Below are positions 1 through 64,000 of a DNA stretch of 64,000 bases, one piece after another (the first letter of the stretch is position 1; the number at the start of each line of letters is the position of its first letter). The notes beneath the pieces were generated by a model. It made no database searches, had not been told where the DNA came from, and saw only the letters and a program-made list of their open reading frames with translations. This DNA comes from Nitrosovibrio sp. Nv4. GTDB lineage: Bacteria; Pseudomonadota; Gammaproteobacteria; Burkholderiales; Nitrosomonadaceae. Position numbers and translations under genes: made by a program. The stretch covers positions 310,001 through 374,000 of the forward strand of contig NZ_OCMZ01000001.1 of the NCBI RefSeq assembly GCF_900215485.1, written 5' to 3'.

Positions 1-32
1 CGCCAGAAGCTTTTGGGAACGTTTACTTTTAT

Positions 33-72
33 CCAATTAAAAAGGGCGGTTGTTGCCGCCCTTTTTAATTGG
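33..72 (-). terminator. Intrinsic terminator after atpC (possibly bidirectional)
   Basis: A perfect 17-bp inverted repeat (arms 33-49 and 56-72) encloses a 6-nt loop. The GC-rich core (GGGCGG/CCGCCC) is flanked by A5 on one side and T5 on the other, so it can work as a Rho-independent terminator in both directions. It lies 12 nt after the atpC stop codon and ends the ATP synthase operon. Confidence 0.92.
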
Positions 73-84
73 AGTCCAGGTTGT

Positions 85-516
85 TCAGTGCCCGCGTTTC
101 CGCAGTTTTTGAATCGCTGCCAGTTGCGCGATCGCTTCGGCCAGTTCAGCCTGTGCCCGTGCATAGTCCATGGAGGAGGACCGGTCTCTCATCGCTTCTT
201 CCGCTCGTTTCTTGGCTTCAATCGCTTTCAATTCGTCGAGATTGGCCCCGCGCACTGCAGTGTCGGCTAGAATGGTCACCACGTCCGGCTGAATCTCGAG
301 CATACCACCGGAAACGTAGACCAACTCTTCTTCCTGAAGCGGCGCCTTGATGCGCACCGATCCCGGTTTGATCCGGGTCAGCATGGGCGTATGTTGAGGA
401 TAAACGCCTACTTCTCCCGCTTCGGCCGGCGCCACCAGGAACTCGGCAGGGCCGGAATAGATGGATTCCTCCGCACTGACGATATCAACGTGAAACACAC
501 CCATTTTAGTTCCCAT
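85..516 (-). CDS. atpC: ATP synthase F1 subunit epsilon
   Basis: Epsilon subunit of the F1 sector. It is part of the central rotor stalk and acts as an intrinsic inhibitor at the cytoplasmic face of the inner membrane. The 143-residue product has the N-terminal beta-sandwich signature ([13 protein letters not shown], then PGSVRI) and a charged C-terminal helical hairpin ([15 protein letters not shown]). It is the last gene of the operon. The start is uncertain: an in-frame ATG at 504 has a GGGA element 6 nt upstream and gives 139 residues that align better with typical epsilon N-termini. Family assignment is firm. Confidence 0.95.
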
Positions 517-592
517 TCATCATTTATTGTCCGGCCTGTTTTTGTCGCCGATAACAGTTGCATTGCGAGGCCAGGCTCATGAAGCTATCTCG

Positions 593-1993
<1,401 letters not shown>

Positions 1994-2002
1994 TCAAAAT
2001 AT

Positions 2003-2884
2003 TTAAACGGCTGCCGCGCCCCCGACAATTTCCGACAATTCCTTGGTAATGGCGGCCTGGCGCGATTTGTTGTAAATCAGCGTCAATTCATTGATCACAT
2101 TCCCGGCGTTGTCCGACGCGGCTTTCATTGCCACCATTCGCGCCGATTGTTCGGACGCCATGTTTTCTGTCAGAGCCTGGTAAATCAGCGCCTCGACATA
2201 CCGCACCATGATGTCGTCTATCACTGGCTTGGCTTCAGGTTCGTAAATATAATCCCATACGCCGCGCTGACCGGTAGGGCCGTCACCCGCTTTGAGACGC
2301 TCGTCGGAAAGCGGGAGCAACTGTTCCATCACCGGTTCCTGTTTCATCGTATTGATGAAACGGTTGTAAAAAATATATACGCGATCGAAGCGATCCTGGG
2401 TGTAACCATCCAGCAAGACTTTTACGGCGCCAATCAATTTCTCCAGATCCGGCGCATCGCCCAGGCTTACTACGTGCGAAATGACATTGGCGCCAAGCCG
2501 GTTCATGAATCCGAGGCCCTTGTTGCCGATGCAGCACGCTTCGATCTGCTCGCCCTCCGCTTCCCAGGCCTTCATTTTACTTACCGCCATACGCAATACG
2601 TTCGTGTTGAGTCCACCACACAAACCCTTGTCAGACGTCACCACAACAATGCCGATCCGTTTCACCGTGTCGCGGTCCACCAGAAATGGATGCCGGTACT
2701 CGGTGTAGGCACGGCTCATGTGCGCAGCGACATTACGGATCTTGTCGCCATATGGGCGCGCTTTCTTCATGCGCTCCTGCGCCTTCCGCATTTTGGAAGC
2801 CGCCACCATTTCCATGGCGCGCGTGATCTTCTGCGTATTTTTTACGCTTTTGATCTTGTTGCGTATTTCTCTGCTGCCGGCCAT
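2003..2884 (-). CDS. atpG: ATP synthase F1 subunit gamma
   Basis: Gamma subunit (293 aa), the central shaft that couples c-ring rotation to conformational change in the alpha3beta3 head. The N-terminal helix is canonical ([20 protein letters not shown]) and so is the C-terminal helix ([19 protein letters not shown]). It starts 3 nt after the atpA stop codon, so the two are probably translationally coupled. Full length, with nothing unusual. Confidence 0.97.
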
Positions 2885-2887
2885 CGC

Positions 2888-4429
2888 TTAGTACGTTCCG
2901 TTCTTTTTGAAATCCTGAATCGCGTCGTCGAGTTCCTTCTCGGTCTCAGCGTTGAGATCCTTCGTGGTCTCTATTTTGTCCATGATGGCGCCGTATTTAC
3001 TGCGGATGTGGCCTTTCAGCGCCGACTCGAACGCCAGTGCACGCCTCACGTCGACATCATCCAGATATCCCTTGTTGACGGCGAACAGGGTAATCGCCAT
3101 CTCGGATACGCTCAAGGTGGCATATTGAGGCTGCTTCATTAATTCCGTGACCATCTTGCCGCGTTCCAATTGTCGGCGCGTAGCTTCGTCGAGGTCGGAG
3201 GCAAATTGCGCAAATGCCGCTAGCTCGCGATATTGGGCCAATGCGAGACGCACACCGCCACCCAGCTTTTTAATAACCTTTGTCTGTGCCGCGCCGCCTA
3301 CGCGAGATACTGAAACACCCGCATTGATGGCCGGACGGATACCGGCATTGAACAAATCACTTTCCAGAAAGATCTGGCCGTCGGTAATCGAAATAACGTT
3401 GGTGGGAACGAAAGCAGTGACGTCACCCGCCTGGGTCTCAATGACCGGAAGCGCCGTAAGTGAACCCGTTTTTCCCTTGACTGCGCCATTGGTGGCGTTT
3501 TCCACATATGCCGCACTGACTCGCGCGGCGCGTTCCAATAGACGCGAATGCAAATAAAACACGTCGCCAGGATAAGCCTCTCGTCCGGGCGGTCGCCGCA
3601 ATAACAGCGAAATCTGCCGGTAAGCCCATGCCTGCTTGGTCAGATCGTCATAAATGATGAGCGCGTCTCTACCGGTGTCGCGGAAGTACTCGCCCATGGT
3701 GCAACCGGAGTAAGGCGCAATGAATTGCAGCGCCGCCGACTCAGACGCGGTGGCAGCCACCACGATCGTGTATTCCATCGCTCCGTGTTGTTCAAGCTTG
3801 CGCACTACGTTGTTGATGGACGACGCCTTCTGTCCGATCGCGACGTAGATGCACGTCATGTTCTCGCCCTTCTGATTGATGATCGCATCTATCGCCACCG
3901 CCGTCTTGCCTGTCTGCCGGTCGCCGATGATCAATTCCCGCTGGCCGCGCCCAATCGGGACCATTGAATCAATGGATTTAAGCCCTGTCTGCACGGGCTG
4001 GTTCACCGATTGCCGCCATATCACACCCGGTGCAATTTTTTCAATCGGCTCGGAACGTTGCGTTTTGATCGGGCCTTTGCCATCGATCGGCTGCCCTAGC
4101 GAGTTAACTACCCGGCCTATCAGTTCTTCGCCTACCGGGACCTCAAGAATACGGCCAGTACATTTGACGATATCGCCCTCGGTAATGTGCTCGTATTCGC
4201 CCATGATCACCGCGCCGACAGAGTCGCGTTCGAGATTGAGCGCAAGACCGTAAGTATTGCCGGGAAATTCCAGCATCTCGCCCTGCATCACGTCGGAAAG
4301 GCCGTGAATGCGCACGATACCGTCGGTGACTGAAACAATAGTGCCCTGAGTGCGGACTTCCGCGGAGACGGCAAGTCCTTCAATTCTGCTTTTTATCAGT
4401 TCACTGATTTCGGATGGATTTAACTGCAT
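2888..4429 (-). CDS. atpA: ATP synthase F1 subunit alpha
   Basis: Non-catalytic nucleotide-binding alpha subunit (513 aa). Walker A is GDRQTGKT at residues 169-176, with the Walker B-like ALIIYDD further on. The N-terminus ([16 protein letters not shown]) and the C-terminal helical domain are typical. It lies between atpH (12 nt away) and atpG (3 nt away) in the conserved operon order. Confidence 0.98.
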
Positions 4430-4441
4430 TTCAAATAGCTC

Positions 4442-4978
4442 CTAGCTTTTAAGTGCAACAGCCATGGCTTCCAGTTTACCTCGCACAGAAGCGTCGAGCA
4501 CTTCATCGCCGATCTCAACTTTCACCCCGCCTATCAATTCCGGATCGATACTTACCTTGGGTTCTATTTTTCGCTTGAACTTGATTTCCAGATCGGTCAC
4601 CAGATCTCTCAATTGAGCATCGCTCACGGCAAACGCAGAAATAATGTTCGCGCTCAACACGCCTTCATGGCGGGTCTTGAGTTGCTCGAACAGCTCACTC
4701 ACCTCGGGCAATATTTCGATTCTGCCATTTTCCGCCAACAGCAAAACGAAATTGCGGCCTTCGTCGTTGAGGTTGTCGCCGCATATGTCGAGAAGCAGTT
4801 CGCCCAAGCGTCTTGGCGGGACTTTTGGATTACCGATGAGCGACCGAATTTGGCCGTCCGCAGCGATTGCCGCGGCAAGTTGCAGCATTCCAGACCATGC
4901 AGGCAGCTCTTCATTAGCTTTCGCCAACTTGAAAACCGCCTCAGCGTAAGGCCGTGCAATCGTACGAGCTTCAGCCAT
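4442..4978 (-). CDS. atpH: ATP synthase F1 subunit delta
   Basis: Delta subunit (178 aa), part of the peripheral stalk that joins F1 to the b subunits. It starts with the family's ARPYAEAVFKLA motif and ends with the conserved C-terminal region (DPELIGGVKVEIGDEVLD). It begins 3 nt after the atpF stop codon. Delta is among the more variable subunits, but position and motifs leave little doubt. Confidence 0.96.
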   Translation of the reverse strand: MAEARTIARPYAEAVFKLAKANEELPAWSGMLQLAAAIAADGQIRSLIGNPKVPPRRLGELLLDICGDNLNDEGRNFVLLLAENGRIEILPEVSELFEQLKTRHEGVLSANIISAFAVSDAQLRDLVTDLEIKFKRKIEPKVSIDPELIGGVKVEIGDEVLDASVRGKLEAMAVALKS

Positions 4979-4981
4979 CGC

Positions 4982-5452
4982 TTAGAGTTCCGCTTTGATG
5001 GATGCAAGCAAATCCGCGTGCGCTTTGGCATCCACTTCCCGGCGCAGAATTTTTGTGGCGCCCGCCAGAGCGATATCCGCCACTTGTTGCCTCAGGGTTT
5101 CCCTTGCACGAAATACTTCCTGCTCGACCTCTGCCTTGGCGCCCACGAGAATGCGATCGCCTTCATCCTTCGCTGCCGCCTTCGCTTCTTCGACGATCTC
5201 GGCGGCGCGTTTTTCTGCCTGGGCAATGATATCGGTTGCCCGGTGTTTGGCTTCCCTCACCACATCGGCGGAACGATGGCTGGCCAATTCCAGTTCGTTC
5301 CTGCCCCGCTCGCCTGCCGCCAGTCCGTCGGCGATGCTTTTCTGCCGGTTTTCGATGGCGCGCATCAGTGGAGGCCAGACGAACCTGACTGTGAACCAGA
5401 TAAATATGGCGAACGCCATCGCCTGAGAAATGAGCGTGAAGTTGATATTCAT
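4982..5452 (-). CDS. atpF: ATP synthase Fo subunit b
   Basis: Subunit b (156 aa), the membrane-anchored peripheral stalk. The N-terminal transmembrane helix ([19 protein letters not shown]) is followed by a long charged, Ala-rich helix ([20 protein letters not shown]). The start was placed at the ATG at 5452, which gives the usual [11 protein letters not shown]-terminus and has an AGAGG element upstream. The open frame runs back to 5566 but overlaps the end of atpE there, with a non-family N-terminus. Confidence 0.96.
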
Positions 5453-5489
5453 GGCTAGCCTCTGAGAATGGTACCGAGAGCCGGCATTA

Positions 5490-5786
<297 letters not shown>

Positions 5787-5820
5787 TTAAATAGTGATTT
5801 GATAAACAGACAGCGTTGAA

Positions 5821-6630
<810 letters not shown>

Positions 6631-6643
6631 TTATCCGTTCAAA

Positions 6644-7057
6644 CTATTTTATTCGTGCAACCTTTGCGTCATCCGTTACAAACAACGCCATTCCGAAAAT
6701 CAGGACGGTAAGCGCAAATGTTCCGATGAATCCGACCGCGACAACATCTTTGTACAGTGTCAGCACGAGCCACAGCAGGACAACCATAACGATGATTTTC
6801 ACCGCTTCCGCTTTCAGTGCCGTAATCAATACGCCGCCCGCAGTGGACCCCTGGTACCGGGAGATAATTGCCGAAAAAGCGGCAGCGGAAATAATACTGA
6901 CCACTCCTCCCAACAATGCCGAAGCTGCGCCGTGAAATCCCCGCACCAGGCCGAGGGCCAGCACCATCGCCACAGTGACGATCAACTGCCAACGCATGAC
7001 AATGCGAACTGGCTTGTTTCGTATCCAGGGCATATTTTTTGGCGTGTCAGAAAGCAA
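6644..7057 (-). CDS. atpI: ATP synthase subunit I (AtpI family)
   Basis: Small hydrophobic protein (137 aa) with four predicted membrane helices. It is first in the ATP synthase operon, the usual place of atpI. The Gly-rich segment GAASALLGGVVSIISAAAF fits the ATP synthase I family, which is implicated in c-ring assembly. Sequence conservation in this family is low, so the call rests on position and topology as well as motifs. A promoter lies about 140 nt upstream. Confidence 0.88.
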   Translation of the reverse strand: MLSDTPKNMPWIRNKPVRIVMRWQLIVTVAMVLALGLVRGFHGAASALLGGVVSIISAAAFSAIISRYQGSTAGGVLITALKAEAVKIIVMVVLLWLVLTLYKDVVAVGFIGTFALTVLIFGMALFVTDDAKVARIK

Positions 7058-7197
7058 CTGCTTGATGTGACATTAGGCGGGTTGCAAATCTGTTCTCGGA
7101 AGACCTGATTTTCGTTCCCAGCCGGCGCCCTCTTCGGTTCTTCTTAGGCCATACCGGATTTTCAAGGCTTGGCTTGACTGATTTTCAAAACACGCGG

Positions 7198-7226
7198 ATT
7201 CTAATCTGCTTGAGCCCGACAGTCAA
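7198..7226 (-). promoter_or_regulatory. Sigma70-type promoter of the ATP synthase operon
   Basis: On the minus strand, TTGACT (7226-7221) and TAGAAT (7203-7198) are separated by exactly 17 nt. This is close to the sigma70 consensus. It is correctly oriented and lies about 140 nt before atpI, in the gap that separates atpI from the divergent gene at 7356. Confidence 0.72.
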
Positions 7227-7355
7227 TGGAAAGTCCATACTTGCGTTGTGAATTTCTAAAAAAAGCGCGGGAGGCAGGATGTCGTCACCTGTTGGTAATT
7301 TCCGAATATCAAGCTACGATTATTGCTTGTTCCCTTAACTTGACAAGGGGTTACG

Positions 7356-8294
7356 ATGAGAAGCATTCGTCCCTGGATTTTTTTTACGGCGCTGGCCACG
7401 AGCCTCATCTTTACTTCATCAGCGCAAAGCGCCTCTATCAATGTATTGTGGTACACCTATGCTGGCCAGGCCTCCGAATATCGGCAGAAAATTTCACAAC
7501 TCTCCAAAATTGTTCATACTCTTCCTCAAACCAGCGGTTTAGGCTGGAATTTGACTTACTGGGATGCAGGCAGCGTGGCACCGGATTTTGCCGCGTTTGA
7601 TGTTCTGGTAATTGAAAGCGGGGAAGCTTTTCTTACCGGATCGGCACATGGACCGCCAGCAGTGCCGGATTACAGCGGCATTCTGGATAACAGGGCAGCG
7701 ATTGAAGCTGCCCGGGGAGATCGAACCTTTATTACCGCCGCCGATGCCGATTTTCATACAATCCGCGGAGACACTGGAAATATTCCGGATGATTCGCGTT
7801 CCTCAAAAGGTGATGGCAAATGCGCTCCCCTGTTTACTTCAACCGATTGTTGGGACGGCGCGCTGGGACATTTGGTAAACGCTGTCAATTGGGCGGGAAG
7901 TGGCAATGGCCTTGGAATTGTTTCGTTTCTGGATGGCGAACATCCCGGATCTTTCTGGTGGACGCATGAAAATTCCTTTCTGCGCAGGGATCTCGACGGA
8001 TACATTGATTACGCTGGTTCGGAGCAAAGCCCGGTCATTAATCCGTTGCAGGCAAGCCACCCTCTCAATCGCGGACTAAGTTCCAGGGGGCTTTCAAACT
8101 GGGGCACGTCATTCCACGCTTTTTTTCTTCCAATCGAAGGCTACACGCCAATTGTCGACTCAAGTCAAAGATCAGGCTGGGCTGTTGCTATTGCCACATC
8201 CGTTGCGCCTCCCCTCCCCGAACCGAAAATCTACCGGTTGCGGGGGACCGGTTGTGCTGCTTATTTTCCGTTTCCGCAAATGCGGAACCCATGA
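7356..8294 (+). CDS. Secreted protein with a decayed PEP-CTERM tail
   Basis: 312-residue exported protein of unknown function. An AAGGGG ribosome-binding site precedes the ATG. The N-terminus is a signal peptide (basic MRSIR, a hydrophobic stretch, cleavage likely after AQSA near residue 26). The body is soluble, with fragments such as FDVLVIESGEAF and NWAGSGNGLGIVSFLDGEHP that recall flavodoxin-like or glutamine-amidotransferase-like folds; no specific family was recognised. The tail has PLPEP at residues 286-290, the start of a PEP-CTERM signal, but continues with RLRGTG and no hydrophobic helix. In the +1 frame the same DNA (about 8252-8285) reads GGPVVLLIFRFRK, which resembles the missing helix and Arg cluster. 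This suggests a frameshifted anchor. Confidence 0.75.
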   Translation: MRSIRPWIFFTALATSLIFTSSAQSASINVLWYTYAGQASEYRQKISQLSKIVHTLPQTSGLGWNLTYWDAGSVAPDFAAFDVLVIESGEAFLTGSAHGPPAVPDYSGILDNRAAIEAARGDRTFITAADADFHTIRGDTGNIPDDSRSSKGDGKCAPLFTSTDCWDGALGHLVNAVNWAGSGNGLGIVSFLDGEHPGSFWWTHENSFLRRDLDGYIDYAGSEQSPVINPLQASHPLNRGLSSRGLSNWGTSFHAFFLPIEGYTPIVDSSQRSGWAVAIATSVAPPLPEPKIYRLRGTGCAAYFPFPQMRNP

Positions 8295-8447
8295 CATTCA
8301 AAGACAGGGTATATCCACTCCGAGAATGACAGTGTTTGCTTCAGGAAAGAATCATCAACCCATGCTGACACCGGGAATTAGTCCGGATACCCGATAACAC
8401 CCACGCAATTTATGCCAATTACTTATATCCCTGCAGCCTTATAATTA

Positions 8448-8918
8448 TTAGGTAGCCTTATCCGGCGCCCGATAGAATTCCACGAAAAAATGGACTGCGC
8501 CCAGCGGTTCCACATTATGCAGAACTTCCGGAATGACAATTCCGGTGTTGTCCGGAGATAATTCCACGTCCGCCCCCAGGTCGGATACGCGATAGCGAAG
8601 TTTTCCTTCTTCCACGACAATCTTTCCCCACACACCGGTTTTTGTGGAGTGATCTTTTCTCAATGCGCCGGGAACAGATTCCTCGGTAAAGACCGCCGTC
8701 CGCTTGTAAGGAATAAAATTATCGGGCAGTTCGAATTTATCGCATCGAACGCAGTTGAGCGTCTGTCCCATCATGCTGTTGCGGCCTTCCTCAGTAGTAA
8801 CCCAGGGGCGATTGATAAATGGCGGATTATGCCGAACATGCTGCATATGCCCGCAACTGAGAAGCGCTATGGGATCTCCTTCGCTGTCGAGCTCGAAACC
8901 CGTAATCGGCCTATCCAT
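8448..8918 (-). CDS. DUF3565 + DUF1971 domain protein
   Basis: 156-residue cytoplasmic protein with two joined domains. Residues 1-65 match DUF3565: SCGHMQHVRHNPPF, RPWVTTEEGR and a CVRC pair, so a Cys/His metal site is likely. Residues 70-152 match DUF1971, a small cupin-like domain also found in tellurite-resistance proteins (VFTEESVPGALRKDHSTKTG, GVWGKIVV, HNVEPLG, FFVEFYR). The function is not established. It stands alone, antisense to the gene on its left, and is not obviously part of glycan synthesis. Confidence 0.85.
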   Translation of the reverse strand: MDRPITGFELDSEGDPIALLSCGHMQHVRHNPPFINRPWVTTEEGRNSMMGQTLNCVRCDKFELPDNFIPYKRTAVFTEESVPGALRKDHSTKTGVWGKIVVEEGKLRYRVSDLGADVELSPDNTGIVIPEVLHNVEPLGAVHFFVEFYRAPDKAT

Positions 8919-8973
8919 AAGTAAATATAGTGGGTTCGTTAGAAATTCGTAATGCCGTATCTTGAAATGGCCG

Positions 8974-10041
8974 CTATACCGTTTCTACTGCCCTCAGCAG
9001 GTTTTGAACCATTCGCAGGGTAAAACGTACCGGCTCGCGGTCCCACGGCGTGAATCGCGGTAACTGAAACAGATCACTGCCCGTTCTGGCTGCTCCATGG
9101 GCCGTTGAAACCGCCGCATCAAAGCCAAGATTCTTGACCATACTAACATGATCCGGTAAATAGTCCTGCCCCGGCTTGCCGTTTGGGTAAGCAAAAAGCC
9201 GCACCGGCGCGCGGATAATCCCCTCGAGCATCTCTTTGCCAGTGGCAATGTCGGCGCAAGCTGCGCTATTTTCCATTTGCGCCAGAATAGGATGACTGGC
9301 CGTATGCCCGCCAATTTCCATCCCTGCCGCGTGCAGTATCCTGACCTGATCCGAGGTCATCATGAGATTGGTAGCGGGGACGACGGGGATGAGCGCACAC
9401 ATTGCCTCCACCTTCGATTGCCTCGATGCGGGAGGTAAGTACTTGAGCTTGCTCAATAGGTGAGAGATGGCTTGGCGGCGTTGAGGAATTGTTTCGATCT
9501 CAAACCTTCCCAAGCCTAAACTGTCAAGATCAACTGTGCTTCCCGGCGCATAACGGATTAACTCTATCACCGTATCGTTAAACATCCTCCCACCGTCAAG
9601 GAAACTGGTCGCAACAAAAAAAGTGGCGGAGACTCCATGTTTTTGCAGAATTGGCAAGGCGATTTCCGCGTTATCCGCATAGCCATCATCAAAGGTGATA
9701 CAGGCGGCACGCGGCGGCAACGTCCCCTTACCCAAGCACTGGACTGCGTCCCCAAGCGGTATGATTCTGAAGCAGGCTGCAAGATGCCCTATTTGCCGAT
9801 CAAACGCTTCCGCTTCGCTTTCGTCTGGAAATAAAGGGTCTTGCCGAGACAGCACTCGGTGATAGATCAATATGGACAAACGGCTGTGCAAACCACCTGG
9901 CGAAAATAGTTGCAGGAACGCGCGGCTCGGCGATGTGAGCCGTGGTGGAATAGGCTTAACAGGAGCTTGCGTGTAGCCCCGCTCAGGCGTTTCCATAGGT
10001 AAGGCCCGGAAATACGGCCAGAGCGGCCAGATAATTGGCAA
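8974..10041 (-). CDS. Polysaccharide deacetylase (NodB homology domain)
   Basis: 355-residue carbohydrate esterase family 4 protein expected to remove N- or O-acetyl groups from a glycan. The metal-binding motifs are TFDDGYADN at residues 116-124 (catalytic Asp and metal Asp) and HTASHP at 246-251 (the two metal histidines). ILIYHRVL near residue 57 opens the domain. No signal peptide is evident. The start is uncertain: the longest frame begins with TTG at 10041, and an ATG lies at 9996; neither has a clear Shine-Dalgarno. It is 42 nt downstream of the O-antigen-ligase-like gene and probably co-transcribed with it. Confidence 0.9.
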   Translation of the reverse strand: MPIIWPLWPYFRALPMETPERGYTQAPVKPIPPRLTSPSRAFLQLFSPGGLHSRLSILIYHRVLSRQDPLFPDESEAEAFDRQIGHLAACFRIIPLGDAVQCLGKGTLPPRAACITFDDGYADNAEIALPILQKHGVSATFFVATSFLDGGRMFNDTVIELIRYAPGSTVDLDSLGLGRFEIETIPQRRQAISHLLSKLKYLPPASRQSKVEAMCALIPVVPATNLMMTSDQVRILHAAGMEIGGHTASHPILAQMENSAACADIATGKEMLEGIIRAPVRLFAYPNGKPGQDYLPDHVSMVKNLGFDAAVSTAHGAARTGSDLFQLPRFTPWDREPVRFTLRMVQNLLRAVETV

Positions 10042-10083
10042 AGGAACTGCGGCTTCCAGTTCTTCCGATAGCGATATCCATGC

Positions 10084-11442
10084 CTAGCCGGAATCTCGAG
10101 CAATCGGCTGGGGCTGGGCCTGGGCCTGGGGTTGTATCGGATTTATCTGCCCAAATTGACGTGTAGAACCGGTGCCTTTTTTATCGGAAACCGACGAGCC
10201 TTTCTGCTTCAATTCTTTTGCCACCAGAACACGAGTCGCCACCATGACCCCCATGAGATAGTACGGCACATCAAAATAGAGCAGGCTGAGAAATGCTCCG
10301 CCTGTGGCAAAACCAATGAGCGACACCTGGATCATGGTCGCCATGTTGGAGGCCCACCTGTATTCTTCGAGATTTCTCGTATTTCGAATGATCCATGAAC
10401 CTGTCCGCCATGTTAAGAGTCCCAGTAACAGGTACAATCCGAGCCCGACAAAGCCATGTTCGCCGAGAGCCTGGAAATAAACGCTATGGGCAGCATGCAG
10501 GTCCGTTGGATGGGGGGCATAAAGGTAAAACAGCTCAGGCGTAATCACCTCAAAGCCACCGCCTGTCAATGGCCGTTCCTTGGCCAGATTATAGGCCATC
10601 CACCAGGCATTGAAACGCCCCTGAACGGAGCCGTCCTCTTCATAGGTATTAATGGAATCCATTCTTTCCGACCATTGCTCGGGCATGAACGCGATTGCCG
10701 GCGGAATAGCGAGGATCAACAGCAGTCCGATGCGGACCTTGTGCTGACTTTTAAGCCATAGAAATGCACCCATCGCTGCAATCGCCAGCAGAGCCCCGCG
10801 CGAGTAGGAGCCTAGCGCGGCGAGCGCACAAAGCAACATGGCGGCCGTCAAGCCGTGGCGCACCCAAATGTTTGGGGAAATGGTTTGCAGATAGTGCATC
10901 AGGGGAATGGTCATGATAAGCGCCAGAGCGATTTCATTATTTCCCCCAATGAAAGTTCCTTGGGGCCCTAAGACCATATTCACTCCACCACCTACTATCG
11001 TAAAAATGCCGCCCTTGACGCCGTAGTATCCCAGGGAGATGACTATGGTCCAGATGAGAAGCTGAATATGTTTTTTTGTCTTGATGAGCATGAACACTAC
11101 AAAAGTCATCAGCATGATCTTCATGACCTTGTTCCACTGGTCGTATATTTCGTCCGGATAAATAGCAAAGAACGAGGTCACATTCATCCATAATACGAAA
11201 AAGATAAAGACGCCGGTAACCGGGGTGACGGGGAACCTTTTTTCCTCCTTCAAGAACACAAGGCAAACTATTGTCACCCCACCGATAATTGCCGCAAACG
11301 GAAATGTCGTAGCAAATCCCCACCCTTGGGTATGCGGGTTCATGACACTGATCCACACCCACATCAACGCGCCCATATACGGCTTCTTGAAGACCAGGGG
11401 GAGCCAACCAAAGACGATCAGGGTGACGAGAATGTCTCTCAT
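10084..11442 (-). CDS. XrtA-type putative O-glycosylation ligase (O-antigen ligase-like)
   Basis: 452-residue polytopic membrane protein with about a dozen hydrophobic segments. The N-terminus (RDILVTLIVFGWLPLVFKKP, then MNPHTQGWGFA) and the Wzy/WaaL-type segment SYSRGALLAIAAMGAFLWL followed by a periplasmic loop (MDSINTYEEDGSVQGRFNAW) match the exosortase A-linked putative O-glycosylation ligase family. Such proteins polymerise lipid-linked repeat units or transfer them to an acceptor in the periplasm. The C-terminus is a Gln/Pro-rich cytoplasmic tail. It is followed by the deacetylase gene. Confidence 0.88.
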   Translation of the reverse strand: MRDILVTLIVFGWLPLVFKKPYMGALMWVWISVMNPHTQGWGFATTFPFAAIIGGVTIVCLVFLKEEKRFPVTPVTGVFIFFVLWMNVTSFFAIYPDEIYDQWNKVMKIMLMTFVVFMLIKTKKHIQLLIWTIVISLGYYGVKGGIFTIVGGGVNMVLGPQGTFIGGNNEIALALIMTIPLMHYLQTISPNIWVRHGLTAAMLLCALAALGSYSRGALLAIAAMGAFLWLKSQHKVRIGLLLILAIPPAIAFMPEQWSERMDSINTYEEDGSVQGRFNAWWMAYNLAKERPLTGGGFEVITPELFYLYAPHPTDLHAAHSVYFQALGEHGFVGLGLYLLLGLLTWRTGSWIIRNTRNLEEYRWASNMATMIQVSLIGFATGGAFLSLLYFDVPYYLMGVMVATRVLVAKELKQKGSSVSDKKGTGSTRQFGQINPIQPQAQAQPQPIARDSG

Positions 11443-11567
11443 GCTGGCACGCCGGGATTTGGAGCCGTTCGCGTCTCTTTACGATACAAAACAAAGAAGA
11501 GGATATTGCGGAGAATCATCGTCAACTGTGATGTCCTGATCCGATTGAGTTTCATCAAAATAAACCG

Positions 11568-12242
11568 TCAATCTGCCCTATGGCTAACGATTTCTGCCCG
11601 GCCCTTTTGATCGCTGCTTTCATCTTTGCCATTCGGGCTTTGCCTGAAGACATTGCGTTGCTGCAGATATTCGATCACCTGTGCAACGCAATCTTCAAGC
11701 GGCAGTTCCCCCGTCCTTACCGTCAGCTCTGGATTAACGGGTGCCTCATATGGTGACGAGATTCCCGTAAACTCCTTTACCTCGCCAGCCCGGGCCCGTT
11801 TGTAGAGGCCTTTTATATCACGATGTTCACACACATCCAGGCTGGCTTCACAAAAGATTTCGATGAAATCCCCATGTGGAAAAATACTGCGCGCCCGTTG
11901 GCGGTCAGCTCGGAACGGCGAAATAAACGCGGTCATCGCGATCACCCCGGACTCGACCAAAAGTTTAGCTGCCTCGCTTATACGGCGGATGTTTTCGGAT
12001 CGATCCTGAACCGAAAAACCAAGATCCGAACATAGACCCTGCCGCACATTGTCGCCGTCCAGCACAAACGTGCGGCAGCCCAGCTGATAAAGCCTGTCCT
12101 CCACCGCATGCGCCAAAGTGGATTTACCCGAGCCGGAAAGACCGGTGAACCACAATACCACCGAACGATGTACGTTCAACCTTTCCCGGTGGCCGCGGGT
12201 AATTGTGGCACTGTGCCACACGGTATTGGTACTTTTATTCAT
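11568..12242 (-). CDS. cysC: Adenylyl-sulfate kinase (APS kinase)
   Basis: 224-residue kinase that phosphorylates APS to PAPS, the donor for sulfotransferases. The P-loop GLSGSGKS is at residues 34-41, DGDNVRQGL at 62-70, and the family motifs [25 protein letters not shown] and [17 protein letters not shown] follow. The roughly 25-residue hydrophilic C-terminal tail is not part of the core enzyme. No ATP sulfurylase gene is adjacent. A PAPS-type sulfotransferase lies divergently at 12934, which suggests a role in glycan sulfation rather than only in cysteine synthesis. Confidence 0.95.
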
Positions 12243-12933
12243 GTCTTTAGCCTTGAGCCTTCTTTTTTACGACCTGAATTATATCCAGATCAACACAATC
12301 TAACGGCTAAAGGCGCGCAACCCTTGATCTATTCAATTAATCAGCTTGCCCTGCGGTTCAAGATCGTGGGAAACGTTTCATTTTCTGCTGTCAGTTCTGC
12401 TGTCAGTTCTTGCATCTGAAACTGACGCAATAATAATATTAGGTCCAGTGAGATAATCGGATAGCTCATCACGCGATGAAAATGCTGGAGTTCGTCCTGG
12501 CGCGTTCAACGAAATTCCATGGCTGATTGCTCTACCCGGACTATGCGTAAAGATCAAGCGTATAGCCTTTATTGACCAACAAGGAGTTGAAATAATTATG
12601 GCAGCAAGCTTCTACTCGCACAATACAGAATTACGGGCGACTTTCGCGTCGCCATTGCAAGTTGGACTAAAATGGGGACGGGTTTTTGCCGTATGCCATT
12701 ATATGCACGAGGCTATTAGCGGATAGGCATATCACGTAAACAGGATGGCGGGATTGCATACGCCAGAGATGGCGGCGCGGGTTACGCAGGAGCGCCGCCT
12801 ATACACCCGCTGCAATACGCACACCATAGGCTCTGCTCGCTTCGAATAACATTTTCTTGCCGATTAAGGAAATTTTGTCGACATCCGTATTAAACAAATA
12901 ACGGCATCTTGATCTGAATAAACAGAGGTTTGA
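12243..12933. other. Divergent intergenic region cysC / sulfotransferase
   Basis: About 690 nt without a convincing gene. It holds a short duplicated stretch (two copies of TCTGCTGTCAGT near 12388-12415), a GC hairpin (GGCGGCGC at 12771-12778 with GCGCCGCC at 12792-12799) that lacks a T-tract, and a possible 42-codon ORF at 12598-12726 preceded by AAGGAG 11 nt upstream. That peptide resembles no family known to me. Promoters for the two divergent genes should lie here, but no strong -35/-10 pair was picked out. Confidence 0.5.
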
Positions 12934-13917
12934 GTGAGCAATAACAATGCGTTGATCATTTTGGGAATGCACCGTAGCGGGACTTCATTGCTAACGGGAC
13001 TGCTGAGCCACGTGGGCGTCAAGATGGGAAGGCGTTTGTATGCGCCCCAGAAGGGCGTTAACGAAAAAGGATTCTGGGAGCATGAGGATATTGTCGATAC
13101 ACATGATGAAATACTATTAGGCCTGGGCTCACAGTGGGATGACCTGTTGCCCTTGGGCGATAAATGGCGGGAGGCTAAAGTGATTCAACCGTTTATTGAC
13201 CGGCTGGATAAACTGGTGGAACGCGATTTTTCGGACACTTCTATCTGGGCACTCAAGGATCCCCGCATGTGCCGATTGCTGCCATTGTGGCTTCCCCTTC
13301 TGAACGCCCGGCAGATTAAACCAACTTTTATCTGTATGAACAGAAACCCGTTCGAGGTGGTTGCATCCTTGCAGAAACGGGACGGTTTTTCCAGAGAAAA
13401 GGCATTGATTTTGTGGTTAAGCCACTCGCTGTCTGCCGAGTTGTATTCCAGGGGACTACCACGAGTTTTTATTGATTTTGACCAGATTGTCAAGAATCCT
13501 GCCGAGGTATTGTCAAGAATAGAACGGGAAGCACATCTTGTCTTCCCCATACCGGTAAATGAAGCAAGCGAGAATATCAGTGAATTTGTTTCTCCTGATC
13601 TTCGCCACCATAAAGCCGATGTACTGGAAATGCCGGGGAGTGCAAACGAAGGACTGTCATTGATGGCTCACAAGCTATATCGAATTTTCAAGGAAATGAC
13701 GGTTGAAAACGAGCATCAGTATGAAATGATCGACAGTGTCGCGGCTGATTTTTCGGCTTATCGGGAAAAATGGAATGTGGAGCTGCTTGAGCAAATCCGT
13801 TATCTTAATCAAGAGCGCGCTGACTACAGGATCAAGTTCTTTCGAATTTATACTTCCTGGAGCTGGTTGCTGGTCAAGCCCGTATGGTTAATCGAAAAAT
13901 GGATACGCAAGTATTGA
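12934..13917 (+). CDS. PAPS-dependent sulfotransferase family protein
   Basis: 327-residue sulfotransferase. The 5'-phosphosulfate-binding loop GMHRSGTS is at residues 11-18. A second PAPS-contact region (NRNPFEVVASLQKRDGFSRE) and an acceptor-side segment (FIDFDQIVKNPAEVL) follow. The C-terminus is basic and aromatic (TSWSWLLVKPVWLIEKW) and may lie against the membrane. It starts at GTG with AGAGG upstream. With cysC divergently nearby, the likely job is sulfation of a surface glycan or its precursor; the acceptor is unknown. Confidence 0.85.
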   Translation: MSNNNALIILGMHRSGTSLLTGLLSHVGVKMGRRLYAPQKGVNEKGFWEHEDIVDTHDEILLGLGSQWDDLLPLGDKWREAKVIQPFIDRLDKLVERDFSDTSIWALKDPRMCRLLPLWLPLLNARQIKPTFICMNRNPFEVVASLQKRDGFSREKALILWLSHSLSAELYSRGLPRVFIDFDQIVKNPAEVLSRIEREAHLVFPIPVNEASENISEFVSPDLRHHKADVLEMPGSANEGLSLMAHKLYRIFKEMTVENEHQYEMIDSVAADFSAYREKWNVELLEQIRYLNQERADYRIKFFRIYTSWSWLLVKPVWLIEKWIRKY

Positions 13918-14010
13918 GACTGCCTTATCCGCGATCAAAAAATACGCATGCCCCACCTGGTTATGGCTCCAAGAATGCTTATAACCGCTCGAAAACACTA
14001 CGCAACCTGC

Positions 14011-14985
14011 TTACCACTTCGGTCGCCACCCCAGTAACCCCGCGGGGATATATGCGAGTGTTTTCAACTTGACGGGGTGCTTCAGCCAGGCCTTCACCAA
14101 AGAATGATTGGCGATCTTCAGGTTGCCCGATGCAAGATGCCTAAGGCCGAATTCCATCTGGTAGTACGCGATATTTTGTATGAACTTACGCTTGGTAATG
14201 CAACGGCCATCGCGACTGCACAATCCCCATTTTGCGGCTGCACCGCATAGCAGTTCGGTCCGATAGTCGATATCCCTCGCCATTCGGTTTCCCTGTTGTG
14301 GGTGCTGACGATATAGCGTCAAGGGTTTATTCAACTTGATAACCGGATACTCGCGCGAAATGCGCAGCCAGAGATCCCAATCCTCACTATAAGGAAGAGA
14401 TTCGTCGTATGCTCCGCACTTATCGAACACTTCCGCGCGTATCAACGCTGCACTGGTCAATATCCAGCAATCAAGCAAGAGCTGGTGATATATCCAGCCC
14501 GAAAATTCCTCGTCGATGCCGGCGGGGAATGATGCCGCGTCAAAGCTGTCAGGACCGGGAAACACGCCTTTTTCGTCGGGATGCCACCAGATAAATGAGC
14601 TGTAGACCAACCCGATTTCCGGATTCGCTTCCATCTGCTCCACCTGAAGCGCAAGCTTATCGGGAAACCAGTAGTCGTCATGGTCCATCAGGCAGATATA
14701 CCGGCCGGACGCCTCCCGGATTCCGTAATTGCGGGCTGCGCATACGCCTGAATTCGCCTGCCTCAGGAGCCGGACAGGTGAGCCGTAGGAGGCCACGATA
14801 TCCCGTGTACGATCCGTGGAGCCATCATCGACTATGATCAGTTCAATATTCCTGAGAGTCTGGCTGAGTACGCTGTTGAGCGTCTCGGCGATATAGGCCT
14901 CACAATTATAGGTAGGAATAATGATGGAAACAGTAGGCGCAAACACTGCCATGCTGGAAGAGTTTTCTCTTATTGGTATACTCAA
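14011..14985 (-). CDS. Glycosyltransferase family 2
   Basis: 324-residue GT-A-fold glycosyltransferase. The nucleotide-sugar-binding motifs are SIIIPTYNCEAY (about residues 20-31), VDDGS (52-56) and the metal-binding DHDD (101-104); SEDWDLWLRISREYP further on is typical of the acceptor side. There is no transmembrane anchor. It is isolated from its neighbours, converging with the sulfotransferase gene, and the donor sugar cannot be predicted. Confidence 0.92.
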   Translation of the reverse strand: MSIPIRENSSSMAVFAPTVSIIIPTYNCEAYIAETLNSVLSQTLRNIELIIVDDGSTDRTRDIVASYGSPVRLLRQANSGVCAARNYGIREASGRYICLMDHDDYWFPDKLALQVEQMEANPEIGLVYSSFIWWHPDEKGVFPGPDSFDAASFPAGIDEEFSGWIYHQLLLDCWILTSAALIRAEVFDKCGAYDESLPYSEDWDLWLRISREYPVIKLNKPLTLYRQHPQQGNRMARDIDYRTELLCGAAAKWGLCSRDGRCITKRKFIQNIAYYQMEFGLRHLASGNLKIANHSLVKAWLKHPVKLKTLAYIPAGLLGWRPKW

Positions 14986-15530
14986 GAGGTTTAACCTTGA
15001 CCTCTAGGATTCGGAAGTTTTTGTATATGCGGTTGAGGTGATCGCGACATTATAAGTCATCTACAGCTTCCGAGACTCTCGCTCTTTTTTGCAGAAAACT
15101 GATAGCTCATTCACCCTGCAGGAATAAGTTATGGCAATTTGCGACTATCGCACGACTTTCACTTTTCGCTTTTGAGAATGAGGAACACAAATACTCTGCA
15201 TTTCGATAAATCATAAAAATTATTTTTCACATTAACGGATGATCGTTCGGAAAAAAATTATTGCCGTTTCTGTCCATAGGATAATACCCTTTGAACCATG
15301 ATACGCGATTGCAAGGGTTAGCTGCGGCAAGGGTTCTACAGCAACGGTCTCTATCGCGAAATGACAAGCGATCGTACCCATCGGCTACCAGATCCTGTCC
15401 TTCCCCTTGCGATTCTATGCGCCCGGTCGCACCTAGTGGGGCTGCGGGATGGTGAGTATTAACACGTACGCGTGGGACTACATGAATCTCAGCATGACAA
15501 TAAAATACGTCCTGGCGGGAAATTAATCAA
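14986..15530. other. Divergent intergenic region between two glycosyltransferases
   Basis: About 545 nt with no open frame of note and no recognised RNA or mobile element. The left part (about 15150-15260) is AT-rich and could hold promoters for the divergent genes. Confidence 0.45.
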
Positions 15531-16559
15531 ATGACAGATACCGGGCTGCGCGTTGGCGTTTATCAGGGGCCTGAAATTCCTCAGAGCTTCAGGGTTTATG
15601 CCGAGAATGTCCAGAGATGCCTGCCCAGGCACCGCGTGATAGTCATACCATTCGCAGATAAGAGAAACCTTCCAAAATCGGTTGATGTCCTATGGGATAT
15701 TCGTTCCGGCGGGGGCAATCCCCCTCCGGAATTTCTGCTGGGAAGCCACCTTCCTCCCTTGGTAGTGACGGTCCATGGATTCGCGCCCGTGGCTCTCAAC
15801 GGATGGGAGTATTTCCGCACCTTTAAAGGTCTGATCATGTCGGACCGATATGCAAAACGTAAGCGCGCGCTCTGGCATGAGGCTCATACCGGAGTGGCAG
15901 GTATTATCGCTGTTTCTGCTTTTGTGAAAGCAGAAGCGATACGGTTCACGAACGTTCCCGCGGAAAGGATTCATGTTTGCCATCACGGGGTGGATGAGAA
16001 AATATTCACGCCTCACTCCGGAATGGAACCGGAAACGTATTTCTTTCATATCTCCAATGACGAGCCACGTAAAAATATCCATCGGGTTGTGCGGGCGTTT
16101 CGCCAGCTCAGACGCAGCCATGATGTTGAACTTGTGCTAAAAATTCCAAGAAATAGTGCCGGCCGGTATGAAAAAATCGACGGTGTGCGGGTGCTCTCGA
16201 ATGTCCTGACGACAGAGGAGGTGGCCGGGCTTTACCGGCGTGCGCTCGCTTTCGTCTTTCCATCTCTGTATGAGGGCTTCGGCATGCCTATCGTCGAAGC
16301 TATGGCGTCTGGATGTCCCGTTATCACATCGAATGTTTCGGCATGCCCCGAAGTTGCCGGAGCGGCGGCTTTGACTGTCGATCCGCGCGATGAAAGAGCA
16401 TTGTTGGAAGCCATGCAGCTTGTTTGTAGCAAAGCCGGCCTCAGGCCGGAACAAGTCGCCGCCGGACTGCGCAGAGCAGCCGACTTTTCCTGGGAAAGGA
16501 GCACTGAATGCCATGCCAAAGTGCTATACGCGGCGGCACAGGTTGGGCAAAGCCGATGA
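15531..16559 (+). CDS. Glycosyltransferase family 4
   Basis: 342-residue GT-B retaining glycosyltransferase. The C-terminal nucleotide-binding domain has NDEPRKNIHRVVRAF (about 176-190) and the E-x7-E element in SLYEGFGMPIVEAMASG (Glu248 and Glu256). The N-terminal domain is shorter than average but contains VTVHGFAPV. A GGCGGGAA element precedes the start. It is followed 73 nt later by an FkbM methyltransferase on the same strand, so the three genes 15531-18457 may be one transcript. Confidence 0.92.
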   Translation: MTDTGLRVGVYQGPEIPQSFRVYAENVQRCLPRHRVIVIPFADKRNLPKSVDVLWDIRSGGGNPPPEFLLGSHLPPLVVTVHGFAPVALNGWEYFRTFKGLIMSDRYAKRKRALWHEAHTGVAGIIAVSAFVKAEAIRFTNVPAERIHVCHHGVDEKIFTPHSGMEPETYFFHISNDEPRKNIHRVVRAFRQLRRSHDVELVLKIPRNSAGRYEKIDGVRVLSNVLTTEEVAGLYRRALAFVFPSLYEGFGMPIVEAMASGCPVITSNVSACPEVAGAAALTVDPRDERALLEAMQLVCSKAGLRPEQVAAGLRRAADFSWERSTECHAKVLYAAAQVGQSR

Positions 16560-16632
16560 ATGGCAGCGGATCCGCAAAGTCAGGCCTGTCGGTGGTCTAT
16601 TCATGATGGTTTTTTAGAGGTCACGACGGCAA

Positions 16633-17526
16633 ATGTTAAAAGTGTGGGCTCGCCTGTTGCAAACTATTGTACGCAATGCACTGGGATCAGATGTTTTAAA
16701 GCATTGGGCATGGAGGCTGATACTGAGGCTCCGGAAAAGCTTCTCCCGGATTGATCCTCCTTTGGAACTGGAAACCACTTTTGATGACAATATCCGGATC
16801 GTCACCTTGCTTTCGGACCACATCGAGTCTCAGATATTCTGGCAAGGCTTTCAGGAAGCTGATGAAGGCGTCATCGTGCTTCTCAAACGTCATTTGCCGG
16901 TAAACGGGGTTTTCATCGACGTGGGCGCCAATATCGGCAGCTTTACACTTGTAGCAGCCCGTCGGGCCTACCGCGGGCAAGTGCATGCGTTTGAGCCAAG
17001 TGCGCATCATTTTGCCCGACTGGCTCGCAATATTGAATTGAACGGCTTCGAAAACATCGTTCTCAACCGGAGAGGACTCTACGATCAGCCAGGTGAAGCC
17101 GTTCTTTTCCTGCCTTCCCAGACTGGGGAGATGAATAACAGCGGCGCGGCCAGCCTTTATACTGTCCGCGGCGAAGAGACACGGCAGGTTTCCGAAGCGG
17201 TAACATTAATCCGTTTGGACGACTATGTCCGGGACCGAACCCTAAAACACGTGGATGTCATCAAAATCGATATTGAGGGAGCTGAAATAAAGGCACTGGA
17301 GGGTGCCAGGGAAACAATCACGCACTTCCGCCCGCTTGTCTTCATGGAGCTAGACCTGGACAATCTGGCACGAGCCAACTGCTCGCCAGATGATGTGCTC
17401 GATCTATGGAAATCCCTGGATTACCAGGTTTCCATCATTCGCGTAACCGGAGACACCATACCTGTTAAAAGCTCGAAAGAATTTGGGCTTCATCAGAATC
17501 TGGAATGCAGGCCTTTTTTGACATAA
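16633..17526 (+). CDS. FkbM family methyltransferase
   Basis: 297-residue SAM-dependent methyltransferase of the FkbM family, which O-methylates sugars or polyketide hydroxyls. The SAM loop is DVGANIGSFT at residues 96-105, followed by FEPSAHHFARLARNIELNGF and the family's DVIKIDIEGAEIKALEGA. The first 50 residues are basic and not part of the fold. Position next to glycosyltransferases suggests methylation of a glycan. Confidence 0.9.
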   Translation: MLKVWARLLQTIVRNALGSDVLKHWAWRLILRLRKSFSRIDPPLELETTFDDNIRIVTLLSDHIESQIFWQGFQEADEGVIVLLKRHLPVNGVFIDVGANIGSFTLVAARRAYRGQVHAFEPSAHHFARLARNIELNGFENIVLNRRGLYDQPGEAVLFLPSQTGEMNNSGAASLYTVRGEETRQVSEAVTLIRLDDYVRDRTLKHVDVIKIDIEGAEIKALEGARETITHFRPLVFMELDLDNLARANCSPDDVLDLWKSLDYQVSIIRVTGDTIPVKSSKEFGLHQNLECRPFLT

Positions 17527-17581
17527 TCAATTGGATGTGGCGGCCATCCGAGCCTTTTGGCGATAACAGAGCAGAACAATC

Positions 17582-18457
17582 ATGCTGACAGAACTGAAAA
17601 GATTCGCACGTCATTTGGCGGTTTCGCTTGGAGATATGACAGCCAACGCCGATCGAACCCATCAGCTTTCGGTACGGGCTGAAATAGACCGTCTGAGAGC
17701 CGATATACGCTATCGGGAGCCTAAAAGTCTAATGCCTTTCGGAGGAAAGATATATTCGCAAAATGATGAGGATGGAATCATACGAGAAATATTCCGCAGG
17801 ATTGGCACGACCAACAAGACATTTGTGGAATTCGGGATCGGAAATGGGCTGGAAAACAACACGCTCGCCCTTCTGTTTGACGACTGGCAGGGTTTATGGA
17901 TTGACGCCTCTTCCACGGCGATTGCCAATATTCGTAATCATTTTTCCCCCATTATAAAAAGCGGAAAATTAAAGGTTACCGAGTCCTTTATTACGAGGTC
18001 GAATATTAATGACCTGATTTCATCCGATATCACACAGAGCGAAATTGATCTTTTGTCAGTAGATATCGATGGAAATGACTACCATGTGCTTCAAGCCATA
18101 TCCTGCATCAGTCCACGGGTGATCATGATTGAATATAACGCCAAATTTGCGCCGCCCGTTCTATTTTGCATGGATTATGCCGCGGAGCACACATGGGTGG
18201 GCGATGATTGCTTTGGTGCCTCGCTGAAATTTCTCGAGGTCAATCTGCATAAAATGGGATACTGCCTTGTAGGTTGCAATTTATCCGGAGCAAATGCCTT
18301 TTTTATCAGGAGGGAACTGGTAGCCGATAAATTCCTGGCGCCTTTTACCGCGGAAAATCATTTCGAACCTGCACGTTATTATTTATCCGGATATGCCTCG
18401 GGGCATCCCCCTTCCTATCAAACCCTCGCAAAATCGCTGACAATGCGTTCGACCTGA
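17582..18457 (+). CDS. FkbM-like methyltransferase fold protein
   Basis: 291-residue protein of the broad FkbM-like class. VEFGIGNGLENNTLAL occupies the SAM-loop position, SVDIDGNDYHVLQA replaces the usual KIDIEGAE motif, and the C-terminus is specific to this subgroup (LVGCNLSGANAFFIRREL). The acidic residue and the glycines of the SAM site remain, so it may be active on an unknown substrate. It lies 55 nt after the FkbM gene on the same strand and is visibly more AT-rich. Confidence 0.75.
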   Translation: MLTELKRFARHLAVSLGDMTANADRTHQLSVRAEIDRLRADIRYREPKSLMPFGGKIYSQNDEDGIIREIFRRIGTTNKTFVEFGIGNGLENNTLALLFDDWQGLWIDASSTAIANIRNHFSPIIKSGKLKVTESFITRSNINDLISSDITQSEIDLLSVDIDGNDYHVLQAISCISPRVIMIEYNAKFAPPVLFCMDYAAEHTWVGDDCFGASLKFLEVNLHKMGYCLVGCNLSGANAFFIRRELVADKFLAPFTAENHFEPARYYLSGYASGHPPSYQTLAKSLTMRST

Positions 18458-18528
18458 GTGGACGTTTCGCTGACAGGAGACAAAAATTCAAGGGGAAATT
18501 CAAAAGATAGCCTAGCAGCCTGTCCTGC

Positions 18529-19488
18529 TCATCCGCGCGGAATGCCGGTCTGCCCGTCGCGATCAAACAGCAGCAGCAGCCCACCCAGCAGGGACGGGAT
18601 GCCGATGAGCAATAGGTAGGTCAGCAGGGAGACGCCCACTGCCACCTCCGCTGGTACGCCGACCAGCGAATAGAAAAACACGAACGCCCCTTCCCGAACC
18701 CCAAACCCGCTCAAGGTCAAGGGCACCACCGTCAACATCCCGATCAACGGGTACAGCAACAGGTTCTGCACGAAGGGCACTGGTTGATCAAAGGCCAGGA
18801 AAAGCAGATGAACGACAGTGACCAGCGACAGTTGCAAGGCCGCGATCCACAGCACCGTGGGGAGCAAGCCCAGACGGTAGGGAAAGCGCTGTACCGCCTG
18901 GTGCAAGCGATGCAGATACTGCAACGCCCGGCCGAACATCCGGGCGTTGCGCGAGCTGCCCGGCTCCGGCGCCTTCCAGCGTACCAGAAAGACCGCCGGT
19001 ACCAGCAGGAACAGCCCGCCGTTCATCGCCATCACCAGAACCAGAACCGGGCGGAACCGCTCCTCATCATAGACAAAGGACAGGGCCAGAAGGGCAAACA
19101 GGCCGAGCAGCAGGAAACCGATCATCCGCTCGATGACTACCGTGCTCCCCGCCACGCCGCGACTACCGGGGTGGCGACGCTCGATGAACAGGATGCGGAA
19201 AAAATCCAAACCCTGCGATCCGGGTAGGAAGAGACCGAGAAAGGCTGCCTTCCAGTTGAGCCCCCAGAGCACAGGCATGCGCTCTTTGATACCACTTAAA
19301 CCCAGCAAATAACCCCAGCGATTGGCGGCCAACCATGGGATCAATGTCAGCGGCAGCAGGGCCGCGACAACCACAAAGCCAAAATTGCGCAGGCGGTCGA
19401 GGATGCCGGCAGGGGAGATATCCAACAAGTGGAACAACGCTAGCAACAGAGCCAACGTCAACGCGAGTTTGATCAGACCGCGTTTCAT
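18529..19488 (-). CDS. Flippase-like integral membrane protein (LPG synthase TM-like)
   Basis: 319-residue protein with about eight membrane helices, matching the lysylphosphatidylglycerol synthase transmembrane/flippase-like family (GSQGLDFFRILFIERRHPGS, ERMIGFLLLGLFALLA, and LTLSGFGVREGAFVFFYSLVG). Members occur often in glycan clusters and may move lipid-linked intermediates. The ATG overlaps the TGA of the upstream remnant (ATGA), showing that it once was the second gene of a coupled pair. Base composition is clearly more GC-rich than the surroundings, which suggests separate acquisition. Confidence 0.85.
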   Translation of the reverse strand: MKRGLIKLALTLALLLALFHLLDISPAGILDRLRNFGFVVVAALLPLTLIPWLAANRWGYLLGLSGIKERMPVLWGLNWKAAFLGLFLPGSQGLDFFRILFIERRHPGSRGVAGSTVVIERMIGFLLLGLFALLALSFVYDEERFRPVLVLVMAMNGGLFLLVPAVFLVRWKAPEPGSSRNARMFGRALQYLHRLHQAVQRFPYRLGLLPTVLWIAALQLSLVTVVHLLFLAFDQPVPFVQNLLLYPLIGMLTVVPLTLSGFGVREGAFVFFYSLVGVPAEVAVGVSLLTYLLLIGIPSLLGGLLLLFDRDGQTGIPRG

Positions 19489-20023
19489 TGCTCCAGGCGG
19501 CCGATGACTGCGGCGGCAAGACGATTCATCACGTCCTGACCGTTGAAGCTGCGATAGACCTTCAAGAGGTCAGCCCAACTGCCGGTGACCACAGTCTGAT
19601 ACTCTTTGCGGATGCGCACGTTTTGCCGTGCAATGGCCGGGGTTTGCCGGAAACAGGCGCGCAGATAGGGTAGTCGCCGAGACCAAAATGAGCAATGCCT
19701 GTCCGCCCGAGCGCTGCGAGCGTATTCCGACAGCCCGTCCCGCCGTAATCCTGTACATGGTTATTCGCCAGGGACACGGCAGCAAAACCTTGCAGTAGAG
19801 CCAGTGATTCCGCCGGCGCGCGAAGGTTGCATACCTGGAGCGGCCTCGGAACCTCGTGGAGGGTGGTCGCGGAGGAGGACAGCCGCGCAAACCGCACGCT
19901 GTCGGCGTAGTGGCCGACCAGGGAAGCGTATCGAAACATCAGGGCAGCGTTCTCCCGGTGGGCGACAGTCGCTGAAGATCCGACGACATGCCGCACATAA
20001 TGTCCAGCCCGAGTTGCAGGCAA
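19485..20023 (-). pseudogene. Remnant of a CapA-family gene joined to another gene's 3' end
   Basis: In one frame (20023 down to 19562) the region encodes the middle of a CapA/PGA_cap protein: LRAPAESLALLQGFAAVSLANNHVQDYG and then GIAHFGLGD. CapA proteins take part in capsule or polyglutamate synthesis. No normal start or metal-site N-terminus is present, and only about 150 residues of a family that usually exceeds 300 remain. From about 19675 to 19485 a different frame is open, ending in NGQDVMNRLAAAVIGRLEQ and a stop that overlaps the start of the flippase gene. The second part does not look like CapA, so an internal deletion joining two genes is more likely than one frameshift. Confidence 0.7.
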
Positions 20024-20335
20024 TGTACGATTCGCTTGTACCGGACTTGAGTAACTTCCATGCCTGTAAGTATACCTGAGTAATGCAATATGGTTATTAG
20101 GGTTAGCAGGCCTCTAAGTTATGTATGTCAAGTTGTGCAAGCGGTTGGGTATGAGGTTGTGTTGTTTTACTTACTTTATGCTACCCTGCGCAGCAGTTCT
20201 TTTTTCTATTCTTGGGAGTGTCAGGAATTGACACTGACCCGCTTCGGCTTCATTCCGGCAGCCAACTGATCCGCCCCCTCACCAGCCAATCACCGTCAGG
20301 GATCAGGCAAGCATTCGTCTTGTGGGCGGGTTCTT
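20024..20335. other. Intergenic region with an inverted repeat
   Basis: No gene. A perfect 7-bp inverted repeat (AGTGTCA at 20217-20223, TGACACT at 20229-20235) lies within a stretch framed by GGG and CCC. It could be a protein-binding site or an old transposon end. It marks the right edge of the GC-rich patch. Confidence 0.4.
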
Positions 20336-21085
20336 TCAGGTTAAAGCATGCATTCCGGCTGTAGCCCTGACAACAAAATAGGCGGGATTGTTGGGAGCCA
20401 GATCGCCTGATTGGCAGAGAGCCCAAAGAACAGAGTCCGGCAAGATTTGCATCTGTTGATGCGTAATTGGCTTTAATCCGACCGGTGTAACTTCTGAAAT
20501 GAAAAAACCGGCAGCGGTCAGATGATGTTTCAGCAAGTCCAACGTATAAACTCTTCTGTGCCCAACCTTCAAGTCGCTTTTGGACAGCTCGTCGATCTTA
20601 CCAATCAGGCCGGCACGCATTGCTACGATGCGATGAATGGACGAAGCATTGGGGACAGCGACAAAAATGGAACCATCCGGGTCACATGCTCTTTTTGCTT
20701 TGACAAGTATGTCAATGGGGTCCTCCACATGCTCGAGCAACATGGTCAAATAGACATGGTGCCAGGTGCGTCCTGGCGATTCCAGGAAATCCTCGATCAG
20801 ATTAACATGCCCGCGAATGGTTGCGCCTTTGTTCTTCATCTCGTTGACTACTTGCTCGACAAGTTCGGCGGCAGCATCAACCGCATCCACTTCCTGATAG
20901 CGTTCACAAAGCACCCGGGTCCATCGCCCACTGCCACAGCCCAATTCCAAGGCGGAACGTCCACCCTCCCGAGGAATTGCCATATCTCTTAAATAGAGAT
21001 GAAAATGATCCACAGCCTCGATCGCTTCAGTTGAATGATAAAACCCGGCAATCTGCTCCAAACGATCCTTTTCATTTTGACTCAT
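20336..21085 (-). CDS. Class I SAM-dependent methyltransferase
   Basis: 249-residue methyltransferase with motif I LELGCGSGRWTRVL (about 46-59), the acidic post-I strand DAVDAAAELVEQV, and a motif II-like segment (HHVYLTMLLEHVEDP). It belongs to the broad type 11/12 class. An AGGA element precedes the ATG. It lies 39 nt after the ATP-grasp gene; with the GT2 gene upstream they form a three-gene unit. The substrate is unknown. Confidence 0.88.
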   Translation of the reverse strand: MSQNEKDRLEQIAGFYHSTEAIEAVDHFHLYLRDMAIPREGGRSALELGCGSGRWTRVLCERYQEVDAVDAAAELVEQVVNEMKNKGATIRGHVNLIEDFLESPGRTWHHVYLTMLLEHVEDPIDILVKAKRACDPDGSIFVAVPNASSIHRIVAMRAGLIGKIDELSKSDLKVGHRRVYTLDLLKHHLTAAGFFISEVTPVGLKPITHQQMQILPDSVLWALCQSGDLAPNNPAYFVVRATAGMHALT

Positions 21086-21124
21086 CTTGTTTTCCTGTTG
21101 ATTCGAAAAATATCAGTGGGAGAC

Positions 21125-22318
21125 TTAGACGAACACAACCTCCACAAGCGAAGTCAAATCAGCGGCTAATTGCTCGGCTTCAACGACTGATGAGCCTGTG
21201 ACAATGACATCCCCGATGCGATCCGGCCCAACCTGAAACCGGCGCACTGTGTCGCCGGGTTTGGCATAGATCGACAGCCGATGAAGATTTGGATGCGAAC
21301 GCACCGATTCCGGAACTCGAACTTGGAGTACCACACCATCCTGCGGGCTTTCAATCATTCGAGATGCGTTTGGCATTCCCTTGCATATATCTGTCACTAA
21401 AACCGGCTCGCCCAGAGCTAGAGCCAGCACTGCATCATAGGCATTGAAGCCGCCATAGATGGAAATTGTTTCCGGAAGGCAGGTCGCACCCATGCGAGCG
21501 GCGATTTCAAGGATGTAGGGCGTATCGCCAACAAGCATCAAGTCCACATTCGACACCGTGTCACAAATACCCAAAGCCTCAATCGCAGCCGCGATCTCCA
21601 TACATGAACGGGCTTGCTGATCACGGCTCAAAGTGCAGGGAATCGAGTGTCCGACCGGCGCGTGATTCGGAGGCGGAGTCAGTTGATCATTGTGGAGAAA
21701 CACGGTTTTGACACGATTCCCCTCAACAATAGCCTGGGCCCCATATTCAAGGCCTTCGAGATACTCCTCCAGAACGACTCGCCCTGAACTGGAAGCTTGC
21801 TTTGAAGCGTTCCAGGCATCAAGAAGTTCTTCCGGTCGATCGACCCTGAAGACGCCTTGACTGCCCGATGAATCCACTGCTTTGCTCATCAAGGGAAAGC
21901 CCACCGTTTCCACTGCCAAACCTAGAGCATCAGGCAAATCGCAAACTACACCACGCGCAGTCATCACGCCGCACCTGATCAAAGCCTGCTTCATTAGCCA
22001 CTTGTCGGAACATGCAACAGCGGATTCATAACCGGTTCCATACAGGCCAAGTTCATCGATCACACGGCCGATTGTGGGAACGACAACATCAGTTCCCGTG
22101 CAGGCAATACCGTCAATGGCGTAATGTCTTGCGTGTTTGAGAATCGTTTCGGTGTCACGAAAGTCACAATGGATCTGATGGTCGGCGAGGCTCAAGCCCT
22201 TATAATCACCGTCCGGGCTGACGACAATTGTAACAAGCCCGCGTCGCTTGGCTTGTTCAATCAGAGGAGTGACGGTGTTGCCGGCCCCCAAAATCATAAT
22301 TTTCTTCGCGTCAGTCAA
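21125..22318 (-). CDS. ATP-grasp ligase
   Basis: 397-residue ATP-grasp enzyme related to carbamoyl-phosphate-synthase/biotin-carboxylase-like ligases that form carbon-nitrogen bonds through an acyl phosphate. There is an N-terminal Rossmann-like domain (IMILGAGNTVTPLIEQAKRR), a central ATP-binding region (FPLMSKAVDSSGSQGVFRV, VVLEEYLEGLEYGAQAIVEG), the metal-binding LEIAARMGA, and a C-terminal barrel with RLSIYAKPGDTV. The start is TTG at 22318, which overlaps the upstream stop (TTGA) and has GAGGGA about 6 nt before it; an ATG at 22297 has a poorer site. In this neighbourhood it may attach an amino acid or similar group to a sugar; that is inference. Confidence 0.85.
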   Translation of the reverse strand: MTDAKKIMILGAGNTVTPLIEQAKRRGLVTIVVSPDGDYKGLSLADHQIHCDFRDTETILKHARHYAIDGIACTGTDVVVPTIGRVIDELGLYGTGYESAVACSDKWLMKQALIRCGVMTARGVVCDLPDALGLAVETVGFPLMSKAVDSSGSQGVFRVDRPEELLDAWNASKQASSSGRVVLEEYLEGLEYGAQAIVEGNRVKTVFLHNDQLTPPPNHAPVGHSIPCTLSRDQQARSCMEIAAAIEALGICDTVSNVDLMLVGDTPYILEIAARMGATCLPETISIYGGFNAYDAVLALALGEPVLVTDICKGMPNASRMIESPQDGVVLQVRVPESVRSHPNLHRLSIYAKPGDTVRRFQVGPDRIGDVIVTGSSVVEAEQLAADLTSLVEVVFV

Positions 22319-23286
22319 AAACGTTCCCTCTTGTCGGCCGTATCTTCCGGAAAGCCGATAGTCCGACGGACCATAGTGACCTTCGATTTTTGCAATTCAC
22401 CTAACATGCGAGCAATATATTCTCCGATGACTCCAAGCGACAGGAGAATCAATCCAGCAAAAAACGTGATTAAAATCACAAGACTCGTCCAACCAGGTTG
22501 AGAAATACCACCCGTAAAGTATTTGATCAGGAAATAGCAAAGCAACCCGCCACTCAGCACGGAGGCTAATAGCCCGGCCACGGAGATCATGCGCAGCGGC
22601 AGCATGCTCACGCTGCATATATTGTCAAAAGCTTGCTTGAATTGCTTCGCCAGAGTGTAATTCGATTTGCCGGAAAACCGCTCGTGGTGGGGGATGGGAA
22701 CAGATTTTATTCGCGCAGCGTTTGCAATAATCAGACCACCCACAGTAGCGCTTGCCGATTGGTTTTGGCGAATGACCTGGGCCATGTATCCGCGCATCAG
22801 TCGAAACGACGAAACTTTGATCTTCTCGCTGGATCCAAACGCGCGCGAGTTAATCCCGCTTATGATTTTGGAGCCAATATTGCGATAGCCTGCATGTTTT
22901 TTCTCGGGGAAATAGGCAAAAACGCAGTCGTAATCTCCCTTCTTCTCTAACTCGTCCAACAATAGCGGAATGAGTCGAGGATCGTGCTGAAGATCGTCAT
23001 CCATAGTGATGACGATTTCACCACTGGCAACTCTAATCCCAGCCATGGTTGCTCTGGTCTGGCCAGAGTTTGTAAGTAATTGAACCCCTTTGTAACGGAG
23101 CCGGGTTCGCGCCAGTTCTGAGACCACGTTCCAACTGTCGTCCGGGGAACAATCATCAACCATGATAATCTCATAGTCTGAGTTCAGTTCGCCGAAAACC
23201 GTATCAAGCCGGTTAGCCAGTTCCAGCAAACACTGACTTGATTTATATACGGGTATTACAACGCTATAAGAAGTCATAGAAGTCAT
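22315..23286 (-). CDS. Polyprenol-phosphate-type glycosyltransferase family 2 (ArnC/GtrB-like)
   Basis: 323-residue glycosyltransferase with the GT2 core VVIPVYKSSQCL, MVDDCSPDDSW and the active-site segment ITMDDDLQHDPRLIP, followed by two C-terminal membrane helices (MISVAGLLASVLSGGLLCYF and a second near residue 275). This layout is typical of enzymes that load a sugar onto undecaprenyl phosphate, such as ArnC and GtrB. An ATG at 23277 is an alternative start. First gene of the minus-strand trio with the ATP-grasp ligase and methyltransferase. Confidence 0.9.
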   Translation of the reverse strand: MTSMTSYSVVIPVYKSSQCLLELANRLDTVFGELNSDYEIIMVDDCSPDDSWNVVSELARTRLRYKGVQLLTNSGQTRATMAGIRVASGEIVITMDDDLQHDPRLIPLLLDELEKKGDYDCVFAYFPEKKHAGYRNIGSKIISGINSRAFGSSEKIKVSSFRLMRGYMAQVIRQNQSASATVGGLIIANAARIKSVPIPHHERFSGKSNYTLAKQFKQAFDNICSVSMLPLRMISVAGLLASVLSGGLLCYFLIKYFTGGISQPGWTSLVILITFFAGLILLSLGVIGEYIARMLGELQKSKVTMVRRTIGFPEDTADKRERF

Positions 23287-24049
23287 GAATCCAGATTATC
23301 CACATCAAATTTCTAGCCGATTGACGTTTGGAGCACACTAACATAAGCCTGCCAATTGAGTTGAGACTGACGATCTTTTTTCCGTCCGTGCCGCTGAAAT
23401 CCGAGACCGCACCAGCATCCGGTAGCCGTTGTTTTGGGGATATGCGGATGGTCCCCCATCAAATCGTCAAGATTCGCCCCGTGCCCCGTGCCCGAGCATA
23501 TCGTTGCTGGCGTTCACCGTTTGCGACGCCAGACTTTACGTTCAACCAGGCAGCCCAAACCTGAGAATCGTTGTCCCGCCGGGCGCCCGTGCTGCCCGTT
23601 AGATCAGGCGGAGTAAAGCAACCCATCGATTCGCTCCTCATAGAACCAAGTTTGTGGCGGAGGGGACGACTCTGTCGATTCCGTCCTAAGATAGTGCCAC
23701 CCTCGCACGAACGCTTTTGCTCGCTACGAGGTAGGGTTCCGGAAGAGCCTATTTCTGCGTCCCATTAAGGCCAACGAGGCGAACGTCATTTGCTTCAGGC
23801 AACGTCGAAATTGATGATTCGTGGATTATACCCGTACGGTATAGGTCGGAGTTCGCTTATTGACCCGGTGAATGAATAGTATTAAAGAGCACACTTGCGC
23901 CCAGGCCCTGCAAACAGGATTCAAATGTTCAGGAGGTTTCCGCATGACGTAATTTGATGGACGCCTGAAAATCCGTTTAATGAAAACGCGATCAGAACGA
24001 TCCGACAATTCGAAGTTGCGGGTGGAATTGAGGAGAAGATCGACGGCTG
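23287..24049. other. Long intergenic region without a recognisable gene
   Basis: About 760 nt. Short open frames occur on both strands but none has a ribosome-binding site or a recognisable product. The GC-rich centre (23450-23620) followed by AT-richer DNA suggests decayed coding sequence or an old insertion, but nothing could be identified. Confidence 0.4.
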
Positions 24050-25525
24050 CTAGGCGGGGGAATTTGCTTTATGCCTTCCCAGGAATAGCTTTATCGCATC
24101 CTCCAGCCATTTTCCATAGAAAATCCACAGCGTTAAGAAATAAATAAGTCCGCCGCCGGTAATTTCGATAAGCAATCTTCCAAGACTATCCTCACGGCCA
24201 AATACGGCCTTCGCGCTTAACAGGCATGCCGCCATGATAGCGGACGAAACAATGGCTGGGCGAAAGCTTAGCGCAATTTTTGTGAAAGACGTTTCCAGAA
24301 CCGCCTTGCTCATGCCGACAGTTGAAAATGCGACAATCAGTTCGGTCGCCATCAAGGCCGATACAAGGCCGATTACCCCGTAATGCGCGCCAATCAATGT
24401 CAGGGGTAACAAGATAATCAATGCAACGATCGTAGACTTCAGCGACAGGTCGGCACGCCCCATGCTGGCCAGTATCGGCCGTAAAAAAGAGGTGGTCATT
24501 CTGAACGGCATGACAATGGACAAAAGTGCGAGCGGCACAGCGACCTGCGACCATTTCTCGCCAAGCACCGCTGCCACAAACTCCTGGGCAACGCAGGCAA
24601 GGCCTATCATGATGGGAAACAGGCCCAGCGATACGATACCCAGAGTTTTGCCCAGGTAGTACGTGGCGACATCGCGTTGCTCCTGAAATTTTGAAAACGA
24701 TGGGAAGATAATCGGGTTGATCACCGGCATTATTTTGGCAAGCGGCAATAGGGCAAACTGAAAAGCGACTGCATAAATGCCGAGCAGCTCAGCACCTAAA
24801 ACAGGACCCGCAATAAAGGTCGCGAGCTTGTCGGTGATGAGCACCACCGCCCCTCCCAGAGACAAGACCCCGCCAAAAGCCATCATCCCGCGCACGGCCG
24901 AGAAATTCAGAGAGGGAGTGATGGCCCATGGCTCCAGGATCATCAATATGATTGCCAGAAGGATCCGGTTGACCAGCATCCCTGTTACCAGCGCCCAGAT
25001 CCCCCAACCCAGAATTGCGAGCACCAGCGTTGCGACGGCGGCACTGATATTCGCGATAAATTCGGCAAAAGCTCTCAACTTGAACTTCAGGTTGCGGTCC
25101 AGAAGCGCGTTGGGGATGACGCGGAAGGGCGCCAGAAGAAAAACAAAAGCCAGAACCCGTGCCAGCTGCTCGAGACGGGGCTCATCAAAATATACCGCCA
25201 TTACGCTTCCGCCAAAGAAATAGGTCAGAAAAAGCAATCCATTGATGACCAGAAGCCAGCCAAAGACGCTACGCAACTCCTCGTGCTCGACGTTCCTGGA
25301 TCGAACCAGAGCAAGGTCGAGTCCAAACGCGCTGACCAGCATGAGCAGTTCAAGGGGCGCCTCCAGCATGGCATTGAGTCCGTAATCCGCTGGACTGATG
25401 AAACGCACCACTATGATGGTGCTGGCCCAACTGACCGCCTGCCCGATCAGTCGAAGTATCACCGCCGAGCGGGCGCCCGACAGGATTTTGTCAATGATTT
25501 CCGTGTGACCTTGTTGCTTTTCCAT
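24050..25525 (-). CDS. Wzx-type oligosaccharide flippase / polysaccharide export membrane protein
   Basis: 491 residues from the ATG at 25525, with about 12-14 predicted helices of the MATE/Wzx superfamily (polysaccharide synthesis type 3). The N-terminal ILRLIGQAVSWASTIIVVRF and RFISPADYGLNAML are characteristic, as is the long run of hydrophobic segments to residue 480. It should flip undecaprenyl-linked repeat units across the inner membrane. An upstream ATG at 25591 extends the frame by 22 residues; neither start has a clear Shine-Dalgarno. Confidence 0.88.
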   Translation of the reverse strand: MEKQQGHTEIIDKILSGARSAVILRLIGQAVSWASTIIVVRFISPADYGLNAMLEAPLELLMLVSAFGLDLALVRSRNVEHEELRSVFGWLLVINGLLFLTYFFGGSVMAVYFDEPRLEQLARVLAFVFLLAPFRVIPNALLDRNLKFKLRAFAEFIANISAAVATLVLAILGWGIWALVTGMLVNRILLAIILMILEPWAITPSLNFSAVRGMMAFGGVLSLGGAVVLITDKLATFIAGPVLGAELLGIYAVAFQFALLPLAKIMPVINPIIFPSFSKFQEQRDVATYYLGKTLGIVSLGLFPIMIGLACVAQEFVAAVLGEKWSQVAVPLALLSIVMPFRMTTSFLRPILASMGRADLSLKSTIVALIILLPLTLIGAHYGVIGLVSALMATELIVAFSTVGMSKAVLETSFTKIALSFRPAIVSSAIMAACLLSAKAVFGREDSLGRLLIEITGGGLIYFLTLWIFYGKWLEDAIKLFLGRHKANSPA

Positions 25526-25818
25526 GAATTTTGCACTTATGCGAAGCGTGAGCCAGGCCGTTGTTGCCGGTCCCGGAACTCGGGTAATCATTCCTGCCAG
25601 GCATGGAAAGGTTAACTGTGTTTTCTAATGTTGCCTGTTTATCCGGTGAGAATAGCATTCGGACTTTAGCCGAAATCCACTCCGGGGTGCTTTATTGCAA
25701 TTGCATAACGTTTCCGACGGTGTGATGCGGTTATAAATTGCTCCCTTGATTCGATGACAGCCAGTGCAGGAAACGACGCAATTTCACAATAAGACGTTGA
25801 GAGCCGCGGCTCTTTCGA

Positions 25819-27195
25819 TCAAACCGTTGCAACCTTGCTCACCACGTAGCGAAACTTGCCGGATTTCTCCAGCGGGATCTCGGCCATCTTCTCGATCACG
25901 ATATCAACGGTCTGGCCCAACCTGGCCTTGAATCCCTGTTCGATTTTCGCAATTGTCTCCGGACCAAGCTCTGAGTCCAGAACCACCGATATCCGCGTGA
26001 GATTCAAACTTTCCTGGATGATTTTGAAGTTGCTTATCCCGGTCACGTCGCGCAGGATGTAGATCAAAGCCAGGCCGTGGATGACCGTGCCGTCCTGCGC
26101 GATGAGAAAATCCGTACTGCGTCCCTGGACCTCCTTGAGGAGGGGAAGGCCGCGTCCGCAAGCGCAGAGCTTGCTGTCCAGCACGCCGATGTCGCCGGTG
26201 CGGTAGCGAATGAAAGGGAAATCCTTTGTAGCAAGATGGGTCACTATGATTTCGCCTGCCTCACCGCAGGGTAGCGGCATGCCCTGTTGATCCACGATCT
26301 CGACGATAATATCCTCGGCGGTGATATGCATACCGCCCTCGGGACACTCGTGGGCGATGAAACCCGCGTCGCGGCCTCCATAACCATTCGCCACCGGACA
26401 GCCAAACGTTTCACTGATCTGCCGGCGCTGTTCATCGTAGAGTCGCTCCGAGGTAACGAATGCAACACGCAACCCCAGATCGTCCATCCGCTGCCCCCGT
26501 GCATTGGCGTGACGAGCGATATGCGATAGGGCGGAAGGGTAGCCGAAGAGCATTTTTGGGCGCACTGCGCGTATTTCATCCAGGAACCGGTCCAGTTTTT
26601 GTTCCGACATTTCGAAGGCGGGGATCAGCTTCGTCCTGAACAGCCAGTCGCGGAGGCCGCGTATGCCGTCCTGCGCGCCGAGTTCGATGGGTGAACCCCA
26701 GACGACTATCTCCCGGTCGCCGATATCCACATTCCACCACCGTGTGGCGCGCCATTTCGCGGCAACGTCGTGGCTGACCCGCTCCTTGCCGATGTAAAAA
26801 ATCAACGGTTCGCCGCTGGAACCACCAGTGTTAAAGCGGGCCAGACTCTGCCCATTCTCCGACTTGAGCGCTTCAGTGTTGGCGCGAATTCTCGATTTGT
26901 CGAGCAGCGGCAGATATGCAAGGTCCGTCAGAGAGCGTACCCCTTCCGGATTGAACGAGATATCCGAGAAGAGAGCACGATAAAAAGGTACGTGTACTTC
27001 TGCGTGGGCGAGCAACCGGCGCAGTTTTGAAAGCTGGAGCGCCTCCAGACGCTTTGGATCCCACCATTGGGAGATTTCCAGCTCCTTGCGGACAGCGACG
27101 CTATCATGGTTTTTGATGCGCTCGTGAAAAGGGAAAAAAAGGCCCGATATAAACGACGTGTACCATTCTTTTTCTTCTGGTGAACTGGCCCTCAC
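25819..27195 (-). CDS. CapK/PaaK-like adenylate-forming enzyme
   Basis: 458-residue member of the phenylacetate-CoA ligase/CapK branch of adenylate-forming enzymes. The ATP-binding loop TGGSSGEP is at residues 123-130, and FGYPSALSHIARHA, the Gly-Tyr-Gly motif in VANGYGGRDAGF and the RYRTGDIG hinge region follow. CapK-like genes are common in polysaccharide clusters, where the reaction is unproven; activation of a carboxylate for transfer to a sugar is one possibility. The GTG start overlaps the stop of the next gene upstream (GTGA), implying coupling. Confidence 0.85.
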   Translation of the reverse strand: MRASSPEEKEWYTSFISGLFFPFHERIKNHDSVAVRKELEISQWWDPKRLEALQLSKLRRLLAHAEVHVPFYRALFSDISFNPEGVRSLTDLAYLPLLDKSRIRANTEALKSENGQSLARFNTGGSSGEPLIFYIGKERVSHDVAAKWRATRWWNVDIGDREIVVWGSPIELGAQDGIRGLRDWLFRTKLIPAFEMSEQKLDRFLDEIRAVRPKMLFGYPSALSHIARHANARGQRMDDLGLRVAFVTSERLYDEQRRQISETFGCPVANGYGGRDAGFIAHECPEGGMHITAEDIIVEIVDQQGMPLPCGEAGEIIVTHLATKDFPFIRYRTGDIGVLDSKLCACGRGLPLLKEVQGRSTDFLIAQDGTVIHGLALIYILRDVTGISNFKIIQESLNLTRISVVLDSELGPETIAKIEQGFKARLGQTVDIVIEKMAEIPLEKSGKFRYVVSKVATV

Positions 27196-28310
27196 TTGTT
27201 ACTTACCGCGAATCTGTCTGACTTTGTCAAAACCTGGTCATACACGCAGAGCAACCGGTCACGTACATTTGGCCACGTGTAGCATTGCACCGATTCGGCG
27301 CCCGCCTGCCTGAGAAGCATTGCCTTGGCAGGATCGTTGAGCAATAGAAGAACAGCATCTGCCATGGCTTCCGGATCCCCTGGGGACACAAGCAAAGCGG
27401 TCTTTCCATGCTCTACCAGATAGGGTATGCCGCCAACATCGGTACTCACTACGGGAACGCCGCTGGCCAATGCTTCCAGGATAGAGATAGGCATGTTGTC
27501 GGCCAGGCTGGGGTTGATCATGACATCGGCGTGCCGGTAGACAGCGGCCATGCCTTCGTTGTCCAGACGGCCTGTAAATGTGACCGCATCTACCACGCCC
27601 AATCTGCATGCAAGCTCTTCCAGTGTCTGGCGCTCGGGACCGGAGCCGGCCACAGTGAGTTTTGCTGTGGGAAACGCGTGTTTTACAATAGTGAAGGCTC
27701 GCAAGGCAGTGGCATTGTCGTAAATCGGCTCAAGGTTGCGGGTAACGATGATGTGCGGGAAATCCGGCCCCGATGAAGGTGCAAAACGTGCTCCTGCGCC
27801 GAAGCGGCCAAGGTCGATAATGTTGGGTACGATGCTGGTTGAAAAGCCCCGCTGTTCAAATACAGCTTCAAGGAAACCTGAAGGAACGATGATTGCATCT
27901 GCCCGGTACAGGCTGGGTTTTATCCAGAAAAAGGCCTTATCAAAAAAGGTATCCGCTTCGCCTCCCCGATAATTGATAATGACGGGCTTCCTCCTGATCC
28001 TGGCAATCCAGATGGCTGGAGCGGCAAAGAGATGCCACGACCAGCCAGAATTGGCCATCACATGAAATAACTGAACCCTGCCCGCGGAAAACCAGAGGTG
28101 AGCAAGGTAGGGCAACAGACGAAATGCGGCCCTTACACCCTTGAATTTCCCAATCCAGCCAGGACGATAGGGGCTATTGACCTGAATCAGCTCTACCTCG
28201 GCCTCCTCCCCTCGCAATAACCTGGCCAATTGCAACGTCTGGTTTGCCATTCCGCCCGAAGGAGGAGGTAAAGGCCCCACTAACCCAACGCGCAAGCCGG
28301 GCTTTTTCAC
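27192..28310 (-). CDS. Glycosyltransferase family 4
   Basis: 372-residue GT-B retaining glycosyltransferase. The N-terminal domain begins LRVGLVGPLPPPSGGMANQT, and the C-terminal donor domain has KLTVAGSGPERQTLEELA, GRLDNEGMAAVYRHADVMIN and the E-x7-E region SILEALASGVPVVSTDVGG. The start was set at GTG 28310, which overlaps the upstream stop (GTGA) and has AAAGGAG 9 nt before it. The longer frame to 28376 would overlap the upstream gene by 70 nt without such a site. Confidence 0.92.
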   Translation of the reverse strand: MKKPGLRVGLVGPLPPPSGGMANQTLQLARLLRGEEAEVELIQVNSPYRPGWIGKFKGVRAAFRLLPYLAHLWFSAGRVQLFHVMANSGWSWHLFAAPAIWIARIRRKPVIINYRGGEADTFFDKAFFWIKPSLYRADAIIVPSGFLEAVFEQRGFSTSIVPNIIDLGRFGAGARFAPSSGPDFPHIIVTRNLEPIYDNATALRAFTIVKHAFPTAKLTVAGSGPERQTLEELACRLGVVDAVTFTGRLDNEGMAAVYRHADVMINPSLADNMPISILEALASGVPVVSTDVGGIPYLVEHGKTALLVSPGDPEAMADAVLLLLNDPAKAMLLRQAGAESVQCYTWPNVRDRLLCVYDQVLTKSDRFAVSNK

Positions 28311-29524
28311 TGATGGCGCTCCTTTGAGACAAGCGGAGCGTAAACATTCCTGTAACTTGCCACACTGGCTGGCCAATTACGCTGGGTTTCCACAAAGCGG
28401 CGAGCAGCGACACGCAGGCCAGCCCAAAGATGCGGACTGGAAAGAACGCTCAGGACTTTGAGCGCCAGGGCGTGCGGGTCGCCGGCCCTGAAAAGGATGC
28501 CTGTCTCCCCATCCTGAATGAGCTCCAGATGGCCGCCCACATCGGAGGCCATGACCAGCCTGCCCTGAGCCATGGCTTCGAGGGGCTTGAGTGGGGTGAC
28601 GAGGTCGGTGAGCCGCATACGGAGCCTCGGATAGACGAGAACATCGATCAGATTGTAATAGCGCTGGACCTGGGCATGAGGTACGCGGCCAGTGAAGATC
28701 ACTTTGTCTTCCAGGTGCAGTTGCATCGTAATGGCCTTTAATTCTTTTTCTTGCGGACCGCCGCCGACTAGCAGAACACGAATGTCAGGATTGCCGGACA
28801 GCATTTCCGGTAGTGCCTGCAATAAAATGCTCAAGCCTTCATAGGCATAAAAAGAGCCTATAAAACCCACCAGCAACTTGCCCTCCAACCCGAGCTCTTC
28901 AGCCAGTTGCTGATCACGTTTATCACCCACGCTGAAATTTTCGATATTCACGGCATTGGGAATGACCGTTACCTTTTCTGGCGCGATACCTCGTCCGAGA
29001 ATATCCCCGCGCAATCCCTCGCAGATAGTGGTTATCGCATCGACCCGCCTGAGGGCATAACTCTCCAGGCTGCGGGTGAGGCGGTATCGCATGCCCCATT
29101 CGCGACTGGTGCCGTGATCCACCGCAGCGTCTTCCCAGAATGCCCTGACTTCATAGACAACCGGGATACCTGAACTGCGGCCGACGCGCAGCGCAGGTAT
29201 CGCGTTCAGAACAGGAGAGTGGGCGTGCAGAATATCCGGCCTGACAATTTTGACCACTTCACTCAGGCGGCGGGTCAGACTGTCGATAACGGCGGCCTGA
29301 TTCAGAACAGGCAGCTGCGCCATTGGACTTGCCGCAGCCGGGGTGCGATAAAAATGCCATCCCTCGACATCCTCCTCCAATACGCTGCAATTTTCCTGTT
29401 TTGAACCAGTCAGATGAAAGGTTTCCCACCCCAGAGCGCGCTGTTCCTTGAGAATGGAAAGCGTACGGAATGTATAGCCACTGTGAAGGGGAATGGAGTG
29501 GTCAAGAATGTGCAGTATCCGCAT
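28307..29524 (-). CDS. XrtA/PEP-CTERM system glycosyltransferase (TIGR04063-like, family 4)
   Basis: 405-residue GT-B glycosyltransferase of the exosortase A-linked type; the N-terminus RILHILDHSIPLHSGYTFRT is diagnostic of that family. The C-terminal domain carries VLLVGGGPQEKELKAI, GRVPHAQVQRYYNLIDVLVY and TPLKPLEAMAQG with the conserved Glu. The ATG at 29524 overlaps the TGA of the upstream gene, so translation is coupled along 31215-25819. The family marks loci making the exopolysaccharide that accompanies PEP-CTERM proteins. Confidence 0.93.
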   Translation of the reverse strand: MRILHILDHSIPLHSGYTFRTLSILKEQRALGWETFHLTGSKQENCSVLEEDVEGWHFYRTPAAASPMAQLPVLNQAAVIDSLTRRLSEVVKIVRPDILHAHSPVLNAIPALRVGRSSGIPVVYEVRAFWEDAAVDHGTSREWGMRYRLTRSLESYALRRVDAITTICEGLRGDILGRGIAPEKVTVIPNAVNIENFSVGDKRDQQLAEELGLEGKLLVGFIGSFYAYEGLSILLQALPEMLSGNPDIRVLLVGGGPQEKELKAITMQLHLEDKVIFTGRVPHAQVQRYYNLIDVLVYPRLRMRLTDLVTPLKPLEAMAQGRLVMASDVGGHLELIQDGETGILFRAGDPHALALKVLSVLSSPHLWAGLRVAARRFVETQRNWPASVASYRNVYAPLVSKERHQ

Positions 29525-31215
29525 CAATTTTTCCGCTGCGGATTCAACTTGATTTCCATCCCCATATGCGGCAGTGGAATGACAAGGTCGTCCGCTTGCT
29601 CCTTTTTTTCCAAGTATCGGTAAACCTGGACTGACAGGTCAGCAAATTCCGGCACATTTGTCTGGATCGGTATCTCTTTGATCATCTGGAATCGCTGATC
29701 CTTCATGGCTTCAGCGAGCAGCTTGAATTCCGGCAGGTCGACTATATCGCGACTCTCTATCACAACTATGCCGACGCCGAAACGTTCGATCAGTTGAATG
29801 ACATCCTCTACAGATTTGACATATGAGACAGTACCGAACGACTTGTGCACCGCCATGGATACCAAAATCTTGTCGGCTCGTAATACCGCCTTCCTCTTTT
29901 CGGGATCAAGCGCCCGCAGATGGAAAATAAAATTGCCATCATGTTTCCCGCCAAACATGATCAAGCCCGTATTTTCCTGTCCGGTGACAAACTCAGCTGC
30001 TTGTTCGTATCCTGATACATAACTATGCGGCCTGATCGATCCCGAATATACGTTCCACGCGGCAAGTGTGGCCAACAGGACGAATGCGATTCCACGGATG
30101 TTGCGGTTTGCCATCGCCGCCTGGCTCAACGGCATGCAGGCCAGCAACGCGAGCGGCGGCAGCGCGTAAATCGTATATCGGTGAACATTCGCTGGCCCTA
30201 TGACTATCGTCGTAAAAATATACGAGGTCACAATCCAAAGAAATATCAGTACATCCTGCTTCGTACCCTTGTTGAATAATCTGAAAACAAAACCAATAAA
30301 GATAGCCGCCAAAAGCGGCAATTCGCAAGCACTCAATAATGCAGGCCAAAAACTTCCCCAACGGCTGGCACTAAATAACACCGAACTATTTGATCCGAAC
30401 TTATCGACAAAAGAGCTTGTCGGTACCGAACCGAACTTTAGCGCGTGCACCATCAGCAATGCCGCGACCGAGCCCACGATGACATACGCCAACACTGCTT
30501 CCTTGCGCCATAGCATCCGCCAGTATCCAGTCCACAACGCATAGATCAGCAGAGCAGGCAGAATGAAGACCGTGGTCTGCTTGAGTAGCAGCATGCAGCC
30601 CAGCATAAGTCCGGCAATTCCGGCACGGCTCAGGCTAGGGCGGCTCAGATATCGATCGAATGTCCAAATCGAAACGATAATCATCGCTACCGCCGGCACC
30701 TCCAACATAACGGAACGGGTCCAATGGAGCGTTCCGGGAGCCGAAAGATAGAGCAGGCATGACAAGATAGCGGCTTCGCGTCCCCAGATGGGCCGCGCCC
30801 AGACATACCAGGCAGTTGCGCCGATGAGAGCAAATACTAGAACTGCGAGCCGCCCTCCAAATTCGTTGATACCAAACACGGCAAAAAATACTGATTCGAC
30901 CACAGGGAAGAAAGGCGGATACCAGTTCAATGCCAGAGCGGGATATTGGGCAAAGTACTGCAGAGCGTATTCATAAGGCGCCCTCCAGGGCATATCCTGC
31001 CAAAGATCGAGAAAGAAGACGCCGTTCATTGCGTGACGGGACTCGTCCGTCCACCAGAATTCTCCGGCATCAAGTGCTTTCCAGAAGAGCAGGCATACGC
31101 TGCACCACAGCACCAGCAGAAATAGGGCATCGCCGGAATTGGGCCGCGGGCGAAGTTCAAGGCTGGAATCAGCCGGAGGGGTTTGCGCCGAATATTGCGG
31201 GCCGGGCGTGGTCAT
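29524..31215 (-). CDS. Glycosyltransferase family 39 (ArnT/PMT-like) membrane protein
   Basis: 563-residue GT-C protein with roughly ten membrane helices. The catalytic first loop follows helix 1, with the acidic motif TDESRHAMNGVFFLD (about 56-70), and YPPFFPVVESVFFAVFG is typical of ArnT/PMT relatives. Such enzymes transfer a sugar from a polyprenyl phosphate donor on the periplasmic side. The C-terminal third is a soluble periplasmic domain. It starts 4 nt after the rffA stop codon. Confidence 0.88.
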   Translation of the reverse strand: MTTPGPQYSAQTPPADSSLELRPRPNSGDALFLLVLWCSVCLLFWKALDAGEFWWTDESRHAMNGVFFLDLWQDMPWRAPYEYALQYFAQYPALALNWYPPFFPVVESVFFAVFGINEFGGRLAVLVFALIGATAWYVWARPIWGREAAILSCLLYLSAPGTLHWTRSVMLEVPAVAMIIVSIWTFDRYLSRPSLSRAGIAGLMLGCMLLLKQTTVFILPALLIYALWTGYWRMLWRKEAVLAYVIVGSVAALLMVHALKFGSVPTSSFVDKFGSNSSVLFSASRWGSFWPALLSACELPLLAAIFIGFVFRLFNKGTKQDVLIFLWIVTSYIFTTIVIGPANVHRYTIYALPPLALLACMPLSQAAMANRNIRGIAFVLLATLAAWNVYSGSIRPHSYVSGYEQAAEFVTGQENTGLIMFGGKHDGNFIFHLRALDPEKRKAVLRADKILVSMAVHKSFGTVSYVKSVEDVIQLIERFGVGIVVIESRDIVDLPEFKLLAEAMKDQRFQMIKEIPIQTNVPEFADLSVQVYRYLEKKEQADDLVIPLPHMGMEIKLNPQRKN

Positions 31216-31219
31216 TCTT

Positions 31220-32341
31220 TCATAACTCTGCTATGACCTGCCGGATGACTTCGCTCTGGAACTCTTCCAATCCAAGCCACAGGGGCAGCCTCACCAATCG
31301 CTCGCTCAGCAGCTTTGTTTGGGTTAATGCTCCGGACTTGCGGCCACACTTTACGCCCATCGGGGAACTGTCAAGCGGCACGTAGTGAAACACTGTCCCT
31401 ATTCCCCTCTGCCGGAGGGCATCGATAAAGGATGTACGTTTGTCCAGGCCTGATAATAAGAGGTAATACATGTGAGCATTGTGAGTGCAGTCTAAAGGGA
31501 TAATGGGACGACGAATTTCCCCCCCCATTTCCAGAGCTTCAAAACTATCATGGTATGCTTCCCAGATATCAAGCCGGCGTTTGGTGATGGCATCCGCCTC
31601 TTCCATTTGAGCCCATAGAAATGCCGCGATGAGTTCGCTGGGAAGATAGGATGAGCCAAAATCCACCCAGGTATACTTATCCACCTGGCCGCGGAAAAAA
31701 AGACTTCGGTTGGTGCCTTTTTCCCTGATTATTTCCGCTTGTTCGGCAAAACGAGGGGTATTTATTAATAAAGCTCCGCCTTCTCCAGATATGATGTTCT
31801 TGGTCTCGTGGAAGCTCAATGCGGCGAGGTGTCCTATACTTCCCAGCGGCCGCCCCTTATAGCTGGACATAATGCCTTGCGCGGCATCTTCGATTACCAG
31901 CAGGTTGTGCCTTTCCGCAATGGACATGATGGCATCCATCTCGCAACTCACCCCCGCGTAGTGAACTGCCACAATTGCTCTGGTTTTTGGCGTGATTGCT
32001 GCTTCAATCAGCGTCTCGTCAATATTGAACGTGTCAGGCCGGATATCAACGAATACTGGCGTGCCTCCCCTCAAGGCGAAGGCATTCGCAGTCGAGACGA
32101 AAGTGTATGAAGGCATGATAATTTCATCACCCGGCTGGATATTAGCAAGAATTGCCGCCATCTCCAGGGCAGCGGTACAGGAATGCGTCAGCAGAGCCTT
32201 TTGGCATCCAATCCGCTGTTCCAGCCATGCATTGCACTTTTTAGTAAAAATTCCGTCGCCCGCAAGATGTCCGCTGGCATGAGCCTGGCTGACATACCAA
32301 AGCTCTTTTCCAGTCATGTAAGGTTTATTAAATGGGATCAT
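31220..32341 (-). CDS. rffA: dTDP-4-amino-4,6-dideoxygalactose transaminase
   Basis: 373-residue PLP-dependent sugar aminotransferase (DegT/DnrJ/EryC1 superfamily, RffA/WecE branch). It converts dTDP-4-keto-6-deoxyglucose to dTDP-Fuc4N. The PLP lysine is Lys181 in SFHETKNIISGEGGA. MIPFNKPYMTGKEL, LTHSCTAALEMAA, MPSYTFVSTANAFALRGG and EDAAQG are characteristic. Its substrate is made by RfbA and RfbB, encoded at 50-53 kb in this window. Adjacent to wbqC and followed closely by the GT39 gene. Confidence 0.92.
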   Translation of the reverse strand: MIPFNKPYMTGKELWYVSQAHASGHLAGDGIFTKKCNAWLEQRIGCQKALLTHSCTAALEMAAILANIQPGDEIIMPSYTFVSTANAFALRGGTPVFVDIRPDTFNIDETLIEAAITPKTRAIVAVHYAGVSCEMDAIMSIAERHNLLVIEDAAQGIMSSYKGRPLGSIGHLAALSFHETKNIISGEGGALLINTPRFAEQAEIIREKGTNRSLFFRGQVDKYTWVDFGSSYLPSELIAAFLWAQMEEADAITKRRLDIWEAYHDSFEALEMGGEIRRPIIPLDCTHNAHMYYLLLSGLDKRTSFIDALRQRGIGTVFHYVPLDSSPMGVKCGRKSGALTQTKLLSERLVRLPLWLGLEEFQSEVIRQVIAEL

Positions 32342-32580
32342 GGCTGAGATCTGCCTGGATTTGAGCTACGGAAAAAATGGCATATCATCGGCGAGCAAGC
32401 ACGTTGACATTCGTTACCATTACAGTACTCGATTATGCCCTGCCGGTCAGTGACTCGTTCAGGTAAAGTACAGAGAAAAACAGGACAACGGTAAAAGCCG
32501 GGCTCAGGATAAGCGTAACGGGATTCAAAGCCAGTCAGGGTAGGCATCTCTGCTACTTCTTACCTCGGCTTTTCATCGCA

Positions 32581-33303
32581 CTAGGGCTTGCCCCAGATAT
32601 GAGCAGGCGCTTGCGGTCCCACACACAGTAGCAGATCGAGCACTGTGACAAGGGGCGAGAATGGCGAAAAGCATTGCTGATAAGCTGGATAAACAGGGTA
32701 TTCCTTATACGCCAATTCAATACCGGCCTCGGCAAACATGGGCTCCTCGATATAACTTCTGGCTGATGGCCCGCTGATGTATTTGGTCGCACCAACCTTC
32801 TCAAGAATGCCAACTAATCTCTCTGTTTTCCGGCCATCAACTGCGAGAAGCCGACTGTCGCTAAACTTTGTGTGGATCCCTAGAATACCGGAGAGATACT
32901 TAATTGCGCGCTGATTGTAATCAGAAAGATTTGTCAGGGCGTTCTCATAGAGGAAATCCAGCAAGGGTTCCGATTCCTTAAAAAAAGGTGCGTTGCGGTA
33001 ATTCTGCTCAATTATGCGTCTATGCTGCTGCTTCCAGCTTTGATCGGGAATTTCCACTTCACATATCAGACGCTTCAAATCGTGACCTGCCGGGATCGAC
33101 AGCCATCGAGGCCCATCACGGGTCATCAATTTGTTTCGGTGGCGCCAATCCGAATGGGTATATTGCACGTCGTCATAAAAAATGAAAAGATCAACGTCAT
33201 GGATGAGATCGAAGTAGCCCCTCCAAGGCAGATAATTGGACTGCAGTATGGCGACGCAATGATCCACTTTTGATAAGTTCGCTTTTACCCCATCTTTATT
33301 CAT
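32581..33303 (-). CDS. WbqC family protein
   Basis: 240-residue protein of the WbqC family, found in O-antigen and capsule clusters. The N-terminus AILQSNYLPWRGYFDLI, FYDDVQYTHSDWRHRNKL and LLDFLYENALTNLSDYN are family hallmarks. A role in making N-acylated amino sugars has been proposed, but the reaction is not settled. It lies upstream of rffA on the same strand (239-nt gap). The short N-terminal extension before residue 17 is not conserved. Confidence 0.9.
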   Translation of the reverse strand: MNKDGVKANLSKVDHCVAILQSNYLPWRGYFDLIHDVDLFIFYDDVQYTHSDWRHRNKLMTRDGPRWLSIPAGHDLKRLICEVEIPDQSWKQQHRRIIEQNYRNAPFFKESEPLLDFLYENALTNLSDYNQRAIKYLSGILGIHTKFSDSRLLAVDGRKTERLVGILEKVGATKYISGPSARSYIEEPMFAEAGIELAYKEYPVYPAYQQCFSPFSPLVTVLDLLLCVGPQAPAHIWGKP

Positions 33304-33871
33304 TATGCTTTAATGCCTCATGGGCGAATAAGACTTATATGTGTCGATAACGACATATTTCCTGATTTGAACAGTTTTTTAATCTCCCTCATTCTGAGCT
33401 ACTTGCTTCCGGCAGCATGAAGCTCGTACTCCAATCCAAAACGTTGCGTCCTGCTCTTTATTTTTGCGGGAATTCCAAAATACACAGACCCTGGCTCTCT
33501 GTTAACTCCGTAATCATGCCGGGTCCTCACCCAATATTACGCCAGGGACGGCAATGGGCTTGCATCCAACGAGTGGTTTCGATAGATATATTATAGGGAT
33601 GATGCTGACTTCAGGGGCATCTTGTTGGCCTCGGATTCCTTCATTATCTTACTTCTGGCTCTGTCATATTCTCTATTCTTTGCCTTCAATTGATCGCCAC
33701 GTTCAATTATTTAAATTACTTTATTTCTCAGGGCCTGGATGCGCATGATCTGTTGGGCCAAAGCCAGACGAGCACTATCTCAATAGTGATTAAGCGACTA
33801 CGAAAGCATTTTTGCATTTTATAATGCCTTACCGTCGCAATCGTCACCTCTATCAGGTCTTACCTGGGCGC
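33304..33871. other. Divergent intergenic region wbqC / MBOAT
   Basis: About 570 nt separating divergently transcribed units. AT-rich in the right half (33640-33730). No gene, RNA or clear repeat is visible. The part from 33812 is in frame with the MBOAT gene but has a non-family sequence (see that entry). Confidence 0.4.
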
Positions 33872-35419
33872 ATGCTGTTTAATTCCTTTATTTTCCTTTT
33901 TGCCTATCTGCCAGTCGTACTTGGAGGCTTTTTCTGGCTGGGCCGCCGGAACCACACATGGGCATCGGGATGGCTTGCTTTCGCGTCTCTATTTTTCTAT
34001 GGGTACTGGGATTATCGCTACGTTCCGCTACTGCTTGCTTCAATCGGATTTAATTACTGGTGCGGGCTGCATATTTCGCAGGCAGCCCGCCCTTCCCGGA
34101 AGCACTGGCTGGTCTTGGCCATAGCAGCCAATTTAAGTCTGCTCGCCTATTTCAAATACGCCAATTTCTTCCTGGATACAGCGAGCTTCATCAGTAATGA
34201 AGACTTTTCGACGCTGGATATCATTCTGCCAATCGGCATATCATTTTATACATTCACGCAAATCGCTTTCCTCGTCGATACGTACCAGGACAAGGTGCGC
34301 GAATACCGTTTTGTTCATTACCTTCTATTCGTTACTTATTTTCCGCATCTCATCGCAGGCCCCGTTCTCCATCACAAGGAAATGATGCCCCAGTTCGCCG
34401 ATGGGAGAATGTACAGGCTTTCAGCAACCAACTTTGCTGTCGGCGTCACCATATTCTCCATTGGCCTCGCCAAGAAAGTATTGATTGCGGACAACCTGTC
34501 TCCATACGCAAGTCCATTGTTCGAAAATACGGATTCGCCTTCGCTGTTTATCGCCTGGGGTGGCGTTCTTGCTTACAGCTTTCAACTTTATTTCGATTTT
34601 TCAGCTTATTCGGATATGGCTATCGGATTGTCCCGTTTGTTTGGGATCCGGCTTCCCCTTAACTTCAATTCTCCATATAAAGCGGAAAACATCAGCGAGT
34701 TCTGGCGAAGATGGCATATGACTCTGTCTCGATTTCTTCGTGACTATCTGTATTTTCCGCTGGGTGGGAACCGGTCCGGCCTGTTCAATCGCTACCGCAA
34801 TCTGATGTCTGTTATGCTATTGGGTGGAATGTGGCACGGTGCTGGCTGGAATTTTATCATTTGGGGCGGGCTGCATGGTTGCTATCTGGTAATTCACCAC
34901 GCTTGGGCTGTGATATCGAAACGCCTGGGCTTTCCCTCGGGGTTGGCGATATGGAAATTGACCGCCACCATAACAACCTTTGTTGCAGTGTGTTTCGCCT
35001 GGGTATTTTTTCGTTCGCCCGACCTTGCCACCTCATGGGAAATCGTTCGAGGCATGACCGGCGGCTTTGGTATCGGATTGCCCGATGCCATCGGTAATCG
35101 GGTCGCAATACTGGTACCGGCTCTCCAGAACCTGGGCGTAAACTTTTACCTGGGCGGAGGTTCGCTTTTTGTTGAAACGTGGGGGTGGATTGCATTTGCT
35201 GCAGCGATTGCTTTTTTACTGCCCAATACGCAAGAGCTTGTTCACCGCTTTGAGCCGGCGCTCGATTTCACCCCCCCTGCACAAACACCGAAAGGGGGAA
35301 TGGCATATAGACTGACCTGGATGCCATCGCGCCTCTGGGCTGTTTTCCTCGGTTCTCTGACAGTGATCAGTTTGCTGTCGTTGAATCGTCCAAATGAATT
35401 TCTTTACTTCCAGTTCTGA
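33872..35419 (+). CDS. MBOAT family O-acyltransferase (AlgI-like)
   Basis: 515-residue membrane-bound O-acyltransferase with about 11 helices, similar to AlgI. It channels acyl (usually acetyl) groups across the inner membrane for O-acylation of an exopolysaccharide. Family signatures: the MLFNSFIFLFAYLPVVL N-terminus, FPHLIAGPVLHHKEMMPQF, DFSAYSDMAIGLSRLFGI, FWRRWHMTLSRFLRDYLYFP, and GMWHGAGWNFIIWG with the catalytic His. The start was placed at ATG 33872 because the family begins there; the frame extends 20 residues upstream to 33812. Confidence 0.93.
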   Translation: MLFNSFIFLFAYLPVVLGGFFWLGRRNHTWASGWLAFASLFFYGYWDYRYVPLLLASIGFNYWCGLHISQAARPSRKHWLVLAIAANLSLLAYFKYANFFLDTASFISNEDFSTLDIILPIGISFYTFTQIAFLVDTYQDKVREYRFVHYLLFVTYFPHLIAGPVLHHKEMMPQFADGRMYRLSATNFAVGVTIFSIGLAKKVLIADNLSPYASPLFENTDSPSLFIAWGGVLAYSFQLYFDFSAYSDMAIGLSRLFGIRLPLNFNSPYKAENISEFWRRWHMTLSRFLRDYLYFPLGGNRSGLFNRYRNLMSVMLLGGMWHGAGWNFIIWGGLHGCYLVIHHAWAVISKRLGFPSGLAIWKLTATITTFVAVCFAWVFFRSPDLATSWEIVRGMTGGFGIGLPDAIGNRVAILVPALQNLGVNFYLGGGSLFVETWGWIAFAAAIAFLLPNTQELVHRFEPALDFTPPAQTPKGGMAYRLTWMPSRLWAVFLGSLTVISLLSLNRPNEFLYFQF

Positions 35420-35445
35420 TACCCGCACGAGCCCGTGATGCCACC

Positions 35446-36714
35446 ATGACGAAACCGCTCGAGCCCTCGCGTTTTATGCGCTGGTTCACGATTTCCATTC
35501 TGACTGGAGTTGCGCTCGTCGTGGCTCTGGTCGTGATAGTGGACCCTTATAATCAGTACCGCGTCGTGGTTCGCCCCGGGTTCAATCTCATCAAGCCTCG
35601 GCTAACACGCTATCAAAGTGAGATCAAGCTTACCCAGGCTGCTGAAATGCGGGCAGATGCGCTGATCCTGGGTCACTCTCGCGCCGAGGTGGGCTTCGAT
35701 CCGGAGGCGCCGGTATTTGTCCGGCAGGGTTTATCGGCGTATAACCTCGCCATCCCTGGGACTGGCATCGGTACTGCTCGCGCACAAGTGGAATATCTGG
35801 ATCAAATCGGCATCAAGCCGAAAGTGGTGGTACTTGGCGTCGAGTTCCTGGATTTCATGGAGGCACCCCAAAAAACGGCTTCCGCCATCTCGCATCCGCG
35901 TCCGATCAATGATCGACATCCGATTACCCACTGGTTCTGGCATTTTGATAGCCTCTTTTCGCTAGCGTCTGTAAAGGACGCCATTCGCACATTGTTCGTT
36001 CAAAATGATAATGAAGCGGAAATCATGACTTCAAGAGGGTTTAATCCATTAAACGAATATGGCCCAATCGTGCGCAGAGAAGGTTATTACCCGCTGTTTC
36101 GGCAAAGAGCGCAGGAAAACACCGAAACTTATCTCAGGAAGGCAAAAGGCTCACTTTCTTCTGCTGATTTTGACCATTTGCGAGCGATTCTCGATATTGC
36201 GGCCGAGTCCGGCAGCGACGTGAAATTGATCATCTATCCGTATCACGCCCAGATACTTGCTCTTTTCGAAGAGACAAGGCTGTGGTCTTCATTCTGGAAA
36301 TGGAAGGATCTTTTAGTGCGCGAGGTATCCGCCGCGAAACAACGTCATCCTGGTGCACGCATTGCCTTGTTTGATTTCAGCGGCTATGGCAGCTACAACT
36401 GCGAAAAGATTCCCGCAAAAGGAGATCGCGTGACGAATACCCGCTGGTATTGGGAAGCGGGGCATTTCAAGAAAGAGCTTGGCGACATCGTGCTGGAATC
36501 CGTTTTTTCCCAATCAGCCGATACCTTGCAGATGGTAAACGCGGAGCAAGACAAGCCGGATATATTCGGGTACCCGCTGAACGAATCGAATGAGGCCCTG
36601 AATCTGCGGCGCATCTATCATGAGCGCTCGGACTGTATGAAAAGCTATCCGACACTCTTTGTAGAGACAACAGAACTCGTTGCGGGGCGCGTAGCCAATG
36701 AAGAAACAGGATAG
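35446..36714 (+). CDS. Membrane-anchored SGNH-like partner of the MBOAT acyltransferase
   Basis: 422-residue protein with one N-terminal membrane helix (about residues 12-32) and a large periplasmic domain. ALILGHSRAEVGFDP places Ser78 in a GDS/SGNH-type nucleophile position, and VVVLGVEFLDF and KLIIYPYHAQ continue the alpha/beta fold. It starts 26 nt after the MBOAT gene, like AlgJ/AlgX-type or DltD-type partners that complete O-acetylation. No closer family was recognised. The C-terminal 40 residues are polar and may vary. Confidence 0.75.
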   Translation: MTKPLEPSRFMRWFTISILTGVALVVALVVIVDPYNQYRVVVRPGFNLIKPRLTRYQSEIKLTQAAEMRADALILGHSRAEVGFDPEAPVFVRQGLSAYNLAIPGTGIGTARAQVEYLDQIGIKPKVVVLGVEFLDFMEAPQKTASAISHPRPINDRHPITHWFWHFDSLFSLASVKDAIRTLFVQNDNEAEIMTSRGFNPLNEYGPIVRREGYYPLFRQRAQENTETYLRKAKGSLSSADFDHLRAILDIAAESGSDVKLIIYPYHAQILALFEETRLWSSFWKWKDLLVREVSAAKQRHPGARIALFDFSGYGSYNCEKIPAKGDRVTNTRWYWEAGHFKKELGDIVLESVFSQSADTLQMVNAEQDKPDIFGYPLNESNEALNLRRIYHERSDCMKSYPTLFVETTELVAGRVANEETG

Positions 36715-36815
36715 GTTGGAAACCAGGAGAGTGATGTGCCCTCATCTGGATATGAGCGGAGCGGTATGCGCCAACGATATAGCAATATACACCGCATTAC
36801 GGCATAAGCTTGTTA

Positions 36816-36837
36816 CCGCACCGGGTCGCCGATGCGG
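36816..36837. terminator. Possible terminator hairpin between convergent genes
   Basis: CCGCACCGG (36816-36824) and CCGATGCGG (36829-36837) form a 9-bp stem with one G-T wobble on a 4-nt loop. It lies between the convergent ends of 35446-36714 and 36859-38328. No strong T-tract follows on either strand, so its activity is uncertain. Confidence 0.4.
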
Positions 36838-36858
36838 CATTGATTTGACAGCCGGTAT

Positions 36859-38328
36859 TCAGGCACGACGTCTGCGGGCAACCCATCCTATCAGGCCAAG
36901 TCCAGCGAGAAAGAGTGCATAAGTTTCCGGTTCCGGAATAGCTGCTGCCGGCTTGTACAACCATACACTTGCATCCCACCCTCCGTCCCCGGTAGCCGAA
37001 ATCTCGTCCAAAGCGATGAAAGCGCCAAGCGTCGCATCGTACTTCCATTTGCCGAGAACGCCGGTGGTAAAGTTTCCCTGAGGATGTTCTAGTGTCGAGC
37101 TCTCCATTTCGTGAATAGTCCAAGTGGTGTTGGGGCCGATATCGCCGTTTTCATCCGTGACGACGCTGGCCGACCATACTGTTCCGCCTCCATTATTGCC
37201 ATCCCACAGCACAATTTTGTTATGCGCCGAATCATAATCAATGCCGAAATTCCCTGTCATTCTGAAGTCACTACCATCGGCATTCACCAGATTCACTCCG
37301 ATATCGGTGTTTTGGTTGGGATTGGCAACGTTGGCATTGTCCAGATCCCATATCGCCAAATCCGACATATAACTGGGATTGGGGTTGGCTGTTCTGATGT
37401 ACAAATTGTGTGTTGTATCAATGGTTGCAGCACCTTGGTAGCCAACTGTATTCCAACTGACACCAATTTTTTCCCACGTGTCCTGCCCCCCGTTCCTCAC
37501 GTCTCCCAAAGTGTAGCGGTAAAGCGGTGGAAACCCTGATGCACCCGTATCAGCAGTAAGGTAAACCACGTCTTTGCCGTCCTCGGTTGTGTAGGCTGTT
37601 GTTCCGTTAACGTGAGCCGGGGTCTGCACCTCCCGGTCAATCCACATGTTGCCGCCCTGGGCAACATTGGTAGCGTTCCAGCCTGAGCCAGTGGTGCCCC
37701 CGACCTTGTTCGGATCGGCTTTGGTCGGATCCCATAAAAATGGTCCGGCATTGCTCACATTTGTTCCATCTGTTTCCCGGAACGCACCTCCACCGGGTGC
37801 GGCCGCCCCACCGAATGTAAGGAACATATCATTGACAGGAAGATAGATATTATTGTCGTAGGTATGTGCGGATTGCGGTGCCGCGCTATCGACAACAAAA
37901 CCGTTTGCATCCAGCCTGCTCGCGAGAGAGCCGCGCCCCCATTCCCCGGTAGCTCCATCCCAAACATACATCTCGTTACCAGCATAATTTGCATGTCCGC
38001 CGCCCCAGAGCATAAGGTCCCCGCGGCCTGAATCCCAGGCAAAGGAACTCCACGCACGTACGATAGAGCCTGGAAACTCGTGACTGGGCGCTTGTACCGC
38101 GTCAGCACCTGTGGGCCATGCATCAGAGAAAAAATTGGTGCTTGCCTGGACCCAACCGCCAGCCGGAGTTGTTGCCAATAACGATGACAGGCGCTCGGAG
38201 GAGGTTTCCGCATGTGCCTGCGCCGCAACTATGGAGAAGCTACCCGTCATTAATAGGGAAAGCGTAAGATTCGATAACCGAAGCCAATTTTTTGCAACTG
38301 CCCCTTTACTTCTTCCTGGTTTATTCAT
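36859..38328 (-). CDS. PEP-CTERM protein with beta-propeller (kelch/galactose oxidase-like) body
   Basis: 489-residue secreted protein. The signal peptide covers about residues 1-40 (SNLTLSLLMTGSFSIVAAQA, then HA). The body has repeated propeller-like blades (GDLMLWGGGHANYAGNEMYV, DMFLTFGGAAAPGGGAF, NKIVLWDGNNGGG). The C-terminus is a textbook PEP-CTERM signal: IPEPETYA, a hydrophobic helix ALFLAGLGLIGW and RRRR. It should be exported and then cleaved by exosortase A. The start at ATG 38328 gives a normal signal peptide; the frame continues upstream to 38367. Related propellers bind or oxidise sugars, but no catalytic site was recognised here. Confidence 0.88.
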   Translation of the reverse strand: MNKPGRSKGAVAKNWLRLSNLTLSLLMTGSFSIVAAQAHAETSSERLSSLLATTPAGGWVQASTNFFSDAWPTGADAVQAPSHEFPGSIVRAWSSFAWDSGRGDLMLWGGGHANYAGNEMYVWDGATGEWGRGSLASRLDANGFVVDSAAPQSAHTYDNNIYLPVNDMFLTFGGAAAPGGGAFRETDGTNVSNAGPFLWDPTKADPNKVGGTTGSGWNATNVAQGGNMWIDREVQTPAHVNGTTAYTTEDGKDVVYLTADTGASGFPPLYRYTLGDVRNGGQDTWEKIGVSWNTVGYQGAATIDTTHNLYIRTANPNPSYMSDLAIWDLDNANVANPNQNTDIGVNLVNADGSDFRMTGNFGIDYDSAHNKIVLWDGNNGGGTVWSASVVTDENGDIGPNTTWTIHEMESSTLEHPQGNFTTGVLGKWKYDATLGAFIALDEISATGDGGWDASVWLYKPAAAIPEPETYALFLAGLGLIGWVARRRRA

Positions 38329-38367
38329 TACGCTTTTACTTTTATTCACTACGCTCGGTTTGCACAT

Positions 38368-38753
38368 ATATGTTCGCTCTCGAAATGAAAAAAATAGGTA
38401 GGTCGGCTTCGGGTAAGCGCTAGAGCTTAAAATCCGAAAGGGGGTTGAAATCGAAAGGTAGAAGAAAATTAGTGAGAAGTAAAGACGTTTTTATTTTCGT
38501 TCTTATTCCACGATACAACTATAGTACTATTCAACGTTTTGTTTCCGCAATGACGAGAAAATAGGATGCTGTTAGGTAGGCGAGTGCTTGCATGATGACT
38601 TAGGCTCGGTACCCCAAACACGGCTTTGCTTTGCTTGACCTGATCGGATGACCGATCAATTGGTGCTCAGCTATCTAATTTAATCGTCTAATAGTCGGTC
38701 GCGTCAATCTGACAGCCGGCGCTAACCACGTGCAAAATGTTTTTTGAAGCGTA
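38368..38753. other. Divergent intergenic region PEP-CTERM / acyl-module genes
   Basis: About 385 nt between two divergent units. AT-rich near 38450-38530. Some PEP-CTERM loci use sigma54 promoters, but no GG-N10-GC element with correct spacing was found on either strand. No gene is seen. Confidence 0.4.
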
Positions 38754-39494
38754 ATGGTATCGACAGGACGAAAAAACGAGTTGTGTCAGATGTTGCAGCA
38801 GTGGGGCAGGTTCAATTTCTGTCTTTTCCTGCTCAACAAACTTCTGGTAAAGGTGTCGAGGGGAAGCTCTCGTATATACAGGTATTATTTTATCGCGCAG
38901 CCAGTTGCGAAAGAGGCTCTGATTCCACAGGGGAAGGGCAGGAAAGTAGAAATTCGGCTGATTGACGAACAGGACGAAATTGTCCGGCAATTCCCCAGGC
39001 CGCCCGTAGCGATTCAGGCGAGGTTCAAGCTAGGTGCAAAATGCCTGGTTGCTTCGAAAGATGGGCACTTTATCGGCTTTCTGTGGCTGGTACTGGGCAA
39101 TTACCATTATCAGGAAGATGAAGTGCGCGCCCGTTACATACCGTTACCGTCGAAACAGACAGCTTGGGATTTCGATGTGTATGTAGCGCCCGATTTTCGG
39201 CTGGGTCGAACTTTTCCGCGTCTATGGGACGAGGCGAATCGCGTTTTGACTGAAAACGGTGTCTTATGGTCGTGCAGCCGTATTTCCGCGTTCAATTCTG
39301 GCTCCCTCGACGCTCATGCACATCTTGGAGCCGTGTCCTTGGGCAGCGCAATCTTTTTTTACGCGGGCCACTGGCAAATCACGTTCGCCTCTATTGCTCC
39401 CTATTTTCATCTGTCATCCCACCCCGATTCATTTCCGGAGTTTCGCCTCGATACGCAGAGGCTCGGAACAACCTCCCGCCCCCCCGGAAGTTAA
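38754..39494 (+). CDS. GNAT-like acyltransferase of the XrtA locus
   Basis: 246-residue protein resembling the GNAT-type genes next to the acyl carrier protein in exosortase A loci. The central part LGAKCLVASKDGHFIGFLWL and a long beta-rich stretch (AWDFDVYVAPDFRLGRTFPR) fit a GNAT fold, although the usual acetyl-CoA loop is degenerate. It may take acyl groups from the adjacent acyl carrier protein. It opens a four-gene run with short or overlapping junctions (18 nt to the next gene). The first 35 residues may not be native; an internal ATG at 38790 is possible. Confidence 0.7.
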   Translation: MVSTGRKNELCQMLQQWGRFNFCLFLLNKLLVKVSRGSSRIYRYYFIAQPVAKEALIPQGKGRKVEIRLIDEQDEIVRQFPRPPVAIQARFKLGAKCLVASKDGHFIGFLWLVLGNYHYQEDEVRARYIPLPSKQTAWDFDVYVAPDFRLGRTFPRLWDEANRVLTENGVLWSCSRISAFNSGSLDAHAHLGAVSLGSAIFFYAGHWQITFASIAPYFHLSSHPDSFPEFRLDTQRLGTTSRPPGS

Positions 39495-39512
39495 ATCAAC
39501 TATGGAGTAAGC

Positions 39513-39764
39513 ATGAAGTACATTGAGGAAGTGAAAAATACCCTGTCTGACGTACTGAGCCTCGGTGAGCGAAGGAATTCACTCAAGGAGGACTCAGCCC
39601 TGCTTGGAGCCATTCCTGAATTGGACTCCATGGCGGTCGTCAACGTGATCACTGCTCTGGAGGAGCGCTTTGATATAACAGTGGATGATGATGAGATCAG
39701 CGCAAGAACGTTTGAAACCCTGGGCGCCTTGACAAATTTCGTTGAGCAGAAATTGGCGGAATGA
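39513..39764 (+). CDS. Acyl carrier protein (XrtA-linked)
   Basis: 83-residue acidic four-helix carrier protein. Ser39 in ELDSMAVVNVI is the phosphopantetheine attachment site. The sequence differs from the fatty-acid ACP and resembles the dedicated carriers of exosortase A loci. Its stop overlaps the start of the next gene (ATGA at 39761). It should present an acyl chain to the neighbouring GNAT-like or hydrolase proteins. Confidence 0.92.
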   Translation: MKYIEEVKNTLSDVLSLGERRNSLKEDSALLGAIPELDSMAVVNVITALEERFDITVDDDEISARTFETLGALTNFVEQKLAE

Positions 39765-40612
39765 AAGGCCTTCCCGCCTCTTCTCCTGCAGAGCCGTTTT
39801 TTTTGAAAGCGGAACCGGGGCAGCGTTTCTGTCTTTTCCATAAACCCTATCTCGACCAGGAATGCCGCGGGGTTATCATATATGTTCATCCCTTCTGTGA
39901 CGAGATGAACAAATCCCGGCGTATGGCTGCGATGCAGGCCAGAGCCTTTGCTGCGATAGGGTTTAGCGTGCTGCAGATAGATCTCTTCGGTTGCGGCGAT
40001 AGCAGTGGCCAATTTTGCGATGCGCGTTGGGATATCTGGAAGCAGGATTTGGCTTGCGCGCGAAATTGGCTTGAGAATCACGTTACTGCACCGGTCAGTC
40101 TTTGGGGTCTGCGCTTGGGCGCGCTACTGGCATTGGACTTCGCCAGGGATCAGGCGGATCCAATTGACCGGTTGATTCTATGGCAACCGGTGATTAACGG
40201 AGAATCATTCCTGAACCAGTTTTTGCGGTTACAGATAGCTAATGAAATGCTCGCCGGCGCTTCCGCCGAAAAAAAGGCGGGGACGAATATGATGCGCCAG
40301 CGCCTGGCGAAGGGAGAGGTACTGGAAATAGCTGGGTACGAACTTGCGCCCGATCTGGCTGCCGCTATTGATCGTTTGAAAGCAGCCGAACTGGCCGTCG
40401 AGAATAGCGCTATTCACTGGTTCGAAATCGTGGCTGAGCCGGGCCGCTCCATGATGCCGGCCGGGATACAGGTTATCGGGGAGTGGAAACGGAATGGTAT
40501 TGATCCGCATGTGTATCTTGTAGCGTGCCCATCGTTTTGGGCGACGCAGGAAATCGCGGAATGCCCTGAGCTGGTTTCTGCCACTGCGGATGTCTTTGCT
40601 TTAATGGCATGA
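39761..40612 (+). CDS. Exosortase A system-associated hydrolase 2
   Basis: 283-residue alpha/beta-hydrolase of the XrtA-linked hydrolase 2 type (TIGR03101-like): VHPFCDEMNKSRRMAAMQAR and IDLFGCGDSSGQF are characteristic. At the nucleophile elbow the sequence is GLRLG (residues 116-120), with Arg118 where a Ser would normally stand. Either the active site is unusual or the protein is a non-catalytic partner. It overlaps both neighbours by 4 nt, so the proteins are probably made in fixed ratio. Confidence 0.92.
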   Translation: MKGLPASSPAEPFFLKAEPGQRFCLFHKPYLDQECRGVIIYVHPFCDEMNKSRRMAAMQARAFAAIGFSVLQIDLFGCGDSSGQFCDARWDIWKQDLACARNWLENHVTAPVSLWGLRLGALLALDFARDQADPIDRLILWQPVINGESFLNQFLRLQIANEMLAGASAEKKAGTNMMRQRLAKGEVLEIAGYELAPDLAAAIDRLKAAELAVENSAIHWFEIVAEPGRSMMPAGIQVIGEWKRNGIDPHVYLVACPSFWATQEIAECPELVSATADVFALMA

Positions 40613-41505
40613 TGAATTTCGACGAGCGCGCCGTTGTCTTTCGCTGCGAGCAAGATTGGCTGTACGGGATTTTAAGTTTACCTGAGCAAGCTGCTTCCAA
40701 GGGGGTATTGATTGTAGTGGGTGGGCCTCAATATCGGGTGGGAAGCCACCGCCAATTCACGCTACTCGCCCGTCATCTGGCCGCCCATGGAATTCCAGTT
40801 CTGCGTTTTGATTTCCGGGGAATGGGCGATAGCGAGGGAGACGCAAGAACTTTCGAAGATGTGGAAGAGGATCTGAGTTGCGCGATAGAGAAATTTCTTA
40901 CGGAAGTACCGTTACTCAGTGAAGTGGTGATTTTAGGTTTGTGTGATGCGGCATCGGCTGCGCTTTTCTATGCTTATCAGGATCGCAGGGTTACCGGACT
41001 GGTTTTGCTAAATCCATGGGTAAGAACAGATGAAGGATCCGCCAGGGTCTATCTGAAGCATTATTACACAGCACGTATTTTCGAGCTGGAATTCTGGCGC
41101 AAGATATGGCGAGGGAATTTTGACTATGTTGCAGCTGTGCAGTCGTTTTCCAGAACCATCGGTACAATCCTGACAGGAAGAGAAAAAGCTGCCGCTCGCT
41201 TTAAGGAAAATGCACGCGATAAATCCTGTAGCTCTGCTCCATTACCGGAGCGGATGTATCATGGACTTAGTCGTTTCAAGGGAGAGGTGCTCCTGATCAT
41301 CAGTGGGCGTGATCTCACAGCTCAGGAGTTCTCGGATCTCGTTCAAGATTTACCCGAATGGCAAAAACTGCTGGCCTCGCCACAAGTGTCGCGCCTCAAT
41401 TTACTGGAGGCTAACCATACGTTTTCCCGAAGAGAGTGGCGCGATCAGGTAGCAGCTCGGACAACAGAGTGGATTCAAGGCGAGACAATTTCCGGCAATA
41501 TGTGA
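40609..41505 (+). CDS. Exosortase A system-associated hydrolase 1
   Basis: 298-residue alpha/beta-hydrolase of the XrtA-linked hydrolase 1 type (TIGR03100-like): VLIVVGGPQYRVGSHRQFTL and LRFDFRGMGDSEGDAR are diagnostic. The nucleophile elbow reads LGLCDAAS (109-116), which puts Cys112 at the nucleophile position, as in dienelactone hydrolase. The C-terminal His is likely in EANHTFSRREW. The natural substrate is unknown. Last gene of the overlapping set. Confidence 0.93.
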   Translation: MMNFDERAVVFRCEQDWLYGILSLPEQAASKGVLIVVGGPQYRVGSHRQFTLLARHLAAHGIPVLRFDFRGMGDSEGDARTFEDVEEDLSCAIEKFLTEVPLLSEVVILGLCDAASAALFYAYQDRRVTGLVLLNPWVRTDEGSARVYLKHYYTARIFELEFWRKIWRGNFDYVAAVQSFSRTIGTILTGREKAAARFKENARDKSCSSAPLPERMYHGLSRFKGEVLLIISGRDLTAQEFSDLVQDLPEWQKLLASPQVSRLNLLEANHTFSRREWRDQVAARTTEWIQGETISGNM

Positions 41506-41529
41506 ACCTGGTCTGATGGTTTCACATAT
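41498..41529 (+). terminator. Hairpin at the end of the acyl module
   Basis: ATATGTGAACC (41498-41508) pairs with the complementary arm ending at 41529, with one bulged T and a 9-nt loop. It spans the stop codon of hydrolase 1. No T-tract follows, so it may act as an mRNA-stabilising hairpin rather than a terminator. Confidence 0.4.
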
Positions 41530-41757
41530 CCGCCGCGGTGCTGATAGAGGGAGAATGTGACAATGCGTCTCCTGGCATCACGAGACTATTAGAACCGTCC
41601 ATTTCTGGGCGGTCATGGGAGTTTGAAAGAATTCGGTCGCTTTCCTGATATCGAGGTCAGCAAGCTGAACAATTTTTTTGCTACGGACTATATTAGAGCG
41701 CATTGCCATGCTGCTGCGGCGCCTGCAGCAAAATCACTCATAATGAGGGGAACGGTA

Positions 41758-42369
41758 GTGAAATTCATACCCAGCATTATCATATTTGCAAGTTTTATAA
41801 TTTCCACAAATCTTTGGGCCGCTGCTTACTGTGGAGAATTGGGAAATGTGCGTGATTACACGAGCGACGAACAAAGAACATTTCTGAGGACCGTTGAGGA
41901 ACACCATTTTACTGCCAATATAGAAAACCTTCGCTACGGAAATACGGGAACTCTTGGGGGGGATTTGAGCTACACGCTTTTGATCTTCCCAAATCACCAT
42001 CGCGCGCTGGCAGCATTCGGCAAACTTTCTCTGAGGGAGAAAACGTTAAAACCGACCGGCGCAAAGTATTCTGTGGGATGTTTTTTTGATCGCGCCATTC
42101 GCTACAAGCCAAACGATGCAATGGTGCGTATGGTATACGGCAATTATTTGTCAAAAGCAGGGCAAATAGACAAAGCGACGGAGCAGTTTCAGATTGCAGT
42201 TAATCTTGAGCCCGAAAACCCTACCATCAACTACAACCTTGGCTTGCTCTATATGAAGAAAAAGAATTATGAACAGGCAAATACGTATGCAAAAAAAGCG
42301 TATGAACTCGGCTTCCCACTGCCAGGCCTGAAGAATCAATTGATGGAAATGGGAAAATGGAATGATTAG
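41758..42369 (+). CDS. Secreted TPR-repeat protein
   Basis: 203-residue exported protein. The signal peptide runs over IPSIIIFASFIISTNLWAAA with likely cleavage after WAAA. TPR units are visible in the second half (DAMVRMVYGNYLSKAGQIDK, PTINYNLGLLYMKKKNYEQA). The start was placed at GTG 41758 because GAGGGG lies 7 nt before it; an ATG at 41743 is possible, and the frame is open back to 41623. It probably scaffolds a periplasmic glycan complex, which is inferred from context only. Confidence 0.8.
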   Translation: MKFIPSIIIFASFIISTNLWAAAYCGELGNVRDYTSDEQRTFLRTVEEHHFTANIENLRYGNTGTLGGDLSYTLLIFPNHHRALAAFGKLSLREKTLKPTGAKYSVGCFFDRAIRYKPNDAMVRMVYGNYLSKAGQIDKATEQFQIAVNLEPENPTINYNLGLLYMKKKNYEQANTYAKKAYELGFPLPGLKNQLMEMGKWND

Positions 42370-42417
42370 TCTAGAAAAAAATGGCGGGTCACCCTAGAAA
42401 CCTCGGCTTAGTACTAT

Positions 42418-43476
42418 CTAGGCCGATGCATCGATTTTCTCTTTCTCAGATGGACTGTGCTCGATGTACCACTCCATCGCTTGCTTTAGCCCTTCATCAA
42501 TTTGATGGGTTGGCTCGAAACCCAGCATTTTGCTGGCCTTCGAAATGTCAGCCAGAGAATGCCGCACGTCGCCCTTGCGAAAATCTACATAAGTAGGCTT
42601 ATGATCGCGTAGCCGGGGAAACTTATCCAGGAGTAATGCGCGCATCGCTTCATAAAGCTGATTCAGGCTTGTGCGTTCGCCGATCGCCACATTGTAAACC
42701 TGATTGACCGCCTGGGGATTTTCTGTCAGCGCAGCAAGAAGATTGGCCTGAATGACGTTCTCGATAAAACAGAAATCCCGACTGGTCTCGCCATCTCCGT
42801 TGATATATAAAATTCTGTTCCCGATGAGTGCGGAAACCCATTGGGGAATCACTGCCGCATAAGCGCCGCGTGGGTCCTGCCTTGGGCCAAAAACATTGAA
42901 ATAGCGCAGCCCGATGGAGTCCATACCATAACAACGGGCGAACACATCGGCGTAGAGTTCGTTTACATACTTGGTAACGGCATATGGAGAGAGCGGCCGG
43001 CCAATAACCGATTCGACCTTAGGCAATGCGGGATGATCGCCATAAGTGGAGCTGGAAGCCGCGTAAATGAAGCGCTTCACGTTTGCATCGCGGGAGGCGA
43101 CCAGCATGTTCAGGAAACCCGAAATGTTGCTCTCGTTTGTACGGATGGGGTCCTGAATAGAGCGCGGCACGGATCCAAGGGCTGCTTCATGCAGGATAAA
43201 ATCGACGTCCCTGCATGCGTTGCTACACACTTCCAGTTGACAGATATCGCCTTCGATAAAGCTGAAATTGAGCCAGGCTTTTTCGCCGACCAATTCCTTT
43301 ACCTGCTCAAGATTATGATGGTGGCCAGTCGAGAAGTTATCCAGCCCCGTCACCTTCTGGTTCAGTCTGAGCAAGACCTCCAGTAAATTGGAACCGATGA
43401 AACCGGCGACGCCTGTTATCAGCCACTGATACCGGTGATTTTCCAAGTGTCGAAGCACATGTTGATATCTCGTCAT
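42418..43476 (-). CDS. UDP-N-acetylglucosamine 4-epimerase (WbpP/TviC-like)
   Basis: 352-residue short-chain dehydrogenase/epimerase. The NAD loop [10 protein letters not shown], the AASSSTYG segment and the [13 protein letters not shown] catalytic Tyr/Lys pair are present. The long N-terminal lead before the fold ([19 protein letters not shown]) is typical of the WbpP/TviC group that interconverts UDP-GlcNAc(A) and UDP-GalNAc(A). The start at ATG 43476 fits that family; the frame runs back into tviB. It follows the dehydrogenase gene by 19 nt, forming the classical pair for UDP-GalNAcA. Confidence 0.9.
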
Positions 43477-43495
43477 TATCCGGCAGGCCCTTTTC

Positions 43496-44776
43496 TCAAA
43501 GTCTCCAGACGTTGAAGCCTGCGTCACGGAGCGCTGCCGGATCGAACTGGGATTTAACATCGATAAAGCAACCCTTATCAGTAATCTTGGACTGGAAATC
43601 CGTCAAAGGTCTGTCTACAAATTGACGATGTGCAACGGCAACAATTATCGCGTCAGCGCAGGGAAGATCTTCCCATGACTCAAGCTCCAGACGATATTCA
43701 TGACGAGCTTCTTCCTGTTTCACGACAGGATCATGCACGTGAATCTCTATTCCGTAGGACCTGAGCTCATTAATCAGATCAGCAACCTTGGAATTTCTCA
43801 GATCCGGACAATTTTCCTTGAAAGACAATCCGAGAACGTTCACACGGGCGCCTCTGACATTTATATCCGCCTTGATGATGTGTTTTATGGTCTGTTCCGC
43901 TACGAACTTCGCCATGCTGTCATTGATTCGGCGACCAGCCAGAATTACCTGGGGGATATAACCGATCATTTCCGCCTTGTGAGTAAGGTAATATGGATCC
44001 ACGCCGATACAATGCCCGCCGACCAACCCGGGACGGAAGGGGAGGAAATTCCATTTCGTGCCGGCAGCCTGGAGGACTTCCAGCGTATCGATTCCCAGTT
44101 TATCGAAAATGATTGCCAACTCGTTCATCAAGGCGATATTCAGGTCGCGCTGGGTATTCTCGATCACCTTGGCGGCTTCCGCAACCTTGATGCTTGAGGC
44201 ACGGTGTACACCGGCTGAAATTACACTTTCGTACAGCGTGGCGATTTTCTCCAGCGTAGCGTCATCGTCCCCCGACACAACCTTTAGAATGGTGGTAAGC
44301 CTGTGCTGCTTATCGCCGGGGTTGATACGTTCAGGGGAGAAGCCAACATGAAAATCTTCTTTCCATTTCATGCCTGAATGCCTCTCCAGAACCGGAACGC
44401 AGATTTCTTCCGTTGCTCCAGGATAAACCGTAGACTCATAAATAATGATCGCGCCCCGCTTCATATGCTTTCCAACGGTTTCGCTGGCACCAACGAGGGC
44501 CGCAAAATCCGGCTGATGAGCAAGATCCACCGGTGTCGGAACAGCTACGACAATATAGTCGGCCCGCGACAACTCGGCCGGGTCGGTGGTGGCAAGCAGG
44601 TGACTCGCCGCCTGCAGTTCATCGATGGAAACTTCGCCGGTCGGATCGATGCATTGCTTATAACTCTCGACTTTGCTGCTGGAAAGATCATAGCCTATGG
44701 TCGGCTGTTTTCTTCCAAATTCAACCGCCAGGGGTAATCCTACATAGCCTAATCCAACCACAGCTACGACGCTCAT
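43496..44776 (-). CDS. tviB: UDP-N-acetyl-hexosamine 6-dehydrogenase (TviB/WbpO-like)
   Basis: 426-residue nucleotide-sugar dehydrogenase that oxidises C6 of a UDP-HexNAc to the uronic acid in two NAD-dependent steps. [17 protein letters not shown] is the NAD loop and [12 protein letters not shown] carries the catalytic Cys256. [19 protein letters not shown] is typical of the TviB/WbpO group rather than UDP-glucose dehydrogenases. First gene of the pair with the epimerase. Confidence 0.93.
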
Positions 44777-45104
44777 CAGTTATCTCCCGCTCATTTATAA
44801 TTTATTCGTGCCATATGTACTGCTATACCGAAATCATATGCGCATCTTCGTGCCTATTCTCTTGAATAAACCTGTGTAAGGGAACTGTACCAAAGGCCGA
44901 TTTCCGTACTGCTTGTATCAGCATATCATACCGAGGAAGGGATGGCTCGGGGTTGGCTTCAATCCGCTCTGTAGAGGCCGGAAATCCTTTAATAGGAAAC
45001 AAAACGTAGTACGATGCGATGTATAATTTTTCCGGCCATGGATCAGTTCGGACAAACCCGCGTTCAATATTAATTACGATCGTCTAATGGGAAGGGAATT
45101 TTAT
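44777..45104. other. Divergent intergenic region tviB / prsT
   Basis: About 330 nt. A TATAAT hexamer at 45022-45027 on the plus strand could be the -10 box for prsT, but no matching -35 is seen at the right distance. Otherwise featureless. Confidence 0.4.
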
Positions 45105-47903
45105 ATGCTTAATCCAAGCAAGGCTGGCGCAACCGGGGCGTTATTGAGGGTTGTGATCTCAGTCGCATTAATCGGCGGTGGCCTGATGGGCTGCGGCAAT
45201 TCGAAAGATCCCCAGACCCTGATTTCGGACGCCAGACGGTACGAGGAAAAAGGAGACCACAAGGCCGCCATTATCCAGCTTAAGAACGCTTTGCAAAAAA
45301 ATCCTGACGATCCGGAGGCCCGTTATCTCCTGGGCGCCATCTATAACAAAACCGGTGATCTCCAATCCGCCGAAAAGGAGCTCCGTAAGGCCCTGAGCCT
45401 GGGGATGAGCCGCGCCAGGGTAATGCCTGATCTAGGTCAAACGTTGCTCAAGTTGGGTCAATATAAGCAGGTGCTGGATGAGACAGAGCAATTATCAGAA
45501 GGTAAAAGTTCCGCCGAAATTTCAACATTACGGGGACAGGCTTCGCTTGGATTGGATAAAGGCAAGGATGCCAAGGCCTTGTTCGAATTGGCACTCAACG
45601 ACAAGCCGGATTTTCCGGATGCATTAATCGGCCTGGCAAGGTATTCGCTCCTGGAAAAAGATGTGGAGACCGCGACGAGTCTGGCAGAGCAGGCGGTAAC
45701 CCGAAACCCGGAAAATGCGGACGCTTGGCTTTTCAAGGCTGACCTGCTACGTGTCCAAGGCAAGGCTGACGCAGCCCTTGCCGCTTATGACGAGGTTGTG
45801 AAGCTAAAACCAAAAAGCGCACCCGCCTTGATCAGCAAGGCTTTCATAGAAATCGGCACTGAAAAATTTGATGCCGCAAAGGCGGATATCGAGGCGGCAC
45901 GCAAGGTTGCGCCCACTAATGTAATGGTGTTCTATACCCAGGCACTACTCGATTTCACCCAGAACAACCAGGCTGCTGCATGGGATTCCCTGCAGCAGAT
46001 ACTAAGCAAATCACCGGACCATATGCCCAGCCTGCTACTCGCCGGAGCTGTGCAAGCCGCACTGGGATCGCCGCTGCATGCCGAGCAGCACCTGAAACGT
46101 TATCTGGAAAAGGACCCGAAAAATCTCTATGCACGCAAGCTGTTAGTTTCCGTCCTTCTGAAAAACCGCGAAACACAGCGTGCAATTGCAGTACTGAGCC
46201 CTGCACTCAAAGACAAGAACATAAAACAGGATCCTCAGCTATTCGCCCTGGCCGGTGAATCCTATATGCAGGCCAAGGATTTTGCCAAAGCAACGGAATA
46301 TTTTGACAAGGCCAGCGGCATTGTGCCGGAAAATGCAATGCTCCATACGGCATTGAGCATGAGCAAACTGGGACAAGGCGATAACATCGATGCGGTGGCC
46401 GCGCTGGAAAAGGCAATAAAGGTTGATCCCAAATCATCTCAGGCAGGCATGCTGCTGATCATGACCCACATTCGTCTAAAGGAATTTGACAAGGCCATTG
46501 CAGCAGCCGGACGTCTTGAAAAGGAACAGCCCGATAATCCCCTTATTCAGAATCTGAAAGGTGGTGCATATCTGGGCAAGAAAGACTTAGCCCGTGCACG
46601 GGTCAGTTTTGAGAAAGCGCTTTCTCTCCAGCCCGATTATTTTCCGGCGATCGCGAATCTCGCACAACTTGACCTGCAGGAAAAAAAACCAGACGAGGCC
46701 AAAAAACGCTTCCTCGCCATTCTGGACAAAGACAAGAAGAATACTCAGGCCATGACCGCGTTAGCCAGTCTTGCGCTCAATCAGGGGCAGAACAAGGAAG
46801 CCACGGCCTGGCTTGAACGAGCGAGCAAGGAGAATCCTGACATACTCCAGCCTTCTCTGCTTTTAGTGGCTCATTATCTCCGTACAGGAGAAAAGCAGAA
46901 ATCTCTTACCCTTGCCCAGCAGCTGGGGAAAGCGAATCCCGACAATCCGGATATTCTGAATTTGATGGCACAGGCGCAATTTGCCAACGGTGACAAGGAT
47001 GGCGCACTGAAGAGCTATACTGAACTAGCCGCCGCGCGGCCAGATTCCGCTCTTGCCCAATATCGCATCGCTTCTGTTCAAATGGCAATGGAAAACATCC
47101 CTGCCGCATCTGACGCGCTGAAAAAAGCACTGACTATAAAACCGGAATACCCGGATGCCCAACTGGCACAAGCTACGCTCGAGGCGCGCAAAGGGAATCA
47201 CGAACAAGCAATCGCCATTGCCAGGCAGCTTCAAAAACAACAGGACAAGTCGCCCGTGGGTTACATTCTCGAGGGCGATATGCTGATAGCACAAAAAAAA
47301 CCGGCTCTTGCCGCAAAGGCGTATGAGCAGGCATTCGCTGTCAGAAGGAGCGGGCCATCAATAATGAAATTGCATGCGTCGCTCAGCCACGTGGGAAAAA
47401 GCAGGGAAGCAACCCCTCGCCTGCTCCAATGGCTGAAGGAACACCCTGATGACTCATCTACCCGCATGTACCTGGCCGAGTTCTATCTCACGGATCGGCA
47501 GACCAAATCGGCCATAGAACAATATCAGACTATCCTGCGGCAACATCCTAAATACGCGCCCGCCCTGAACAATCTGGCTACCGCTTACCAGCATGAAAAA
47601 GATCCCCTTGCCCTTGAATATGCAGAAAAGGCTTATGAGCTTGCTCCGGACAGCCCTGCGATATTAGATACTCTGGGATGGATATTGGTAGCACAAGGCA
47701 ATACCACGCGCGGTTTGCCGCTTCTGAAGAAAGCTGCGTCCCTGGCGCCGCAGGCGGCAGAAATTCGCTACCACCTCGCATCTGGACTGGCTAAATCAGG
47801 TAACAAGCCTGAGGCCCGTAAAGAACTGGAACAATTGCTGGGTACCGGAAAGAATTTTTCCAGTATTGATGAGGCTAGAGCATTACTGAAACAAGTGCAA
47901 TAA
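45105..47903 (+). CDS. prsT: XrtA/PEP-CTERM system TPR-repeat lipoprotein PrsT
   Basis: 932-residue lipoprotein made almost entirely of TPR units. The signal peptide ends in the lipobox GGLMGC with Cys30 as the lipidated residue. About 20 helical TPR pairs follow (EEKGDHKAAIIQLKNALQKN is the first; the last is near APQAAEIRYHLASGLAKSGN). Length and layout match PrsT of exosortase A loci, thought to help export or assemble the exopolysaccharide at the envelope. The start at ATG 45105 has AAGGGAA 7 nt upstream; a longer frame starts at 45087. Confidence 0.93.
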   Translation: MLNPSKAGATGALLRVVISVALIGGGLMGCGNSKDPQTLISDARRYEEKGDHKAAIIQLKNALQKNPDDPEARYLLGAIYNKTGDLQSAEKELRKALSLGMSRARVMPDLGQTLLKLGQYKQVLDETEQLSEGKSSAEISTLRGQASLGLDKGKDAKALFELALNDKPDFPDALIGLARYSLLEKDVETATSLAEQAVTRNPENADAWLFKADLLRVQGKADAALAAYDEVVKLKPKSAPALISKAFIEIGTEKFDAAKADIEAARKVAPTNVMVFYTQALLDFTQNNQAAAWDSLQQILSKSPDHMPSLLLAGAVQAALGSPLHAEQHLKRYLEKDPKNLYARKLLVSVLLKNRETQRAIAVLSPALKDKNIKQDPQLFALAGESYMQAKDFAKATEYFDKASGIVPENAMLHTALSMSKLGQGDNIDAVAALEKAIKVDPKSSQAGMLLIMTHIRLKEFDKAIAAAGRLEKEQPDNPLIQNLKGGAYLGKKDLARARVSFEKALSLQPDYFPAIANLAQLDLQEKKPDEAKKRFLAILDKDKKNTQAMTALASLALNQGQNKEATAWLERASKENPDILQPSLLLVAHYLRTGEKQKSLTLAQQLGKANPDNPDILNLMAQAQFANGDKDGALKSYTELAAARPDSALAQYRIASVQMAMENIPAASDALKKALTIKPEYPDAQLAQATLEARKGNHEQAIAIARQLQKQQDKSPVGYILEGDMLIAQKKPALAAKAYEQAFAVRRSGPSIMKLHASLSHVGKSREATPRLLQWLKEHPDDSSTRMYLAEFYLTDRQTKSAIEQYQTILRQHPKYAPALNNLATAYQHEKDPLALEYAEKAYELAPDSPAILDTLGWILVAQGNTTRGLPLLKKAASLAPQAAEIRYHLASGLAKSGNKPEARKELEQLLGTGKNFSSIDEARALLKQVQ

Positions 47904-48232
47904 ACTGGAAAACAGAATAACTTGAGAAAACATTTAGTGGGTCGGGCAGCAGAATTGGATGACAACCGGAACAACCCGATAAAATCAGTCAGCTAGAACT
48001 GCAAAGATGCTTCTGCACGGCCGATACCGAGGCTGGACGGTCGTTGTTTAATCCTCTTCTGGCGCTTTCACCATCCCGCAAGTTTATGCTCTCCCGGCCC
48101 TGCCTCTCATGCCCTCCGTCTCATGCCCTCCCATTCCATCCGCTTGGAGAATCAACGCGAGGCACCGCCATTGGTGAAAAGGCCCGGTTCCAGACTCGTT
48201 GACTGCCTGCCCTCAACAAGAGCAGGCTTTTC
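47904..48232. other. Intergenic region between convergent prsT and the desaturase gene
   Basis: About 330 nt. It contains a short direct repeat (TCTCATGCCCTCC twice near 48106-48132). No hairpin with a T-tract and no gene were found. Confidence 0.4.
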
Positions 48233-49339
48233 TCACGCGTTTTTTTTCCTGCCTATGGAATCTTCAAATTTAGAGTCAATACCGTGCGGGCTGGCTCTCC
48301 GCGTGTTCGTCGAAGCCTCGCCCCAAATTCGCTGCAGGGCATCCCACATACCGGTCCGAACGGTTTCAAGATAAAGCGTGTTGTCGCTCAAGCCATTTAC
48401 CAGGCGCCGCTGCGCCTCGCCCAGATTATGGTAGGGCATGCTCATGAAGAGATGATGTGTCGCGTGATAACGCAAGCCAACCGGAGCCCATAAGGCGGTA
48501 ATGAGCAAGTTACCTGGAACGTTGATGGAGTCGAGGTATTGCTCGGCAAATTCCATCGGCTGGTCACCGGGGTTGCGATATGCATGGGCGCTTAGCGTAC
48601 GCAATGAATTTATAAAAAAGATGAACATGGCAATCACATACCAGAGAATCAGAAAACGGGCGGTCAGAACCTCCAGCGCAATAGCCGCAACCACTGCTGT
48701 GATGAAAATAAAAGCGGCGAACTCCTGTATTTTCCAGTGCTTATCATTGCGTATCGCGTTCTCCCCACGTTTGTAATTCATATCGATAGTGAGAGAGGAG
48801 GCTCGTTCCCAGACGAATTTACGCAACGGCGGGATGAGGTAAGACAACGGCGTAAGCAGCAGAAAACGGATTATGAAGAAAAGCGGCAAGATAAATGACA
48901 GCATTACGTACCCGACCATGACGACAGGTTTCAAGGTTGCGAAGGGCACATACTCGCCGTCCTTGTCCGTGCCATACACATCGCGCTTGTGATGGTCGTT
49001 GTGCACGCCATCGTAAGTAAAGGAGGGAATGAGTAGCGGTATCCCGCAAGTGATGTTCCAGACGAGGCGAAAAAACCGGAATGTGCCCTTTTTCAGGTGT
49101 GCCAGCTCATGAATGAAAATTGCCGCGCGATAAAAGGCAAACGTGGCAACGATACCTGCCAGAAATTGCCACGGTAAGGAAAGCGGCATAGACAGAAAAA
49201 TCACAAAGGCGGCCCAGCCCAGTGAAATATGAAAGAGAAAGTCGGTCCAGTAAATCCAGGGATTAGGCGTCATGAGATCACGGACGAGGTTGTGCGCCTC
49301 CCGCAATGGAAACTCCCGGTCTTCTGTGGGTTTTATCAT
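48233..49339 (-). CDS. Membrane fatty acid desaturase
   Basis: 368-residue membrane di-iron enzyme of the fatty acid desaturase type. The three histidine boxes are HELAH (77-81), HNDHH (113-117) and HATHH (292-296), separated by hydrophobic helices as expected. It would introduce a double bond into, or hydroxylate, an acyl chain using oxygen. It is unusual in a polysaccharide cluster; the acyl carrier and acyltransferase genes at 38-41 kb offer a possible but unproven link. It lies 80 nt downstream of rfbC on the same strand. Confidence 0.9.
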   Translation of the reverse strand: MIKPTEDREFPLREAHNLVRDLMTPNPWIYWTDFLFHISLGWAAFVIFLSMPLSLPWQFLAGIVATFAFYRAAIFIHELAHLKKGTFRFFRLVWNITCGIPLLIPSFTYDGVHNDHHKRDVYGTDKDGEYVPFATLKPVVMVGYVMLSFILPLFFIIRFLLLTPLSYLIPPLRKFVWERASSLTIDMNYKRGENAIRNDKHWKIQEFAAFIFITAVVAAIALEVLTARFLILWYVIAMFIFFINSLRTLSAHAYRNPGDQPMEFAEQYLDSINVPGNLLITALWAPVGLRYHATHHLFMSMPYHNLGEAQRRLVNGLSDNTLYLETVRTGMWDALQRIWGEASTNTRRASPHGIDSKFEDSIGRKKNA

Positions 49340-49419
49340 TCCCGAATACTCACCTTTGCCACATACGGATCTGTTTTCTTTTCCTTTATCGAACAGACTA
49401 TCAGATGAACGGCTGACAA

Positions 49420-49971
49420 TTATTCAAATATCTCGGCATCAGCCAACCTTGCCGCCTTTGTGTCTTTTGCTGAAATGATGGGCTGCGTACCCGCACCGAT
49501 GGGCCATGAAACGGCAATCCCGGGGTCGTTCCATAAAAGGCTGCGCTCAAGGTCGGGTACATAGTAATCCGTCGTTTTGTAGAGGAAATCGGCACTCTCG
49601 CTCAGCACGTAGAAGCCATGGGCGAAGCCTGGCGGCACCCACAACTGGCGATAATTGTCTTCGGTCAACTCCATGCCAACCCATCGGCCAAAAGTCGGAG
49701 ACGACTTTCGAATGTCGACCGAGACATCAAATACCGCACCACGTACCACCCGCACCAGCTTGCCTTGGGGCTGCCGGATCTGATAGTGCAAGCCGCGTAA
49801 TACGCCTTTGGCGGAGCGGCTATGATTGTCCTGCACAAAATTCACGTCAAGCCCGGTAGCCTGGCTGAAATCTTTCTGGTTGAAGCTTTCGAAAAAGAAT
49901 CCCCGGCTGTCGCCAAAGACTCTAGGTTCGATTATCAGGACATCCGGGATGGAAGTGGTAATTATTTTCAC
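49420..49971 (-). CDS. rfbC: dTDP-4-dehydrorhamnose 3,5-epimerase
   Basis: 183-residue cupin epimerase, the third enzyme of dTDP-L-rhamnose synthesis. [33 protein letters not shown] (catalytic His in LHYQ) and [13 protein letters not shown] are diagnostic. Normal length. Its start overlaps the rfbA stop codon (ATGA). Last of the rfbBDAC set. Confidence 0.97.
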
Positions 49972-50855
49972 GTAATCACCCCCTCGTCCAATAAACGCAT
50001 CAAGTATTGCCCATAACCATTCTTGACGAGTGGCTGCGCCAGTTTCTCAAGCTGCGCGGTGCTGATAAAACCTTGGCGATAGGCTATCTCTTCCGGGCAG
50101 GCTACCTTGAGACCCTGACGATGCTCGATCGTTTCAATGAAGTTGCTGGCTTCTATCAGGCTTTCGTGCGTGCCTGTGTCCAGCCACGCATAGCCACGGC
50201 CCATGATTTCCACATTGAGCTGGTCACGCTCCAGGTACATCCTGTTGACATCGGTAATCTCCAACTCGCCGCGGGCGGAAGGCCTGAGCCCACCTACGAT
50301 ATCGACAACCTGGTTGTCGTAGAAATAAAGACCGGTGACAGCATAGTTGCTTTTAGGCTGAGTTGGTTTTTCTTCCAGTGTAGAAACTCGATTATGAGCA
50401 TCGAAGGCGACGACGCCGTAACGCTGTGGATCTTGCACGTGATATGCGAATATGGTCGCGCCATCGCCCTTTTCCATAGCGCGCCGAAGTTGCAGATGAA
50501 GATCGTGCCCGTAAAAAATGTTATCCCCCAGAACCAACGCGCTTGGATGATTGCCGATAAAATCTTTGCCAATGGTAAAGGCATGAGCCAACCCATCCGG
50601 ACTATTTTGTACCGCATATTGCAGGTTCAGGCCCCAATCGCTGCCATCGCCAAGCAGTTGCTCGAAACGCGGTGTGTCTTGCGGCGTGGAAATGACAAGA
50701 ATGTCGCGGATACCCGCCAGCATGAGGGTACTCAACGGGTAATAGATCATCGGCTTGTCGTAAATAGGCAGGAGTTGCTTCGAGACTGCCTTGGTCACGG
50801 GGTAGAGCCGGGTGCCAGAACCACCGGCGAGTATGATGCCTTTGCGCTGAGTCAT
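49968..50855 (-). CDS. rfbA: Glucose-1-phosphate thymidylyltransferase
   Basis: 295-residue nucleotidyltransferase making dTDP-glucose from dTTP and glucose-1-phosphate. [20 protein letters not shown] is the nucleotide loop, [16 protein letters not shown] contacts the sugar phosphate, and [10 protein letters not shown] carries a metal-binding Asp. Overlaps rfbD and rfbC by 4 nt each. Its product feeds both rhamnose and Fuc4N (RffA). Confidence 0.97.
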
Positions 50856-51754
50856 GGTGCCTTCTCAAGAATTTCGGTAAGCATGCGTGCCACTCCGGTT
50901 TGCCAGGATGGCAAACTCAAATTGAAGGTGTTTTGCAATTTTCCGGTATCCAGACGCGAGTTTTCCGGTCGCCGGGCAGGTGAGGGAAATGCGCTACTGG
51001 GTACCGGTAGAATGTTATCTGCCGCAACAGTGAGGGTGACCCCGGCTTGACGAGCGAAGTTTAATACAAACTGTGCATAACCGTACCATGACGTCTCGCC
51101 TGCCGCAACCAGATGATAGAGGCCGGATACGCTTTGCTGTAGCATGGCAGTACGAATGGCATGCGCAGTGACGTCGGCCAGCAAATCTGCGCCGGTGGGC
51201 GCCCCGATCTGGTCATCGATCACGGTAAGGCGATCGCGTTCCTGGCCTAGACGCAACATGGTTTTTGCGAAGTTACCGCCCCGGGCGGCAAAAACCCAAC
51301 TGGTGCGAAAAATCAGATGACGGCAGCCTGATCCAATGATAGCCTCCTCGCTTTCCAGCTTGGTTATGCCATACACATTCAAAGGAACCGTAGAATCGGT
51401 CTCCACCCAGGGTGTGCGTCCGCTTCCGTCAAATACGTAATCTGTGGAATAATGGACCAGCCAGGCGCCAAGCTTGCCGGCTTCGCGGGCAAGCTTGGCG
51501 GGAACCAGAGCATTGATGATGCGGACTTGCTCAGGCTCGCTTTCCGCCTTGTCCACCGCGGTATAAGCGGCGGCATTCACGATCACATCGGGAGCAACCG
51601 CCTGAACGGTTTCCGCGATGCTATCAGGACGGTTGAAATCGCCGCACAGTTCCTGGCTATCAAAATCCAGTGCCACCAGCTCGCCCAAAGGCGCAAGACT
51701 ACGCTGCAGCTCCCACCCGACCTGACCGCTTTTCCCGAACAGAAGAATTTTCAT
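50852..51754 (-). CDS. rfbD: dTDP-4-dehydrorhamnose reductase
   Basis: 300-residue SDR enzyme for the last step of dTDP-L-rhamnose synthesis. [19 protein letters not shown] is the cofactor loop, [13 protein letters not shown] and YSTDYVFDG are family motifs, and the Tyr/Lys pair lies in [13 protein letters not shown]. The ATG at 51754 overlaps the rfbB stop (ATGA), which fixes the start; the upstream extension to 51844 runs inside rfbB and is not used. Confidence 0.96.
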
Positions 51755-52815
51755 GGGACGCGCCCTTCGTAATTCTTTTCGACCCAGTTCCGGTAGGCTC
51801 CGGATTGCACATTGCCCACCCAGGCCGGATTGTCGAGATACCACTGAACCGTTTTGCGGATGCCGGTTTCAAAAGTTTCAGCCGGCCTCCAGCCCAATTC
51901 GTGCCCGATTTTACTTGCATCGATTGCATAGCGTCGGTCATGGCCAGGACGGTCCGTGACAAAATTGATCAGATTGCGGTAGGGCCCGGCAACTCGCGGC
52001 CGCAGTGTATCCAGCAATCCGCAAATTGTCTCGACGATATCAATATTAGGTTTCTCGTTCCAGCCGCCAATGTTATAGATATGCCCCGGAATGCCGGCAT
52101 CCAGCACGCGGCGAATGGCGCTGCAATGGTCCTTTACATATAGCCAGTCGCGAACTTGCTGGCCGTCGCCGTACACAGGCAATGGTTTGTCCGCAAGCGC
52201 GTTGACGATAATGAGCGGGATGAGTTTTTCCGGAAATTGGTATGGGCCATAGTTGTTGGAACAGTTGGTAGTGAGCACAGGCAACCCGTAGGTGTGGTGG
52301 TAAGCGCGCACCAGGTGGTCGCTGGCAGCTTTGGTTGCCGAGTATGGGCTGTTGGGTTCGTAACGGTGAGTCTCGGTGAAGGGCGGTTCGCTCTTGCGCA
52401 GGGAACCATAAACTTCGTCGGTCGAAACGTGAAGGAAACGGAAATCCTGCTTTGCCTGTCCCAGTAAACCATTCCAGTAACTGCGTCCAGCTTCCAGAAG
52501 CCGGAAGGTACCCACGATGTTGGTCTGAATAAAATCTTCCGGGCCATGGATGGAACGGTCAACATGGCTTTCAGCAGCAAAATTGATGATGGCGCGGGGC
52601 CGGTACTGCCGAAGCAGGTGCGTTACCAGGGCGGAATCGCAGATGTCGCCTTTTATAAAAAAGTGCCGCTCATCTTCTGCCAGGGTGACGAGGTTCTCCA
52701 GATTCCCCGCATAGGAAAGTATGTCAAGGTTGACAATTGTTTCGTCACATTCAGCTAGCCAATCCAGCACAAAATTGGCGCCGATGAATCCGGCGCCCCC
52801 GGTTACCAAAATCAT
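51751..52815 (-). CDS. rfbB: dTDP-glucose 4,6-dehydratase
   Basis: 354-residue SDR dehydratase forming dTDP-4-keto-6-deoxyglucose. [16 protein letters not shown] is the NAD loop; [11 protein letters not shown] and [17 protein letters not shown] hold the catalytic Thr/Asp/Glu and Tyr/Lys residues; [17 protein letters not shown] is typical. First gene of the tightly overlapping rfbBDAC operon, 53 nt downstream of the pseudouridine synthase gene. Confidence 0.97.
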
Positions 52816-52868
52816 TTGCTGTTCCTGAAGTTTATGAAATTAATTGTGACCAGCGCTTCGGAATGCGC

Positions 52869-53600
52869 TCAAAACGCTTCGTCCGGCTTGATGTAACGCC
52901 ATTTTCCTAACGGCAGTTCGCCCAGTTTAACCTTTCCAATGCGAATCCGCTTTAGCCCGGTGACTTCCAGCCCCACCAGCTCGCACATTCTACGGATTTG
53001 CCGTTTCTTGCCTTCGCGCAAAATGAACCGTAGCTGATCCCGATTCTGCCAAATCACTTCGGCGCGTTTCAATACTTCACCATCCAGGCTCAAACCATGG
53101 TTTAACAGGCGCAGTCCGGACTTCAATAATGTTCCCTCCACACGAACCAGATACTCCTTCTCGATCCCCGACTCCGCTCCGATCAGCTGTTTGGCGATGC
53201 GGCCGTCCTGCGTGAGCACCAACAAGCCCGATGAATCGATATCAAGGCGGCCAGCTGGCGCCAGACCCTTCAAATGCACGGGACTGAAATGTTGCGGTGT
53301 TTGATTGCCATGCCAGCAGGATGTCTGATTAATCAGACTGATCGCTGGCCTATACCCCGGTTCTGGTTGCCCTGATACGTAGCCGACAGGTTTGTTTAGC
53401 AATATTGTGATCTGGGCTGCCTGTTGCACCTGCGCCATATCATGAAGTTTTATTTTCTGTGCAGGAGAAACTTTTGTACCCAATTCACTGATGCGCTCCC
53501 CATCCACAAATACCCATCCACGTTCGATATAACTATCCGCTTCTCTGCGAGAACATAGTCCTTTTTGAGACATGAGTTTGGATAAACGGATTTTTTCCAT
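52869..53600 (-). CDS. Pseudouridine synthase, RluB/RluF-like
   Basis: 243-residue rRNA pseudouridine synthase. An N-terminal S4 RNA-binding domain ([20 protein letters not shown], then [13 protein letters not shown]) is followed by the catalytic domain: [20 protein letters not shown], the active-site Asp in [17 protein letters not shown], and the C-terminal [16 protein letters not shown]. The [11 protein letters not shown] segment and length favour RluF (23S rRNA, U2604 region) over RluB, but the site was not proven. A housekeeping gene between the glycan genes and the tRNA. Confidence 0.9.
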
Positions 53601-53671
53601 GAGTTCGTCGGAGGTTGGGAAAAGATGCTGTACGGCACCCGAATACCATTAGCCGGAATTCAGCATTATAA

Positions 53672-53701
53672 TTTGAACGCCCGCCCCGTTTCAGATAAAA
53701 T
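53672..53701 (+). promoter_or_regulatory. Promoter of tRNA-Val
   Basis: TTGAAC (53672-53677) and TAAAAT (53696-53701) are separated by 18 nt and end 11 nt before the mature tRNA, which would give a very short leader. GATAAA one step to the left with a 16-nt spacer is an alternative -10. Strand and position fit the tRNA gene. Confidence 0.62.
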
Positions 53702-53712
53702 TCGATCTTCCC

Positions 53713-53789
53713 AGGCGCGTAGCTCAGCTGGTTAGAGCACCACCTTGACATGGTGGGGGTCGTTGGTTCGAGTCCAATCGCGCCTACCA
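53713..53789 (+). tRNA. tRNA-Val(GAC)
   Basis: 77-nt tRNA with encoded CCA. The acceptor stem AGGCGCG pairs with CGCGCCT (53779-53785), followed by discriminator A and CCA (53787-53789). The anticodon stem CCACC/GGTGG encloses the loop TTGACAT, giving anticodon GAC at 53747-53749 (valine codons GUC/GUU). The T-arm GGTTCGAGTCC is normal. Confidence 0.97.
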
Positions 53790-54153
53790 GGACATCTGCC
53801 AGTAAATCGCGGCTAATCAGCTGCTTCGGTATCTTTTTACCAATCTCTCCTCAGGTTATGCTTGAGTGGCGAAACCTGTTCCGAAAATGATCGCCACTAT
53901 CCCTCGCCCGTAATTTTTACGAAGGTTAAACACGATAGCATTTCGTGAGTCGCGCAATCCCGGTTTATTTTGCAGCAGGTGAGGAATAAAACAAGCGATA
54001 GTCTGTAGTCTGTGTGCGTCGGATGGGTACGAGAGCACCGCAAGCCGGATTAAAACTAGTGGGACTACGTCGAATTCTCTGAAAGAATAACTTACCACTT
54101 ACACTAATGGTCACAGCGTATGACTACTGGTTGGTGGAATGGAAGAGATTGAC
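53790..54153. other. Intergenic region after tRNA-Val
   Basis: About 360 nt. An 8-bp inverted repeat (AGTGGCGA 53865-53872, TCGCCACT 53891-53898) lies 76 nt after the tRNA, with an 18-nt loop. No gene, attachment-site duplication of the tRNA 3' end or integrase was seen. Confidence 0.4.
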
Positions 54154-54180
54154 AAGAAAACGGCCTCCACAGGAGGCCGC
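54154..54180 (-). terminator. Intrinsic terminator of the PEP-CTERM gene at 54218
   Basis: CGGCCTCC and GGAGGCCG (54161-54168, 54172-54179) form a perfect 8-bp GC-rich stem with a 3-nt loop. On the minus strand it is followed directly by TTTTCTTGTC. It lies about 40 nt after the stop codon of the PEP-CTERM gene. Confidence 0.85.
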
Positions 54181-54217
54181 GATGACACTTGCAAGGCAGA
54201 GCCTGAGCTGACTTTAC

Positions 54218-54790
54218 TCAGGAAGGCTTGCGCATACTCCGGCGACGCACTACCGCACCCATCAACCCAAGGCCAGCCAGAAGCATGGCATAGGTTTCGG
54301 GTTCAGGAACCGCTGCGGCGATCGAGCCAGCGTAAATACCGCCCAGCGAGCCACTTGTCACTCCAGTGATATTGAGATAATGCCCGCCAGTAAGAGGTCC
54401 ATCCCATGCCAGACTTAGATTATCCTGAGTATTCCCGGCTGAAGGAAGTACGACCGATTGCAGAACCTGGTCGTCAGCGGTTCCTTGCATGTTATCAACT
54501 CCATAAGAAACCAACGACATCGTGGCGAGTACCGTCGCCAATGTGCCTGCTTCCCCCAGATCAAGCGGGAAATTGACGACATTGTATCCTGAGCTTATAT
54601 TGGGTTCCGCAAGGGTGAAGGTGAATATATCACTAAAGCTTGTTTGGGCTTCCAATACGGAACCGGTGAACGTCGTGGGTGTACTGGTAGATATCGTGCC
54701 CAAGTCTGTTACTGTATCAGCACTTGCGCTGGCGCTGGCGCCCGCCAAGACCACTATAGCAACAGCTCCTTTCAAAGATGACTTAATCAT
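54218..54790 (-). CDS. PEP-CTERM protein (FxDxF type)
   Basis: 190-residue secreted protein. The signal peptide is at the N-terminus (GAVAIVVLAGASASASA). A small beta-rich body contains SFSDIFTFTL, the FxDxF-like signature of a PEP-CTERM subfamily, and the tail is VPEPETYAMLLAGLGLMGA followed by RRR. An AAGGAGGT ribosome-binding site 5 nt before the ATG at 54790 fixes the start. Expected to be cut by exosortase and displayed at the envelope. Unrelated in its body to the two paralogues at 56.7 and 58.2 kb, but its upstream side carries the same kind of manC-tail remnant. Confidence 0.92.
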   Translation of the reverse strand: MIKSSLKGAVAIVVLAGASASASADTVTDLGTISTSTPTTFTGSVLEAQTSFSDIFTFTLAEPNISSGYNVVNFPLDLGEAGTLATVLATMSLVSYGVDNMQGTADDQVLQSVVLPSAGNTQDNLSLAWDGPLTGGHYLNITGVTSGSLGGIYAGSIAAAVPEPETYAMLLAGLGLMGAVVRRRSMRKPS

Positions 54791-54998
54791 TTTTACCTCC
54801 TTTATTTTGAAACAATTGTGCATAAGGCTATATGCGACTTAAGTTCCTCATATATGCAGGATAGATGTGCTTCTGTTAAACAGCTATTAATAACATCGGG
54901 TCAGGAAACGCAAAACCCGACGTCTAAAGATTACACTTGCTAGGGGAATGATCAATAGACCGATAGGACTATCAATAATTTCAGTAACTTTCTTTCCA

Positions 54999-55210
54999 TC
55001 CGTAATCATCCTCAAACCGAATAATGTCTTCGCTCAATATTGTCGCGATTAGGTCTGGATTATCTCACGCGGGGCCTAAGTGGGGTTCTGCAACCGTTGC
55101 CGCGATCTGGCGGAAGACGTGGGTTATTTTCCAATTCCAGATTACTCGCATCGCCTGGCCTGTGCCGTGCAAGTACCAGGATCCAGTGTTCCGGTATGAG
55201 GGTGACATAT
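54999..55210 (-). pseudogene. Decayed copy of the manC 3' end (copy A)
   Basis: About 210 nt that align with the last part of manC (59360-59580). At the 3' end TAATCATCCTCAAACCGAAT matches TAAACATCGTCAAAGCGAAC, and CCAGATTACTCGCATCG matches CCAGATAACTCGCGTCC. On the minus strand one frame still reads EHWILVLARHRPGDAS then NLELENNP, against EHWIVVRGTAQVTRGDAS then YLVSENES in ManC. Stop codons and indels show it is not functional. Confidence 0.72.
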
Positions 55211-55220
55211 TTTGAGCGAC

Positions 55221-55300
55221 AGGGCGACGAGGCGTTAATCATAGTTTTCTAAACAGTCAACGAATCGCTCGATTTTTATTTGGCAAAAGCTGAATCCCAA
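55221..55300. repeat. Array flank element, copy A
   Basis: An approximately 80-nt element whose core reads AATCGCTCGATTTTTATTTG. It recurs at 56572-56659 and 58070-58150 with substitutions. In the other two copies it sits just downstream of the 3' end of a PEP-CTERM gene. Here no PEP-CTERM gene follows; a methyltransferase gene does. Confidence 0.75.
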
Positions 55301-55458
55301 GGTTTGTAATGGCGGAAGCATTCCAGCGGATCAGATGTGCGCCTCCCTGCTCACCGCAGGCCTTGGCATTGGATCAGAGAGGTAACCTTGTATCTGGCCA
55401 CCACGTTTCAGCAGCAAGACAGGCGCTACTGGCCTCAACTCAAGCCTTTAGTGACTCA

Positions 55459-56109
55459 CTACTTATGCCACGTAACAGTAAACGTCATTGGCAGGCCGAG
55501 GAACCGATTACGAACCAGCTGATAATTGCGGATTCCGGCTGACTTCAACAGCGATCGCAACTCGCGCTCTGACAATAGGAATATATAATCAGTCGCCCAC
55601 CCTTTACCGATGAGGCGCAGGAATGCATCGAATGCACGTCGGGTCAGCACAATGTGCAGCAGGGGGATGCTCGTATGGGTCTCGATCGGAAACAAGCGGT
55701 TCGGCGTAGTCAAATAACCGCGCTTCCCGACTCGAAGCATTTCTTCAAGAAAGCGCTGCTGGTCAGGCTGAGGCCCCACATGTTCAATTACCGCGTTAGA
55801 ATAGCTAATATCAAATGAATCGTTCTCAAAACACAGGTTGCGCCCGTCGGACGAGAATGTCCGCACTGCCGGATAGCGCTTGTTAAATTCAGTAAAATCT
55901 TCGCTAACCCCGACTACGCTGATCTTCTCCGGGTACGGGTACCGCTTCTCCAAGTAATTGTCCACGTCAGTATATTCGGTGGTGTTGACGCCAATATCAA
56001 GGATTGTTTCATCAGGCTGAGGCCTCATCAGTGCCAAAAATTGATGCCATTTCTGCTCTCGACTTTTTCCCGATACGGCATTAGCAAAGTGACGCAATGC
56101 AGATTTCAT
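55459..56109 (-). CDS. Class I SAM-dependent methyltransferase
   Basis: 216-residue methyltransferase with motif I ETILDIGVNTTEYTDVDNYL, GVSEDFTEFNKRYPAV and FDISYSNAVIEHVG (motif II). LTTPNRLFPIETHTSIPLLH is typical of type 11 enzymes acting on lipids or sugars. The start at ATG 56109 is set by GGGAGAG 5 nt upstream; the frame is open to 56196. It occupies the position in the repeat array where a PEP-CTERM gene would be expected. Confidence 0.88.
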   Translation of the reverse strand: MKSALRHFANAVSGKSREQKWHQFLALMRPQPDETILDIGVNTTEYTDVDNYLEKRYPYPEKISVVGVSEDFTEFNKRYPAVRTFSSDGRNLCFENDSFDISYSNAVIEHVGPQPDQQRFLEEMLRVGKRGYLTTPNRLFPIETHTSIPLLHIVLTRRAFDAFLRLIGKGWATDYIFLLSERELRSLLKSAGIRNYQLVRNRFLGLPMTFTVTWHK

Positions 56110-56494
56110 TCGTCTCTCCCAAAATATTGCATCCCTCCGCAGCCTCTCCCAAAGTCCACATGCTTCTGGCTGAGAGGGCGAGATACCGCTGTGCACGAGA
56201 CTAACCCATTACTCGAAACGATTTATTTTTGTAACAACTTTCCACGGTATTTTATTAACCACGATCTCGTCGGAGCGGGCCAACCCTGGGTATACCTGGT
56301 TGTTGCCCGCTGCCTCGGCGAACCCATGAGCTCCCTGGCTTCGCCTTTTAGTTGTTCTTCCAGTTTCCCGATAAGCCCAAAAGATCTGAAGCAGGGTGCG
56401 CCGACCCGTTCCCGCTGTCAGCACAAATAACGTAGCAGGGTTCTACCGTTGAAAAACAAGCGGATAATGTTGAAGCGATCTAGGGGGCTCTGCG
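56110..56494. other. Intergenic region upstream of the methyltransferase
   Basis: About 385 nt. No gene with a ribosome-binding site. This is the part of the array with no recognisable similarity to the other units. Confidence 0.4.
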
Positions 56495-56565
56495 GTCGCG
56501 CATCCCTGCGCCTGATCTATCCGGAAACACCACAATTCCGCATTCCATCCTGGTGAGCGCCTGCA
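56495..56565 (-). pseudogene. Short, strongly decayed manC-tail remnant (copy B)
   Basis: About 70 nt resembling copy C and the manC segment at about 59520-59585 (ATCCCTGCGCCTGATCTATC here; ATCCCTTCGCCTGACCTATG in copy C). It precedes an array flank element, as in the other units. Similarity is only partial, so this copy is less certain. Confidence 0.42.
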
Positions 56566-56571
56566 GCGATC

Positions 56572-56659
56572 AGGCGCCGACATCTTAATAATGATTTTTT
56601 GTCGGGGTCAATGAATAGTTCGATTTTTTATTTAGGGGAAGCTGAAATCCTGACGTTTC
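56572..56659. repeat. Array flank element, copy B
   Basis: Second copy of the flank element (GTCGGGGTCAATGAATAG, then TTCGATTTTTTATTTAGG and GGAAGCTGAAATCC). It lies immediately downstream of the PEP-CTERM gene at 56692 and matches copy C closely. Confidence 0.82.
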
Positions 56660-56675
56660 TCTCTTTTCTCAAATC

Positions 56676-57170
56676 GAGATTATCAACAGTGCTAGCGCAT
56701 GGCACGCCCAGTTAAATCCTTTCGCCGGAGCCGCGCCGCAAGAACACCTAACCCCAACGCTAGCAGAATGAACTGTTCTGGCTCAGGTACAGAACTGACC
56801 AACCGGATGTCGGTCCCCTGGTCGTCCAGCAATAACCAGAATGGCGTCGTATGTTCATCGCCCCTCAGGCGAGCTGTGAATCGCAAGGTATCGCCTTCAT
56901 CCAACCGCACGTCCGAAATGCCCAAAGGCTGCGTAATTGTCGAAAACGACGATAACGCGCCACCTTCTGTGGGATTTGCAAGTGTCGCCGAGTAAAGAAG
57001 TTCGAAGGAACCTTCAGACGCGTCCAGCCGGGCAACAGCTATATCGACGAGGCCCATAGGTGAATTATCCGTATAGTGCCCCTCCCATGTAGCCTTCAGA
57101 GATCCGCCAACATCTACGATCGCTCCGTCTCCTACAGGGTTGCGCCATTCAACCACAGGCATATACTCAG
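56676..57170. repeat. 495-bp direct repeat, first copy
   Basis: Identical by base-by-base reading to 58164-58658 (offset 1488). It covers the 3' half of the PEP-CTERM gene at 56692 and a few bases beyond the stop. The flanking DNA on both sides has diverged, so the identity boundary is sharp, as expected for recent gene conversion. Confidence 0.93.
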
Positions 57171-57582
57171 AAGACATGGTGTGCGCGGTTAGATCATGCA
57201 CCATTGCCGACTTACCGATGGGTGGATTGGTGCCAACATTATCGGCACCCGGTCCATTATATCCTCGAGCCCATAGTCCTTTACCAGAACCACCCCACCA
57301 CTCGTCATCCCATACCATTGGCGATAGTTGCTGCGCGTACCATGGATTTGACGACCCCAGTTCCCCGCCGGATGTATATCCATAAAACCATACCGGATTG
57401 CCGTTCTTATCCGCGGCCGGATTTCCAGCCATCGAGCCTGGCACTATACCCGGTGCCCAGTCTTCGCTGCGATCCCAGCGAAAACCGGGCGCGTAGTCGT
57501 TGGCCAGCGATGTGATTGGCACTGTGGAACCGATCAAGGCCACTGCCATGACAAGCGGGGGGCATATGCGTAATATATTCAT
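56692..57582 (-). CDS. PEP-CTERM protein, tandem paralogue 1
   Basis: 296-residue secreted protein of unknown function. The signal peptide is near ICPPLVMAVALIGSTVPITS, cleaved about residue 27. A conserved N-terminal part follows (DYAPGFRWDRSEDWAPG, KNGNPVWFYGYT, SSNPWYAQQ). The C-terminal half is identical in its paralogue at 58180 (EYMPVVEWRNPVGDGAIVDV onwards, with a GLVDIAVARLDASEG segment). The tail VPEPEQFILLALGLGVLAA plus RLRRK is a PEP-CTERM anchor. GGAGAAC precedes the ATG at 57582. The body may be a carbohydrate-binding beta-sandwich, but no family was recognised. Confidence 0.9.
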   Translation of the reverse strand: MNILRICPPLVMAVALIGSTVPITSLANDYAPGFRWDRSEDWAPGIVPGSMAGNPAADKNGNPVWFYGYTSGGELGSSNPWYAQQLSPMVWDDEWWGGSGKGLWARGYNGPGADNVGTNPPIGKSAMVHDLTAHTMSSEYMPVVEWRNPVGDGAIVDVGGSLKATWEGHYTDNSPMGLVDIAVARLDASEGSFELLYSATLANPTEGGALSSFSTITQPLGISDVRLDEGDTLRFTARLRGDEHTTPFWLLLDDQGTDIRLVSSVPEPEQFILLALGLGVLAARLRRKDLTGRAMR

Positions 57583-57863
57583 ATTGTTCTCCGACACAAA
57601 TGTTGGCAAAGATGACGGAATCTAAAAAATAGAAAACCTGCAGGGCGCATTAACTGACGTAAATCACTCCCCCCAGGCTCCTCTGCAATTGCTTGATCAA
57701 GACACAACGACCCACTATCCCACTATCAATGCTTACTTATCAACCACACCAGTTCTGAAATCTTAAAAACCTACCGTGCAGATTACGCCGAATATTGAGT
57801 AGAGGTCAATAGGCCCTTCTGGCTAGTCAAAAAAGATCAGCTTCAATAAAAATACCTAAAGGG
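57583..57863. other. Leader and upstream flank of paralogue 1
   Basis: About 280 nt, partly matching the leader of paralogue 2: TTGGCAAAGATGACGGAATC here, TTGGCAAAGGTGACGGAATT there. A short motif GTCAATAGGCCC at about 57808 matches GTCAATAGACCG at about 59268 and ATCAATAGACCG at about 54949. Probably contains the promoter. Confidence 0.5.
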
Positions 57864-57892
57864 TGAGGTGGGATGTTAACTGCCCCACCTCA
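57864..57892. other. Hairpin upstream of paralogue 1
   Basis: TGAGGTGGG (57864-57872) and CCCACCTCA (57884-57892) form a perfect 9-bp stem with an 11-nt loop. On the minus strand it is followed by an imperfect T-rich stretch (TTTAGGTATTTTTATTG), so it could terminate read-through from manC or paralogue 2 before paralogue 1. Confidence 0.45.
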
Positions 57893-58060
57893 GCTATAGA
57901 GAAGGGCTCATCGAACTTCGATCATCTCAGCAGTGACAACAAGGACTCTACAGCCGTGCCGAATGCCTGGCAAAGATGGCTCATTCTCGAATGCCAGCTA
58001 ACTCATATCATCCCTTCGCCTGACCTATGCCGTATGTACTACATTCGACATTCCATCGTG
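57888..58060 (-). pseudogene. Decayed copy of the manC 3' end (copy C)
   Basis: About 170 nt aligning with manC 59400-59580: GAACTTCGATCATCTCAG matches GGACTTCGATCATCTCAA, and the following sequence keeps the order. The minus-strand translation reads LAFENEPSLP, then GIRHGC, then TAEMIEVR, against LVSENESTFIPLG, ARHRLVNPGC and LEMIEVQ in ManC. In-frame stops show it is dead. It separates the two paralogues. Confidence 0.8.
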
Positions 58061-58069
58061 ATACGATTG

Positions 58070-58150
58070 GGCGGCGACGCTTGATTATGATTTTTTGTCG
58101 TGATCAATGAATAGCTCGATTTTTATTTAGCGGAAGCTGAAACCCAGACG
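58070..58150. repeat. Array flank element, copy C
   Basis: Third copy of the element (GTGATCAATGAATAGCTCGA, then TTTTTATTTAGCGGAAGCTG). It lies just downstream of the PEP-CTERM paralogue 2 gene. Confidence 0.82.
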
Positions 58151-58163
58151 TTTTTTTAAAATT

Positions 58164-58658
58164 GAGATTATCAACAGTGCTAGCGCATGGCACGCCCAGT
58201 TAAATCCTTTCGCCGGAGCCGCGCCGCAAGAACACCTAACCCCAACGCTAGCAGAATGAACTGTTCTGGCTCAGGTACAGAACTGACCAACCGGATGTCG
58301 GTCCCCTGGTCGTCCAGCAATAACCAGAATGGCGTCGTATGTTCATCGCCCCTCAGGCGAGCTGTGAATCGCAAGGTATCGCCTTCATCCAACCGCACGT
58401 CCGAAATGCCCAAAGGCTGCGTAATTGTCGAAAACGACGATAACGCGCCACCTTCTGTGGGATTTGCAAGTGTCGCCGAGTAAAGAAGTTCGAAGGAACC
58501 TTCAGACGCGTCCAGCCGGGCAACAGCTATATCGACGAGGCCCATAGGTGAATTATCCGTATAGTGCCCCTCCCATGTAGCCTTCAGAGATCCGCCAACA
58601 TCTACGATCGCTCCGTCTCCTACAGGGTTGCGCCATTCAACCACAGGCATATACTCAG
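58164..58658. repeat. 495-bp direct repeat, second copy
   Basis: Same sequence as 56676-57170 with no difference found by eye. It covers the 3' half of the PEP-CTERM gene at 58180. Just past 58658 the two genes differ at many positions. Confidence 0.93.
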
Positions 58659-59079
58659 CAGATTGTATATATTCAGTCAAAGAATGAGCCAGTGACCATT
58701 TACCGATTAGCGGATCAGTATTTATGATATGTGTATCTGGACCATTATATACTCGAGCCCAAACTCCCTGACCTCCCCCCACATTTATCTGATCATTCCA
58801 AACCAGTGGCGAAAATTGCTGTGCGTACCATGGATTTGACGACCCCAGTTCTCCACCGGTTGTATATCCATAAAACCATACCGGATTGCCATTCTTATCC
58901 GCGGCCGGATTTCCGGCGGTCGATCCTGGCACCGTACCCGGCACCCAGTCTTCACTGCGATCCCAACGAAAACCGGGCGCATAATCGCTGGCCTGAGATG
59001 CCGTTGGCATCGTGGAGCCGATCAAGGCCGCTATCGCCACGATCATGACAAGCTGGGGGCATGTTCGTAATTTATTCAT
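58180..59079 (-). CDS. PEP-CTERM protein, tandem paralogue 2
   Basis: 299-residue secreted protein, paralogue of the gene at 56692. The signal peptide is MIVAIAALIGSTMPTASQAS. The first 100 residues are similar to paralogue 1, and residues about 115-140 are the most divergent (HIINTDPLIGKWSLAHSLTE here). From EYMPVVEWRNPVGDG to the end, including the VPEPEQFILLALGLGV anchor, the two are identical. GGAGAAC precedes the ATG. It lies 280 nt downstream of the manC stop codon on the same strand. Confidence 0.9.
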   Translation of the reverse strand: MNKLRTCPQLVMIVAIAALIGSTMPTASQASDYAPGFRWDRSEDWVPGTVPGSTAGNPAADKNGNPVWFYGYTTGGELGSSNPWYAQQFSPLVWNDQINVGGGQGVWARVYNGPDTHIINTDPLIGKWSLAHSLTEYIQSAEYMPVVEWRNPVGDGAIVDVGGSLKATWEGHYTDNSPMGLVDIAVARLDASEGSFELLYSATLANPTEGGALSSFSTITQPLGISDVRLDEGDTLRFTARLRGDEHTTPFWLLLDDQGTDIRLVSSVPEPEQFILLALGLGVLAARLRRKDLTGRAMR

Positions 59080-59359
59080 ATTGTTCTCCGACGCGAAAGG
59101 TTGGCAAAGGTGACGGAATTGAAAAATTGAAAACCTGGCCAGGGTAGACGACCAGCAAGACGCTCTGCAATTGTTTTATCGCAAAATAGGGCAGATAGTT
59201 AACAATGCAAATTCCCGATGATCTTGGATAACCCCTTACAGAATGCTCGGAATATAGAGCAAGAGTCAATAGACCGTGTGGACTAGGGAAAAGAAATGAC
59301 TCAAAAAATAACGGAGGGTCATCAGATGATGCCAGTGGATCGACGGTGCCGCGAATTCT

Positions 59360-60799
59360 TTATCGCCCATAAACATCGTCAAAGCGAACAATATCATCTT
59401 CACCCAGATAGGAGCCCGATTGGACTTCGATCATCTCAAGAGGTACACAACCGGGGTTTACCAACCGGTGTCGCGCACCCAACGGAATAAAGGTCGACTC
59501 ATTTTCGGATACCAGATAACTCGCGTCCCCCCGCGTGACCTGAGCCGTGCCTCGAACGACAATCCAGTGCTCCGCCCGGTGATGGTGCATTTGCAACGAC
59601 AGGGCGGCGCCAGGCTTGACCACGATGCGCTTGACCTGAAAACGCTCACCTGAATCGACACCATCGTACCATCCCCATGGGCGGAATACCTTGCGGTGCA
59701 ACTCGCCTTCCGGCCTGCCCTCACGCTTGAGATGGTCTACGATATTCTTTACCTGTTGAGTCTTGCTCATATGAGCGACGAGAATGGCATCCGGTGTTTC
59801 GACCACCACCATATCTTCTATTCCCACGCATGCTATCAGCCGATGCTCCGCCATGACCAGCATGTTGTGGCAGTTATGCAATAACACATCGCCTTGCGCT
59901 ACATTTCCCTGATGGTCCTTGGGTAGCACCTGCCACAATGAATCCCAGGCGCCGACGTCGGACCAACCAGCTGATAATGGCATCATTACTCCAGCCGGAA
60001 GCGTGTTTTCGCCAACGGCAATACGTTCCATTACCGCATAGTCGATCGAGTCGCTGGGGCATTGCAAGAACGCCTCTTTACCAACACGTACAAAATCTCC
60101 GTCCGTTGAGCCCAAGTCCCATGCCTCATGGCAAGCTGCCAGAATATCGTTCCTACATACTCCCATAGCCGAGAGCCATACTGAGGCGCGCAGCATGAAC
60201 AGGCCGCTGTTCCAGAAGTAAGTGCCTGCATCGAGATAAGCTTGCGCCGTAACGAGATCAGGTTTTTCCACAAAGCGCGCGATGCGGCTGGCACCCGCTG
60301 TACCGATCGGCTTACCCGCCTGGATGTAGCCGTAGCCCGTCTCGGGTGAGTCAGGCGTAATGCCGAAGGTTACGACTGCGCCTTCAGCCGCAAGTATGGC
60401 GCCTTCACGTACTGCCGCCTGAAAACGTGATTTATCCAGAATTACATGATCAGCTGGCATTACCAGCATGACGGGATCTGCCCCATCACGCATCGCAGCC
60501 AGAGCGGCCAGTGTTAGCGCGGGAGCCGTATTACGTCCGACGGGTTCGAGCAGTATCGTCCCCGCTGCTTCCATCAACCGGAGCTGTTCAGCGATGACAA
60601 AACGGTATTCCTCATTGCAAACGACAAGTGGTGCTTCAACTCGCATATCGGCCAACCCCTCCATGCGTCTAAGCGTGGCCTGCAATAACGACTCATCCCC
60701 GATAAGCGGCAAAAGCTGCTTTGGGTATTTCTCGCGAGAAAGGGGCCACAGGCGTGTGCCGGAGCCTCCTGAGAGCACCACAGGGATTAATGATTGCAT
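59360..60799 (-). CDS. manC: Mannose-1-phosphate guanylyltransferase / mannose-6-phosphate isomerase
   Basis: 479-residue bifunctional enzyme supplying GDP-mannose. The N-terminal nucleotidyltransferase has VVLSGGSGTRLWPLSREKYP and KQLLPL; PADHVILD follows. The C-terminal type II isomerase cupin has FRPWGWYDGVDSGERFQVKR, LSLQMHHHRAEHWIVV and NESTFIPLGARHRL. The start at ATG 60799 matches the family; the frame extends to 60898. Its 3' end is the source of the decayed fragments at 54999, 56495 and 57888. Confidence 0.95.
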   Translation of the reverse strand: MQSLIPVVLSGGSGTRLWPLSREKYPKQLLPLIGDESLLQATLRRMEGLADMRVEAPLVVCNEEYRFVIAEQLRLMEAAGTILLEPVGRNTAPALTLAALAAMRDGADPVMLVMPADHVILDKSRFQAAVREGAILAAEGAVVTFGITPDSPETGYGYIQAGKPIGTAGASRIARFVEKPDLVTAQAYLDAGTYFWNSGLFMLRASVWLSAMGVCRNDILAACHEAWDLGSTDGDFVRVGKEAFLQCPSDSIDYAVMERIAVGENTLPAGVMMPLSAGWSDVGAWDSLWQVLPKDHQGNVAQGDVLLHNCHNMLVMAEHRLIACVGIEDMVVVETPDAILVAHMSKTQQVKNIVDHLKREGRPEGELHRKVFRPWGWYDGVDSGERFQVKRIVVKPGAALSLQMHHHRAEHWIVVRGTAQVTRGDASYLVSENESTFIPLGARHRLVNPGCVPLEMIEVQSGSYLGEDDIVRFDDVYGR

Positions 60800-60916
60800 G
60801 GAAAGTTCACCGATGGGTGTGATGCATTTTCTATTTGTAACAGAAGCGGTCCCGCTGCCATGCCAGGACCGGAAACCGGAAAAGAGGAACGTTGGCACTG
60901 CTTCATGTTTTAAACC

Positions 60917-61951
60917 TCAACCTCCATATCCTTCAGGATTGGCGCTTTGCCAGCGCCATGTGTCCGCACACATCTCTCTCAGGCCACGCTCTGCCCGCCA
61001 TTTCAGTAAATCATAGGCCAATCGCGGATCGGCATAGCAGGAGGCTATGTCGCCGGGACGACGGGGAGCAATCTTGTAGGGCACTCTCCGGCCGCTTGCC
61101 TGCTCAAAAGCCTGTACCATATCAAGAACGCTATAGCCCGTGCCAGTTCCCAGATTTACTGTCAGACACCCGGTCAGCTCCGGTGTGCCCGAATCGGCCG
61201 ACGCGTCCAGTGCTTCCAAAGCTTTAAGGTGGCCTAACGCCAGATCGACCACATGAATGTAATCCCTTACGCCCGTTCCATCGGGCGTTGGATAATCGTT
61301 GCCCCACACGTTGAGAATTTCCCGTCTGCCTACCGCTACCTGGGCTATGAAAGGCATCAGATTATCGGGGATACCGCGTGGGTCTTCTCCAATCAAACCG
61401 CTAGTATGGGCTCCAACGGGGTTGAAGTAACGCAGAATACAGAGACGCCAGGAAGAATCACTGTGGTAGAGGTCGCGCAAAATCTCCTCAACGACCAGTT
61501 TGCTCTGTCCATAGGGGTTTGTGGCGGCGAGCGGATGATCCTCGGTCAGTGGCAACCACTTCGGCTCACCGTAGACAGTAGCAGAGGAACTGAATACCAG
61601 TTTTTTTACGCCACATTCACCCATCGCCTCAAGCAAACGCAGGGTGCCGACGACATTGTTGTCGTAATACGCCAAAGGCTGCTTGACCGATTCGCCTACG
61701 GCTTTGAGGCCGGCGAAATGGATTACCGCGCTCGCACCACTCTCATGCAGAGCTGCTGTCAGTGCGGCACGATCCCGGCAATCACCCCGTACCAGGTAGA
61801 GCTTTTTCCCCGTGATACGCTCCACCCTTGCCAATGCCTCGGGATGACTATTGCAAAAATTGTCGAATACGGTGACATCAAGACCGGCGTTAAGCAACTC
61901 GACGCAAGTATGCGAACCAATATAACCAGCACCACCGGTGACAAGAATCAT
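60917..61951 (-). CDS. galE: UDP-glucose 4-epimerase
   Basis: 344-residue SDR epimerase interconverting UDP-glucose and UDP-galactose. [19 protein letters not shown] is the NAD loop, KLVFSSSATVYGEP holds the catalytic Ser/Thr, and NPYGQSKLVVEEIL has the Tyr and Lys. ARRPGDIASCYADP is typical of the C-terminal part. It lies 118 nt upstream of manC on the same strand. Confidence 0.96.
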   Translation of the reverse strand: MILVTGGAGYIGSHTCVELLNAGLDVTVFDNFCNSHPEALARVERITGKKLYLVRGDCRDRAALTAALHESGASAVIHFAGLKAVGESVKQPLAYYDNNVVGTLRLLEAMGECGVKKLVFSSSATVYGEPKWLPLTEDHPLAATNPYGQSKLVVEEILRDLYHSDSSWRLCILRYFNPVGAHTSGLIGEDPRGIPDNLMPFIAQVAVGRREILNVWGNDYPTPDGTGVRDYIHVVDLALGHLKALEALDASADSGTPELTGCLTVNLGTGTGYSVLDMVQAFEQASGRRVPYKIAPRRPGDIASCYADPRLAYDLLKWRAERGLREMCADTWRWQSANPEGYGG

Positions 61952-62099
61952 GGGGGATATCCTGTTGAATGGCTGTTAGCTCTACACTAAATGCTCATTT
62001 CAGCGTTATCATCATTTCGGAGGGAACCACGTTCTTCGTTCGTATCACGTTAAACTCATACGATTACGAGAATGATACAGCCCAAGCGGCTTCAAAGTG

Positions 62100-63230
62100 T
62101 TATGAATTACTAGCGAACTCCCGCGCAAGTATTTCGACAATCCGCTCGGCTGCCTTGCCATCCCACAGATGAGGGCGGCAGCCCTGTTTGCCTTCGCCGC
62201 GCAGTACTTTCCGTACTTCCGCAACTATTCTCGTCGGTTCGGTGCCTGCCAACACATTGCTACCTTCAGCGACGGTTACTGGACGCTCAGTATTGTCGCG
62301 AATGGTAATGCAGGGCACACCGAGAGCCGTGGTTTCTTCCTGCAGGCCGCCGCTATCCGTTAACACGACAGCAGCGTCTTTCCAAAGATTGAGGAAAGGC
62401 ATGTAAGCCTGCGGACCTACCAGCGTTATGTTTGGTCCCAGATCAATTCCGAATTTTTCCAAGTTATTACGCGTGCGGGGATGTACTGGAAAAATTAATG
62501 GTAATTCCGTTGCGATCTCCGTCAGCGCACGACCGACTCGCATCATTATCTCGGCGCTGTCAACATTGCCCGGTCGATGTAGCGTGACCACGCCATAACG
62601 CCCGCTACCCGACTTGCTATTCACCCTATTAGCTGCCTTGAAACAATTTGTTCCGAATTGAGCAGTATCAATGCCGGCAAGCTTTTCTACTTGATATAAT
62701 AAATTATCGATCATTACATGTCCTACGTAATGAATCGCGGAATCATCCTTGCCCTCGCGTTTCAAGTGCGCAACTCCACTTGGTTCTGTAACAAAAAACA
62801 GATCCGAAATGCTATCGGTAACCAGGCGATTGATCTCTTCCGGCATGGTCCTGTCCCCACTGCGCAAGCCCGCTTCAACATGGGCCACCGGGATGCTCAG
62901 CTTCTTCGCAACGATCGCACAGGCGAGCGTCGAATTCACGTCACCCACTACCAGCACAGCATCAGGCCGGTCAGTCTGGCACAGTTCCTCGAATGCTACC
63001 ATGATCCTGCCGGTCTGCTGCGAATGGCTACCTCCACCTGCGGCCATGAATACGTCCGGCTCGGGAATACCAAGCTCCTCAAAAAATACCTCATTCATAT
63101 CCCGGTCGTAATGCTGACCAGTGTGAATAATTTTAAAATCCAGGCCGCCATGAGCACGCATTGCACGCACGATAGGAGCAATTTTCATGAAATTGGGACG
63201 AGCACCGGCAACCAGATAGATATATTTCAC
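62100..63230 (-). CDS. wecB: UDP-N-acetylglucosamine 2-epimerase (non-hydrolysing)
   Basis: 376-residue GT-B-like epimerase making UDP-ManNAc. VAGARPNFMKIAPIVRAM, HTGQHYDRDMNEVFFEELGI, HVEAGLRSGDRTMPEEINR and TDSGGLQEETTALGVP are diagnostic. The start was placed at GTG 63230 because family members begin KYIYLVAGARPNFMK; the frame extends to 63332 with unrelated residues. No matching UDP-ManNAc dehydrogenase lies in the window. 148 nt upstream of galE, same strand. Confidence 0.95.
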   Translation of the reverse strand: MKYIYLVAGARPNFMKIAPIVRAMRAHGGLDFKIIHTGQHYDRDMNEVFFEELGIPEPDVFMAAGGGSHSQQTGRIMVAFEELCQTDRPDAVLVVGDVNSTLACAIVAKKLSIPVAHVEAGLRSGDRTMPEEINRLVTDSISDLFFVTEPSGVAHLKREGKDDSAIHYVGHVMIDNLLYQVEKLAGIDTAQFGTNCFKAANRVNSKSGSGRYGVVTLHRPGNVDSAEIMMRVGRALTEIATELPLIFPVHPRTRNNLEKFGIDLGPNITLVGPQAYMPFLNLWKDAAVVLTDSGGLQEETTALGVPCITIRDNTERPVTVAEGSNVLAGTEPTRIVAEVRKVLRGEGKQGCRPHLWDGKAAERIVEILAREFASNS

Positions 63231-63561
63231 GTGTTGATCTTGCTTACTGCGCTTGTGATCTGCTGCACAAAAAATAAAGGGAAAGCGACGTCTCTCAACA
63301 AAGCTTTCGTCATAAAAGCATTCACCACACAAGTTAAAAGAATTTTGTATCTAATGTTGTTACTGCGGAGCATCAGAAATGAGCAGCCCCGAGAGTGAAA
63401 GGGGAGTCGACGAACCATCGGTCGTTTTCTGCTTTCCTAGCCAACTGACAACTGAATCTCTTCGAATTGCCTGCTATTCTTGTGATGCCCTACCTACGGC
63501 TCAGATCACTTTTTTGGGCTTCGCCGGAACACATCATAACAGAATGGCCGTTGCTCTCAGA
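63231..63561. other. Intergenic region upstream of wecB
   Basis: About 330 nt. No gene or repeat is seen. The first 100 nt are in frame with wecB but do not resemble the family. Confidence 0.4.
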
Positions 63562-64000
63562 TCAGATGATCTCCCTTGCGGCGATAGGCGTGTGTGGATC
63601 CGCTAGAGGTCGGCTTGAGCCAATAAGTGCGGCCGCAGTTGAGATGTGCCAACTGATTAAAGAAAACCCCGCTATTTGCAGGTCCTGTTTCTTGACAGCC
63701 AGCGCCAACCATAGGCATAACCAGACTCCAAATTCTAGTGCCAACCAGACTCCCACGGTAGCTCGTAAGCTATTTCCGAGCAGAATCGCGATTCCCAGGA
63801 CCACCAGGTGTATTCCGGGCGTGAGAATCACAATCCGTTGGCTTAGCACCGCCCGCCACCACCAGGACTTCCCAAGAGCGGAACGCAAAAACATGCCGAC
63901 CGCGTGGGCACGACGATTTCGCCAGAGCCGTCGCACCATATCCCAATTTGACTCCGCGTGACCGGTATGCAACACGGCAGGGTCAGGTAATCGGATTAAT
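63562..64000 (-). CDS. Partial membrane protein, probable C-terminal part of a glycosyltransferase
   Basis: The frame is open from the right edge of the window to the stop at 63562, so only about 145 C-terminal residues are visible. They begin with LPDPAVLHTGHAESNWDMVR, then RRLWRNRRAHAVGMFLRSAL, followed by two membrane helices (ILTPGIHLVVLGIAILLGN and VWLALEFGVWLCLWLALAV). The Asp-Pro-Ala-Val-x-His start and the Arg-rich segment resemble the acceptor-side end of family 2 glycosyltransferases with C-terminal membrane anchors. The catalytic part lies outside the window, so the call is tentative. Confidence 0.5.
   Translation of the reverse strand, partial: LIRLPDPAVLHTGHAESNWDMVRRLWRNRRAHAVGMFLRSALGKSWWWRAVLSQRIVILTPGIHLVVLGIAILLGNSLRATVGVWLALEFGVWLCLWLALAVKKQDLQIAGFSLISWHISTAAALIGSSRPLADPHTPIAAREII

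Follow-up and report, generated by a model that had tools for sequence, protein, structure and literature searches.

The interval between manC and tRNA-Val(gac) in the window, a 64,000-nt stretch of the Nitrosovibrio sp. Nv4 genome (G000), is probably a growth point for exosortase cargo, with units entering at the manC 3' end and displacing the older ends downstream; a probability of roughly 0.7 is attached to this reading. The interval runs in the order tRNA-Val, pepA, remnant A, flank, methyltransferase, remnant mid, flank, pep2, remnant B, flank, pep1 and manC, and was compared with the same locus in 23 genomes of the genus. The features, in window positions, are as follows.

59360–60793, minus strand: manC, bifunctional mannose-1-phosphate guanylyltransferase / mannose-6-phosphate isomerase, the intact anchor gene (TIGR01479, GMP_PMI, 677.7 bits)
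59266–59285, minus strand: leader element 1, upstream of pep1 (motif TAG-N-C-N5-GG-N-CTATTGA)
58180–59079, minus strand: pep1, PEP-CTERM protein (PF07589)
58080–58153, minus strand: flank element downstream of pep1, with a manC piece attached at its far end (direct-repeat families D3, D4 and D8)
57898–58091, minus strand: manC remnant B, corresponding to manC positions -267 to -46 relative to the stop codon (alignments and profile)
57806–57825, minus strand: leader element 2, upstream of pep2 (motif)
56692–57582, minus strand: pep2, paralogue of pep1 (PF07589; 495-nt identical 3' tract)
56584–56658, minus strand: flank element, second copy (direct repeats)
56499–56595, minus strand: manC remnant mid, the most decayed (homology to remnant B)
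55424–56208, minus strand: duplicated segment with methyltransferase gene, ORF 55459–56196 (98.5% identity to a distant copy)
55233–55306, minus strand: flank element, third copy (direct repeats; the A-B alignment spans flank and remnant)
54986–55241, minus strand: manC remnant A, apparently the displaced native manC 3' end (alignments, profile, G014 comparison)
54952–54971, minus strand: leader element 3, upstream of pepA (motif)
54218–54790, minus strand: pepA, native FxDxF-type PEP-CTERM gene (NF038126, 80.9 bits)
53713–53789, plus strand: tRNA-Val(gac), which bounds the variable interval at its far end

Coordinates, motifs and repeats bear out the order of flank, PEP-CTERM gene, leader and manC tail that the first-pass annotation had proposed for this interval. 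Its description of each unit as a PEP-CTERM gene with a flank holds in part only, since the unit behind remnant mid contains a methyltransferase where a third PEP-CTERM gene would stand, and a flank element was not found beyond pepA in G000 (score 23, null maximum 26). The distant copy of the methyltransferase segment lies 13.8 kb away, and the 288 nt and 118 nt flanking the gene matched none of six targets tested. manC has a single match within the genome, which also contains two EpsH-family (exosortase) matches, and the PEP-CTERM motif scores above the Pfam cut-off in pep1, pep2 and pepA alike. In pep1 and pep2 the 495 identical nt adjoin a window of 63% identity, whereas the similarity of this pair to pepA is confined to the sorting signal; pepA itself matches the pepA gene of G014 at 79%. 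The predicted fold of pep1 has a mean pLDDT of 40, and PADLOC gave no match for pep1, pep2 or the methyltransferase.

Each remnant was aligned locally to manC plus leader and compared with 300 dinucleotide shuffles. Scores of 145 for remnant A (null maximum 38) and 113 for remnant B (null maximum 40) were obtained, the latter in an alignment that extends into the leader; remnant B scored 85 when the target was limited to the final 450 nt of manC (null maximum 37, 15 shuffles). Remnant mid was not significant directly (34, null maximum 45) and is the only one of the three proposed manC tails to align no better than shuffled sequence. It did match remnant B (157, null maximum 43) and remnant A (65, null maximum 40), and remnants A and B matched each other (122, null maximum 38; 200 shuffles in each case). 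When the intact manC tails of all 23 genomes were built into a profile, the search picked up remnant A (E 1e-27) and remnant B (E 3.4e-12) but not remnant mid, the best match in reversed sequence having an E of 2. Remnants A and B are manC 3' ends, and remnant mid is a homologue of remnant B across a common junction. The EHWILV and GDAS motifs reported earlier for remnant A are both present, in the minus-strand ORF 55060–55242. The frame of this remnant is interrupted by stops; the manC pieces carry indels and are unequal in length and in state. Candidate manC-like stretches in G029, G018 and G024 were rejected: their scores of 40–48 no more than equalled or slightly exceeded a null drawn from only 15 shuffles, and the profile gave no confirmation.

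All three remnants start at about one manC site (59622–59626), behind the same flank element of ∼75 nt, and the mid-B and A-B alignments cross both flank and manC piece, such that the chimeric junction is common to A, mid and B. This common junction, together with the paralogy of pep1 and pep2, means that tandem duplication fits remnants B and mid. In the last pep copy of G020 the flank runs past TCAA, the exact point at which the copy-1 flank switches to the manC piece, into other sequence, and manC itself has TCAA at the junction site. The junction may perhaps have arisen as an illegitimate join from this 4-nt microhomology. A putative block common to the regions behind both G004 pepA genes was discarded (31, null maximum 35).

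The native layout can be seen in 11 of the 23 genus genomes, where a leader element of ∼20 nt begins within 28 nt of manC and a pepA-type PEP-CTERM gene comes next; an element of this type occurs between manC and tRNA-Val in 22 of the 23. In uninserted genomes the leader begins only 10–28 nt past the manC stop, so that any unit retaining its leader has to start within manC, which would explain why units carry a piece of that gene. Nineteen leaders outside the native place were examined for a preceding manC piece, with 200 shuffles each. Six have one (0 of 200 shuffles reach the score), two each in G000 and G002 and one each in G004 and G020, and ten have no significant piece in front (13 to 188 of 200). 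The remaining three, all in G001, are preceded by marginal manC-like pieces (0 to 5 of 200) and were left out of the positives. For the stretch before pepA in G020, 13 or 121 of 200 shuffles reach the score against manC, depending on stretch length. The leader element is presumably regulatory. A sigma-54/PrsR leader of the type described in 2006 was considered and rejected, the three G000 leaders having neither the TTTACA signal nor a convincing sigma-54 site (best 8 of 11) (Haft 2006, PMC1569441).

Displacement is indicated by two before/after pairs among the relatives, for which block alignments are given as identity counts without a shuffle null. Remnant A, its leader and pepA align as one block with the intact manC end, leader and pepA of G014 (754/998; tail 163/238, leader 151/190, gene 440/570). 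By contrast, alignment of the G000 working end with G014 stays within manC (216/264) and takes in neither leader nor gene. Likewise, remnant 1 of G002 with its leader and pepA1 forms one block with the intact manC end, leader and pepA1 of G004 (631/804), and the alignment of the G002 working end to G004 ends within manC (49/61). In both pairs, then, a displaced old 3' end of the anchor gene is orthologous to a relative's intact end. The 100-nt leader 3 of G000 is nearest to the native leader of G014 (78/94), and leader 1 of G002 to leader 1 of G004. The alignment of remnant B to G014 also extends into the leader (187/279 overall, leader 63/97), as that of a native-end copy would. A tree of remnant A with intact manC ends leaves its origin unsettled (AU 0.45 for its own lineage, 0.16 for G014), so the case for displacement rests on the orthology of leader and gene. 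Since the remnant A block is orthologous to the G014 native end and the working end aligns with it within manC only, remnant A appears by sequence comparison to have been displaced rather than copied, as the native manC end moved aside by a unit with the unrelated pep1 and a substitute manC end. A deletion between manC and a remnant could also produce the uninserted layout, and the direction of change is therefore read from the 11 of 23 genomes that have this layout. The comparison with relatives that the first-pass annotation had proposed thus altered its explanation, adding displacement to duplication.

Strong matches to the pep1 family were found in three of 101 genomes (G000, G020 and G002), at this locus only; searches for a donor locus outside those three genomes, and for pep1 in the plasmid collection, found none. 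Monophyly of the three carriers is rejected (AU p 0.00013, in a test in which G002 fills 19% of the rpoB columns), which indicates that pep1 has moved between lineages. In a tree of 29 pepA-type genes, array members often group with other species: G020 pepA joins G003/G007/G008/G009, and the second genes of G001/G016/G022 join G015/G019. Exceptions to such grouping are the two G018 genes and the paralogues pep1/pep2. Between G002 and G000 the pep1 leaders show no match beyond the shuffle null (18 of 300 reach the score), nor was a flank element found behind G002 pep1 (13 of 300); that tail, leader and gene arrived together as a single block is accordingly only putative. Recent transfer, suggested by a raised identity of the G000 and G020 manC 3' ends, was rejected; background identity is ∼95–97%, and it is the manC 5' half (86–91%) that is unusual.

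The explanation offered initially was tandem duplication alone, whereby a unit from the manC 3' end to a PEP-CTERM gene was copied repeatedly in this lineage, the copies diverging and the manC pieces rotting. The single junction common to the three remnants and the paralogy of pep1/pep2, and of the G020 copies, speak for it, as does G004, where the intact manC end, leader 1 and pepA1 align through to remnant, leader 2 and pepA2 (624/865, score 465; relic part 107/131) and the remnant is nearest to G004's own manC (108/138; grouping 91/68, not starred). However, the array genes are not all mutual paralogues, and since pep1 and pep2 resemble pepA at the sorting signal only, duplication alone cannot have built the array. 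The methyltransferase unit, the missing flank beyond pepA, the orthology of the remnant A block to an intact native end and the dispersal of pep1 carriers over more than one clade all tell against it, and the three G000 leaders differ among themselves about as much as they differ from those of other species. Tandem duplication is thus contradicted as the sole mechanism, and unlikely to be the whole story, while remaining the likely origin of remnants B and mid.

Islands that integrate in the 3' ends of genes leave a rebuilt gene end and a displaced old end. An integrase-driven island or cassette inserted site-specifically into the manC 3' end, with the manC ends as attachment-site repeats, would match this anatomy, and tRNA-Val lies at the opposite edge; yet the manC break points vary (about -267 in G000 and G020, -144 in G004, about -56 to -65 in G002), and none of seven interval ORFs run through Pfam (four from the window, three from relatives) matches an integrase or transposase, making this origin scarcely credible. 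It is also highly improbable that the manC pieces are retained as leader RNA or as a regulatory spacer of the PEP-CTERM genes. Where found, they do lie directly upstream of leader elements, but between G000 and G020 the sequence running from remnant B as far as leader 2 has 97.5% identity, similar to the leaders (96.3–96.4%) and below the manC tail (99.3%). The unequal length and state of the remnants also argue against retention, and Rfam gave only the tRNA and one sub-gathering match adjoining it between 53600 and 60900.

Entry with displacement, followed by duplication, would proceed by homology-facilitated illegitimate recombination. Incoming DNA would be anchored by homology within manC and carry a PEP-CTERM gene and leader together with a replacement manC end; the far end of this DNA would be joined illegitimately inside the recipient's manC tail. 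manC would remain intact, and the old end, with its own leader and PEP-CTERM gene, would be pushed downstream to decay. Once two manC tails were present, unequal crossing-over could duplicate units, giving pep2 from pep1 and remnants B and mid, and gene conversion may then homogenise the copies. The array presumably also has a selective reason. A bolder proposal, put forward tentatively and with the odds against it, is that surface-protein cassettes of this genus have a permanent docking site in the manC 3' end, one that needs no integrase, where each arrival rebuilds manC and older cargo queues toward tRNA-Val; leftover tails would serve as recombination arms that swap, delete or homogenise cassettes, so that the variable pep1-type window is reshuffled like a surface-variation system.

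The closest analogues would appear to be T6SS, Rhs and CDI loci, whose arrays are of the sequential-displacement kind; at manC the cargo is of the exosortase type and the anchor gene unrelated. For the Vibrio cholerae T6SS effector-immunity arrays, a conserved upstream stretch is the proposed anchor, with illegitimate joining at the far end of the incoming module. Older genes move back, as does a 3' gene end in one case; alleles from the same genome do not group together, and integrase evidence is absent (PMC5361080). The manC locus resembles these arrays in its proposed anchored entry, displaced older genes, cross-lineage grouping and the lack of an integrase among the seven interval ORFs run. 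It differs in that its cargo is PEP-CTERM surface proteins with no toxin or immunity gene, Pfam and NCBIfam having found only PEP-CTERM proteins and the methyltransferase, and in that the anchor is an unrelated sugar-nucleotide gene whose product is unchanged, the displaced piece being a homologous end of that anchor (PMC5361080). Orphan CdiA-CT/CdiI modules, for which an Rhs parallel is drawn, are described as arising by stepwise displacement by new insertions and in some cases by tandem duplication, the same mixture as at manC; there, however, the anchor is the toxin gene itself and orphans can keep coding value, whereas at manC the pieces are broken by indels and, in remnant A, by stops (PMC6336857). 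PEP-CTERM genes were described in 2006, with N. multiformis among the genomes, as turning over fast, with lineage-specific expansion and mostly in single-gene operons with long leaders; the manC locus shares the turnover and expansion, and adds displaced ends of a flanking gene, a feature absent from that account as consulted (Haft 2006, PMC1569441).

Displacement arrays are known from toxin-immunity loci, where retained immunity explains the persistence of old genes. That sorted surface proteins behind an unrelated anchor show this anatomy too suggests that the process may be a general by-product of one-sided recombination beside a conserved gene. Since the remnants supply a relative order of arrivals, the turnover of exosortase cargo, described as very fast in 2006, would be readable at one locus across the genus. 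New surface-protein genes would thus be added right behind manC in this ammonia-oxidising bacterium and some of its relatives, and the stretch partly records the changes in their surface-protein set.

Downstream of manC, the array reads on the minus strand as manC, leader 1, pep1, flank, manC remnant B, leader 2, pep2 and a second flank, followed by remnant 'mid', a methyltransferase, the third flank, remnant A, leader 3 and pepA, and then tRNA-Val. Here, pep1 and pep2 are paralogous PEP-CTERM genes, pepA is a native gene of the FxDxF type, and the flank is an element of ~75 nt joined to each manC piece.

59360-60793, minus strand: manC

The layout proposed in the first-pass annotation was recovered, except that the unit behind 'mid' holds a methyltransferase and no PEP-CTERM gene. 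The host genome (G000; 3.27 Mb in 3 contigs, the window being G000:C3:310001-374000) has two exosortase-family matches, and 41 of its 46 listed PEP-CTERM matches exceed the Pfam cut-off, compared with 0 in 14 control genomes. Judging from the names of the relatives that carry pep1, the organism is presumably an ammonia oxidiser. Separately, an Rfam HPnc0260 match (53751-53885, minus strand; E 0.006, yet under the gathering score at 45.9 vs 59 bits) overlaps tRNA-Val on the opposite strand.

The identity of the remnants as manC 3' ends was examined by alignment against dinucleotide shuffles. Against manC plus leader (300 shuffles each), remnant A scored 145 (shuffle maximum 38) and remnant B 113 (maximum 40), the latter alignment extending into the leader; when only the manC tail was used, B scored 85, a value reached by 0/200 shuffles. 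The claim held for A and B, but not for 'mid' taken alone, which at 34 fell below its shuffle maximum of 45 and is recognisable by its match to B (157; maximum 43 of 200 shuffles), the manC part of the two being a 52-nt repeat at 71% (repeat family D7). Remnants A and B also match each other (122; maximum 38 of 200 shuffles). A profile of the intact manC tails of 23 genus genomes (G000 and 22 relatives), with the same genomes' intact ends included and the remnants left out, was run on 29 downstream stretches, 23 from the genus and 6 from other genera. It matched A (E 1e-27), a stretch in G004 (1.3e-15), B (3.4e-12), one in G020 (5e-9) and one in G002 (1.3e-9, plus a second at 0.044), whereas no other match was better than E 0.23, and reversed sequence gave E 2.

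Comparison of gene order between species showed that at least one PEP-CTERM gene lies behind manC in 22/22 relatives, with tRNA-Val, an rsu-like gene and rmlB next in 21/22, the contig of G009 ending before them; the labels rsu-like, rmlB, galE and 'polysaccharide cluster' come from reading the proteins by eye. By ORF scan and protein search, 14/23 genomes have one PEP-CTERM gene at the locus and 7/23 have between two and four that share one orientation, while in G005 and G018 the second gene is inverted; the genes of G018 were missed by the motif scan and recovered by protein search. In G018 the opposite strand of this interval encodes a DUF3466 protein of 421 aa whose PEP-CTERM signal is below threshold (L095 5794-7059). 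In G009 a second, partial ManC-like stretch (L090, G009:C12:70599-70958; 56% identity) lies about 19 kb from manC and adjoins galE-like matches.

With as many as 4 mismatches tolerated in its 19 letters, the leader element, CTAGTCC-N4-GGTCTATTGACC, was found in 22/23 genus genomes, G012 being the one in which the same search did not find it; shuffled sequence gave a mean of 0 to 0.02 per genome. In 11/23 the element starts 10-28 nt past the manC stop. In the G000 genome an abbreviated form matches exactly at 4 sites, 3 of them at this locus, and at 8 with one mismatch vs 5 in the reversed control. The element is unlike the leader of sigma-54 type that has been described for PEP-CTERM genes (PMC1569441). 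The stretch before each of 19 leaders outside the native place directly behind the manC stop (12 genomes, 200 shuffles each) held a clear manC piece in 6 cases (0/200 shuffles; two in G000, two in G002, one each in G004 and G020), a marginal one in 3, all in G001 (0 to 5 of 200), and none in 10, where 13 to 188 of 200 shuffles reached the score (one each in G005, G011, G015, G018, G021 and G020, the last being its pepA leader, and two each in G016 and G022). The manC pieces therefore mark part of the additions, not every one. In G001 three successive leaders stand each behind a short, marginal manC-like piece with no gene between (L086 2030-2520); these are possibly emptied units.

That the pieces arose by tandem duplication of a PEP-CTERM gene with the manC 3' end, as had been proposed, was weighed against displacement of native ends in two before/after pairs, for which block alignments are raw counts without shuffle control. 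In the first (DISPLACEMENT), G014, placed beside G000 and G020 in the rpoB tree (87/96, not starred), has the order manC, leader (from 16 nt after the stop), pepA. Remnant A, leader 3 and pepA of G000 align with this intact end as one block (754/998: tail 163/238, leader 151/190, gene 440/570), whereas from the working manC end, leader 1 and pep1 the manC tail alone aligns (216/264), and from remnant B and leader 2 only the tail (124/182) and part of the leader (63/97), the gene being unaligned. In the second pair, G004 reads manC, leader 1, pepA1, remnant, leader 2, pepA2, and G002 reads manC, new leader, pep1, remnant 1, leader 1, pepA1, remnant 2, leader 2, pepA2. Remnant 1, leader and pepA1 of G002 form a single aligned block with the intact end of G004 (631/804), while alignment of the working G002 end stops inside manC (49/61); remnant 1 reads DAYGRK, as does the G004 manC end, and the working G002 manC ends DVYGR. 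On rpoB, G002 belongs to a 7-member group with strong support (99/98) and with G000 outside; its pairing with G004 there is weak (81/32; G002 fills only 19% of columns), and the two pair by both pepA genes and both leaders. Remnant A and G002 remnant 1 are thus probably native ends displaced by arrivals at the manC end, the direction being argued from distribution because the uninserted state would be restored exactly if manC recombined with a remnant. The tree of remnant A itself singles out no origin.

Duplication does fit B and 'mid'. All three remnants have the same flank and about the same manC start, and therefore one junction was copied; of the G020 flanks, the one after copy 1 turns into a manC piece at TCAA, which manC also has there, and the one after the final pep copy continues beyond TCAA into unrelated sequence. 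For G004 pepA1 and pepA2, duplication or a related arrival fit equally well. The 3' halves of pep2 and pep1 share 495 identical nt (56676-57170 and 58164-58658, respectively) adjoining a window (residues 91-145) in which identity falls to 63%, a contrast that, at sequence level, points to recent gene conversion. The pep1 5' end is that of G020 copy 1 (1.00), and its variable window is closest to copy 2a (0.92). The methyltransferase segment (55424-56208) is a 785-nt copy, 98.5% identical, of G000:C3:379212-379994, 13.8 kb away, with the first ~40 nt diverging far more than the remainder; in G020 (98 kb compared) the gene is at the distant site only. The segment was copied into the array from that site, the PEP-CTERM gene of this unit being lost or never present. 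Elsewhere, the manC 5' half (about 60000-61000) is just 86-91% identical to G020 against a background of 95-97%, a sign of recombination in one or other lineage, and the stretch at about 45000-48000 is largely or wholly unmatched in the aligned part of G020.

A search of 101 genomes with pep1 gave any match in 12 and strong matches in 3 (G000, G020 and G002), all at this locus, the other 9 being at E 1.5e-5 or worse. A pattern-limited scan of a genome collection described as covering 84,980 species, which may omit records very near the window, returned G020 (Nitrosovibrio sp. Nv6) and G002 (Nitrosospira MAG 40_S54) alone. Constraining the three carriers together on rpoB cost 55.6 log units (AU p 0.00013); they are not one clade, which speaks for horizontal arrival of pep1. 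Comparison of the carriers gave no demonstration that tail, leader and pep1 arrived as a single block. The pepA-type genes cross species too: G020 pepA clusters with G003/G007/G008/G009 (100/99), as do the second genes of G001/G016/G022 with G015/G019 (100/99), and the closest relative of G000 pepA is that of G014 (79%).

Among the papers listed on PEP-CTERM/exosortase, manC, Nitrosospira and Nitrosovibrio, judged by their listings, none gives an account of this locus; one source mentions that lake Nitrosospira lack PEP-CTERM motifs (PMC9239080). The array is best read, from sequence comparison, as the product of two processes: new units arriving at the end of manC would push native ends downstream (remnant A and, in G002, remnant 1), and duplication of units by way of the manC tails would generate B and 'mid'. 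The manC pieces would travel with the units because the leader sits immediately behind the manC stop. A comparable mixture of origins is described for cdi orphans (PMC6336857), and T6SS arrays provide the entry model to which the manC locus is likened (PMC5361080).
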